From the NCBI GenBank assembly GCA_025602915.1, contig JAHLJZ010000045.1, forward strand, positions 62,001 through 126,000: a stretch of DNA of 64,000 bases, read 5' to 3'. The notes beneath the pieces were generated by a model. It was not told the DNA's origin and ran no database searches. It worked only from the letters and a program-made list of their open reading frames with translations. Shown here in pieces: positions 1-64,000 of this stretch. Source of the stretch: Paraphysoderma sedebokerense. Taxonomy: Eukaryota; Blastocladiomycota; Physodermatomycetes; Physodermatales; Physodermataceae. Every line of letters starts with the position of its first letter. Position 1 is the first letter of the stretch. The position numbers were made by a program, and so were the translations under genes.

Positions 1-257
1 GTGACATGGCCAAGATGCAGGAGTGCGATCGACATTGTTCGAATCCTCATTATGTAAACAGCATTCTCATTCGTCGTCCGTAATCCGACGGCTTTTAGAT
101 GACCGCTCTTCTACACGTTACTTAATTGCCTCGCATTCACTCATTTCCAACTCCATTATGGCACCATAGTAGTCAACTCTGCAACCAAGTCCAATCCGCA
201 TCATTTCGCCACCGACACAAACTCAAAAAGTGCATTCTCACGGAGCCATAGGAAGAA
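1..257. other. Upstream region of first gene, no gene seen
   Basis: This is the 5' flank of the first coding region. A GTTCGAATCC-like string near base 39 resembles a tRNA T-loop, but no matching stems fold around it. Nothing else is supported. Confidence 0.5.
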
Positions 258-3200
258 ATGAATGCAAGTTCAGCATCTGTAGACGAAGCTCGTGAAAAGT
301 ATCTCAGATTAAAGAGGAAACAAGAATATTTGTTTAAATTGAAGATTCGTTTAGTTCAGGAAAAGAACAAATCGAAAGCATCTTCAAAAGGTACCACCGA
401 AAATGGGCAAAAGAGTGGGACATCGACCGATCATACGAAATCCAAACCAAGTCAGAGATTATCAAATGATTCCAGTACTGTTGAAATCGGTGTGATGAGA
501 ACGGACAATGTAGTCAGTGCAACGCCAAAGGTCGATACATTGTTGAAGGAAAGCACGTCTCTTGGACAGAATGTGGACAACACTTCGCCACAAAATGCAC
601 AGAAGGACTCGAGAGACGAATTGGGTTCAAAAAGCTGTATGGAGTCAGCTGTAGAGAATTCAGCGTATTTGCAAGAACCAGAGGATGCTTCTTACATGAA
701 TGATCTCGTTCGCGAGAATACGAATACAAATACAAAGAATCCAACAACCCAACCTTCAGTAGTCACTATCACCGATACAACAGTTCCTGCTATCCAGACT
801 TGTACAATCCGCTCTTCAGAATTTCCAATGCGACAATCAAATTCACAAAAGAGTCAGAAACGCCGAAAGACTAAAACTATGGATACTCGGTCTATTACAC
901 CAAGAGTTACCCGTTCCTCGTCGAGGTCGTCCAATCAACGTAACAATTCAGTTGAGACGATTGATGCTGTGGTACATGCTTTGAATCCCAAGATAGTGGA
1001 AAAAACGGTTAAGCAGTTGGTACCGGCTGATTTTGAGTTACCCTTGGATTATCGCGCCGATCGTGAACGCGCGAAGTGGTTTCTAGGAATAGATTCGGGG
1101 AATGCATCAGGGGATAATCAAGATGCGAAGGGAAGTTGCACTTTATCTAATAGTTTATTACCGAAGGAGACGCCGAACTCAAAAATGATTTCAACTGATC
1201 AAGTATCAGTTGAAGACAAAGATTGCCCAATGACGAATTCTGCTTCACCATCCCCGCCCGTCGACCGAATTTTTTCCCCCGAATCCAAGGTTTTTCATTA
1301 CGACACAGAAACGATAGTGGAATCAGAATCTGACACTCAACCACTCCCTGACAGTACAAACAACTCAGTCACAGAAGTCACAGAAACTCAGTTCGTGTCT
1401 TCTCGACTGAGCGCTCTTTCCCAGAAAGCATCAGACGCACAGCAGGATGGCACCAATTCATTAGCCACAGGGTCTAGTCAACCAACGTCCCCCGCAGCCT
1501 GCCAAACAGAATATTCTTCCCTCCTCAAATTCGATAGGTATATGGAGTCTGTCACTCCAAATAGAGCATTGCAACAGAATCTTGCTGATGCCAACCATTC
1601 TAAACTATCAATAAGCCCTGCCAAAGGTTCGAATCAAGCTACCCACGAACAACTGCCGTCGCATTCCCAGCACCATCAAAACACCATACCGACGATTTCT
1701 TCGCCGATATACCCGAAGCCAGCACATACTCAGCATCTGCTAATATCTCCCAAAGAGGTCAACCGCGAAAGTCAAAATTCGTCCTCAAGTATTGAAACCG
1801 ACGCGGACGATATGGCTCACGAGCCGAATGGCGAAGTCGACAGAAACAGTACGGGTGATCCATTATTAGTGAATCAAACCCAGACTGCAGCGAAAATGGT
1901 GGTAGGCAATGACGTAGGCCTTTGCGATCAAGTCATGGAGAATCATTCAGTTGTCGAATTAAAGACAGACAATGTCTATTTGGATAGGTTGTGCTCAGAC
2001 GGGGTTTTCACGAACCTGGAAGCGGCGAATGTAACGAAACCTTCGGATACGCCAACTTGTGATCGTGTTTCGTTATTCACCGATAGTCAACCTAAGAGCG
2101 CAAATCTTCCGGCCGACATCAAGCAATTGAATGTCAATACGGTGGAAAATGATGATTCGTTTCCGATACCAGGAAGGAATCTCCACAATATGAACCACGC
2201 TCAAACATTCAAATCTCATAATCTTTCTGCTATCGCCGACTTCATGATATCCACACAACCGAATCCCTTCGAATCTGACCCAAACCAATACCGCACAAAC
2301 GTGCCTTCTTTGCAATCATTTGATCGGATACAGGAAGCGCAGGTTAGGGAATTTGACCAGCGGACATTGGAGGACTCTATTTTCAAAGTTGATGCACATG
2401 GTTTACCAATCCCGGATGGAAAGGTTCTTGGAGTTGTCACTTCACCCGATGCCAAATTTATCGTCGTGATAACCGACATGGATATAATCTTCTGGGAAAC
2501 TTCAAGTGGCGGGGGCTCATCTTCCTCCTGGGTTGAAACATGGACCATTAAACGTCATTGTAATAAGAAATCCAATCAGGTATGCACATCATCCGATTCT
2601 TAATGAAAATCGACCTCTAGAACTGAGTTCGTTCCTTATCATAGGTCCCTACTATACTCTTTCACCCATCATTTCCCAAAGTCCCGATTGTAGTCTGTAC
2701 CACCTCAATCCATATCTCCACATTTACTGCCAAACATGCATACATCTCTACCATCAATCTTCAAACCAAATCATTTTCAGATGCATATGTGGACTTCTTG
2801 GATGTTCATAATAGCGATTATGATGATGATATTTCCGGCTCCGTTTGGCATAGCACTCGGGACAATGGTTATCCTATATTGTGGACTGCGCAAAATGAAA
2901 TAACATTGGGTACTTACCAGAAGGGACAAATCGGATCGGTGGTCTTTAATGACTCTTTCAAGTTCGTACCCAAGAATCAATCCATGATTTACAGCCTTGA
3001 GTTACATTGACATTGTTGCTTTCCGTAGATCCATTGTAAAAACAATCGAGTACCCTTTGCCTCCAAAAGCTTATGCTACATCGCCAGCCATAGATTTATC
3101 ATTGACATCGGACTGTAAGACCGAACTTGAGTACCTCATTGTACTGTATCATTCATCGATATCTATCTTGTAAGATTTCATGATTTGTTCGACATCTTTT

Positions 3201-4088
3201 GAATCGTCTCTTACATTATACGACTTCCTCCCAATTTAGCAATCATTCCACTAAAACGTATCTCTACTCCCAAGAATTCACCATACCTCATTTGTTCCTC
3301 CATCCGTCCATTCATTGTTCAATGATTACTAGACAACACTCCACTCTTATGGCATCATCAGCAGATTCCGAAATACCCGATTCGGATACAGATCCGTTTA
3401 TTTATATTGTTTCGTCAACTCTACCCCAAAGTCAAAAGCACTTTGAAAACTCCTCGTCCTACATGGACACGATATCGGATTCTTTTTTTCTTGATCTCTT
3501 CTCGCAATCAATTCATAGTGACCAATACGGTCACAGTCATACTGATCATCTTCTTCTCCCATATGATGAAGACATTTCAATCTCTTGGCCGAAAGATATC
3601 AGCGTCGTCGGAATGGATAGTCAAGGATGGTTTCAAATTAACGGATTCACAACGGCCTCAGATGACTTTCATTCAGACGGCAATCCTGATATGCAACCAA
3701 ATCTTAACATGATAGAGAACAGAGAAAGTAGAGAGACAGCGGAATACGATGGTTATATTTGCTTTAAATATGTTTCCAAAAGGTGGGCTCTCGCGGTTTC
3801 GAAAAAGAAAATAATTGTCTTGGAATTGCCAAATTTCAGAGTAGTGTACGAAATGGACGGGGTACTCGATGACGGTACTAACTCCTACTCCTCTTTCTTC
3901 TGACCCTTCTTGAAAATTGCACGCCTAACGTGTACCAATTATCCTTGTTAGACGATGAATTCACTGTAGCTACGGCCTGCACAATACATCCGCCACAGAA
4001 AAAGTCAAGAAAGGAAAGCGAGTTTATGCAAATTGTGATGGGAACTTGTAAATACCAGGGTGTCTTTTCGTTTAGTATTGAAGTCTAG
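258..4088 (+). CDS. Large disordered protein with N-terminal coiled coil and C-terminal propeller-like exons
   Basis: The main exon is 258..2559, with donor GTAATAAG in phase 1. It joins at 2781 to an exon that reads on to about 3000. Further coding segments lie at about 3029-3166, 3310-3880 and 3953-4088. Residues 8-40 (AREKYLRLKRKQEYLF) are charged and helical, a likely coiled coil. About 600 residues of Ser/Thr/Asn-rich disorder follow. From about residue 715 the sequence turns into short beta-like strands (VLGVVTSPDAKFIVVI, IIFWE) that continue in the later exons (ILWTAQNEITLGTY, ALAVSKKKIIVLELPNF), as in a WD40-like propeller. This layout resembles PALB2, the BRCA2 partner, but I see no diagnostic motif, so that is only a hypothesis. 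The junction near 3000-3029 is unresolved, because a GT-AG intron there would be only 28 bases. Reading of the first exon is secure; the 3' structure is approximate. Confidence 0.6.
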
Positions 4089-4591
4089 AGGTTTCTCTTT
4101 CGCGTAAAATAGACGGAGTGTAATCTTAATTTCAAATATTGGCTGTAATATAGGTTGTTTATATTATTGTTTTCTATAATTAACATATGCATTGATACCA
4201 TCGTGTTCTAAATCATGGGGAAGGAGAAGGGGTAAAATAGCGGAAGTTAAGTCATGTATAACCAGACACCAATAAACTATTTATACCTGTTGACGACTGA
4301 GGTTGAGTATGGAATTGGAACACCGATTTTATGGATTCTTTGAACGCGAATTTTATTGTACAAATGACATAATTAGGAAATCCCACAGAAAAAGGGATGA
4401 TTGCATGATTCTATACACATTTTACATCACGACACTCATAGCATGCTACGGTGAAGCACGACTACTGAAACTTTTCACCTGAGTCAACGTAAGTGTTCTT
4501 TATCAAGGCTCTAATACAGGTATATAGCCAGACGGATACCAATTTTCCTTAATTTGGTCAATAATACTTGTCCACCATTTAAGATTTGTTT
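4089..4591. other. Convergent intergenic region
   Basis: This lies between the 3' ends of the first gene (+) and the zinc-finger gene (-). It is AT-rich and suits two 3' UTRs. No ORF or repeat of note was seen. Confidence 0.5.
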
Positions 4592-6083
4592 CTAAGTTTT
4601 ACTCTGTTTTCTCTTCCGTCGTCTTTCTTGACTGTCATTAGGTGATTCGCTATCGGGGTTATCGCGCCCAACGTTATTTTCTGCAGCAGCGGCGGTAGCA
4701 TTCGCAATCATACTCATATTCATGTTCATCTCTAAGAATCCCATTTGCATAAGATTATTCATATCAAACATGTTCATATTCAGTTGCATATTGTTGTTCA
4801 TGAGTGGCATGATTGGCATGTTCTGCGGAAGCGGCATCTGAGGCGGAAAGTAAAAAGGGATAGATGGATTAGAATCAGACTGTGACGTTGAAAATGGTTG
4901 TGGGTAGTTGTGTGAGTGTGAATCAGGTAATTCGGGGTCGTGGGGTTCCAAACGAGGAGAAGAAGGCAAAGAAGAGGAGGCGGAAGTAGATTCGGGTGGA
5001 TGTTCAGGGAAGGGAAATGGCGACGTGGACGTTGAGGTGTTGTGTGAGACGTATGAGGGATGATTGTGAAGTCGCGGGAGGAGCATGTACGATGAATCAG
5101 AATGTTGAGAACGATCAGACAGGGTCATGATATCCTTGGGAGTAATCGACAGAGAAGAGGATGAACCGGAGGAAAGAGTAGAATGTCTTCGATCCTGAGA
5201 GGGCTGTTCGAGCGGTGTATTAAGTGAGGCACTGTCCTCCAATTCTTGTCGGTTATGCACTTTCATGTGTTCTCGTAATTTATCTGGACGATGAAATCGC
5301 TTTTCACAGCCGACATGGGTACAAATATAAGTTGGCTCACCGTGTAGTAGTTCGTGGTTACGTCGGGATTTGGGATGAACAAATGATTTTTCGCAAAATC
5401 GACACTTGTGTGGCCGAATTTCAGTGTGGGTATTAATGTGGGTACCAAGGCGATCAGCACTGGTGTATGATTTATCGCAACCTGGAACTGTGCCTGCAAA
5501 ACCCCGGCGAGAAAAAGATTAAATTGACGAATCAATAATGAGAACTGTTCAATAGACACTTACATTTGTACGGTCGGAGGCCATTATGAGAGTATAAATG
5601 CCTCTTGAGGTTATGAGCTTTACTGTACACGTTGAAACATCCAGGATGAGTACAAGGATACCAATATTTTAGGCTGGGATCTATCCTGGCAGCCAAGGTT
5701 GAAAGGGTTGTTATAGGCAAGCTCTGAGTTAGCAATGTGACAAGGTGATGCTTGGTTCGCTTTTCACCCTCGGGCAATCTGGATAGAACGCCGAGAATGT
5801 CAATCGCCAATTGTTCAAGAGAATTCGTCGGGTCATCGGTAGGAATGTAGGGCGGGGCTAATTGAACATGCGAATCACTAACATTTTGATGGTGGCTATG
5901 AGATACTTGGGGTGATTCGGGACTGTTCAGTGACATAATGGCTTCTGCCAAAATGGATTCAGGTGATTGATGCGACGGGTGCGGAATTGGAGATGTATCC
6001 TGGGAGAATTGATCACCATTCTCGGACCTCGAAATCTTTGGGCGATATACTCGAGTCATTTCTCGACTGGAAATTTTTAGCAC
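4592..6083 (-). CDS. C2H2 zinc-finger transcription factor, four fingers
   Basis: Two exons, 6083..5564 and 5493..4592, give 473 residues. The 70-bp intron has donor GTAAGTG and splits a finger cysteine codon (tacaaat|gc), which confirms the junction. Four C2H2 fingers run in tandem: CTHPGCFNVYSKAHNLKRH, then one starting CTVPGCDKSYTSADRLGTH, then CRFCEKSFVHPKSRRNH, then CTHVGCEKRFHRPDKLREH. Three have the C-x4-C spacing seen in TFIIIA/GLI-like fingers. The N-terminal ~150 residues hold Ser/Pro-rich disorder and a helical stretch (LEQLAIDILGVLSRL). The C-terminal part is Ser-rich with a Met/Asn-rich segment (NMPIMPLMNNNMQLNM), then Ala repeats and a basic tail (RRRKRKQ). The protein presumably binds DNA in the nucleus; targets are unknown. 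Start alternatives are Met at 6083 or 6059. A 12-bp palindrome containing CACGTG lies about 250 bp upstream. Confidence 0.85.
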
Positions 6084-6325
6084 CGGATTATTGGAAACTT
6101 AGGATATGACAGTGGATCAGGAAGTTCGAGGGTTTAGTGACAAAGATCGAGGAGCGAACGGAATTGGCGAATCATCTATGCATTCTTCTTGGGTAATTCA
6201 GGGCTATTCAGCTGACGCACGTATCGGAAGACAACAGTGAAGCAAACAAAAGTAATTCGCTAGTACAAATGGTTGGAAACGTGGTGGAGAAATGTGTTAT
6301 TTACATTCCCTTCGCAACCAGCAAC

Positions 6326-6337
6326 AGTCACGTGACT
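6326..6337. promoter_or_regulatory. Palindromic E-box agtcacgtgact
   Basis: A perfect 12-bp palindrome centred on CACGTG lies 243 bp upstream of the zinc-finger gene start. In fungi this core is bound by bHLH factors of the Cbf1/Pho4 class. Binding here is inferred from sequence only. Confidence 0.4.
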
Positions 6338-7180
6338 AGATTATGAGTCAGCAACTTTATCGCTGCTCATGGTCTCGGGCTTTCAGGAATGTCTTAATTG
6401 TTAACATTTTGAAGTTTTTTTGCACTTTTAATTCCCATATATGTCATAGAGCAATCGACAAAGATTCCAATCTTGCCCTTTGCAAATTGCATATGGCTGC
6501 ACACTAAAAGTCGAGAGCAAATGACTACTGATGATTTTCGACAATTGATTTAGTATATATATAAGTTTGATACAATTGAATTGACATCTGAATTGGATCA
6601 TCTGGAAGTCATCTGGAGCGAGCGATGGACATTTTTTGAAAGCTTGCATTGCTGGCAAGATCTTGCAGTCGCACTTGGATAACTCTAAACAGGCAAATTT
6701 TAAAGACGGAGGAGGTTCATGTGCATGTCCACGCTTCATTGTATCGAGCATGTATTTGCAGCTTTTTACAGCCATTTATCAGATTGCCAAGCGGCTAAAA
6801 TCAAGGCATTTCCATTTTCCATTTCCCATTGGCGGTTTCGGAATTCGGAGCCCACCATAGCACATCAGTTATCGGCCGGCGACAAGACACGGGTGTTTTT
6901 GTGTCCAAAATCCAGAAACGTTTTTCGGGGCGGGCGATCACTCGGTGAGCGATAAACTCACCCCGAGCTTTGCAGTTACAAGAGGGGCGACCACTTTCAA
7001 ACGTTCAAGAATGCCAACCAATGGAATCAGGGTGGATTCATTATTCAACCACTATTCAACCTCTCCGTTATCTGGATTGTGCTCCGTTATCAGGCAAGAT
7101 GATTGCAGGGTGATGGATTGTGAGCAGGAGTGATCTGACTCAGCCCAGACAATCGCCGAAATGCCATGGCGTCATGGGGG
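6338..7180. other. Intergenic region without a supported gene
   Basis: Only short overlapping reading frames occur, without domain signals or credible splice structure. A TGACTCA (bZIP/Gcn4-type) site is at 7136-7142. A TTCnnGAA string near 7000 resembles half of a heat-shock element, which is weak evidence. Confidence 0.4.
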
Positions 7181-7290
7181 AATCCAGGCCACGTGACTCC
7201 CTCCGGCTCCCGCCCACCCATTGGCCGCAGACAGAGAATCGGCTGCGTCACTTTCCGGTGTGCCACGTGGCCACAGTATATATAGCCCAG
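7136..7290 (+). promoter_or_regulatory. Core promoter of the small gene at 7524
   Basis: In order there are TGACTCA at 7136, CACGTG at 7190-7195, an inverted CCAAT box (cccattggcc) near 7216, a second CACGTG at 7264-7269 and a TATA-like tatatatag at about 7277-7285. A pyrimidine-rich leader follows. The spacing is that of a strong, regulated RNA polymerase II promoter. The factors are inferred from motif classes only. Confidence 0.55.
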
Positions 7291-7523
7291 GCCTCCCACT
7301 TCCATCGTTCCTCATCCATTTTCCAGACTCTTCCATCCAACTACAATCCAATCTCTCCTTCCATCTCTCCGCACTCCCTCTGTGCCTCTTCCCTATATGA
7401 CATTCAACTCTGTCTCTCTCAACACCAAATCAAAGTAAGTTCTCATATCCCTCCCGTTTGGATCACAGAACATCCCTTTTTTTTTGCAAATAACTCATCG
7501 ACGTCATCACTCTTTATCAGTTC

Positions 7524-7895
7524 ATGTTTTTCAAGCTAAACTTATCACGAACTTCTAGCGTTGAAAGCAACGCTAGCACAAACAGCAACGCTTCCGAAAC
7601 TCGAGAGTCATGGCCGTCCATGGTGAAGTTAAAACTTCAACGAACTGCCAGTCTCGAGAGTAACTCTAGCTTCAGCAGCGTCAAGACGGCCGACTTTGAA
7701 GCTGTTCAGTCCTGGGAGTCAATACCAGACAAATATTTCACCAAAGCCTTTGGCGGTATGCGAAATTTCATGCTCTCTCATGGTATCAGGCGAGATGCCA
7801 GAGGACACGAAGAAGCCAGAGAACTCTTGAATATGTTCAAGCAAGAAGCTTGGGAAAGTGGAGAATATCAAAGACGACGTGGTAAGCCATGGTGA
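7524..7895 (+). CDS. Small unrecognised basic protein, 123 aa
   Basis: A single coding exon encodes 123 residues. A 5' UTR intron fits at 7435-7520 (gtaagt ... ttatcag), ending three bases before the ATG. The N-terminal half has two related Ser/Asn-rich repeats (LNLSRTSSVESNAS and LKLQRTASLESNSS). RTSSVES and RTASLES look like basophilic-kinase (PKA-type R-x-x-S) sites. The C-terminal half is helical and charged (FGGMRNFMLSHGIRRDA, EEARELLNMFKQEAWE). No membrane segment or known domain was recognised. The promoter has TATA, CCAAT and E-box elements, and an AATAAA lies near 8048. This suggests a well expressed, possibly phospho-regulated small protein. Function unknown. Confidence 0.7.
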   Translation: MFFKLNLSRTSSVESNASTNSNASETRESWPSMVKLKLQRTASLESNSSFSSVKTADFEAVQSWESIPDKYFTKAFGGMRNFMLSHGIRRDARGHEEARELLNMFKQEAWESGEYQRRRGKPW

Positions 7896-8780
7896 AGAAG
7901 GTGAAGAAGTAAAATTCTTGGCTGGTGACGGAAGTACTTTGAAATAAAGTTAGAATGTATTGCGGGACAGATACATGTAATATACCTCATAGCGGCTGCG
8001 GTCTTGTTTTGTATATAGCATGTAGTGATTTCAGCGCATTTTTGCTAAATAAAATGAAATAATCTCTTGACTACTCGGTATGTGCCGGATAATAGCTTTA
8101 TTTATGGATGCTCATGTATCAATCGTTAGTGCTTGTGATGATATTATAGACTTATCCATGCAGTAGTGCATCTGCAGGTTTGAATGCAAACCAGAAACAC
8201 TCTTAATTTATTCGCTTCCTAGTATGTATGTTAATAAACTTATATGATTATTTATTTATCTAAACATCTCATAACCCCGGCTCATGGATGAAAGTCTGGA
8301 ATCCTTTGTTTCGCGAGATTCGTTTGAACGAGAGGTTGATTTTCACTACTCCCTCTTATTCTTCAATTCTAATCCTGAAATTGATTCCACTATTCTCCAT
8401 AAGATCATCTTACATATACTTTTCTTATTCTGTCCTCCTCAAAAATATTTGCCTTTGCCTCACAGTTTTGACGGGATTGGTGAGTGGTTCGATTTTTATG
8501 ATTTTCATACAACTGGGGAGTACAGCGAAAGAGTGCTCATGGTTGTAGCCAAAATCGATTATAGTGATAATCAATTTTTAGGCTGATCCAAAAGCAGTGT
8601 ATTGGAGTAGAGGAAAATTTAAATTCATTTTCCGATATCTCAATCTTAAATTGCAGCAGTTACTGATAATCAGTCTCTTTTATGTTTCCTTCGATGCGAC
8701 GTTTTCTTTAAGCTGGGGCATAAATCACTGCTTTCTTCTCGCAGCGTAAATTCTTCAAATTAGATATATATATTTCAAGA
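7896..8780. other. 3' UTR of small gene plus upstream region of DCX gene
   Basis: Holds an AATAAA-type signal near 8048. Two overlapping frames at about 8284-8586 lack domain signals, and I do not call them genes. Confidence 0.4.
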
Positions 8781-11124
8781 ATGGAAGCAGGCACAAAGAA
8801 AGTGTTTGTGTACAGAAATGGGGATCGACATTATTTAGGACGGAAAGTATTGGTCACTGGCAAGAGATTCAAAAACTGGGAACAGGTAGGACTATGTTCA
8901 TCACAGACAAATCATCATGATTGCCCCTCACTGAACAAACTGATCACTTTGATTGTGCCGTGACATTGACTGACTTCCACCTACAATATCGATTAGTTCC
9001 TACATTCTCTTACTGCCGATCTTCAACTCAACACTGGAGCAGTCCGCAAACTATATACCGTCGAGGGAATTAAAGTGAATGCACTTGCCGAATTAAATCA
9101 TTTGAATCATTACGTCGGCACGTCAGGAGAAGCATTTAAGCCCATCAAGTATCCTATTGAAGTAAACTCGAAAGATCCAAGTAACCACGGAACTGAGCAA
9201 GAGAATAGAAATGTCAAAAGAGGATGGGGAATTAAAGTTCCGCTGCTCATTCAGACTGGAAAATCAGAGGAAGAGAAACCAATCTTTACGGCCGCGGTTT
9301 GTGACATTTGCGTTCAACAACTGTTTCTGTCTCCGTACAAGCTTCTGACAGGTTTTTAATGCCTAATCAGTCCAAAGGTTACAGGGTGGCAGTATTCGCC
9401 AATGGTGACGACAAAACTACCGCACACAGATTAGTTTTGTCCTGGAGAAATTGTCGTACATTTGAACAGGTCAGAGGCAATACTCATTTCACAGATCTTG
9501 GACCCATTCCCACTATATTGAATTGATATTCACTTTACCGAAAATGACAGCTTTTGAACGAACTCACCTCCATCGTGCGACTTAAGGAGGGGCGTGTTCG
9601 GAAAATTTTCGACGCAAAAAGTTTCAAACGGATAAAGTTCTTGGCGCAACTCTACGATGGTCAAAATATTATCTGTAGCGGAACAACCGAAAACGTCAAA
9701 CGAGTCGACTATCAGCTTGTAGATTTGATAAATCGCGATGAAGTGATGAAAAATGCTATGATGTCGAATGAGGTGACCAAAGTGATTACAGTGTACCCGG
9801 TATGCCAGCACCCGAGAATGCTGTCCCCATTTCTCGAGGTTACGTGCGCTCATCCTTATGTTAACCCTTTATGTTTTTCGCACGGTCAATGGCAGAACGG
9901 AGATGCATATCATACTGGCATAAACATTAGCGTCACTAAATTCAGATTTAAAGATTTACGACGGGTACATTCGCTTTTGCTTTTATTACTTGCCTTTTCT
10001 ACTTTCTACGTTCATGTTGTAATCATTATGTATTATCAGCTACTCGGTTTCATAGAAAAAGAAATTCCGCTCTATACGGGTAAACCCGACCGATTGTACA
10101 CAATCGCTGGAAAACGAATCGGAACACTCGACGAACTCCAACATAACGAGCAGTATGTTGCTGTTGCGGGAACTGATCCGTTCCAAAATATCAAGTATAA
10201 TGTCGGCAAGTATGTGAGATCGAGAACTAGCACAAATGAGGCCACGGGCAGTATTCCTGGAAGCCCCATTGTCTTGGATGGAAGAAGCAAGAAACAAAAG
10301 ACTGGAATCGCGAAATCTTTTGGCTATCAACCGCGTATGCATGGTATGTGTGATCCCCCTTGCGTATTCGTTTTCTTATATCATTTCACGCACGAAGATT
10401 AATTTGCGGTTGTAAATCTTTGGTTTCAGTAATGTCGCCTCGCAATGAATCGTTCACGGCAGATTCGGAAGACAATGAAATGGATATCCCTACACAACCT
10501 TTCACGCCGCCTCCGGTTAATCGTTCTAGTTCTAGTTCCCGCTTGGATGACGCTTCCAACCATATCCAAGAATTTACTACTAAAACGACGAAAGCTACGA
10601 AGTCTTTGTCTATCGCGAAAAAGGCAGAGCGAGATTTGGAAACGTCAACTGACATTCGCGCAAACCAACCCAAATCAGTCCTCGCGGAGCCAAGTTCCCC
10701 CAAAACGATGAAAGAAGCCAAAGGTGAAATCGAAGTTCAGGCTAATGCTGACATCGGCGTTTCAATTCCGCAAGAGTCAACTAGGATTTCAACCCCTATT
10801 ACTGAGGATGCACCGGCAAGTTTGAAGAATAAAAGCTCAATCAACTTGAACAGTAAAGATCCAAAATCACCGAAACTATCATCATCTAATTTGCGTGCAG
10901 GTGAGAACAAAAATGATTCGCCCCACAACTTGATACACTCTCCCGTTAAAGAAAATTTGCGCATGGTATCGGATTTGGAAGGAGATTCTGACATTGGCGC
11001 CATGATGTGGAATGTGAACGAATCAAAGTCGAAGGGTAACTTGGGTGATCTACCAATCGCCGGGCAGAACTCTGAGACAGAATACGTCAAGAAGATCGAA
11101 GGAGAAGATGAGAATGAGTTTTAG
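8781..11124 (+). CDS. Triple doublecortin-domain protein
   Basis: Seven exons: 8781..8885, 8997..9296, 9371..9469, 9551..9799, 9896..9964, 10040..10343 and 10430..11124. They encode 606 residues, and all junctions are GT-AG with matching phase. Three doublecortin (DCX) domains are visible. The first, at about residues 6-95, has KKVFVYRNGDRHYLG and RKLYTVEG. The second, at about 137-225, has YRVAVFANGDDK and RKIFDAKS. The third, at about 242-330, has KVITVYPNGDAYHTG and DRLYTIAGKRI. The NGD turn, aromatic strand and L-Y/F-T pattern are family hallmarks. The last ~230 residues are disordered and Ser/Lys-rich. DCX domains bind and stabilise microtubules and in many eukaryotes serve cilia, so an axoneme or basal-body role fits a zoospore-forming fungus. 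Most family members have one or two DCX units. Confidence 0.88.
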
Positions 11125-13577
<2,453 letters not shown>

Positions 13578-13921
13578 AGAGCTCACAAACAATGGTTTCT
13601 AGATGAAATGAACCGAGCAATTGATAAGCTATAATTTATAACCAGTGGCCGTGCAGTTCAGTGTAGTTTACAGTGTTCTTGATTGCGTTTCGCTTTTGAA
13701 GTTTATTTTGATCGAATAATAAAACAAAATTAAAATATATGATCATAGGCAATATCTTATTTAAATGTGATGTACTTTTTAACGAATACATAATAATGTC
13801 ATAAGCATATTGATTGTCTTTGGTCACGTGTGCCTTCGTTCCGTTCTCCGGTTCGTTCCTGCTTGAAGTTTCGGACTGTCAGAATCGGCCCAGCTTCCAC
13901 TCTTCCATATAAACTACGACA
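13578..13921. other. Intergenic with E-box upstream of KMO gene
   Basis: AT-rich 3' UTR of CTP synthase, followed by the kynurenine monooxygenase promoter. CACGTG lies at 13825-13830, about 95 bp before the ATG. Confidence 0.45.
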
Positions 13922-16202
<2,281 letters not shown>

Positions 16203-16469
16203 GAAAATTATTTTTTCCTGAACAGAAATAGCGATTTGTAATTCAATTATAGCCAGAATGCATTCTTTATGTTTATTCAATTTCCTGTTCCTCATTATGC
16301 CACATAATTGATTAAGATTGGGATGGGCCTGACAAGAGAACTTTCGCGAATTCGTACTGTGGCTGAATATTGGACGGTGCCTTTCTCAAATTGGATTCCC
16401 TCATTACGGAAGTTTTGTAACTTCTGAGACTTATACCTATCTTTTAACCCGTAATCGAACAAAGGAACA

Positions 16470-18149
16470 ATGCCTTTAGACTATTCAAAGTGGGATAATA
16501 TCGAACTATCAGACGATGAAGATATCGAAGTTCACCCCAATGTCGACAAAAAGAGTTTTATCAAATGGAAACAGATGCAGGTCCAAGAGTACTTATATTT
16601 CTAGATGTTTTCAAGCCCTTCTATTCTGTATTAAGATATGATCTTGCTATATCACCGCTTAATATTGATATTTGCCTGGCCCTACCCTCATATCTATCGC
16701 TTGATCCACACCAGAGAACGAACCCAGAGACGGAATCGTATAACGCAATTGAAATCTGAAATCGAGAAGCTATTGAAAGCAGAATCAAAGGACGAAAAAC
16801 AAATTGAGAAGTTGAAAAAAGAATTGGAAGACTTGGAAAAACATGAAAATCGAACATTAAGTGTTGATAAATTGAAGACTGGGTTTGATAAAACGGTACT
16901 TTTGCTCTCTAATGTCACTTTCTGATTTCGCTAGATATGCAGGTTTCTTCTATCTCCCTGTAATATCGTTGAATTTCAAAGTATACGACCTTAGCCTCAA
17001 CTCAATGAACTATTGTTTTGATGGTCGATGCCCGATTTATTCTGAATTTATTCCTAATTAAGCTGACAATTACTGTTTAAAAAGTCCGTTAACAAAGCTA
17101 GTTCTGCCGTCCCATCTTCCGAATCAAAACCGAAATCCGTGACGAAAACTACCGAAAAAGTGATTGAGGTACTGAATCCGGAGGCAGTTGCCAAAGGACA
17201 CGAAACGAAGGGGAAGGGCAAAGAAGAGGAAGGCGAAGCAGAAGAGCACGAATATTCCGAAGTATGTTGTGTATCTCCCTACTCCCATCATCGATCTTGA
17301 TTATCTTAGATTGGTTTCCTTACGGTCCCAAAAACTCAACTTCCCCCTTCTTTCTCCTTTTTCACGATAATTATAGTACATTACCACACCTCGCCTCATA
17401 AAGTTCGCACATCTCAAAGGTTTCGAAGACTCTTTCAAATTTATTCAAAATTACCCGTACATTGTTTCGCAGGAATCATCGGACGAAATTATGAGTGCTG
17501 CCTTTGCTGCCGAGATGAGGGGGAAGAGTGATGAAGCGAGGACTTTTGTTCACCAGGCCCTCACTTTACAGTATTGTGTTAGTTTAGGCAAAGATGGAGT
17601 GGGATTGTTTTTCAAGCGGTTTGTATCTACAACATTCTGAAACGTAAAAGCTCTTTTATTCGCGAGTGTTACCTGATTTATTTGGTTGTGGCATATCTGA
17701 TAACGAATTCCAATTCATTTTTATATTTACTTAGAATAACAACGCCTGGCCATCAGTCTATTGCTATGTTTAATTCTGATCTTGAACGAACCTGCAGTCA
17801 CATTCAGACCCGCTCAAAAGCGTTACTCGCTAATCAGTCTGAAAATAAAACTTCGATTTTTGAAGGAAAAACGACTGATCCGAAAACAATGGAAGCTTTC
17901 CGTAGTCTACCAAAAGAATTTCAGGACGCTTTATTGACGGAGGACATCGACGAGGTTAATAAAGTCTTGGGTACAATGAAAGAAGAAGAGGCGAAAAAAG
18001 TTTTGACCGTGTGTAAGGAGAGCGGTTTGTTGTATATTGACGAAGATGACGTGATCGTCATGGAACCTGAAGAAGTCGTCGGTACTTTGCCTGAGGCGGA
18101 AAATGCAGCGGAAACAAATGGTGGATTGGCGACAGAAAAAACAGATTGA
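16470..18149 (+). CDS. CDC37: Hsp90 co-chaperone Cdc37
   Basis: Five exons (16470..16588, 16715..16895, 17085..17261, 17377..17618, 17735..18149) give 377 residues. Cdc37 delivers protein kinases to Hsp90 in the cytosol. The invariant N-terminus [18 protein letters not shown] includes Ser14, the CK2 site needed for function in yeast. A long coiled coil follows ([20 protein letters not shown]). The middle domain has [15 protein letters not shown] and [12 protein letters not shown]. The C-terminal domain begins ITTPGHQSI and includes [15 protein letters not shown]. The first donor is GTACTT within codon GA|A; this joins KWKQMQVQE to [10 protein letters not shown], in line with fungal homologues. 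An acidic 130-bp linker lies between the coiled coil and the middle domain. Confidence 0.92.
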
Positions 18150-19098
18150 ACGTATTTTGAGGTTATGAATATCACTTCAACTGACAATGGGGAATTTTAG
18201 AGTGAACAAGGTGCTGATTTTACAGGTCGGAATAGCAATGCAGATTGATCTTACATCATTTTTAACGATTATCACAAATCCGATGTTGCATTCAGCACAC
18301 ACCCGTTCATTCAAAATACCTTCATAATATGATTCGGCGAAGCCGCTTGTGCATTCAAATATTATTATAATAAATGAGCCATCTGGCGCTTTTCAGCTGG
18401 TTTTCCTCCCGACAATCAGCCTGCTACCTGAATAGCGTAACGATATATCATTACTCTTTGAAGTAGGGCTTATAGTTTGCGTTGCCCAGTTGACCTTTTC
18501 TCTACGTTAACGCGATTAACATTATTTAGTTTGGGAAAATTGTGGGGGCGTACAATACAAGGGATTTGCAGGTTATATTATGTACACATGTGGTGTAGGA
18601 AACGGTTGACTACTGCATTACATCTAGAGAACTGCGAATAACCGCAGTCGTCAAGTCAAGAAATATAGCAATTATCTCATAAAATTATTCCCTTCTTCAT
18701 CTACTCCACTCCATCCGAAACAAATCAGTCATTACCCCATAAAGAATACATAATGAAAAGCCTACAATTCAATATCAAAAATTCAGGGAAAAGTTAAACA
18801 GTGATGAACTCGAATAAGGTTTAAGTGATGCGGATAATATTGGCATTTTGAATTCTAAATACAACCTCGCTAAGTCTTAGAGTTGACCAGTTTGGCTCTA
18901 ATCAACTCCAGGAACAAAATTTAAGTTGCTACGAATTCTCAGTTCTCTATTGTACAACACACTACGTCTGCAGGCTGTACTTCTGAAGGTTCACAGTACA
19001 AAAAATATTCAAATTTAATTTTATATTTTCTTTTGATGGAAAAAGTGACTTCAGAGAGGTAGACAATTCCAACGTTCGGGACAGCTTAACAATAGAGC
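18150..19098. other. AT-rich intergenic region
   Basis: About 950 bp without an ORF of note on either strand. It is mostly AT-rich and carries no repeat that I could see. Confidence 0.45.
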
Positions 19099-20595
19099 TT
19101 ATAATCTGATTACAGAAAATATTAGAATTATTGAGTGCTCAAATGACCTCATCTCAATAGAATTATCAGTAACGACCCTATATGCGAAGTTTGAATTATT
19201 CGATATTTCCATATAATCCTGAAATTTCTTGTAACGGCCCCATATCAGATTTCTCTTTGTCGATATGTCAATATATATCTTCTTGGATTTTCTTTCCTGA
19301 GTAAATAACAATTTGCTATGCTTAATTGATACTCTGTATTTCTGAACTAAGAAGATTTTACACCATTGAATCAGACTTCTATCAGATAGAAAAACTAATG
19401 CATGCAAGAATCCCTAATTATCAATCGGTATGTCAATGCATGCTTTTCCAATTGCAATCATTTGTTTGATTGGTATAACATAGAAATCTTGAGCTTAAAT
19501 GACGTACCTGTCCCCCTAAAAAAATATATTCAATCAAGTATGGAATGAATCTGTATTTACCAGTAATTGAGGATTCGATCTAGAGATGAAACACGTCACC
19601 AGGGCAAAGGCCGACAATCGTCAGATTTTGGAAGCTGCGACTTACATCGACGATAATCAGTATCCCTTGGCAAAGCAACAAAATAATGGGATATAATATC
19701 AATCGACTAGCAACCTTAGCTGTATCGATTTTTTGGACTGCGAAAGTTGGCCTTGAAATGATGATACTTTCCGAAGTCGGTAGTGTAGATAAATCCATTT
19801 TAGCTGTTCCTGAGGCGCATTTAGTTGACCTTTTCCCGTACATTACCATTGATATTTCTCAATTAACCGTTATCAATTTTCGTAGAACAGTGATCACTGT
19901 AAGGCAAGACGAGAGCCATGTGAGTGTAATCCAACCGTACAGGCAACTCCATTGGAGAACCAGGGAAGTGATCGATTCTGACTGAGTGCTGAACCAACAA
20001 ATTTGTTCAGCAGAAAATTATATACATATGCCATAAGCAAAAATATGATATCAATAAGTGATTTGCAAGGTTTGATTTTAGCGGCAACTACGAACCATCT
20101 GACCAACCGTACCCTCTAAACGCCAGAGGTATGGAAGCTGTGATTACGGAAAGGATTACTATAGCAATTATGTATTTCCGGATAGGCAGGCCTTCAGTTT
20201 TCACACCACCAGATAGAAAAATCAGTTGCAGTGCTTAAAATTAATAGATTTGATGTCAGTAAAAAATTTTTACTTCGTTTCTATTTTGTATCTGGAGTTG
20301 TTTTTGAGTCATTTAAACGGGGGTTACCAAGTTGACTCCGACGACCATTCCCATCGACATTAAGCAGCTGAATGTGTACCCCCACATAAGAAACTCACAG
20401 ACATTGTCATTCAATGGTTTTTCCGGACAGAAATTAAGAGACATAGACAATATGTGGAATATTAAATCGCCGGAGCTGATAATAAAAGTGAAAGAAAGAT
20501 TATCACTGCATGATTCTGATTTCCAAAGAAAAAAACAATTGTAACTTACCTTAAGACAGTCATTTTATTTTTTGTATATGCTGCATCAACTTATC
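19099..20595 (-). pseudogene. Decayed seven-transmembrane receptor (fungal cAMP-receptor-like GPCR)
   Basis: Pieces of a 7TM receptor lie in order on the minus strand. TM2-TM3 is at 20475..20328 (SSGDLIFHILSMSLNF, then NVCEFLMWGYTFSC), preceded by YTKNKMTVL at about 20589..20550. TM4 is at about 20230-20110 (KYIIAIVILSVITASIPL). ECL2-TM5 is at about 20005-19865 (ICWFST, then LYGWITLTWLSSCLTVIT). TM6 is at about 19740-19646 (RLILYPIILLLCQGILIIVD). Two tiny exons follow (19579..19561 and 19515..19508), then TM7 from 19413 (GFLHALVFLSDRS). The cysteine pair NVCEF/ICWF is the usual TM3-ECL2 disulphide, and SGDLIF and GFLxALVF are family marks. Against function: an in-frame TGA at 19861-19859 after TM5, no TM1 found, and no clean phase at the TM3-TM4 join. 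It reads as a relic of a host sensory receptor, though unusual splicing is possible. Confidence 0.55.
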
Positions 20596-21498
20596 GCCCG
20601 TATAAAAATACAATGCATGTTACAAAGCAGGTTGATATTGGCGGCTTGATCGACACTATCTAAGACGGCCACCGCATTCTCGTGTAGTGCAAAATCGTTA
20701 TCGTTGATTTCGATCATTTGTCAAGCTCAACCTGATGGAGTAATTGAAAATGTGGAACTTTCAAAATACCTCGATTTATGATGTCGGAAAACTTTCCGAC
20801 TTGGCCTAGGCCTTTGAACGACAACGTTCTCGCCAACATTCGGAATTTGCAATAGGTGGACGGGGGCACTGTCTTCTGTTGTGAAGTATTCGAGAATATT
20901 CCCGGTCTGGACCTCACCCAGGTCTATATGCAAAAAGTTTTTTGAGAAATAGCGCAGGGATCGCCGACAACGTACTGCTTCTACGTGGGCATATTTTTGA
21001 TTCGAGTGAACCAAGAAGTAGAAGTCTAGGCTGCTACGACGTGTTGGACGCTTGTCGTGTCTGGTCAACCATAATAATCTAGCTAGCAGCTTAGTAGTTT
21101 CATCGACAGCGCATTTTGATTGAGCAAGAATACGCTTTTAGAAATAGACTATATCAACGGAGAAAATGTCTGAATGTATCCACAATTAATTATTCTCAGT
21201 AAGTCAATCGAATCAAAAGTCAAATCAAAAGTCAAACCCTGATTTTATGAGTGATGATGGACCTACTAATTTTATTGCAGATATCAGTTGCGCACAAAAC
21301 TTCTCAAAATATCCCAACAATAGAAAGGCAAAGACATGTCCGACCCCCCGTCTAAATTTATGCGATATAGCCATTCCCTTGACTGACATTATGCAAATGT
21401 TTCTATTGATAAACTTTTGGCGATTAAATTCTGACTTATGACTATCCCGTAGTGTATGTTGGGTACCAAGAATCAAGTATGAGGCGTTTACTGCATAA
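20596..21498. other. Region upstream of the GPCR relic
   Basis: A minus-strand frame at 21068..20727 (113 codons) and a short one from Met at 20717 (MIEINDNDFALHENAVAV) lie where the missing N-terminus of the receptor would be. Neither has a convincing TM1 and neither matches a family I know. No gene is called. Confidence 0.3.
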
Positions 21499-21822
21499 TT
21501 AATGACAAATCTTTCCGTGTTTGCCAACTTTAACGGTCTGAAAGATTGTACTATGATGAAAGATGGTGCTGAAAGCTGTCTGTGTGATTATATTTGTTCG
21601 TGTTACTGTAGCAGTCTGTGTATTAGTGATTGTGACGGCATGAGTGACGGTAGTTGGGATTATGTTTGTTCGTGTGGTTAGAACGGTAGATGTAACCACT
21701 GCTGTAGATGTAACCACTACTATATTTGTTACTGTTGCTGTGGTGGTAACTGGGACTATTACTGTCCTTATAGTTGTACCTGTTATGAACATCGTACTTG
21801 TATGTGTAATTAGAGCTGTCAA
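21499..21822 (-). pseudogene. Detached Thr-rich tail of the cysteine-module protein
   Basis: An open frame of about 107 codons encodes Thr/Val/Ile-rich mucin-like sequence (TTTATVTNIVVVTSTAVV) of the same character as the C-terminal part of the gene just upstream, but in another frame. It directly abuts the 68-bp tandem repeat at 21820. Removing two 68-bp units (136 bp, +1 frame) would make the two frames continuous. It is therefore probably the original C-terminus of that gene, now cut off by repeat expansion. An intron or an assembly error in the repeat remains possible. Confidence 0.5.
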
Positions 21823-21978
21823 CGTCTGTGTAGCAGTGACTGCTGTGATTGTGGCCGTCTGTGTGGTATGAACTGTGGCCGTATGTTCAACGTCTGTGTA
21901 GCAGTGACTGCTGTGATTGTGGCCGTCTGTGTGGTATGAACTGTGGCCGTATGTTCAACGTCTGTGTAGCAGTGACTG
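21820..21978. repeat. 68-bp tandem repeat, two full copies plus a 23-bp partial
   Basis: Full copies are at 21820-21887 and 21888-21955, and they look identical. A further 23 bases of the unit start at 21956. The period of 68 is not a multiple of three, so each copy shifts the reading frame of the overlapping minus-strand gene. In one of the three frames a TGA forms at each unit junction. Confidence 0.85.
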
Positions 21979-24040
21979 TGGCCGTCTGTGTTTGAGTGGT
22001 TGTGGCCGTCTGTGTGGTGGTCACTGGGATCACACTTGTGAATAGACTGGTACTGGTAGTGGTAATTGTCCACGGAACGAAAAAATAACTAGGGACTGCC
22101 ACTGTCTGGAAAATGGTATTGGTCTGCACAGTTGTACTGGTATGTGGAATTATCACTGTCTGCAGAACTGTTCTGGTCACGGATGTAGTTGCGGTACTGG
22201 TGTGTAATACCGTGTTTGTCACTGGAATAATGCTGGTTTGTAGAACAGGGCTGGTGGATGGAACGATGATTGTCTGCATTATTGTTGTTGTCTGCGGGAT
22301 TATTGTTGTTGTTGGAACTATACTAGTTTGTAGAATTACACTGGTCTCGGGAATCACACTGGTCTGGAGAACTGTACTGGTGGATGGGATTGTACTAGTT
22401 TGCATAATTGTCGTTGTCTGTGTTGTCGGAACTACGCTTGTTTGTAAGGTGATACTGGTTTTGGGAGTTATACTGGTCTGAACAACTGTAGTTGTTTCTA
22501 TAGCGGTATTCGTCTGTAAAACAGTACTTGTCTGCAAAACACTCTTTGTTTTTAAAGTTGTACTCGGAATTATGCTTGTTTCTAGGATGGTAGCGGTTGT
22601 TAAGATTGTAGTAGTCGGTAAAATGGAATTGATCGGATTTATTTGAACGGGGAGGAATTTTGAATAGGACGGTGCATGGAGTGACAATTGCTTGAAGATC
22701 CGACGATAAATCTCTAATCTTGCACTGTATGAATCAAATGTCGTGGGCACTTCATCCGCATTCGGCCACTTGTTGTTTTTGAATGTGCAGAGAGACATTC
22801 GATTGCCACATACTCCCACAGCGAAGTGTTCTATCGTGCTATTCGATGCATAGACACATTCGAAAAATTTGTGTGTGCAAAATAGTGAAAAACGCTTGAT
22901 GTTTTGCCAGCTGGAGGCCACTTTGATGACATTTAAAAATAGTTGAATTCGTCCATCATATGGTTCGCTGTATACAGTGGTGACATCATCCGTAAAAGGC
23001 CAATATACATTTTCAAAAGTGCAAATCGCCATCTGATTACCGCAATGTCCAACGGCAGCATCACTCTCTGGGCCGCCTAACAGCGCTACACATTGAGTCA
23101 TCAATTGTCTACACATCGGGAGGAATGCTGTCAAGGTGTGCCAATTTCTAGCAGTCACATTGGTAGAGTGATAAACGTTGCGGTAAAGTTGCAATCTGGC
23201 ATCCGTGCATGGGTGTTGCCAATAGACAGAACTGTCATTACCGTAAGGCCATCTACCGTGTCTTTCGGTGCAGATGCTCATCCCATGTCCGCATATTCTG
23301 GCCGTTGAATTATGTTGGATTCCACCCAATTGACTGCTATTGACGCACCGCTTAAACTCTGCTCTACAGTCTGGTAAAAAATCGGTCATGTTTTGCCAGG
23401 GCGAGGATATTGTAGTAATCGTTGACGTCAAGGCGCCGCGGTAGAATTGTAATCTGGCATCCGTCCATGCGTGGTGCCAAAAGACAGAACTGTCATTACC
23501 GTAAGGCCATCTACCGAGTCTTCCTCCATGTCCGCATACTCCAGCTGTTGAATTATGTTCGATTCCGCCCAATTGGCTGCTATTGACGCACCGCTGTGAC
23601 TCTGCTCCACAGTCTGGTGAGAAATTGGTCATGTTTTGACAATGCGGGGATATCGTAGTAATAGTTGACGTTAAGGCGTTGCGATATGTAGTTAATCTTG
23701 TTGTGGCATTGACAGAAGCGAATGCTATGCTTTGGCCTGCTGAAATGATTGACCAAGGCCAACTTAAGGTACCAGAAAATGTGCATATAGCCATTTTGTT
23801 GCCGCAAATGCCGACGGAGACAAAATAATCTGTCCCTGTACCGTTGCTATGTGATGTTTCGACACAGGTCTTGAATAATCTGACACAGTACGGGTGAAAT
23901 TTCGTCGTGTCTTGCCATATAGATCCTCCCAATGTTGTAACCACCAAAGACGCCAGGACCAGATTTAGTAATAATCGTTCAAATTTACTCGAAACAGCAT
24001 AATTTGACAATGATACGGATCCGAATGTTGTGGTTGACAT
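21887..24040 (-). CDS. Secreted cysteine-module protein A with Thr-rich mucin-like tail
   Basis: An intronless frame of 717 residues. The N-terminus has a hydrophobic signal or anchor (LLLNLVLASLVVTTLGG, about 24-40). Five tandem modules of about 70-100 residues follow. Their pattern is W-Q-x2-T-x-F-x-P-x-C-x6-C-V ... V-G-I-C-G-N-K-M-x-I-C-T ... W-P ... A-R-L-x2-Y-R, with four cysteines each and many N-glycosylation sequons. Module 2 is a near copy of module 3 that has lost its MSIC segment (GHGGRLGRWPYG). From about residue 480 the protein is Thr/Ile/Val-rich in short repeats (TTTILTTATI, PTTTIIPQTTTIM), as in O-glycosylated stalks. The last ~22 residues (LNIRPQFIPHRR...) come from reading the 68-bp repeat in a different frame. 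It is divergent to paralogue B at 25324. No known family was recognised; a cell-surface or wall role is inferred. Confidence 0.75.
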   Translation of the reverse strand: MSTTTFGSVSLSNYAVSSKFERLLLNLVLASLVVTTLGGSIWQDTTKFHPYCVRLFKTCVETSHSNGTGTDYFVSVGICGNKMAICTFSGTLSWPWSIISAGQSIAFASVNATTRLTTYRNALTSTITTISPHCQNMTNFSPDCGAESQRCVNSSQLGGIEHNSTAGVCGHGGRLGRWPYGNDSSVFWHHAWTDARLQFYRGALTSTITTISSPWQNMTDFLPDCRAEFKRCVNSSQLGGIQHNSTARICGHGMSICTERHGRWPYGNDSSVYWQHPCTDARLQLYRNVYHSTNVTARNWHTLTAFLPMCRQLMTQCVALLGGPESDAAVGHCGNQMAICTFENVYWPFTDDVTTVYSEPYDGRIQLFLNVIKVASSWQNIKRFSLFCTHKFFECVYASNSTIEHFAVGVCGNRMSLCTFKNNKWPNADEVPTTFDSYSARLEIYRRIFKQLSLHAPSYSKFLPVQINPINSILPTTTILTTATILETSIIPSTTLKTKSVLQTSTVLQTNTAIETTTVVQTSITPKTSITLQTSVVPTTQTTTIMQTSTIPSTSTVLQTSVIPETSVILQTSIVPTTTIIPQTTTIMQTIIVPSTSPVLQTSIIPVTNTVLHTSTATTSVTRTVLQTVIIPHTSTTVQTNTIFQTVAVPSYFFVPWTITTTSTSLFTSVIPVTTTQTATTTQTQTATVTATQTLNIRPQFIPHRRPQSQQSLLHRR

Positions 24041-25323
24041 TTTAGCTTTCAGGCAGTCGGTTTTTGGACAGTAAAAACAATAGAAGTTGAATTGTTCCCA
24101 AGGACCGGATGCCAGTGAAATCGAGAGTTCGCCGAAATGCTGATAAGGTCAAATTTGTTTACTATTGTCAGGCAGATTACTTCTGAAGAAATCAAACGGA
24201 CCTAGTTTAGTTGATTTGAGACTGTGAAAGGCGTATTTTCGTTGATAATTTAGATACGTACCAATAGCAAGTCGAGAAATATGGCCTACCTGTTTCTTCG
24301 GTTCTACAAATTCGACTGAAATGCGTTCAAAAGGTCAAGTCTTTGCTCTTCTTGTAGTCTTCGCTAAAAAGGAAGGCGAGTTGAATGTCGGTGTGCAATA
24401 ATCAGTGATTGTTCGTTGTTGATCCGTGGAGAAATAGACGGAGGCCCTGGCGCTTGAGGGAAAAGATCGATGGAAGAACGCGAGATGATGTGACCGGGAA
24501 ATGCCTCCTTGGGCGACGTTTGCGATTCTTGCACGGAAGGGATCGAGCAGCAGCAAGCTTTGCATATGAATCATGATGCTCAATTGCTCATCATTCTCTA
24601 GGGTTCCTGAGGATCCGCCTTTACCACATGCAATTCAAGGTGAAACCAGATTTAAGTTTTCGAAGTTGAATCAACCTAATCTTCATCTAGGGCTGTTATT
24701 TTTATTGGCTTCATGGAAGGTGATGGTGACATCAAATAGCACGACAGAGGGAACTGAGGGGATGGGAACAGTATTGGAATAAACTACAATGAAAATTCAA
24801 TTCCCACGGACCACTGGATTTTCGGACCAGATCTTGGAACGGTCCGAAACCGACAATCGGACTAACCTCGTATCGGACGGTCGGAACACTACCGCCGCAT
24901 CCAAAGAGCCGATGCGCGATCGGAGTTTCAATCAGTTTATATAATCTGCACAGGATCTGCATCCTTCGCAGCAATCCTACGTTGACGAATCCGTCGTCAG
25001 ATGTCGAGAAAAGACGACCTATCCTAGCTCTGAATCTAGTGGCTTACCCTTTTCCGTTCCTACGTAGTTAGTGATTACCCTAGAGACAGCAGTCGGCAAT
25101 TCTGCGCATCAGCTAACTCTCACAAGTGGAAAGGTATCCCCATTGTCTAATCCGACCGATACACCCCTTTTACATCAACTGACGAGCGATTTTACTGCAG
25201 CTCTTCCTGTTGGTTAAGGCTATTTTCCATAAAAGCAATCGGCATCGAGCACTTCATCCTTTCATATCGGAGAAATCGTGTCACTAAGCGTGAAATCGAC
25301 TGCAAGTTGTGTGAAAGATACAA
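24041..25323. other. Divergent intergenic region between paralogues A and B
   Basis: About 1.28 kb separates the two head-to-head cysteine-module genes and should hold both promoters. Short frames within it (for example 24583..24335, minus) show no domain signals. Confidence 0.45.
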
Positions 25324-27357
25324 ATGTTTGCCGCTGCAACTAAAAGCGTAATTAATTCCTCAACTCTGAGGTATCATCAATTGATCTTTACGCTCATTAC
25401 AACTGCTTTGATGATTACTGTCTTTGGTCAGTCGAGATGGCAAAACGTGACGAATTTTCACCCCTACTGTGTAAGATTATACCGAACATGCGTTGAGGCA
25501 TCATCAGGAGCGAATGGAGCAACTTTCGACGTCGCAGTTGAAATTTGTGGCAACAAAATGGCTATCTGTACATTTTCAGACACCTTACAGTGGCCTTGGT
25601 CAACAATTGACGGGCTCAGACTTGGCGGACCCGCATTGCCTCGGGAAAGAGACCCCTCAAGATTGACTACTTATAGATCTGCTCTGATATCGCCAATAAA
25701 TTCAGTGTCCATACCGTGGCAAAACTTAACGGCTTTTTTACCGGATTGTGTAGCAGAGTTTCGGCGTTGCGTAAACTTTCGAGATTGGAATGATCAAATT
25801 ATCGGTATATGCGGCAATGGAATGGCTGTTTGCACGGAAAGACAAGGGATATGGCCTTATGGAAATGATACTTCGGTTTATTGGCAACAGTCTTACGACA
25901 ATGCTACATTACAGCGTTACCGAGCCGTAATTCCCACCCCTGGGTCTGTCAGTAACAATAGGTTTGACTGGCGAGTGTTGACAGTTTTCCTTCCTATCTG
26001 TCAGAACATGATGGCGCAATGCGTACTAGCTTCAGGCGGACAGACAAACGATGATGCAGTAAACATTTGTGGCAACCAAATGGCAATCTGCACATCTGAA
26101 AACGTATTCTGGCCTTTCACTCATTTTGCTACCGCTGCATATATTGAGCCTTATGAATCGAGATGGCTAAGATATGCCAATATTATCAACCCGATATCCC
26201 TTTGGCAGGATGTTACAAGATTTTCGTCATTCTGCACAAACCGATTCTTTGAATGTGTCTACTCCTCAAACAATTCGGCAGAGAACGTGGTTGTTAAAAC
26301 ATGTGGAAATCGTATGTCCGTCTGCACATTCAACAACAATATTTGGCCGAATGCCAGTGAAGTGTCCACAGCGGAGGAGTCGTACATTTCGAGATTATCT
26401 ATTTATTATGCCATGTTTGGAAACAAGTTCCATCCCACACCTTCATACTCTACATTTCCTAGTGTCATCATCCCATTATACCCATTTTCGCATCATACAT
26501 TTCGAAATTGCTTGGCAACTGGACGATTTGGTCCGACATTATCACAGTGCAGAACTGCGTATGCGGCTCAGTCATGGGCGCAAGATAGCCGCTACTTCAA
26601 TATGACAACGCAAGGTATTCAATTGTGGACTGTTCCTGAAACTGGTTCATATAGAATTACAAGTGTAGGTGCTACAGGTGGCGGTAGCGGAGGAAGAGGT
26701 GCCCGCGTTGAAGGAACTTTTAATTTATTGAGGGGACAAGTTTTAGCCATAATTGTTGGTCAGAGGGGTACAGATGATCCTAAATGCAGTTGTTGCCTTG
26801 GAAGTGGAGGTGGCGGATCTTTCGTTTGGAATACAGAGTCAACAATTGAACCATTGATCGTAGCAGGAGGTGGCGGTGGATCAGCCAATGGTATGGGTGG
26901 CAATCATGGACAAAATTCCGCCGCCGGTACCAGTCATGTACAGTCAAATGCCGGAACTGGTGGAATGGGTGGTATACCTGGTGGTTCTGGTTGGAAAAGT
27001 AATGGTGGTACAGGCTTCGATGGTAACAACATTGATACTTTCAGGCCTCTTGAAGGTGGTTGGGGCGGTAGAATGGGTACAAACCAAATCGGAGGTGACG
27101 GTGGTTTCGGAGGTGGAGCAAGCAGCAGCATGAGTACATCATTTTGCAATGGTAATGGCGGCGGTGCTGGTGGTTACTCAGGAGGCGGCGGTCCTCTACA
27201 AGGAACAGGAACTCCTGGTGGCGGTGGCGGCTCATACAATAGTGGGCTCAATTTTTCACAGTCAAGCATGTCAGGTCGGGACCAGGTTTGGGAAGTCGGT
27301 CATGGATTGGTATCTATCGAAAGGTGGGCAACTCAGTTTCAACGGACATTGAGGTAG
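25324..27357 (+). CDS. Secreted cysteine-module protein B with ALK-like Gly-rich domain
   Basis: A single frame of 677 residues without introns. The N-terminal hydrophobic segment LIFTLITTALMITVFGQ (about 21-37) is a signal peptide or anchor. Four cysteine modules follow (starting WQNVTNFHPYC, WQNLTAFLPDC, WRVLTVFLPIC and WQDVTRFSSFC), each with the C-G-N-x-M-x-[IV]-C-T core. After about residue 395 comes the lead-in ATGRFGPTLSQCRTAY...GIQLWTVPETGSYRI. It precedes Gly-rich domains in many protist proteins. The Gly-rich domain (about 445-665) has VGATGG, LAIIVGQRG, LIVAGGGGGSA and a closing GHGLVSIERW, which parallels the extracellular Gly-rich region of ALK/LTK. This is likely an extracellular glycoprotein. 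The module family itself is unrecognised, and the partner or ligand is unknown. Confidence 0.8.
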   Translation: MFAAATKSVINSSTLRYHQLIFTLITTALMITVFGQSRWQNVTNFHPYCVRLYRTCVEASSGANGATFDVAVEICGNKMAICTFSDTLQWPWSTIDGLRLGGPALPRERDPSRLTTYRSALISPINSVSIPWQNLTAFLPDCVAEFRRCVNFRDWNDQIIGICGNGMAVCTERQGIWPYGNDTSVYWQQSYDNATLQRYRAVIPTPGSVSNNRFDWRVLTVFLPICQNMMAQCVLASGGQTNDDAVNICGNQMAICTSENVFWPFTHFATAAYIEPYESRWLRYANIINPISLWQDVTRFSSFCTNRFFECVYSSNNSAENVVVKTCGNRMSVCTFNNNIWPNASEVSTAEESYISRLSIYYAMFGNKFHPTPSYSTFPSVIIPLYPFSHHTFRNCLATGRFGPTLSQCRTAYAAQSWAQDSRYFNMTTQGIQLWTVPETGSYRITSVGATGGGSGGRGARVEGTFNLLRGQVLAIIVGQRGTDDPKCSCCLGSGGGGSFVWNTESTIEPLIVAGGGGGSANGMGGNHGQNSAAGTSHVQSNAGTGGMGGIPGGSGWKSNGGTGFDGNNIDTFRPLEGGWGGRMGTNQIGGDGGFGGGASSSMSTSFCNGNGGGAGGYSGGGGPLQGTGTPGGGGGSYNSGLNFSQSSMSGRDQVWEVGHGLVSIERWATQFQRTLR

Positions 27358-27896
27358 CATTAAAGTTGTAAGCGCAAAATAACACGAATTTACCAAAGTC
27401 AGAATTGGGCGACGTTACGAAAATATAAATTTTGTCAAAAATTACGTCCACCACCCAAAATCTGGTACAGTCACAAGATATTCATCCAACGATAGTGATA
27501 GGTTCCGTCCGTTAAGTACTTTGTATAATTTCATGTTTGATATTGCGAATGAACGTTATTTCTCTCCGCGTGTCTGCCCGAGACAATATATGCTCTGATC
27601 CAACAGAGGAGTCAAAGATCCTTTTAGATTTCATTTCTCTACAAACTTCACAAAAACAGCTGTGCTGCAATACACAATGCCGATTATATATATATATATA
27701 TAGTAGCTTGAAGACAGATTCGAATTGCGAAAACGGATGTTCTTCTTAACTGAGTAGCGGTCACGTGCTTTTCACACTTCTGTTTGTGAATTTGGCAACA
27801 TTTCGCACAACATAACTGTAATTCACATCACCCATCCCGCTCGATCTAACGAATTCAAAGGTTATAGCGGCGAGTCACTTTTATATTTACGTTGGT
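27358..27896. other. Intergenic with TA microsatellite and E-box
   Basis: Contains a (TA)9 tract at 27685-27702 and CACGTG at 27762-27767, 130 bp before the chromodomain gene. A frame at 27537-27749 has no domain signal. Confidence 0.45.
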
Positions 27897-28904
27897 ATGA
27901 CCTTAAACGAGAGTGCAGACGACCTTGACCTTGACGGTCAGAATGAAGGAACCCTGCAGACACGAAAACTGGCCTCGACACAGTCGTCTGAATCCGAATC
28001 GTCATCCCCTGAAGGAGTCTTCGAAATAGAGAATATACTTCGTCATCGCAAACGGGGTGGTGTTATTGAGTATAGAGTTAAATGGGCTGGGTACGATAGT
28101 TCTTATAATCAGTGGGTTCCTGAGAAAGACTTTGTTGGGCCCGACTTGATCGATGAATACTGGGACGAGGTCGAGAGAAAGCAAACAAGGAGAAAGTCCA
28201 AAGGGAGACGAAGTATTACGGTCGATGTCTCAAGAAAACGCAGCAGCAGCGGTACACTTGCTGGCCGCAAGAGGAAAAGCAAGGTTGATGATAGTGATAA
28301 TGAATCGGAACAAAAAGACTTTGACCGGGACGAAGTTGAGAATCAAGAGAGCGAGCAAACATCGCATCCTCGCAGAAGGAATGACTCCAATGAATCATCC
28401 AATTTGAAAAGAAGAAAAACAAATGCGAATAACACAACTTCAAACAACGACAACGACGTGACCGGTGAAGCTGATCCGTATGAATTTGACGGCAGTACGG
28501 ACGAAGCCAAACGATATTCGAATAAAAAGTCAGGCCATAAATCTCGTTTATCCCAGTCCTCCTCCAAAATCGAGCAGACATCCACATCCGAACCAACATC
28601 AACTTCCTCTAACCAAGACATCATCCGGAACAGGGCCACTGTTTCTCTGGATCAATTCGACGATCCTGTTTGGAGTAACAAGCTCTCTCACATTATCACT
28701 TTTGAAGCTCCAGCTGAGTTGGAGTCTTTTGATGACCCTGAACCCCGCGCGTTGCTGCAGTGGGAAAACGGTATTGTCAGTAGACATCGCCTGGAGGAAA
28801 TAGAAAGGTATATCCCTCATCGACTGAATAGGTATTATTTGAGTAAGATGGTTCTAGATTGGGATGAGGAGAGCGGTGGAATTGACGCAGTTTCCAAAGA
28901 TTAG
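27897..28904 (+). CDS. HP1-like chromodomain / chromoshadow protein
   Basis: A single exon of 335 residues. The chromodomain is at about 42-92: FEIENILRHRK...EYRVKWAGYDSSYNQWVPEKD. It has the aromatic cage residues (first strand aromatic, W of VKW, and the W of NQW position), which bind methylated lysine 9 of histone H3. A long basic, acidic and Ser-rich hinge follows (about 95-240). The C-terminal region (about 255-325) has WSNKLSHIITFEAP and LLQWENGIVSRHRLEEIERYIPHRLNRYY. This pattern of W, nG and a P-x-x-L helix fits a chromoshadow dimerisation domain. The layout is that of HP1/Swi6, which builds heterochromatin. CACGTG lies 130 bp upstream. The chromodomain is certain; the chromoshadow is likely. 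Confidence 0.88.
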   Translation: MTLNESADDLDLDGQNEGTLQTRKLASTQSSESESSSPEGVFEIENILRHRKRGGVIEYRVKWAGYDSSYNQWVPEKDFVGPDLIDEYWDEVERKQTRRKSKGRRSITVDVSRKRSSSGTLAGRKRKSKVDDSDNESEQKDFDRDEVENQESEQTSHPRRRNDSNESSNLKRRKTNANNTTSNNDNDVTGEADPYEFDGSTDEAKRYSNKKSGHKSRLSQSSSKIEQTSTSEPTSTSSNQDIIRNRATVSLDQFDDPVWSNKLSHIITFEAPAELESFDDPEPRALLQWENGIVSRHRLEEIERYIPHRLNRYYLSKMVLDWDEESGGIDAVSKD

Positions 28905-29203
28905 ATTAGATTATGACAGGCCGCGGAGGCATTGCTGGTGTCGCTGCTGGTATCGAATAAGGAATCGTCACGGACAACTGTATCTCATTCTATTTTGTAC
29001 ATACTCTATCGTATTCTGTTATTTTGGAGGACATTGATCCCATATATCATTCATGAACTTTATATGTAAATCATTCTCAATGCTGATTGTGGATGCATGC
29101 GCGATGTCCACATGAACAATTCGTGACCCTGCGTTCTGGTAAACAAGACCTGCGTAAATTTCAAACCCACAGACATCATATATATATTCGCTATTCAAAT
29201 ATC
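28905..29203. other. Short intergenic region
   Basis: About 300 bp with no gene. It holds the HP1-like gene 3' end and the upstream region of the E2 gene. Confidence 0.5.
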
Positions 29204-30481
<1,278 letters not shown>

Positions 30482-31301
30482 TTACTCTACGAAACTACGA
30501 AATTACGAAATTTTTTCAAAGAATTCATCATGATACCTGATACTCGTAAACACCAACATGAACCCAAACATACCCTAACACAAAACATCACAAGACCCGA
30601 GAAAATTTCAAAAAACAGATTTAATCTCTGTCACCATCTTAATTTCTTTTAAGCAGACCCAGACGTTAAACGGTAAACGTTAATGTCATCGACTCTTAAT
30701 TTTAATCAGACACGAATAATGTATTGTAAATTTAATTCTTGTTATATCTAGTTTTTAAATTTGTTGTTTTTTTTATGAATTGTTAAAAACAGATTTCGAA
30801 AACAATTTAAACAGAATGGAGCGAAATAAATTGGAGATGTATGGAGATGTATACAGTTACGAGACCGTCTCGTTCTTTTATTGTTTTTTTTTTGGTTCGT
30901 TAATTAGGTTTAAGTTACAGGAAGTCAAGATGATTTATTTCGTATATCATGAAAATTTTAATGTGTGGGGTAAATTAAACAAGATAATGTATTCTTTTGT
31001 TATAGCAAATACAACGTGAAAAAACCTAATTCGGATAACACTCATTTTTTGTGTTATAGCATGAAATTAAAACAACAAGATGATAAAAAAATAAAATAAA
31101 GAGCCCAATTTTTCAACATCCACATCCACATTCGTATTGTAGTTTTTATATTTTATATTTTTTAGTTTTAACAGACTAATCCCGGTTTCCTATCTCTGGC
31201 TCTACCTCCAAAATTAAAAATCTTTTGCTCTCGGTGAAGAATTCTCGGTGAAGAATTAAAGTGTAAATGGCTTTTGCGTGAATACTGGATTTTTTTAAGA
31301 T
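30482..31301. other. AT-rich convergent intergenic region
   Basis: About 820 bp, very AT-rich, between two 3' ends. A frame at 30780-31019 is low-complexity and unsupported. Confidence 0.45.
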
Positions 31302-34300
31302 TTACCAATTCAATCCTTCCCCGTCTCCGCAACCTTTCCCGTTACTCGTTTCATTTCCGTTCGCATCGATCGATACTTTTTTGATTTCCTTCTTTGTTTG
31401 TTCCGACGAAGAAGAAGAAGAAGCAGATTTATCACTGCACGGTTTCTTCTCGAAATAGTTTCCACCGGCTTTAGCAATACCAATGAGTCCACCCTCGATA
31501 TCACTTTTTTCAACTTGCACTCCGCTACCACTCGGTCCGCTAGATTGGGTCGATTGACCATCTTGTTCGTCCATCATGTTAACTCTGAACAACCATTTTC
31601 CGTATTGTTTGTATAATTCGGTGACGCCGTTACCTTTGACGAGACGTTCTTCGAATCGACTGAGACTGAATTCGAAACGTTCAGTGGGTGCGATATCCGG
31701 TAAAGAAATAAATCGGTTGGTCATGTCGATTTGAATTTTGGAGTCTTCTTTGGCGAGTTCGTAGAATCGGGGGTTGGAAACAACGAGACCGAGGAGAGCC
31801 ATGTTGTATTGGTTTCGGTTGTAAATGAACGCTAAGTACGGCAAGTTAGAGTCAGAGACAAGAATATTCTCCATTACACACAAATCAAGGACGAAAAAAG
31901 CCAGGAAACCCATACCAAAACTCTTGGCAATCACAGCTTTGACACCACACCCGTTCAAAGCACGAGGAGCTTCCTCTCTACTAGATCCACTACCGAATCC
32001 AACTCCGGCAATCACAATATTGGCACCTTCTTTTGCTTTTTGTCTAAATTCGGGTCGATTGAATTCAAAACAATGGGATCCCAAATCCAAGTCGGAAGTA
32101 CCGGGCATAAATTGGGCGGGAATAATTTGATCTGTTTTACATCAAGAACACAGAATCAGCAAAAACGTAAAAAGATTACGATGAGGCAAGTGAATGGGAC
32201 TTACCGGTGTCAACATGGTCACCGAATACTTGAGCTCTACCTGAGATGATTTCAGTGAATTTACCGGGTGGGGAAAACTTTTTCAAGATGGCTTTTTCGT
32301 CGTTGCTTTGGAACACACTTTTCACTTCGACATCTTCCACCTTGATGGGTAATTCTTTGGGTAACCCCGAAGAGGAATCGTCAAGGTAGTTGCACAGAGT
32401 TTGGAATCTGGCGGCGTCGATTTTGTCGAGTAAAGAACGCGGGTTTGTGATTTTCATGTCGAAGGAGGAGGCGGCAACGGTTGCGGCCGATGCAAGATTT
32501 CCAATGGATCCTGATTGATAAGATGAGACAAAAAGCAAGAACGTTAGCGATTGAGGCCAATTGGCATTTAAAACACAACACTTGTATTTACCTTTACCCA
32601 TACGGTTCTTGAAATTTCTATTTTGAGAACTCAACCAGAATTCTCCTTCGCCAGCTACGTCAGCGGCAATACCCAAGCAGTACGAACAGCCGGGCGCACC
32701 AACGACGAATCCAGCTTTTTCATAAATATCCAATAATCCCAATTTTCTTAATTTAGCGACAATACTGACGCTACCCGGTGTGACTTTTCTCTTGCCACCG
32801 ATAGCGGGAACCAAACCGCTCTTCATACCGGCTTCAAGAACCAAAGCGCCAAGAATCAAGTCTTCTTCGGCGGTGGTACAAGCGCCAATAAATACACCAT
32901 CGAGATGTTTGCCGGCAACATTATCGACCGGGACAACGTTGTCTGGTGACGGATACAAAGCGATCAATGAGTCGACTTTGGAGAGATCGATCACATGAGT
33001 TTCTGCGTATTGAGCACCTTGGTCGGCTCGGAAATATTTGGCAGAGTTTTTGTGAATGGCATCTTTACGTCTATTGATGTAACCAGCGGTGATTTCATCG
33101 GCTTCAAAGACACCGGCAATACCGCCAAATTCAGTGGTCATGTTGGCAATGGCGAAACGAGCGTCGCAGGATAAGTGGCGTACACCCGGGCCAGTGTACT
33201 CAACGGCACGTTCGAAAGCGACGGTGTTGCGTTTAAGTTCTCCAAGAACATAGAGGATGACGTCTTTACCACCGATACCGAATTTCGGGGCATTGATGAA
33301 TCGAATTTCACAAGTTTCGGGGACCTTGAACCAGGTTTCGCCGGTTACAAGGGGCATGACGACATCAGCAGCACCTAAACCGACAGCCAGAGCACCTAAA
33401 AATGATCCAAAGAGAGAATAAGCTTCTAATCATATATATTACAGCCACGAGATAAATGGAAGACAAAACATACCAACACCACCAGCAGAACAGGAATGAG
33501 AGTCGGCACCGATCACAATATGTCCCGGTTGAGCTCTTTCTCTGTAGAATTCAGTGTGCAAAATAGTTTGATTGGGTCCATAGAAATCCTTCAAACCGAC
33601 TTCTTTGGCGAAATCTTCACTCGCCTTGATCAACTCTCTGGGCTTTGGTAAATGATAAATGGAGGGATCCACGGTATGGTCGATGGCCAACCAAAATCGA
33701 TCATTACGATGAATCTTGGGACGGCCCATGAGGTTGTATGTCTTCTCCATACCCTTCCATGTGAGTTCGGAAGCAAGGGTCCAGTCGACGGTGACGCAGA
33801 CCATATCGCCAGGTTTGATGGATGGAGTTTTCAGGGAGACGGCGTTATTGTAAATGATTTTTTCGCACAAAGTCATTGGACGACGACCGGAGGGCATGAG
33901 TGCAGTCGAGGGAGAAGATGCAGTGAGGGTTGCGCGGAGGGCTTGAATAATGGCATCACCAGTTTGCGTTGTGGTAGAATGACCGCCCAAATCTTTTGTT
34001 CTCAGTCCCGAGGAGAGGACGTTTTTGACGGCGGCTTCGATAGCGTCGGCTTCAAATGGGAGGTTGAGGGAGTATCGGAACATCATGGCGACGGATAGAA
34101 TGGTGCCGATAGGATTCGCAATATTTTGGCCGGCAATATCGGGGGCAGAGCCGTGGATGGGTTCGTAGACACCCAAGACGGGTTTATCGTTGGTGGGGAT
34201 GGCGCCCAAACTTGCAGAGGGCATCAAACCCAATGATCCGGGGATGACTGAGGCTTCGTCTGACAAAATGTCACCAAATAAATTGCCGGTGAGGACGATG

Positions 34301-35482
34301 CCGTTGAGGGATTTAGGGTTTTTGATCATGTGCATGGCGGCGGAGTCGACAAGGCAAATGGAGAATGGGATGTTGGGGTATTGTTCTTTCATGATGGATG
34401 AGGTGACGGACCTCCACACGCGAGAGGTAGCGAGGACGTTGGCCTTGTCGACGAGGGTAATAGGGAGGGGAGGAGAATGTTTGAGGGATAGAGCGGCTGC
34501 AAGGTGAGTGATGCGGGTCACTTCAGACACGGAATATGTCATGGTATCGTGTGCTGAAGAACAGGAAAAAAGAAAGGAGCGAAGACGGGAGTATGCAAAG
34601 AGCGCAGATGAGACATGAGTTTAGTTTCTTTGAATTATGAAGTTAGAGTAGAAATAGACTAGAAGATACAAACCGACTCCGTCAGCGTTGACTTCTGACC
34701 TCTGGCCAAAGTATATACCGCCTGTCAGTTCTCTGATGACAATCATTTTGTCGAATCCTTCGAGGACACTCTTTTTGAGGGGCGAGAGATCTCGCAGGGC
34801 TTCTGCCGGAAAGAAACAAGGACGGATATTTGCGTAGAGGTCAAGAGTTTTTCGGAGTTCCAAGAGCCCCGACTCTGGAAGTGGGCCAGAGTATCCACTG
34901 GCAGGCGACCATTTCGGACCACCGACGGCACCCAGGAGGATAGCGGAAGCATTTCGAATTGCTGTGTGAGTCTGGGGAGGGAGTGCGGAACCTAATATCA
35001 GCGGGTAAAAAAAAGTGATGACGCAGATTCAATAGACGTGTGGCGTCGGAATGAAATGAGATGTAGAGTGTTAGTCAATTGAGCCAGTAGGATGTGTTAT
35101 TTTTAAACCAAATGCAACAAACAAGGATGGAATAAGAAAAAGACAAGATTGCAGAAATCATAACATCATTTCATAAATTGACAAGACGACAACCCGCAGG
35201 CTGAGGCGTCCAGACTGACTTTCGCGGACAATTGAGTGGATTTTTTTTTTCCAATCAAAAAATGAAGTCAAAGATGAATGAAGAAAACTTGCCAGTTTGG
35301 TCGATGGCACAACCACCGATGAGAGCGTTCTGGGTGGAGATGTGTACGCCGTTGATGGAAGAGCGCAGTTGGTTGACGGTGTCGAGGACCCTTTTGGCTT
35401 GGGCCATGATTTCGGGGCCGATGCCGTCGCCTGGGAGGAGGAGGATGTTGTGGTTTGTGGGTGTCGATGATGAGTGGACCAT
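31302..35482 (-). CDS. Fused 3-isopropylmalate dehydrogenase / isopropylmalate isomerase (LEU2-LEU1)
   Basis: Six exons: 35482..35293, 34991..34674, 34553..33474, 33395..32592, 32510..32205 and 32131..31302, giving 1175 residues. Residues ~1-375 are fungal-type 3-isopropylmalate dehydrogenase: [67 protein letters not shown] and [14 protein letters not shown] short linker ([16 protein letters not shown]) leads into an aconitase-family large domain (~396-860) with [14 protein letters not shown] and the iron-sulphur cysteines in GACTTAEED and GAPGCSYC. A swivel domain (~885-1085) follows, with [14 protein letters not shown] and [16 protein letters not shown] Ser/Lys-rich tail ends the protein. 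Both halves act in successive leucine-pathway steps. The first intron is GC-AG (G|GCAAGT), and all five introns are phase 1. The second half could instead be homoaconitase-like. An in-frame Met at 35611 is possible but adds a poor leader. Confidence 0.9.
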
Positions 35483-36096
35483 GGTTAGAGAGTGTATGAG
35501 TGATGGGGGAATGTAAAGAGGGAATGTGGATGGGATGAAAGGGAATGTAAAGAAAGAGAGGGAATGAGGGAAGGGAATGAAAGCATGAAAGTTTGACTTG
35601 GCACTGGGCATCTCTCCTCCCAGCCTGCCCAGCCGGAGAAGCCACGTGGGTCTGGGGGCAATGCCTTTTTTTCCCTGCCCAGGGCACGTGAGTCGGGGGA
35701 ACGAGGAATCAAAAGATCAGACAAGCAGCAGCACATGACAGAGTGTTGAATTCCCCCTTTTTCATCAACTGACTCATCCCATTCCCCATGCTGATGATCT
35801 GTGGGAATCACTACAATGGGTATACATCGATGAGATATCTGATGGGGCATATGGCATATGGCAATGGGATATGCCATGGTGGGGATTCCCTCTCGATACT
35901 GATAGTAGTACTATCTATTCCATCTAATAGTCAGACCCTGGCTAAGGCGGTCCCAAGTATCTGGAAACACACACGTGACCAAAGCAAATCTTTCCTCGTC
36001 CAATTCCCTCTCCTCTCATTCCCTTGACATCTCTCTCTCTCTCATTCTCTTTCTCATTCTCATTCCTCATCACATTCCCCTCCTTCCTGCCCGACA
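35483..36096. promoter_or_regulatory. Divergent promoter with three E-boxes and a Gcn4-type site
   Basis: This 614-bp region lies between the leucine fusion gene (-) and the carrier gene (+). CACGTG occurs at 35643-35648, 35685-35690 and 35972-35977, and TGACTCA at 35770-35776. TGACTCA is the site of Gcn4-type bZIP factors that induce amino-acid genes. CACGTG suits Cbf1/Pho4-like bHLH factors. A pyrimidine-rich ctctctct tract at about 36028-36050 precedes the carrier ATG. Factor binding is inferred. Confidence 0.5.
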
Positions 36097-38077
36097 ATGC
36101 CGACAGCGCACTCTCATCCCAACTATCCTACACCACCTCACCCTATCCCGCCATCCCCCGAAACCTCATCCTCCACATTCAGAGACTTGAAGAGTACGTT
36201 GGCCTCTATCCCTCTCTCTCTCTCCATCCCTCGCACCCACATATGACTGTCCCGTTTGATTACCATAGATTGTCACTAACCCTTGCGCACCCTTCCCCCA
36301 CCCCCTCGTATCTAGTAAACTTTGTGGCAGGATGCGTCGGTCTATCCACTGCATTCGCTGTCATGCATCCTGGTAAGTTGCGTGGGCTCAGGCTCAGCAC
36401 ACAAGAATCATTCTATTTCGAAAGACAGTTTTTTTTCACTTTTTCTTGTCGGGAGCAAGTCTACTGTTCCGTGTCTACATCAACTCCCCACAATGGCTCA
36501 GTCGATTCGCTGGACAGGGTGACTGACTCTGGGAGGGTCACGAAATTAATCATCTGGTTATCTGCGGTCATCAGTTACCCACAACTCTTTAAACCCTTCG
36601 CATATTCCTGTTTGCTTTTTTCGCTGCACAGTTTTAGTTTCCCCGAGCTTTTATCTCCACTTTCCAGCAATTTTTATGCATCAATTTGACAAATCACTGA
36701 CCATTCCCCCAATCCATATCTTTATCCATCAATATCTATTATTTAAACCTCGATCGTAGTCGATACCTTGAAAACAAGAATGCAGGCTGTATCAACCTCC
36801 AGCTCAATTACTTTTAAAACCTTGTTCACCAGAGATGTCATGAGGACTCTAAGCAGAGGCTTTGTCGCCAGTGTTGTCGGCGCAGGACCTCAGGTATGCT
36901 TTTGATGCCATCTAACCCAAGATCCGTGTGGGAAATACTACCTCCCCTCCAGCCACAATAAACTGACCTCCTCTTTTCGTTTACGTCACAGGGAGGAACT
37001 CGTCTATCAACCTATGAACTCACAAAATCATATCTTCTTCGACCCCCGTCATCGTCCCGGTCTTCGCACACACCTTCGCATCCTCTCCAACACTCCCTCA
37101 CTCCCATCCCCGCCTCCGCCATCTCCGCTATCGTGGGCGATTTCGCTTCATCTATTGTCAAAGTCCCCCGCGAAGTCATCACTGCCCGCCTTCAAACCGG
37201 TCACTACGCATCCTCCACCTCGTCATCTAAACCGCCAGGTGCAATGTACGCCATTAATCGAATCCTCCACGAAGAAGGACCCATCGGATTGTTTAGAGGA
37301 TTCTGGTCTACTATGGCCCGAGATTGTCCCTTCATGGTGATTTTATTCGTCACTTACGAAAGCTTCAAGTCCAACTATCAATCTCAACTCGACACTATTC
37401 CGTCATCTCCTTCAGATTCGATACCAACGCATACCTCGACCCTGTATGGTGGGATTTCAGGTGGTCTCGCTGGATTCTTTACTACACCGTTTGACGTCAT
37501 CAAAACCAGAATCATGACCCATAAAACTACCTCTCCTTCTTCATCTTCGCAAACACCCCCTCCGGCCGCCGCATCAGTATCATCATCTTCTTCCTCGTCT
37601 ACGGCTGCCGCCCGCCAGATCAAGCCTCAAACGATACCCGTTCAACCCAGTCTTTCCATGCGTTCAATCGCCTACCAGATTTACTTGGAACAACTTCAGA
37701 AACATACCCCATCAAAATCCGTCTCCTCCACGTCCGCTTCCCCTTCAACGCCCCCTGCCTCTACCGCCTCTTCCACCGCCACCACATCCAAAACCACGTC
37801 CACATCAAAATCCAAACCGAAATCCTCTACAGTCCCGAAACGAGTATCCCCTCTCTTCTCCATTCCCCTCCCCCGATTCTTCCCATCCATTGCCCTATTC
37901 TCCAGCTCGAGTAATTCGGCTTTGGAACGAAACATGGCCTTACAGAGAAAAGTCTACACCGAAACCGTCAAAGCGTTCTGGAGAGGCGCGGTACCTAGAT
38001 CTTGTTGGTGGTTTTGCGTCTGTAGTATCTTCTTTCCCTGCTATGAGGGCGTCAAGGATGGATTGAGAAGTTTTTAA
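36097..38077 (+). CDS. Mitochondrial carrier family protein (SLC25), possibly S-adenosylmethionine carrier-like
   Basis: Four exons (36097..36193, 36316..36372, 36760..36893, 36992..38077) give 457 residues. Three carrier repeats are visible from their signature helices. The first is FVAGCVGLSTAFAVMHPVDTLKTRMQ. The second is IVGDFASSIVKVPREVITARLQTG. The third is GGISGGLAGFFTTPFDVIKTRI. ARDCPFMVILFVTYE follows the second. VPREV and RDCPF echo the VPTEV and RDLPF of S-adenosylmethionine carriers, but the substrate cannot be read with confidence. The third repeat's matrix loop has a Ser/Thr/Pro-rich insert of about 120 residues (about 37520-37880) that is unusual for the ~300-residue family. 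Location is the inner mitochondrial membrane. It shares a promoter region with the leucine fusion gene. Confidence 0.85.
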
Positions 38078-39346
38078 TCTCCTTAACATTGACTTTTGTC
38101 TCACCTTTGAGATTTTGAACCGATGGAAACCTTTAAAACCCCTGAGAATTAGACATGACCATTTAAAACCAAACAAAGTCACAATTTTTGGTGGATCTCG
38201 TGTAAAAAAAAAGGGAAAAAGAATAGCTGGATAATATGTAGTACATACAAAACTATTATTATTATCTTTTTTTAAATCAAAGTCTTTACTCAATATCACC
38301 AAATCCAATAAACTCAACCTCTACAATTTTATCCTCTCCCAATTTAGAGTCTGGATAACGTTCGGGCTGTATCTCTCGTAACCTCGGACTCTTCAGGAAT
38401 AAATCATACAGGAACATGAAAAATTCTCAACAGACATCAAGATGTCCAGAAAATTAATCAATCAATCTAACATTTTGACTGGAATTGATTGAGATAGACA
38501 AAAAATAAAAGTGCAAAAAGTACCATCCAACACCAATCTTGATGACAACCCAACAGTCACCTCATGTCCCACTCCCGGTCTTCTCACTCCAACGATACAT
38601 CTCGAAAAACAATATTTTAAAAAAAAAGAAGCAAAATCCGTCATTCATAACTTTTCTTTTGATTAAGTTTTATTTTTCAATTTCTCACAAGTTTTGTTGT
38701 TATTTTTAATTTGATTCTCGAAATTGTAAATTCTATAAATTCATCATTCCAATATTTGAATGCAAATCTGCATAATCAGACTATCCCATCCGCCATTCCA
38801 CTCAGTTCAAAGCCAATCTCATTTCGGTATCGATGTACATTCTCTGTCGTTATTTCCTATTGATATTAATTTACCTCGACTCAAAAGCCAAAATTCATGA
38901 TTTATTTAATGCATTATGTCAGTGCAGATGATTTGAGGTGAATTAATTTCACTTAGCTTTCAAGATTATAAAAAGAAATATAAAGGGTACGGTAATAATT
39001 TTAAGTTTTCTTTTTTAATCATATTTTTATTGATTGGGATTCGATAGAAGAGAACAGAAAAAAAAAAGATATGAATCATACCGCTGAATACCGGGCGGAT
39101 CATTGTGGTAATCTCATCCATCACACGATACAATGGATACAAAGGATACAAAAAGAACGAGACAACACAAATCATTTTTATCTAGTGTTGTTTCAGATAT
39201 ATCCATCGAGTTCTAACTATCAAGTACCTCCTCGTCTCAACTGAAATCGATGAAGAGGGAATAACAGTTCAACGGTACACTACAATGATATCAAAAGAAA
39301 CTTGAGCCGCCATCGAATAGTTCATCCGAAATAGCATTTAACATTG
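38078..39346. other. AT-rich intergenic region
   Basis: About 1.27 kb between two 3' ends, AT-rich. Short frames only and no repeat recognised. Confidence 0.45.
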
Positions 39347-40871
39347 TTACGTGACTTGGAAAAATTCTAATTCGTTTAGTTGAAAACTGCTGGCCCCAGC
39401 AAGAACACTAGATGAATATCCTGGTCCTTCAAATGAATGAGCCCAAGAAGATCCTGATGGTGCAGATCTATAATACAAATTTGATGTCGTGAATGCGACC
39501 GTAGCGTAAGCCGTGAACATGAAACCAGGTGTTGTTCGAAAGACAGCGAAATGAGGAGCGACGCCATCACACATGGTATGGAATGTACTCGACGACCACC
39601 CATCCCTCGTCGCTCTGAATCTTAAGGTTAAAGTTCTCCCTGGTAACAAAGTGTTGAGCGCACTTTGATGACGTAATGATAAAAGTACGCTGCTTGTATG
39701 TGTTGGAACTAGTGTAATCAGGACAGGAAAGTATGCAGCATACGAAGATGTGCGAAGCGCCATGTTTTCAAACATGGCACGATAAAGCCCTAATCTTGCC
39801 CTATACGAGTCATACGTTGATGGCACTTGATTTGCATTCGGCCAAATATTGTTGTTAAACGTGCAGATAGACATTTATTGCCGCACACACCGACGACTAA
39901 GTGTTCTATTATGCTACTTGATGTATAGAAACATTCAAAGAACTTGTCGATGCAAAATAAAGAAAACCGGGTTATATCTTGCCAGCGGGTCACCGAACTG
40001 ACGACATTGGCATATCGTTGCCATCTCGCATCGTACGGTTCAGTGTATGCAGCTGTTGTATCATCAGTGTGTGGCCACAATACACTTTCATGCGTGCATA
40101 TTGCCATCCGATTGCCGCAGTTGCCAATGGCAATATCAGTTGTACCGGATGCTGCCACACATTGTGTCAACAGGTTCCGACAGATTGCAAGGAATGCTGT
40201 CAAGTTTTCCCAATTCCTAACCGTACCGTTGCTAATCGAATAAGCATTCCGGTACACTTGCAATCTCGCACTCGTGTACGGAGTTTGCCAATAGACAGAA
40301 CTGTCATTACCGAAAGGCCAACTCCCTTGCCTTTGAGTACAAATGCTCATTCCATGACCACAAATTCCGACCGTTACATCGTGGTTAATTCCTCCCAATA
40401 GACTGCTATCCACGCAACACCTGAACTCTAGTCTGCAGTCAGGCAAAAAATTCGTCAAGTCCTGCCACTGTGGAGATGTCGCAACAGCGGGAGATGACAG
40501 AATATTTCGATACATAATCAATCTCGAAGTTGCATCAACAGCAGCGGAGGCAGGTCGTTCGCCACCAATTTGAGTCGACCAAGGCCAACTCAAATTCCCA
40601 GAAAATGTACAGATAGCCATTTTGTTGCCACAAATTCCAACAGCGACGTCGTAATCACTGCCTCCTGCTGTCCCATTGTTAGAAGATTTTCGATACAGGT
40701 TCTGAAGAGTCGAATGCAGTATGGGTGGAACTGCGTCACGTCTTGCCATCGGGATTGACCAAAAGTTGTAGTCACCAGAGCTGCCATTACAAGATAAAAT
40801 AGCAACTGTACATGTCTACTGGAAGATGAAGTACGTGTAACGGACATAACCCCGTCAACTTCTGAAAACAT
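39347..40871 (-). pseudogene. Cysteine-module protein C with TLDc-like C-terminus, two frame breaks
   Basis: Third paralogue. It opens with a hydrophobic segment (LLFYLVMAALVTTTFGQ) and four modules starting WQDVTQFHPYC, WQDLTNFLPDC, WENLTAFLAIC and WQDITRFSLFC. The reading frame shifts twice, once in an A-run near 40692 (in the first module, after RTCIE) and once near 39875 (at CGNK/MSICT). Each looks like loss of one base. The C-terminal ~115 residues resemble a TLDc domain: ALNTLLPGRTLTLRFRATRDG, FHTMCDGVAPHFAVFRTT and a closing LAGASSFQLNELEFFQV. The domain is shorter than usual in the middle. Because the rest reads cleanly, the gene may be newly broken, or the assembly may contain A-run errors. 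TLDc domains normally act inside cells, so one on a secreted protein is odd. Confidence 0.7.
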
Positions 40872-41749
40872 TGTAGTGGGAGAACAGCAGGCGTTCAGTA
40901 CTCTGGTAATAATCGTGGTGAGATATCGACTTTAAATAAGATAATATTCTACTATCACAATCGTGGAAATACTGCCGATAGATTCCTATTGAGGTTGGCA
41001 CTTGGCAGGTGAGTAAAGACTGAGATGGGTTATTGTCAGTTTGAAGATCATGTAATAACAGCAATTCAACTGTCTCAAAGTTGTCGGAACAATAGGTATT
41101 TTTTGATTTGTTTAATCAATAATCACGCAGTAGGAGCTTCAAGTCTTTGACTTACAGAATTTAGAGTTTCGACTTTTTCCGTTATTTACGTATAGTTCAG
41201 TGCGTAAGACAGCGGTTTAGTGAGAAAGACCGAGGGACACAAGCATTTGTTAACTATTCAGTAGTTACTACAGTATAACGTCAGATGCAAATCTTGCGAG
41301 ACATCTCGAAGTTCTCGACGAGCGCGATCAGAGCGTCAGATCAGAGAACACTGAGGGAACATGGAATGAGAAGCGTCTGACCGTTTCTCTGAGTTGCCCG
41401 CAGACGTCGCATCGATCGGCCAGAGCCGGCCGAGCTACCATACAAATTGATAGCATAATTCGCTCAATGGATGGTGTTTACACAATCACCACAAATGGAT
41501 GATATATGCGCAATTTTCACAATTTCCACTTTCCAGTCACGCGCGCGCAAGCAGCCCTTTGTAATTAAATGCGAGCCAATCATTTCGCGCAGAAAAAAAT
41601 CAGCTGGTCGGGCACCTTTCTTACGACGACTGAAATTTTATTCTTCGGAAACCACCGCATTCCATCCCACATTCGATATATACGATATCTATTTATTCTG
41701 CAATCAAAGACTATAAGTAAATTGGACAGCGCTGTAGACAATAATTTAA
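40872..41749. other. Divergent intergenic region
   Basis: About 880 bp between paralogue C (-) and GID4 (+). No gene seen. The stretch 41290-41440 is GC-richer, with several tcagagc/cagatcagag strings of unclear meaning. Confidence 0.4.
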
Positions 41750-43176
41750 ATGCCCGTATCCCAAACTCACCTCCCTCCGACTTCCCCGCTCTTATCACCC
41801 ACTAAACTCCTCGACCCACCGTCCACTCCAGACTCGACAACTTCCACCGCAAAATCTGAACAACCCTCGCCAGATGAGAAATACTACATCATAAAATCTC
41901 TGGATAGGTTGAGACAAAAACCTGTATTGGGTATTAGTAGTGCTTTGTATTCTGGGGCCAAGTTTGAAGGGAAACAGAAGAGCGGAGTGAATGAGTATGA
42001 TGTTAAAGTTGCTATTCAGGTTTGTATTTCTATTGTGGACAACTCTTGGGACAACTTTATATGTTCCGAGAAGCTCTGTCAGTTTTTGCGAATCATTCTC
42101 CCCGCACGCTTGGATGAGGATAGTTTGACGTTTGAGAGGCCCCTAAGGGTCGGTTCGGTTGGAGGAATTGGGGGGAATTAGCCATTAGGGCACTTGCAAA
42201 CTAAGAGTTAGGGGCCTTGTGCGTTTGCCTTTAGCCGACATTGCCTAGAAGTTCTAATGATGGAAAATTGAGAACGAGAAAATGTGGATTTTTAATAATT
42301 CTGTTATTTACACCGTCTTTTCTTTTTTCATGTACGTTGTCGTTTTTTTCGCATTTATTCCTACCAGCACGTCAATTTCAAAGAATCCTTTCTCTGCGGT
42401 TACCTCCACATTGCTGGGTTAACAGAGGTACCTTCCCTTTCTTTCTGTCTTTGTATTGTGACTATTCCTTCTGACATGTACCTCCTTTGTTCTAATTATG
42501 GCGATACTTATGAAGGAATATCCGTATCTTACAACATTCTTTGAAGCCGAAATCATCGGGCCGCATCATTCGTTCTTAACTCGCAAGTGGGATGCGGATG
42601 AAAATGTGGATCGACAACATTGGGTATGTCACTTGAGATTTTTCTTAGTTTCGAGTTCTAATATATGAAGCGACTAAGCACGAGTATCTGGTTTTTTTAT
42701 TTTATTTTACTCAATAGTCCCGTTTCGCCCCATTTAAACCATACGAAAAAATATTCAACCAAGATGGATTCACATTTGACGTGAACGACTCTGACTACCT
42801 ATTTATGCGGTGGAAGGTAACCATCCTCAACAACCCAAATTTTTCCCAAATTTACAACCCAAAACAATATTTACTAAAACCGTGATTTATATTTAGGAAC
42901 ACTTTCTCGTCCCAGATCATAAAATCCAATCCATCAATGGCGCTTCATTCGCCGGATTTTATTATATCATGTATCGATTATCTACGGGGACAATCTCGGG
43001 GTTATATTATCATCGTAGTTCTGAATGGTTCGTTATCAGTTTCAACAATATATCGCTAACCTTTTTATGTTATTTTAACATGATAAATTTGGTTAATTTT
43101 TTATTTTGATAGGTTTCAAGAATTAGCGTTAACTCATGTCCCCGAGAAATCATTTTCGAGTTTCGAGTTTCGATAA
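41750..43176 (+). CDS. GID4: GID4/Vid24, substrate receptor of the GID/CTLH ubiquitin ligase
   Basis: Six exons (41750..42019, 42368..42427, 42516..42623, 42718..42816, 42897..43027, 43113..43176) give 243 residues. A Pro/Ser/Thr-rich N-terminus of about 45 residues precedes the beta-barrel receptor domain: [93 protein letters not shown] and the C-terminal [13 protein letters not shown]. The barrel binds Pro/N-degron termini of gluconeogenic enzymes and hands them to the GID E3 complex. The conserved C-terminal tail anchors GID4 to the core complex and is present. All junctions are GT-AG and phase-matched. Confidence 0.95.
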
Positions 43177-43900
43177 TCTGTTATACAATCAGTATCTATT
43201 GACCTATTTTTCAATACACTCAATTCGATACATCATAACTAAATCAACAATTCAAGAAGATCTAAGATTCGGCAGTTAGCAAGCTATGAGTTACGAGTAT
43301 TGTAGTGTATTGTAATGTATTTGTATGTTGTATAATCGAGAAACTATTTTATTTAATGTGACATTGTAATCTTTGTGTACATCATTTCGAAATAACCACG
43401 TTATCACTTGTACCCTGCTGTGATTTGTTTAAGTTTAGTTTATGTTTGATTTTGGACAGCAGATTTGCTGCTTTATTAATGGTCGGCTCGTCAAATTTAG
43501 ATGATAACACAATAAATTTGTTTGTAGTTTGATGTTATGGCAAATAAGTGGTGATTTGCTTGTTACTTTCGTTGAGCTTGGTCGAGATCAGTGTCCAATT
43601 ATGAGCAAACGAAAAGGATTGTTTTTATACACCAATTGATATGATACAGACTTTTCCGCCGACACAGTTTTTTCCGTACTTACTTAGACAGCACAAACGA
43701 CCCAAGAACAGCCAAATACGAAAAATTAAACCAAAGCAGAAAAGAAATCTAAATAAGGGTATCATCTCATTTGACTTCAGGATTCCAAGTATCAAGCACT
43801 TCTCTGGCTCATCGATTCGGTTTCTACATCCATCAGAACGATCAGAAAGGACAAGAAACATTGACCCATTCTGTAGGAAATATTAAGGTGATCGCTTGAG
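43177..43900. other. Convergent intergenic region
   Basis: 3' flanks of GID4 and exportin-7. A pair of overlapping frames at 43625-43886 has no domain signal and is not called. Confidence 0.45.
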
Positions 43901-46900
43901 CTACGACGTCGCGTCGAAAATTGCTGTTATTGTGGAAATAAAATAATTCATGTAAGGGTCAGAAAGAAACAATCCAAAATCTTTGTTAATCCTACAAAAA
44001 ACCATGAAGGCACGTACGAAATATTGTTGGTTAGTTTATCCCGATTTTTACTCGTCAAATTCATTTCAATGTCTGTTAATATTCCGCTTAAAAGCTATGA
44101 ATCGTAAATCAGTTTCTGCAATTCACGCCGAAGATGAATTAAAAGCCTAACTAACCGAGGCCACCTTTTCTCTTCGTTCGGGTAACTGGGCATTGATGAT
44201 GATATTCACGAAATTATGGAAATACTACATAAATAATAAAAACATTAGAGAGCGAGTAAGGATGCGTGAATAAATAAAAATTACATACATCTCTACACAA
44301 CAACACCAAAGGTAACAAAGGTCTCGATAGTGTCCATTGAATTTGAGTATCCTCGAAAATCACCACCATCAGAATAAGCATCAGCCAATATGGCAATACA
44401 TTTTCACTTCCACTGCCGGTCCAATTCCCGGATACCATCCCACTCTCCATTGGATTGTTTCTATCGACACTACCAAAGAACAATGCCAAACCACTCTTCG
44501 ATTTTTTACGTCGCGCATTCGCACCATGTTGAAATTGGAATACATGCGAAGCAATGTAATCTATTGATGCAGCGGATTGGGTATTCACGCTGCAATCTAA
44601 AGATTTAAGTCCTTCCGAGAGGGTACGACAAATGTAAAGTAACGCTTGAGTCGGAATGGTCGGAGTCGGTGAAGACTGAGATGTAGACGGGGAGGAAGTG
44701 GAGTTGATTGGAACGGATAAAAGCGATGGGAGCTGATCTTGGCTGAAAGTTTCGAGGAGACAGAAATAAGATCGAGACAGTTTTGGGAAAGACTAAGAAT
44801 AAAGTGGTGAACCAATGTACCGTTTATAATAGATTAAACACTACAGAAAAACGACAAACCATCATATCCTCCAATGGAATGCTCAGGATTATGTCAAAAA
44901 ACATATTAAATGCATCTTCCAAGGCTTTGTCTCCGTATAACGGAAACACTCCAAAGTTCACGTACTGTCCGCTCAGTGAATTCCGTAGTATTTGGAAACA
45001 AATTGACATGCCTTTGTACCTGTTATAGAAACGTAAGCGTTTTGAATATACATAAGTAGATTTAGGAAGCTTCATCAGTTACGTACCGGCGGTCGTATTT
45101 TTGGTTATCTGGGACTTGAAGCGGCACGATACTTTGACCTACATTCAACCCAGTGAGTACAGAACTACGAGACCAAAACACATACTCAAACCGATCCGAT
45201 ACGGCTGCAATAATCGAATTTAAGATACTAACCGTAAATCCCCACAACTCTACTGCTTTCTCTAAACACCAATATACCGTTCGGACTAGACACCTCAAAA
45301 TTCATTCGTTGTGTTCTGTTAAACACGAATTCGGAATGGAACTTCAACACAATATTGGTAACCACCGGATCGTCATGGTAAGCTTGTAATGATCGGACCA
45401 CGATGGGGGAATAGGTTGGGTAAGTGAATATGCAAAAACAGAGATAACAGTCAAGGAATATCGCAGTCAAAAAGGATCAATAGAAATGACGGGAAGGCAA
45501 GGGAGGAGGGAGAATAGGTCGAAAGAAGGTATAAGCGAATGCAAGGAAAAGGATATAACCACTCGAAGAAACACATGAACGACTTTTTAGTCATAATGGA
45601 CGAAACGAATCCTCGAAGGTCACGAAATAATCCCACAACGATTTGCTATGATTCGATGACACAAATTGGTTAATTGTTAGTATCTACTAGAACCCACAAG
45701 GTATGACAGCAGAAACATAATATAAACCTTGACATCGTCCCCTCTATAAACTGCCAGATCATTCACACTTATCAGTTTATCCAACTTATCTTCCCAACCT
45801 TTCACAAATGTTTCAAACTCTTCATCACAATCATCAGAATTGAAAAGAATTCGGCATAACGTCGAGTAGTATTTTTCTCGGTTTTTAGCGTTTGAATTGT
45901 ACGCCAAGAATTGAAAATAAGGAGAAGAATGATTGTGGAGGATAGCTCGAGAAGCTGGAGTTTTTGAGAGAAGTTTCAAGCTTGAGTATCTACATGATTG
46001 ATTGTATTTGAAAGAGTGAAAAGAATATGAGGTTATTAGAAAGGCAGAGACAGCTGTGATTAAGAAATAAAAACTCACCCGGCCGATAATTCTTCAAATA
46101 GTTTCAAAGTTTTCGTGATAACTGTCGTTTTGTCCGCCCATACTTTTAGGTTCGTGCCGCTGACCCAAGGACCAAGCAATATTCACGTGAGAACACGAAG
46201 AAAGCAGTTGAAATATCTAGTCTCGAGAAGCTTACATTCTCTCCACAATTAAACTCATCATCTAGTGAGACCGAAAGAGGAGACACAAGCAAGATTTAAT
46301 AAAATAATTGTAGGTTCATATTACTCTTCATGCCAGCTTTTAGATAAACGAACATACCGTTCCCTGATCTGTAACACCCCAATCATCGGCCAACTGACCA
46401 TAAACCTTTTTATGGCTATTCTCCCCGATGTAACTTTTCCGAAACATTTGAAAGAAAAAGATAAACGACAAATCCAGTCTTTCGGAACGGTATTGTTCCG
46501 GAATGGTGTTGGTGAAGTGTTCATGGAGTCGGAGGAGATGAAGCACTGGATTGTAAAACTACTGTCAGTCTACGAATAAGGTGATGTAACATTAGGTTGA
46601 TGGCACCTTTACAGGTCAAGTCACCATCTAGAGTATCATCAGTATCCGGTGTCGTGTACGGGACTCGAGCACCAATCTGCATATATCCCAACACATTTCA
46701 AAATTAATTAGAAGAAAAGCGATCGAAGCGAAGGAGGAGTGGGAAGATTCAAGTCAGCATCGAACACGGTGGCGAAGTCAGACAAACAGGAAATACTCAC
46801 AAAAGACCCGACAAAGTATACGCCCCATGTCAGCTTATCCTCCAAAACTCGCAGTTGTAGCTTCAGGTTACTATCATTCTGCAGTCTCGATATCCCGACG

Positions 46901-49458
46901 TTAACGTCGCTTGTAATCATTTGTATAATATTTTGGTACATAGAAGCGATCGGGTTGAGGCTAGATAAGAGGAATGCGGTGGTTGCGGAATACGATAAGC
47001 GAGAGAAATTGGCTAAGGGTTGCAGATGAATTGTTTAGCAATGAGTGACAGGAAGAAGGATTCAACGGACGAAAAAGATTGTTTAGCAATGAGTGACAGG
47101 AAGAAGGATTCAACGGACGAAAAAGGATAACCAACCAAGAAGTTCCAATCCAACTGATAATGAGTCTTCATCCTCCAATGGATCTAATGTAAATCAATTA
47201 AATTGTAAACCTGGGAACTAAAACTTCATTTCCAATGTAACGAGTTATACCATCTAATTCATCCCGCACAATCTCTTCGACAGCCTCAATTTTACTAGCA
47301 ATATACGCCTTCGATACTTCGGCCGACAGAAATTCTAACTTTGAAGTAATACTGGAACCTGTGCCGGTCGACGATGAAGAAGACGTAGCAACTTTGGACC
47401 AGAAGGTAAGGAGATACTGAATCGAATTAGGAGACCACTATCATTGCAGTATTTAAACAGTCCAGTGAATGGAATTGCAATGTTTCAGGTCGGAGAATTG
47501 TTGTTAGGTATATTCAATCGATTCAACGGAAGTCTCCAAACATACCTGCCAACTTCGGATCGCTTCCACGGTAAATTCCGCAATCTTTTCAATCCATTCC
47601 ATGAATTCATCTTTCTCTGTGACTTCGTTGTTTGGATAAGTGCTCTTAAATCGACTCAGCATTCTGCAAAACTCATGAAAATTTTCTTGGACATTTAAGC
47701 CGCCAGTGCCTCTGCTATTTTGTATCACGTCTATGGTATGTTTCATAATAGCAGACACATACAGTTTTCGATCTTTTTCGGGAAATAGTGAGCGACGGAT
47801 GGAGACCAAGTAGGATATACATTCCATGACGATCGAAGAATTGCTGGGTTGGAAGAGTCGGTACGCGTTGAAAAAAGTGGAAATAACGGTTGAGTCGATG
47901 GTAGATTTCCAGACGCCAGGGATCTGATGCAGTTTGGATCAATTGCCGTGTCAGGAATTCGGTTGTTATATTATGATAAGTTTCACTGAATATGGATGAA
48001 AATCAAAGAAGCATACCTGGATAGCGCCAACATCGTCCGAAGACTCGTCGGGTGATGTGCCAATAAAGTCAAAAGTCAGACATGCTTTTATTAATGACAT
48101 CGTTGCTTCTTTTATTTTGCCTTCTTGATTAGCTGTTTATCAGTGAAAATGTTGCGAATTGTCAGTTGGTAGAAATTCAGATAGTCAGTATCGATTGGCT
48201 GGGGCAATACAGCTTCACAAAATACAACTTGGAATACGCACGATTTTCGAATGTTAAGGCATTTCCGACTATTTTTTGGATAAAACCAATGCCAATGTTG
48301 AAAACTTGGAATAATTGGGTATCCCTAAAGCCTACCACTGTTATTGTAACGACAGGGCACGAAGTTCGAGGGTAAACACGTTAACAAGAAATGTTGCGAA
48401 ATACGACTTATAACCATTACTCATAAATCAGTCGACGTACCGGCTTTCCGATGTTTATTACTTCTGACAGTCTGACTAGGAAAGTTCAATTCGGATACAA
48501 GACTTGAGAGTATTTGCAGTCCCATGATTTGTTGATCGATAGTAGCCTACATAATCGAATCGATTGTCATCAAGGATTAAAGAGTATCTGATGAGCAAAT
48601 GGGACGGCCCAAAGTGGCATATCGTGACAATTGAAAAAGGAAGAATTATTACATGTATAAAAGTGTTGACATTGTCTACCACCGTACGAAAATCGTCATG
48701 GTCGAACCAACCAAGTTTGATCAAGAGAGCGTAAGACTGAGATAGTACTGTTGCGACGAACGTCTGGAAACAATAGTGAAATCAATAGAGAAGTTATTTT
48801 CTGCAATCTTAAAGGAATTGGAAAATCATCGTCTGGGTACCTCCAGGTTCGGTCTGCTGAAAAGGTATTCAAGAATAGCATTTTCTATAACGAATTAAAT
48901 GAGGCTGGTCAGACAAAGATATATCTCAAAAAAAAAGGAACTGTAGCGACTACGAGAGGAATGAATAACTCAACTTAGTTCAAGCCTTTCTTCGATAGTT
49001 AATATTGAATAGTGATTGGTGATGAGGGATTTTAAATGAGTTGCGGTGAAAAGTTGAGTGTAGGGGTTGGTTGTGCTCTGAAGGACGGCTCGCGTTTGAA
49101 TGACGGATTCCGAGGGTTTAGAGGCTAGAGTAATGGCCAATATATATGTTCAGTGTTAAGAGTTACAATATCAAACATTCATATCATATCATTTAAAAAT
49201 TAAAAAAAAATGGCGACTGGAAACTGAAACGTCGAAAGAGAATGCAGCGGTGGCTGAATGAAAAAATATTTTACCAGTGAAGCGCAAAAAGTCCGGACTG
49301 ACAGGGGACGGAGGGGACGTAGCGGAGAGAGGAGAGTCAGCGAAGGAAGGAAAACTGTAGGCGAGTATTCTCTCGGCAGTGAGTCTGTCCTGATTTGAAG
49401 TAGGGTTGTAGAGTTGGGAGCAGACCTGGTCGATAGAGGAGAGCGTAGCGGCGTCCAT
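43901..49458 (-). CDS. Exportin-7 (RanBP16-type importin-beta family receptor)
   Basis: Many short exons on the minus strand run in the same order as animal exportin-7. They begin at Met 49458 (MDAATLSSIDQVCSQLYN; first exon to 49274). Then come LGWFDHDDFRTVVD near 48710, IMGLQILSSLVSELNF near 48500 and TFDFIGTSPDESSDD near 48060. IRRSLFPEKDRK and NFHEFCRMLSRFKSTYPN lie at 47600-47820. LEDKLTWGVYFVGSF is near 46820, FQMFRKSYIGEN near 46430 and SPNGILVFRESSRVVGIYG near 45240. GMSICFQILRNSLSGQYVN is near 45000 and VVIFEDTQIQWTLSRPLL near 44330. YFHNFVNIIINAQLPE is near 44190, and IEMNLTSKNRDKLTNN is near 44060. The last exon ends at TAG 43901. The protein is a HEAT-repeat, Ran-GTP-dependent nuclear transport receptor. 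It is absent from budding yeast and so is informative about lineage. Not every exon edge was resolved. Confidence 0.88.
47030..47125. repeat. 48-bp tandem duplication in an exportin-7 intron
   Basis: Two adjacent copies of a 48-bp unit (starting attgtttagcaatgag) lie just upstream, in minus-strand sense, of the exon encoding NFSRLSYSATTAF. They sit within intronic sequence and appear identical. Confidence 0.75.
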
Positions 49459-49741
49459 TCTTGAAGGAAGGTCGACGTTGATGGCCGGACAGAGTCTGTG
49501 CTACTGTGACTGTATTGAATGTATTTTTAATTTGTATTGGAATGTATTGGAATGTATTCTTAATGTATTGAATGTGTTTTTATGTGTGTGCAAGGGCGAG
49601 GGAATGTTGTGTTGGAGTCGCAGAGGGAACGCGCCATTCCTCCCTCAACCGTATACTTTATTCTTATATCATCATCAGAAGAAGATATACTCTATAGACA
49701 TCACTACCACCATCCTCGTTACTCTCACACACTCTCAAAAC
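49459..49741. promoter_or_regulatory. Short head-to-head promoter region, exportin-7 / Bet3
   Basis: Only 283 bp separate the two start codons, so the genes probably share a bidirectional promoter. It contains several tgtattg/aatgtatt repeats at 49510-49580. No TATA box was recognised. Confidence 0.4.
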
Positions 49742-50780
49742 ATGTCTACAAAGCAGTACAAGCAGCTGGGTGAAGACCTGTGGAAGTCAAAAGTGGAAAA
49801 AGTCGTATGTACAACCATCCCTCCTCAGATGTCACTTGAACCACTATCTGACTTCAGTTATGAACAATCTCCAACCGTCACTCATCCTCCTTCTCTTTTA
49901 AATTCTATTTATTGTGTGCACAGAATGCTGAACTTTTTACCCTGACGTACGGTGCAATTGTAACTCAGCTCATCAAAGATTACGAAGATTACTCAGAGGT
50001 CAATAAACAACTGGAGAAAATGTATGACTTTTGGCCCTACTTAACTGAATAGATACTTCACTTCAAGCCGAACTCACATCCATAATCTTTGTGCATTCCG
50101 TTCCCTCGTTCTGGTTCTATTTTTGATTTATGTTTATTCTCCGCTACTATGATGGATTTCTGAATTTCAATCAACGACGGTCGAATAAATATAGGGGCTA
50201 CAGCATAGGATGTCGACTGATTGAAGATTTTCTAGCACGATCAGGTCTTGGAAGATGTCAAGATTTCAGGGATACGGCCGAAGTAATATCAAAAGTTGGA
50301 TTCAAACAGTTTCTAAATATAACGCCGGCGGTGACTTCTTGGGCGCCAGACAACAAGGAATTTAGCCTGATATTTGAAGAAAATCCGTTGACTGAATTCG
50401 TGGAGCTGCCGGAGGATGCTATTGGGGGAGGTGGATCGACGAATAGTGGAACGCCCGCAAGTCCGACTGCAAATGGCACTAGATCTGGAAATGAGCTGTG
50501 GTATAGCAATATTCTAGCTGGAGTTATCCGAGGCTGCTTGGAAATGGTTCGTATCGGTTACACTACTCAGTCGCTATGCCCACCTCAACGATTGTCTTTC
50601 GATTACTAAATCCTTCATTCCCAATAACTTTCTAAATTCTTTTGGTGTCGCAAATTGTAGGTCCAGATGCAAGTCGAAACTCAGTTCACATCCGATCAAC
50701 TACGAGGAGACGAAACAACAGAACTCCGGGTTCGATTAATTAAAATTTTGGAGGATGAAGTCCCTGCTGGTGAAGATTAA
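49742..50780 (+). CDS. BET3: TRAPP subunit Bet3/TRAPPC3
   Basis: Four exons (49742..49804, 49924..50021, 50195..50546, 50661..50780) give 210 residues. Hallmarks are [20 protein letters not shown], the [17 protein letters not shown] join, [19 protein letters not shown] with the buried Cys that carries palmitate in Bet3, [42 protein letters not shown] and the acidic PAGED end. TRAPP complexes activate Rab GTPases (Ypt1/Rab1) and tether ER-Golgi vesicles; Bet3 is their central scaffold. Compared with the ~180-190-residue family there is a Gly/Ser/Thr-rich insert of about 22 residues after VELPEDA, in a surface loop position. Confidence 0.94.
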
Positions 50781-52560
50781 ATAATATTGTTATTCCGGCT
50801 GAAATCAGCTTGAATGTATTGCAGGTGACTCCAAGTTCATAGATGTATTGAATTTCAATTCGATCAAAGGCCGTAAAACAAGTACAACGAATGACATCAA
50901 ACATACCAATACTGTATTGATACATGATCTTAAAATATGCCGGGACTGTACAGCGATCCAAGAAAATAAACCCATCAGATGATATTACTTCTCGCACCAA
51001 ACTCATGTTACTAATTGACATTTTCCATCTCCAATTCGGCAGAAACTTCTCTGAAGACACTCGATGTTGATTCCGCATCCAAAGTGGTATTTCAACTCTC
51101 TATTTACGCCATGTATCCAGCTCCGTGTGTAAAATCGAATTAACAACTAGTACTCTAAAGCCGCGCACTTCGGCTCTCCTGTGGCTCTATGCTTTTTCGA
51201 TTGCCTTGGTGTTGTTTATTCGCGTATCATGACATATTTATAATCCACGATACATTGCTCCTTCCTCAGCAATATTTCAGACGTATCTGGCTTTCCTCTA
51301 AATTACACACAGGATCAAATCATGCTAGTTAATTTCCAACCAGTTTACAAAGGAATTTTGAACGGTACAAAATCATAGTTTTCTAATTATCAATGTTTCT
51401 TGCGTTCTCTGGAAGTTATTAAATACAATAATCAATCATTATTAATATATAGCATTAATTATTGGAATATGCGGTATCGGTTCTACAGAATTGCAAAAGA
51501 TCCTCGCGGTTCAAGACTTTGTAAGTTTCCGAGACATGGCTTTTAAAATTATTGGCTGAAAGTAAGCTCATTAATACAGACTGATCAGTGTATGCGGCAC
51601 ACGGTATGCGTATTTTGAATGTGCGCGAGCTGCATATTTTTATGAATTCAGTGTTATTGATGTATACTGTAATTCTATTATTATGTGATTTATTATAACA
51701 TTTTATACTACACATGATTCCAAATGATTGATTGAGCAATGATTTGTTTGACGATCATGACATGGACTTAATTTAAAATTCGGTTAATCGTTGTATTTGC
51801 CTTGAGCCTGCTACCTACAGGGCAGGGTTGTTCATCGGTAGCATCTGGGCTCTTACAAGAAGGCAACGATATGAGCATGGTATTCTCAGTTAACTCCAGA
51901 TGTCGCGGAATCTCTAGCTAAATGACTCAGTATCTTTTGTATCCCTTGAATTTAATCTGACTCGGGATTTTTGGTGATCCAAAATTCCACATGCAACAGA
52001 GATTGTAAATTTGGTCAACAGAGGATACAAATCGGCGAATCCAACTTCCAAGTGGAAAATGCCACGACACAAATTTGGCCTTGTCAAGAGCTCATCACTC
52101 ATCAGTCATCACTCAGAAAGAAAAACGCGATGAACGATGATGCTCTTCTTCATTGGCATTCCATGATTACATTGACCACAATACCCAGAATGAGAGACAA
52201 TGTGAACTAACGAAGGGGACGATTGAGCTCCAAGCCTCCAGATGCAATTGTTCCAATAAAGGTCAACCATGATGCAATCCGCACAGACCAAGGGCCCCGA
52301 ACACTACGGGAATGCATGCCACGTGTAGGAATTCCGTTGGCGCATTCTGCATACGAACCAGCCCGTGTTTCCCAAAACTCCCTCCTCGAGTTCCTCCTCC
52401 TCCTCCCTCCCTCCCTCGCCCTCCCTCATCTCCCATCCTGACACAACCCATCATCCATCCTCCCCTTGCAGTGTTTCCCTTCTAGACACCCCCTTGCACA
52501 GAGTAAATCCAAGCCTATTCTGTCTACTGTCTACTGTCGTCACTCGACTGCATTGCCAGG
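50781..52560. other. Long intergenic region upstream of the giant surface-protein gene
   Basis: Minus-strand frames at 51078..50740, 51739..51455 and 52102..51914 read as plausible protein but match nothing I know and do not chain cleanly by splicing. They could be relics of a lost gene. CACGTG is at 52320-52325. A pyrimidine-rich tract (cctcctcctcc) is at about 52395-52440, followed by the start of the surface-protein gene. Confidence 0.35.
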
Positions 52561-55500
52561 ATGAAGCTAGAACTAGCTTTCCTCCGGTACTTCCTACTTG
52601 GGATCGGCTTGTTGGTCGTTCTCAATGTAGCCATCGCTCAGACGGTTACGACGAGTCCGTACTTTCTGAGATCTAGCTATCAATTCAATTTGACTGCGTC
52701 GGATACTGTTATTCTGGAATCGGAAATCAATGCTACCCATGTCACACTTTTGGATTCATCTTTCAGACTTCACACAGTTGGCTACGCTCTACCAGAAGTC
52801 ACGCAAAGTCATACTACTGTCAGTGTATCTGCGGCACTATCTCCTATCTTCAGCGGGAATTGGAGTCTTTCAAGGTTCGTCTATGATTTTGTATTTGATT
52901 TTCGTATCTGGGGTGCATTATTCCTGTGCTTGTTCTGACTTGAAAACAAATGTGCAATAGAGTCGACGCGACTGTCGCAATGAAAGTGCTAGGCAATGGA
53001 ATAGTAGCCATCGCTTCTTATCCTTACGTTTGTAACGGTCGAAATCTTCTTGCTGTCTCATTCCTGAACGGAGTTACCGGTGCCAGTGTTAGCAACATCT
53101 TTGTTGATCCTTGCACATCTGCGGACTTGTGGGCATCAACTTGCCGATCACGCGCGTTTGACGTTCTGTACAAGAACCCGTAAGTCTCTAACTTGATTAG
53201 TCCTACCTTTCGATAAAAATCTCTAATCATTTTCATTAGACGGATCAAAATTTTGCAGCAAGATGCTTCAACCATATTCGTAGGTCTTTACAATCAAGCT
53301 ACAGTTGGCGCCCCTTCGAGCTACTACGTCGTTGCCCGAATTTCCTCCACTGGTGTCAATGGGTACAGGTTGACACACACCAACTCGGGTGGTTCTGCCA
53401 ATGCTATTGTATTCAGCTGCAATGGACCTCAGATATGTATATGGGAAAGTCAAACCGCTGGGTCCATTTTGAGTATGGACACGCTTGGACGCTTGTCAGG
53501 TTTCAGCTCAACGTCCGGAGTCGGTTTCGATCCCGCATTCGTCTCTTTAGATCAAGAGTCAGCATACATGTATCTTCAACCAAACGATTCCTCTTCATTC
53601 GTGTTTTATCGAAGATCTTTAAATGGTACCGAGGTGACAAGACGGATACCATACACGATCAATTATCCCCACATTGGTAATACTCATATGACGACGTGGG
53701 GATTCCCTGTTCAGCTCAGGACCCACGTTCATGCCGGGTTTACTACACGATTAAACAGTTCGTTGGGATTAAACACCGCAAACACCGATATCGTCCTTGG
53801 AATGTTCTCCACTTCCGCGGGTGAACACCCATCCAGAGCGATTTTTTCGACTGTTGGGACCGATATACTAAGCTCGTTCATTCATCATCAAAATGGATCC
53901 TACTTGCTTGCGGGTACTACAGACGGAAATATTCAATCAACAACCGCAACATCTGCAAGGAGCGCATTCCTTGCTTATATGCAGCGCTTTGCCATGACGG
54001 CGTTCCAGTCCTCGACCCCGACCCCCCTCCGAATTTCCTCGCCACGCGAATTCTGTTTTTCTATCAATACAACGGACCTCGCTGGCTTGCCGACAGTACT
54101 TGCTGGTGGAAGAACATGTGACACTGTTCGCAGACAAAATAATAATCCTCACTGGTATTGTGCTACACCTCCTGCAGGCGTTGGGAGTGAGTAATGGACT
54201 TAATTATTTGTCATCTTTCGCTCCCATTTGCTAACTAATTATTCGTAAAATAGATGTGGAAATAATAGCTACCTGGGATACGCTTCCTCATAGACCTTCC
54301 GTTTCTTGGCCCCTGTCATTACCTGTTCGTTATGATGATCCAGTTATCACAGCAGCGTCACCTACCACTGGATCAATCGGTAATGTTGCTTTATGTAGAG
54401 TTCATACACGCGCAAACACATCGGACTAACACATGTTTCTGCTCAAATTTACAGCTGGGTTTAACATCAACATTACTGCTACCAATCTTGGTTTGGCTGG
54501 TGTAGATCCTGTGTCTGTTATGATTGGAAACTTGAGTTGTCAGAATGTGGTACAACTGAGTGCTAATCTAATCAGCTGCCGAGTTCCCCAAGGTTGTTTT
54601 ATTATGGTATCCAAAGACTTCTTTTTAAAGAATTAATCAGTTTGTTGCAGGTGCTAATCTCGGAACTGCGGCGGTCGTGGTAACAACTGCTCCTGGCATT
54701 AACAGCAGTAGTTCCTCTAACGTCAGCTTGACTTATGCAAGTCCAATCTTGACATCGGTCAGCCCTGCGGTTCTAACATCCAATTCGATCTTTATAATAC
54801 GGTTTGTAATTTTGAACCCAGTCGCGCTTTTCAATAGGATTACGATCTAACATTAATCCGCATAGGGGACAAAATTTCGGAGACTGCCAGACCATTTCCC
54901 CCTGTAATTCCAGTTCGGTCAGAATTAATGTTGGATCCAACCAATGCGGATCCGTTCAACTTCACAACAGCACGCACATTGAATGTATTATGCCAGTTGG
55001 AAGTGGGACAGTTAATGTGTCCGTCACCGTTCTAAATTGGACAACTTCAAATTTACAAGTTTCTTATGAACTACCAGTTATGACATCTTTGAGTCCCAGT
55101 GTAACCAACAGGCTTGATCCAGTAAGTATCATAATGATTGCAAAAGAAAAAAGCGAGATTTCCTGACATTATTTGTATACTACAGGTCATTAATATCACT
55201 GGAACTGGATTCGGTCCATCTTGGTCAGCAAGAAGAGTTTCCCTCGTTGAAGCAGTGTCAGGATCTTTCCGTTCTGACTGTGATTCAGTTGTGTGGATCA
55301 ATACTTCTTTGCTACAATGGTGATTACCATCATTCTTCCCTGACGGCTCCTGAAAAGTTATTTACAGGTGTTCTTCCCCCCAGCATTTTCCAAAATACGC
55401 TACTTCCAACCTTCACTCGTTTCAATGTTTCTGTCATTGTGGAGGGGTTGACAAGTGCCAATCAAGGCAACATTACTCAGCTATACACCAATAATGCTCT

Positions 55501-58500
55501 TCCCCAGGCATTCGCAGATAGCCTTCGAGTCAGACCTGCTCTACCAACTGTCATCAATTTAGACGTTAGAGACAGGGAAGACACTGTTTCAGTAGTCCTC
55601 CTTTCTCTTCCAAGTCATGGAACATTGCACCACTGGAATTCATCCGCTCCCGGAAATATAGGGCAACCAATCAGGACTGTTCCCGCAACGGTCAATCAAG
55701 CATTGATTTTAATTGCGAACAGTACTTTTCAGGGAGCAGATGCATTTAATTTCAGAGCCCGAGATTCTTATGGACAAGGTATTTTGAACATTCTTCACAC
55801 TTTCTAAACGTGTCTAGTCCTAACCCTCTCCTTACAGAATCACCCGTGGTTTCATTTCCACTATCGGCAAACACGGTTCCTTCTTTCGCGAATCAAGATT
55901 ATACCATAAACGAAGATGAAACCCTTGCTATACTCTACCCAAGAGACCTCGAGGATGATGCAATTGGGATTCGCATTATTACATACCCCCCTCAATCCGC
56001 TGCCAGCTTGGACCTGACTTCCTCCGGCCCCAGTTGTTCGACCTTGTTTCTTCCTAATTTCACGGTGGTACCTGTAAAGGACTATTTTGGAGCTTTTGAA
56101 TTCACTGTTCAAACCACAGATGAAGTGGTTAATTGCACTAACGTGAATGCCATCCAACATTGGTCGAACACTCAAATTATAAGAGTGGTTGTAAATCCGG
56201 TGAATGATCTCCCGATTGCTCAAAACGGAAGCATTTCAGTCAATGAAGATACTCCTGTGTCAGTGACTTTCAACATCACGGATGTCGATAACCCTGTCTT
56301 CTTGGTCAGATTGGACAGTATACCTGCCCTCAGTGACGTATCCATAATGCTCCCAAATGGCACTCGGGCTCTGGCAAATAATGTTACTCTCATATCGAAC
56401 GAATCCATTAATGTCATTCCTCGAGCAAATTTCCATGGAGCCATCCGAATCTCCTTTGTGGCAAGCGACACACTTGATCCAAACTCGGCTACATGGTCAC
56501 TTCCCGCTTTCGTTGATATTACATTCATTCCAGTGAATGATTTACCTTCTGCCTTTAACACCAATATCGATATAGCCGAGGATGAATCTAGGATTCTTCA
56601 ATTTAATGCAACTGATGTTGATGGTGATACACTCTTCTTCTACATCAAAACTCTCCCTAATCCTGCTCATGCCAGACTTTTCTGGTCAAATGACTCCACA
56701 AAATTGGCCCAGATAGGCCATATTGTGCATCAAGGAGGCGTGAGAATCCTACCTACTCAGGATTTCAATGGAATCGTCAGTTTTACCTACAAGGTTACTG
56801 ATTTTGTCAATGGTTCCTCCACACATTGGAGCACCCCAATGACTTATTCAATTGAATACAGACCTGAAAATGACAATGTTCAAGTCAGCAATTCATCAGT
56901 TGTTACAGATGAAGACATGCCACTTACAATTACTTTCAATGTTGTTGATGTCGATGGTGATCCAGTAGTTGTCAGAGTAAAGACTCTTCCACCACCAGGG
57001 GCTGCTTCTCTGCACTTTGCAAACAGCTCAAATGTTACAGTTCAAGCTATGCATCTTATTACGGGTAACACTGTAAGATTAGTACCAAAGCCCAATTACA
57101 ATGGTGATTTTGTCTTTGAATTTGATGCAACTGATTCATTTACTGGTGCAACTACAACATGGTCCCACACTTCGTACATCCATGTCAAAGTCAGACCTGT
57201 CAATGACATTCCAATCGCGTCTAACACAACATATACTCAAGAAGAGGATACTATAATTGTAGCATCTTTCGGTGTAACAGATCCAGATAACTGGCCAGTT
57301 GCAGTTCGAATCAGAACTCTTCCACCAACCAGCATCGCCAGGGTTGCTTTGACTAATGGCACTGCTGTAACTCAAAATATGTTACTCCAGTCAACTGATA
57401 CTATTCGAATTATCCCTGTGGTTAATCACAATGGAGTATTTTCAATTGGTTTTGATGCTTCGGATAATGTTACCAGTGGCATTTGGTCAAACACATCATA
57501 CATCAACGTCAGATTCAATCCTGTTAATGACTTGCCCATCGCATTCAACTCAACCATTGCTCAAGATGAGGATACTACAATAGTGGCATCTTTCAACGTG
57601 TCTGATCCAGACAACTCACCTGTCACAGTTAGTATTCGAACCTTGCCACCATACAGCGTTGCACGAGTTTTTCGAGCCAACGGTTCCATTCTGACAGAAG
57701 GCGATATCCTCCTATCTACAGACACTATTACAGTGATTCCAGCTCCAGACTACAATGGACAATTTTCAGTTGGCTTCGATGCTTCAGATGATGTTACAAG
57801 TAATTTCTGGTCTGACATTGCATATATCAACATAAGATACAATCCTGTGAATGATCCTCCGGTGACATTTAACTCTACAGTCAGTGGAGATGAGGACACT
57901 ACAATGTCGGTGTCATTCAACGTTACTGATGTTGACAATTGGCCTGTTTCTGTTCGTATTCGAACTCTGCCTCCAACTTCAACCATAAGGGCTGTTCGTG
58001 CCAATGGTAGTAGTCTTACAGAAGGTACCATTCTTCTGTCTACGGATGTTATTACACTTATACCAGCATTAAACTACTATGGACATGTTTCTATTGGCTT
58101 TGATGCTTCTGATAATACCACAGCTAATATCTGGTCCACTATATCATATATCAATGTAAACTACAAGCCTGTAAATGACATTCCTGTTGCAGTTAACAGT
58201 ACTGTAACAGTGCAGGAAGATGCTTCCATTACCATCCCACTCAATATTAATGATGTAGAAAATGATCCACTTGGTGTTCAGATAGTATCACTTCCTCCGT
58301 CTGGCACAGCAAAGCTAATTCTTAGCACAACAGGGGAAGAATTGAAAGTTGGTAGCTACATCAATCTGACGTTGTCATCAGTTATTTTGCAACCAGCAGA
58401 GAACTATCATGGTCATTTTAACTTTGCTTTTGAAGCAACAGATGCATTTATTGGGTCAAATACTCTTTGGTCCAATACAGCCGCCGTTGTGGTAACTGTC

Positions 58501-61500
58501 ACATCCGTAAATGATCTTCCTTCAGCATTCGATACATCAGTTGATAATGCTGAAGATGAATCCAGAGTGCTTCAATTTAATGCCTCTGATATTGACGGCG
58601 ATTCACTCTACTTCAAAATCCATACAACTCCTATTAATACTCAGGCATCACTGGTTTGGTCCAATGACACTACAAAATTGGTAAAACCCGGTGATATTGT
58701 GCCTCAAGGTGGAGTCAGAATTCAACCAGTTGCAAATTTCCATGGAAAAATCAGTTTCAGATATAGTGTGACTGATTTTTTAAACGCTACAAGCACTTAT
58801 TGGAGTGATGCGTTCTTCTACAATATTGAATACAAGCCCCAAAATGACGAGGTTGAAGTTTACAACTCAACCTATATTGTCAATGAAGATACCACTTTCA
58901 CAATTAATTTTAATGTAACCGATGTGGATGATGATGGTCCTATTGTTATCAGATTAAAATCTCTTCCAGCACACAATGCAGCTAGATTACACTTTACCAA
59001 TAGCTCAAATAGTTCACCTCAAGTGATGGATTTGATTACAGATAACACTCTAAGAGTAGTACCGATGCCGAATTACAATGGTGAATTTATCGTTGAGTTT
59101 GATGCAACTGATTCATTTACAGGGGTTTCTACGTTGTGGTCACCAACAGCCTATATACATGTGAAATACACACCTGTGAATGACGTGCCAGTTACACACA
59201 ACTCCAGTTACGAAGTGAATGAAGATAATGTGTTGAGTGAGATGTTGATAACTGGCCAGTGACTGTTCGCCTCTTATCACTCCCTCCCTCCTCAGTTGCA
59301 GAAATTCTCTCAGCTGGTGGCTCTTCCCTCCAAGTTGGTTCAATTGTCAGTTCATCTGACAGTATTTCCATCAGGCCTGTCCTTAATTTCAATGGGCAAA
59401 TTGTCATTAGTTTTGATGCCACTGACATGTTGAATGGTTCATCTACACTATGGTCAAATGCATCATCAATTAGTATCAAATATAATCCTGTAAATGACAT
59501 TCCTGTTGCACTCGACACAACTGTAACAGTACAGGAAGATGCTTCTATTGCCATCCCATTTAATGTTACTGATGGGGAAAGTGACCCACTTGGTGTTAGG
59601 ATAGTGTCACTTCCTCCATCTGGCACAGCAAAGCTGATCCTTAGCACAACAGGTGAAGAATTGGAAGTGGGTAGCTACATCAATCTGACAGTATCTTCAG
59701 TTATGGTGCGACCGGTGCCAAACTATCATGGTCATTTTAACTTTGCTTTTGAAGCAACAGATGCATTTATTGGGTCAAATACTCTTTGGTCCAATACAGC
59801 CGCCGTTGTGGTAACTGTCACATCCGTAAATGATCTTCCTTCAGCATTCGATACATCAGTTGATAATGCTGAAGATGAATCCAGAGTGCTTCAATTTAAT
59901 GCCTCTGATATTGACGGCGATTCACTCTACTTCAAAATCCATACAACTCCTATTAATACTCAGGCATCACTGGTTTGGTCCAATGACACTACAAAATTGG
60001 TAAAACCCGGTGATATTGTGCCTCAAGGTGGGGTAAGACTTCTGCCGGCTGCAAATTTCCGTGGAAAAATCAGCTTTACATACAGTGTGACCGATTTTGT
60101 AAATGGAGCAGGCACTCATTGGAGGGGTCCGTTCTTCTACAATATTGATTACAAGCCCCAAAATGACCAGGTCCAAGCTTACAACTCCACCTATATTGTT
60201 AATGAAGATACCATTCTCACAATTTCATTCAATGTGACTGATGCCGATGAAGATGATTTGTATGTCAAAATTAAGGACATACCAGCATCCAGTATTGCTA
60301 AATTGACATTAAGTAATGGATCTGTCATCTCTATGAATGGAACTATTATTCCAGCAGCAACCCAATTAATTATCAGGCCAGCAAATAACTATTTTGGCAC
60401 ATTGGAATTTAGTTTCTTATCCACTGACAACTACGGAATGCCAAATACCAGCTGGACATCTAAAAATTGGGTCAAAGTCACATATACCCCAGTGAATGAC
60501 ATCCCTCTTGTCTTTAATAGCAGTTACACTATTCTAGAAGATACTTCGGCTTCAATTTATTTCAATGTTAGTGACATTGACAATGATCAACTTGTTGTAA
60601 GACTGACTTCAATGCCTCCATCATCTGTTGCTCAATTCTTTGTACCCGGACAATCTACACCAATTTCGATTGGCCAGCACATCTCCACTGATCACATTAC
60701 CGTTGTTCCAGCAAGTAACTTTGCTGGGGAATTTAATGTCAGCTTTGAGACATCAGATTCCAGAAGTTCACAGAACATGCAGTGGTTTGGTCCAGGGCAT
60801 ATCTCTGTTGCAGTGACTCCACTCAATGATCCACCAACAGTAAAGAATGTTGTAGTGGCCTTTCCACAGCAATCTTCTGAAGTTCCAATAGACCTTATTG
60901 GTGAAGATGCAGAGAATGATGTGTTGACCTTCTTGATTGACTCACTTCCAGAAGTAGGTGTATTGTTGGCGAAAGGGGACTTTAACACATCCACTAATTC
61001 ATGGAACTATTTTAGAATAACTAAGGCCCCATTTATGTTGGCTCCTGGTGATTCCTCAGTTATTTTCCGAAGTCCTCCAGCACAAGGCAGTTCAAGAAAT
61101 GTAATGTTCCTTTACAGTGCATTTGATGGAGTGAACTATTCAATTAATAATGCCTCAGTTGCGATAACTACTCCACAATCAACACCATTCCTTGACAGGA
61201 GTGGCTTAAATTTGAATGTACTTGAGGACACAGAAGCCACATTCAATTTGAACTTCAACAATGTGAATCCCAACCACACATTCACAGTTACCATCTCCAA
61301 TTTGGAAATAAATGGGTCACTCATTGACATGGCATCTCAAGGTCAGAGACAACTAGTTAGAGATTCAAGGTTGTCAGGACCACCATATATTGTCAAATAT
61401 ATTCCTTCACGAAATTTCTTCAGCTCAACACCAAGCACTTTTCAGCTCGTAGCTCTTAACATTGTTCATGGTCCCTTCAATGTCATTGAAACTATCAGAT

Positions 61501-64000
61501 TCCCTGTCATGCCAGTCAATGATCCTCCTGTCATTAAGTGCCCAACAGGACCTCTCCTATTACCAACTGATCAACTTCAATCAAATGATACAGAAATGCC
61601 TATCTTCATTGATGCTTCTGATGCAGATGATTCATCTGTATTAACATTCACTCTAACTGTTCCAAGAAAAGGGTTTTTAAAAGAAGGCAACACCAACAGA
61701 ATACTTTCCGATGGTTCTCGCTTCTCTAATCCAAATTTAATCTTCAAAGCAAATTCATCTGGGGGTGGTTTGCCATATGCAAATTTTACCATACAAGTAG
61801 CTGATCAGCTGAACAGTTCGTCTAACCCATGCACATTTGTTCTGTCTTATAATTGTCCTACTGGTAGGAGTCTATTATAAACCTCAACGACTATAAGTCT
61901 GCTAATTCTAACCAACCTTTTCATCACTCTCCAGGCACATACAATAATACAATATCTAACAGTGGTCCAATCTGTATTTTGTGCCCACCTGGATACAGTT
62001 GTGAAACAGGGGAGATTATAGATAATAGAAAGAAAGGGCAATGGACAATCAATGAGAATACAAGTTTACCATGCTACCCTGTAAGTAATTTGATCTTCAG
62101 TGATTTTGTATCTGTTTTTTTTCCACAGTCATACTCACACAATATTTATATCATATAGCAAGAAGCTTGTACAGGTTCATTGCAGCAACCATGCTCTATT
62201 GGCTATAAAGGATTCCGTAAGTTCTTCGTTTTCCACAAAGCTTTCATCCCTATCCCACCATCTCTTAATAATTCCTAAAACATTGTCACTTTCTAGGCTG
62301 TGGTGAATGTACAAAAGATCATTACCGACATAACATGAGGTGTTACTCATGCCAGAACCAACCCGAAATTCTGCAATTGGCCGTTTTTGTTGTCAGTTTG
62401 ATGTGTCTAATGGGACTCTTCATTATAGTTCTTCCAGCTCATGCAGTAACCAGGTAACTAATTGATTCTCATCACCTCATTTTTGACCATAATTTAACCA
62501 TTCAATTAATTCTATTAGCACCGGTGCATCTGTCACTATTATCAGCTTTCTCCAAGTCATTACTATTTTTAGTCCCACATTTTCTTCTATCTTGCAATCT
62601 ACATTCGCACAGCTCAACGTGATTTTGCTTGATATTGGACTAATTGCACCTGAATGTCTTCTGAAAACAATAGATTTTGGTGTCAAAGAAAAGTTACTTG
62701 CTTTCCTTTTCCTACCTGTGATCTCCATCATCTGTATATTGTTCGGCTTTATGATTCGCTCCATTTTACAATGTGCTGGCAAAAGACTCTTCAAAACAAC
62801 TTCAAATGATGATTTGGTTGCGAAGATCGACGGTCATAATGCAGGTTTAACAGTTAGAAAAATATGGAAGACAGTGATGGTTGCCCTAATGCTATTATAT
62901 TTGCCAATTTCCAAACAATTTTTGCAGTAAGTGCCCTTCATATTACCATTGACGTAATGTTAACTATCAAGACTGACAAAAACATTGTCTTAGGATTGCC
63001 AATCTCAGATTAGAGGTAGATGGAAACTATTATCTAGGTATGTCCATAGTGATAAATATTTTGTTGTACACCTGACTTACTCTTTGATACACAGCTGAAC
63101 ATCCCTCTATTCAGTATTTGAGCGCATCATGGTATCAATCTGCCATGTATGCTGTTATTGGTGCTGGGGTTTACATGATTGGAATACCCTTATTCTACAC
63201 CATCTTAATTGTCTTCCTTTCTCAATCAAAAACTCAAACATCCTGGTTGCTTCGAGCAAGGGCTATCGCAAACACTATTCTGGATCCAGAAAACAGTCAG
63301 GTGAAGCCTTCCAACCACTCTATTTTGGTACTGTCAATACTTAAGAGGTTGTCGATCATTATGCTGTTCACCTTCGTCAGGTAACTTAAGTTCTTTTATT
63401 GATTACAGACACTGTGTTGATTTTAACTCCTTGATAATTGCTACTTCTGCATTTTAGGGATCCTCTACTGCAATTGGTCTTCTACAACGTCACCCTTGTT
63501 CTTGAGCTTGCTTATATCATGTGGAATCGGCCGTTTACTTCTAAAGGACTCAATATGTTTGAAGTCTTAGTTGGAGTATCAACACTTTTAATTCTGAACA
63601 CTGATATTGCAAGGATGAACAATTTCTTCAATATTGAAAACATGAAGGAATATCTATCAATGGTCATCCTTTCCCTCATTGGCGTCTGTGTTTTATGCTG
63701 GCTGTATCTTGTTTATAAGGATACATTGAGGAAGCAAAGAAAACAATCAAGAGATCTGACTTCTACTCAGTCTAGATTAAGCAGGGCTTCTGATGCAAGT
63801 GAAGCATTGAGTCAGTTTAAAAATTATGGAGCGCCGGATGATCTTGGTACTGTCTCGACAGCTTACATCGCACGACGTGGGCCGAACGGTGTTACGGGAA
63901 GTTCAAGCTCAATGTCAATTGCTAGTCATCTTAACGAAAGAAAGAATGGTTACCAAGTAGATCAAAGTGAGTTGTCTTTGCAGGAAGCGCCATCATCCCC
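52561..64000 (+). CDS. Giant surface receptor-like protein: TIG domains, tandem Ig/cadherin-like repeats, multi-pass membrane region (3' end outside window)
   Basis: Exons include 52561..52874, 52961..53179, 53240..54186, 54254..54379, 54455..54592, 54651..54801, 54866..55121, from 55186, about 55371..55778, 55838..61863, 61935..62080, 62159..62216 and on past the window end. A signal peptide (YFLLGIGLLVVLNVAIAQ) opens a ~500-residue N-terminal region. IPT/TIG-type folds follow (ITAASPTTGS, TSVSPAVLTSNS, TSLSPSVTN). Then come about 17 tandem repeats of ~90-115 residues with the motif V-N-D-x-P-x-A-x-N ... x-E-D ... F-N-V-T-D-x-D. This is the tandem-95/VCBS-like Ig fold. A Cys-rich segment (CILCPPGYSC, CGECTKDHYR) leads to several membrane helices (LAVFVVSLMCLMGLFIIVL, LLAFLFLPVISIICILFGF and others) and a Ser-rich cytoplasmic tail. 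The frame breaks near 59236. The join at 55319/55371 is one base out for GT-AG. It may be adhesive; ligand unknown. Confidence 0.8.
58402..58712 (+). repeat. 311-bp perfect duplication, copy 1
   Basis: Base-identical by eye to 59721-60031, at an offset of 1319 bp. It covers the end of one Ig-like repeat and most of the next in the giant surface gene. Flanking sequence is similar but diverged. This suggests recent unequal crossing-over or gene conversion. Confidence 0.85.
59721..60031 (+). repeat. 311-bp perfect duplication, copy 2
   Basis: Second copy of the segment at 58402-58712. The sequence just upstream (59505-59720) is a diverged partner of 58190-58401, so the duplicated unit is larger than the identical core. 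Confidence 0.85.

Follow-up and report, generated by a model that had tools for sequence, protein, structure and literature searches.

Adhesins of the fungal wall, among them Epa, Als and the flocculins, are modular proteins encoded by recombining multigene families. The family described here is likewise modular, multigene and recombining, its products look secreted as those of adhesins are, and some members resemble adhesins further in carrying a Ser/Thr-rich stalk or lectin domains; however, its constant part is N-terminal and cysteine-modular, its variable part is C-terminal, no GPI-like C-terminus was seen, and comparison through Pfam gives no family in common with Epa, Als or flocculins. 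Outside Ascomycota, descriptions of adhesins are rare according to the accessible text of a 2018 review (PMC6023273). The genome carrying the family is that of Paraphysoderma sedebokerense (Blastocladiomycota), which parasitizes Haematococcus. Recognition of this host has been ascribed since 2011 to a wall sugar, as cited in the accessible parts of PMC6446968 and PMC9123766; Lac-Nac was proposed as the target, with heat-stable recognition sites and sticky material at contact (PMC6446968), and lectins have been proposed on zoospores (PMC13391722). Within the parts of PMC6446968, PMC9123766 and PMC13391722 at hand, no parasite receptor for the host-wall sugar is named. The family supplies named candidate genes for this question, one of them with two galactoside-type lectin domains, so that recombinant protein can be used to test it. 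It further contributes a domain family that has no Pfam model and, from an early fungal lineage, an apparent instance of recombination between head and tail.

Three members, A, B and C, lie in the window, by which we mean the whole 64,000-nucleotide stretch analyzed, and have the following features.

21887..24040, minus strand: gene A, a single open frame of 717 aa with signal-like N-terminus, modules m1-m2'-m2-m3-m4 and Thr-rich stalk
23927..24040, minus strand: putative signal peptide of A, hydrophobic N-terminus (hydrophobicity)
23645..23917, minus strand: module m1 of A (module profile)
23405..23641, minus strand: m2' of A, an extra degenerate m2 copy without the fourth cysteine (module profile)
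23147..23398, minus strand: module m2 of A (module profile)
22913..23143, minus strand: module m3 of A (module profile)
22682..22909, minus strand: module m4 of A (module profile)
21890..22681, minus strand: Thr-rich stalk of A, 264 aa, 29% Thr (composition)
21819..21978, minus strand: 68-bp perfect tandem array of 2.4 copies, spanning the 3' end of A (sequence repeat)
25324..27357, plus strand: gene B, a single open frame of 677 aa with signal-like N-terminus, m1-m4 and ALK-type glycine-rich tail
25324..25428, plus strand: putative signal peptide of B, hydrophobic N-terminus (hydrophobicity)
25438..25710, plus strand: module m1 of B (module profile)
25717..25953, plus strand: module m2 of B (module profile)
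25969..26196, plus strand: module m3 of B (module profile)
26203..26433, plus strand: module m4 of B (module profile)
26434..27354, plus strand: tail of B, resembling the extracellular glycine-rich region of ALK (PDB ALK chains, residues 386-485)
39347..40871, minus strand: gene C, a broken copy with m1-m4 over several frames and a TLDc tail (frames, module profile, Pfam)
40219..40467, minus strand: module m2 of C, whole within one frame (module profile)
39991..40212, minus strand: module m3 of C, whole within one frame (module profile)
39350..39730, minus strand: TLDc-like tail of C (PF07534)

The original prediction had described three genes, two of them head to head, that share a hydrophobic N-terminus and 4-5 tandem modules each (13 in all) and differ in their tails; this description is confirmed. 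A and B are open frames, arranged head to head with 1.28 kb between them, whereas C is not one frame and is a broken copy: it has two frame changes, with module 1 split at ~40.67-40.75 kb and module 4 at ~39.87 kb, which may stem from sequencing or assembly error. All 13 modules are real (five in A, one of them degenerate, and four each in B and C, two of those in C being split between frames), and the tails differ as described: the stalk of A is Thr-rich, the B tail matches PDB ALK chains (7.1e-13, phmmer), and the C tail matches TLDc (PF07534, 2.3e-08, 34.6 bits). The 3' end of A is frame-unstable, because the 68-bp repeat unit is not divisible by three. We rejected the idea that a TLDc domain follows the A stalk, the arrangement found in L015 (another copy of the family): the frames downstream encode further Thr-rich sequence, and a whole-genome TLD search returned no match there.

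In the head, modules of ~80 residues follow one another in the fixed order m1-m2-m3-m4, and its 16 cysteines (four times CX6C...CX6C) are conserved without exception in 11/11 aligned heads. Since the module profile was seeded with eight modules from A and B, the values for A (4.9e-149) and B (7.3e-128) are those of seed sequences and score by construction; modules of at least 20 bits were found with it in C and in 15 other copies, none of which had served as seeds. The module motif had been given accurately: of 60 module pieces (at least 66 aa, with the near-identical L003 and L004 both included), 59 carry CX6C at the first position and likewise 59 at the second. CHCH domains are twin-CXnC helical hairpins with two CX9C motifs. 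The head modules are alike in that both of their CXnC pairs lie on predicted helices, one pair per helix, but they carry CX6C and lack the two CX9C motifs, possess a third predicted helix, and follow a signal-like N-terminus; this comparison takes its fold from a model of low confidence (pLDDT 60.8), and a prediction made for a single module with no alignment was poor (pLDDT 42.1). A fold search with the former model returned no usable match and, because that model is weak, says nothing on the fold. Nor did the head modules give a convincing match to PDB. Against Pfam (E ≤ 10, 11 heads), we obtained scattered weak matches, with no family in more than 2/11, and no NCBIfam family matched A, B or the two C frames. 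The Pfam matches were dismissed as noise, the best being DUF2063 (E 0.0029, in one member; the whole L010 protein reached 16.6 bits versus a cut-off of 27.2). No Pfam or NCBIfam family exceeded its cut-off for the modules, in line with the remark in the original prediction that no named domain with this cysteine pattern was known to it, and the placement in a Pfam family that had been set beforehand as the refuting test did not occur. Judged from these searches, the head is a domain family new to Pfam.

A hydrophobic N-terminus is present in 11/11 open copies examined (A, B, L002, L003, L005-L010, and L012), with a best 15-residue Kyte-Doolittle mean of 2.05-3.13. The stretch ends in G, A or C, a small residue at -1, in all 11, and Q-S follows in 10/11. 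By hydrophobicity, then, the proteins appear to be secreted, and the lack of secretion signals that would have counted against the original prediction was not encountered. From head residue 21 to the C-terminus, no 19-residue stretch exceeded a Kyte-Doolittle mean of 1.63 in the 11 open copies, i.e., no membrane segment was found, and a GPI-like hydrophobic C-terminus was seen in 0/11 (by hydrophobicity, some tails ending out of frame). We assume that the proteins are retained at the parasite surface.

Further paralogues, which the original prediction had proposed to look for in the same genome, exist: the family comprises 18 copies, spread over 14 contigs and each carrying module pieces, with modules ordered m1-m4 and heads open in 12/18 and broken or incomplete in 6/18. 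Protein matches (8/8, 11/11, and 7/7) all belonged to P. sedebokerense, with none outside this species, and none of the stretches that matched a short pattern in viral contigs (26 stretches) or prokaryote genomes (12 stretches) encodes a relative. The titles and abstract openings of the Paraphysoderma papers listed contain no description of the module family, and the term BKA69DRAFT was not found in the literature. The family appears lineage-specific and is so far known in P. sedebokerense only.

Behind the head, the tails are ALK-type glycine-rich, TLDc, Thr-rich, Thr-rich plus TLDc, poly-Pro plus a partial module, orphan, or Gal/GalNAc-type beta-trefoil plus SUEL-like; among those read, a Ser/Thr-rich stalk occurs in A and L015 and in no other. 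The tails of B, L002, L003, L005, and L008 resemble the glycine-rich extracellular region of ALK/LTK, but no kinase is present, an unrelated head stands in front, and the significant PDB match covers approximately the first 100 tail residues. More specifically, the L008 tail exceeds the cut-off of PF12810 (ALK GRD; 2.2e-11, 44.7 bits), the B tail stays below the cut-offs of the Pfam glycine-rich models (PF12810, 16.2 bits), the L002 tail matches ALK chains (5.5e-12) and not PF12810, and the sole basis for placing the L003 and L005 tails here is that they align with those of B and L002. TLDc domains are known mostly from intracellular proteins, whereas here they are found in secreted-looking ones, as the tails of C, L007, L009, L011, and L015. 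Besides C, L007 (39.3 bits, 8e-10), L011 (28.3 bits), and L015 (28.6 bits) exceed the PF07534 cut-off of 24.5 bits; at the place of L009 (C45:149891-150406), the whole-genome search gave 31.4 bits, and the annotated model P0005 gave 24.2 bits, just below the cut-off. A sequence search of PDB gave no match for the L007 TLDc tail, and the L006 tail has no Pfam match, no PDB match and no second genome copy.

The L012 tail contains a beta-trefoil (PF00652 Ricin_B, 3e-07, 31.1 bits versus a cut-off of 29), which we take to be of the type named MytiLec/CGL. Similarity to these Gal/GalNAc lectins is significant over the beta-trefoil (PDB 5duy, a GalNAc/Gal-specific lectin, 1.1e-16; 5xg5, MITSUBA-1, 1e-14), but here it sits behind a four-module head, is followed by a SUEL-like domain, and keeps the repeated motifs only partly in the alignment obtained. 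The SUEL-like domain resembles, in a fungus, the SUEL/L-rhamnose-binding lectin and latrophilin lectin domain: the tail matches the L-rhamnose-binding lectin 5h4s (PDB, 1.6e-11), and PF02140 is covered over its whole profile (1-80), at 23.3 bits in the protein scan and 26.8 in the genome scan, under the cut-off of 31.4.

Heads showed dN/dS of 0.12-0.25 (28 usable, unsaturated pairs of 55). The predicted fast evolution of the modules is not supported: the heads are under purifying selection and are not the fast-evolving part. The glycine-rich tails diverge more, and in L003-L005, the youngest pair compared, dN/dS was 0.20 for the head and 0.51 for the tail. Exchange of tails behind a conserved head fared better, the tails being different and one copy changing sides: as far as residue 425, L002 groups with L003/L005 (244:33 sites) and from there on, behind the head, with B (52:93; Fisher p 2.7e-28). 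The head and tail of L002 have different histories, as exchange would produce. Head trees, built without L004 (97% identical to L003) and without the additional modules of A and L010, are too poorly resolved to speak for several origins of the TLDc tail (starred branches 1/8 with 11 genes and 0/14 for m3 with 17 genes), and tail labels overall cluster on them no better than chance (six changes, with 26/200 shuffles as low, and nine changes, with 86/200). Synonymous distances among the TLDc-tailed copies (the L011 tail being dropped) are near saturation in head and tail alike and hence uninformative.

An adhesion or recognition role is plausible, and is strengthened because the lectin-tailed copy L012 exists outside the window. 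We consider it evenly balanced whether this lineage-specific family consists of a conserved secreted head that displays exchangeable binding tails at the host surface. Two disulfides would hold each module together as a small and mainly helical unit, with one CX6C pair per helix; the head would tether the protein to the surface of the parasite or to its contact adhesive, and binding would fall to the tails, that of L012 contacting sugars of the algal wall that contain galactose, and those of the ALK and TLDc types contacting further partners on surfaces or in the matrix. Duplication, recombination behind the head, and decay would give rise to new binding forms. L012 is a candidate receptor for the host-wall sugar that was proposed in 2011. 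The full proposition, in which an early-diverging parasitic fungus possesses a recombining receptor repertoire with a constant disulfide-stapled head, the lectin-tailed member being the receptor, we regard as rather doubtful. Against the reading of a conserved head with exchangeable binding tails count the lectin tail in only 1/18 copies, the six of 18 heads that are broken or incomplete, the lack of any visible anchor, the SUEL score under the Pfam cut-off, the mostly intracellular proteins from which TLDc domains are known, the low confidence of the module model, and trees that do not require several origins of the TLDc tail.

It is possible, albeit somewhat unlikely, that the proteins are structural and belong to the wall or cyst coat of the parasite itself or to an extracellular glue, with heads cross-linking via disulfides or carbohydrate contacts, tails tuning cohesion, and recognition being left to other proteins, for which ten further PF00652 matches elsewhere in the genome (five over cut-off) could serve. 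Purifying selection on the heads would agree with such a role, a matrix function suits the Gly-rich and Thr-rich tails, and the accessible text of PMC6446968 describes sticky contact material and propagules that quickly aggregate and attach to sporangial walls. That propagules stick to one another and to the parasite's own sporangia (PMC6446968) would suit a glue too and counts against the recognition reading, whereas the lectin-type tail of L012 and head-tail recombination exceed the needs of a pure glue.

Many fungal effector families are secreted, species-restricted, cysteine-rich, and duplicated, with decayed copies. The present family shares this profile, but its proteins are large and multidomain with adhesion-type domains, Pfam scans of 13 proteins or pieces gave no catalytic domain, and purifying selection acts on the heads. 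It is improbable that the proteins are secreted effectors or digestive helpers that work in or on the alga after penetration. That the family is largely a relic, decaying with few copies in use, seems very unlikely: the broken heads, the frame loss of L009 inside m4 (its TLDc sitting in a different frame), the L003 tail end that appears out of frame, and the fragments L016, L018/L019, and L020 are set against the 12/18 open heads and a head dN/dS well under 1, down to the youngest pair compared. L003 and L004 are 97% identical over 3.1 kb and may be alleles or young paralogues.

Scoring with a module profile identified at least 18 gene copies with cysteine-module pieces of ≥20 bits in the genome (A, B, and C in the window, and L002 to L015 and L017), spread over 14 contigs, with five copies (A, B, C, L009, and L011) on contig C45; this count is a lower bound, the scoring having covered the best candidates of the genome search. 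B as a query returned 37 genomic matches, and the divergent head (i.e., the N-terminal module array) of L012 returned 27, every one inside already known loci. Tail or fragment sequence was additionally present at L016, L018/L019 (a pair at 100% identity), and L020 (a 98% match to L014). The original prediction knew of no named domain for the head, and we likewise found that no curated Pfam or NCBIfam family covers it. Protein matches were confined to Paraphysoderma sedebokerense (Blastocladiomycota, Physodermataceae), namely 8 of 8 at E ≤ 0.001 (all hypothetical proteins) and, in two further searches at E ≤ 10, 11 of 11 (among the best 7995 candidates by shared words) and 7 of 7; remote relatives may escape such searches, because five-residue shared words and limited lengths were needed.

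The head follows a fixed plan. A hydrophobic N-terminus, whose last residue is G, A, or C, precedes a Q-S pair in 10 of 11 examined open copies (L004 stands outside this count as a near copy of L003, 97% identical across 3.1 kb). Next come four modules of about 75-90 residues each in the order m1-m2-m3-m4, assigned by their resemblance to those of B and L012. A carries one extra m2, and L010 an extra m4-like piece after a poly-proline stretch; in broken copies, pieces were ordered by frame, hence their order is less certain, and no m1 piece was found in L014 or L015. All 16 cysteines are invariant across the 11 aligned heads. For module m3 of B, AlphaFold2 (with 12 window rows) predicted, at low confidence (pLDDT 60.8), three helices with a CX6C pair on each of the first two. 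A short joint, Y-x2-3-F/W-P or similar, lies between m4 and the tail in 9 of 11 open copies (absent in L009 and L012). By inference, the head was assembled a single time and thereafter copied as a unit.

A single open frame covers the head in 12 of the 18 copies (A, B, L002 to L010, and L012; L009 loses the frame within m4, after the last cysteine); in the other six (C, L011, L013, L014, L015, and L017), the head is broken or incomplete. Synonymous sites were saturated in 27 of 55 head pairs; the remaining 28 gave dN/dS values of 0.12-0.25. Tail pairs with usable values gave 0.24-0.29, apart from L003-L005 (tail 0.51 versus head 0.20), where the tail value is inflated because the L003 tail end looks out of frame.

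The head is the constant part of the family, and the variable part is whatever hangs on it.

Tails and the copies that carry them
ALK-type glycine-rich: B, L002; L003/L004 and L005 by alignment
ALK-type glycine-rich, another form: L008
TLDc: C, L007, L011; at the place of L009, in another frame
Thr-rich stalk: A
Thr-rich stalk plus TLDc: L015
Beta-trefoil plus SUEL-like: L012
Poly-proline plus partial module: L010
Orphan: L006, 946-1539

The orphan tail had no Pfam or PDB match and no second copy in the genome search. Five of the 13 TLD matches genome-wide fall within the family (C100, C92, and three on C45), and PF02140 matched the genome at E ≤ 0.01 in L012 alone.

Differing histories of head and tail were observed in L002. 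Its synonymous differences from L003 (sliding windows of 50 columns) were 0.32-0.53 for windows starting at residues 1-382, 0.59 in the first window thereafter, 0.84-0.94 for windows starting at 432-495, and 0.53-0.74 beyond, in a poorly aligned region. When only those sites were counted that are identical in L003 and L005 and different in B, L002 sided with L003/L005 at 244 sites and with B at 33 up to residue 425, and at 52 and 93 sites, respectively, after it (Fisher p 2.7e-28, a guide only because the sites are not independent). Protein break scans of L002 placed a break after residue 420 against both L003 and L005 (0 of 2000 permutations as extreme), and fourfold-site scans after 431 and 385 (3 and 0 of 2000). 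Among the controls, L003-L005 had no fourfold-site break (1556/2000) and a protein break after 597, where the L003 tail end appears out of frame; B-L003 and B-L005 had a protein break after 519 (0/2000) without a fourfold-site break (845/2000 and 178/2000); divergence is thus generally higher in the distal glycine-rich part. The B-L002 scan revealed no similarity gain behind the head (18/2000 at residue 33; 660/2000 at 254). The case for exchange therefore rests on the change of side in L002 and the synonymous jump. L002 either combines a head from one lineage with most of a tail from another or has a converted head, and its head and tail differ in history under either option. Tail differences in other copies could be gains, losses, or exchanges, among which trees of the heads did not decide.

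Viewed as a system, this head-plus-tail family represents an unusually arranged variant of the modular secreted adhesin families. One tail, that of L012, has a clear ligand class, matching Gal/GalNAc-specific beta-trefoil lectins in the PDB (5duy at 1.1e-16) as well as an L-rhamnose-binding lectin (5h4s at 1.6e-11). According to one study, P. sedebokerense parasitizes Haematococcus, a Lac-Nac sugar on the host wall is the proposed recognition target, recognition sites are heat-stable, and sticky material is present at contact (PMC6446968). Taken together, the lectin matches and these published data suggest that the family most likely functions in host-surface attachment and recognition, with L012 the best candidate for sugar recognition. 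Ten further PF00652 matches outside the family, five above the cut-off (contigs C18, C15, C178, C22, C44, C36, C96, and C80), are possibly small lectins and count against a sole role.

Contig C45 (179 kb), which contains the window, belongs to a 27.3-Mb genome in 195 contigs.

Features in the window
21887-24040, minus strand: A
25324-27357, plus strand: B
27897-28904, plus strand: chromodomain protein
31302-32108, minus strand: aconitase-type continuation with PF00694
32176-33357, minus strand: aconitase-type (PF00330) continuation
33439-34620, minus strand: C-terminal part of an isocitrate/isopropylmalate-type dehydrogenase (PF00180), then the start of an aconitase-type domain (PF00330), in one open frame
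37133-38077, plus strand: mitochondrial carrier
39347-40871, minus strand: C

Three genes had been predicted here; A and B are indeed open reading frames lying head to head on opposite strands, and C proved to be broken at two places. Given the ordinary chromodomain and mitochondrial carrier neighbors, the family members in the window sit among housekeeping-type genes. In the minus-strand stretch 31302-34620, two consecutive enzymes of the leucine pathway appear to be fused, the pathway being our own assignment. The 3' end of A holds a perfect tandem array (21819-21978) with a 68-bp unit, a length not divisible by three; downstream of A, Thr-rich sequence continues in another frame. Finally, the contig pairs C32/C180, C30/C142, and C78/C128 share near-identical stretches or identical match scores and are perhaps separated haplotypes or duplicated assembly ends.
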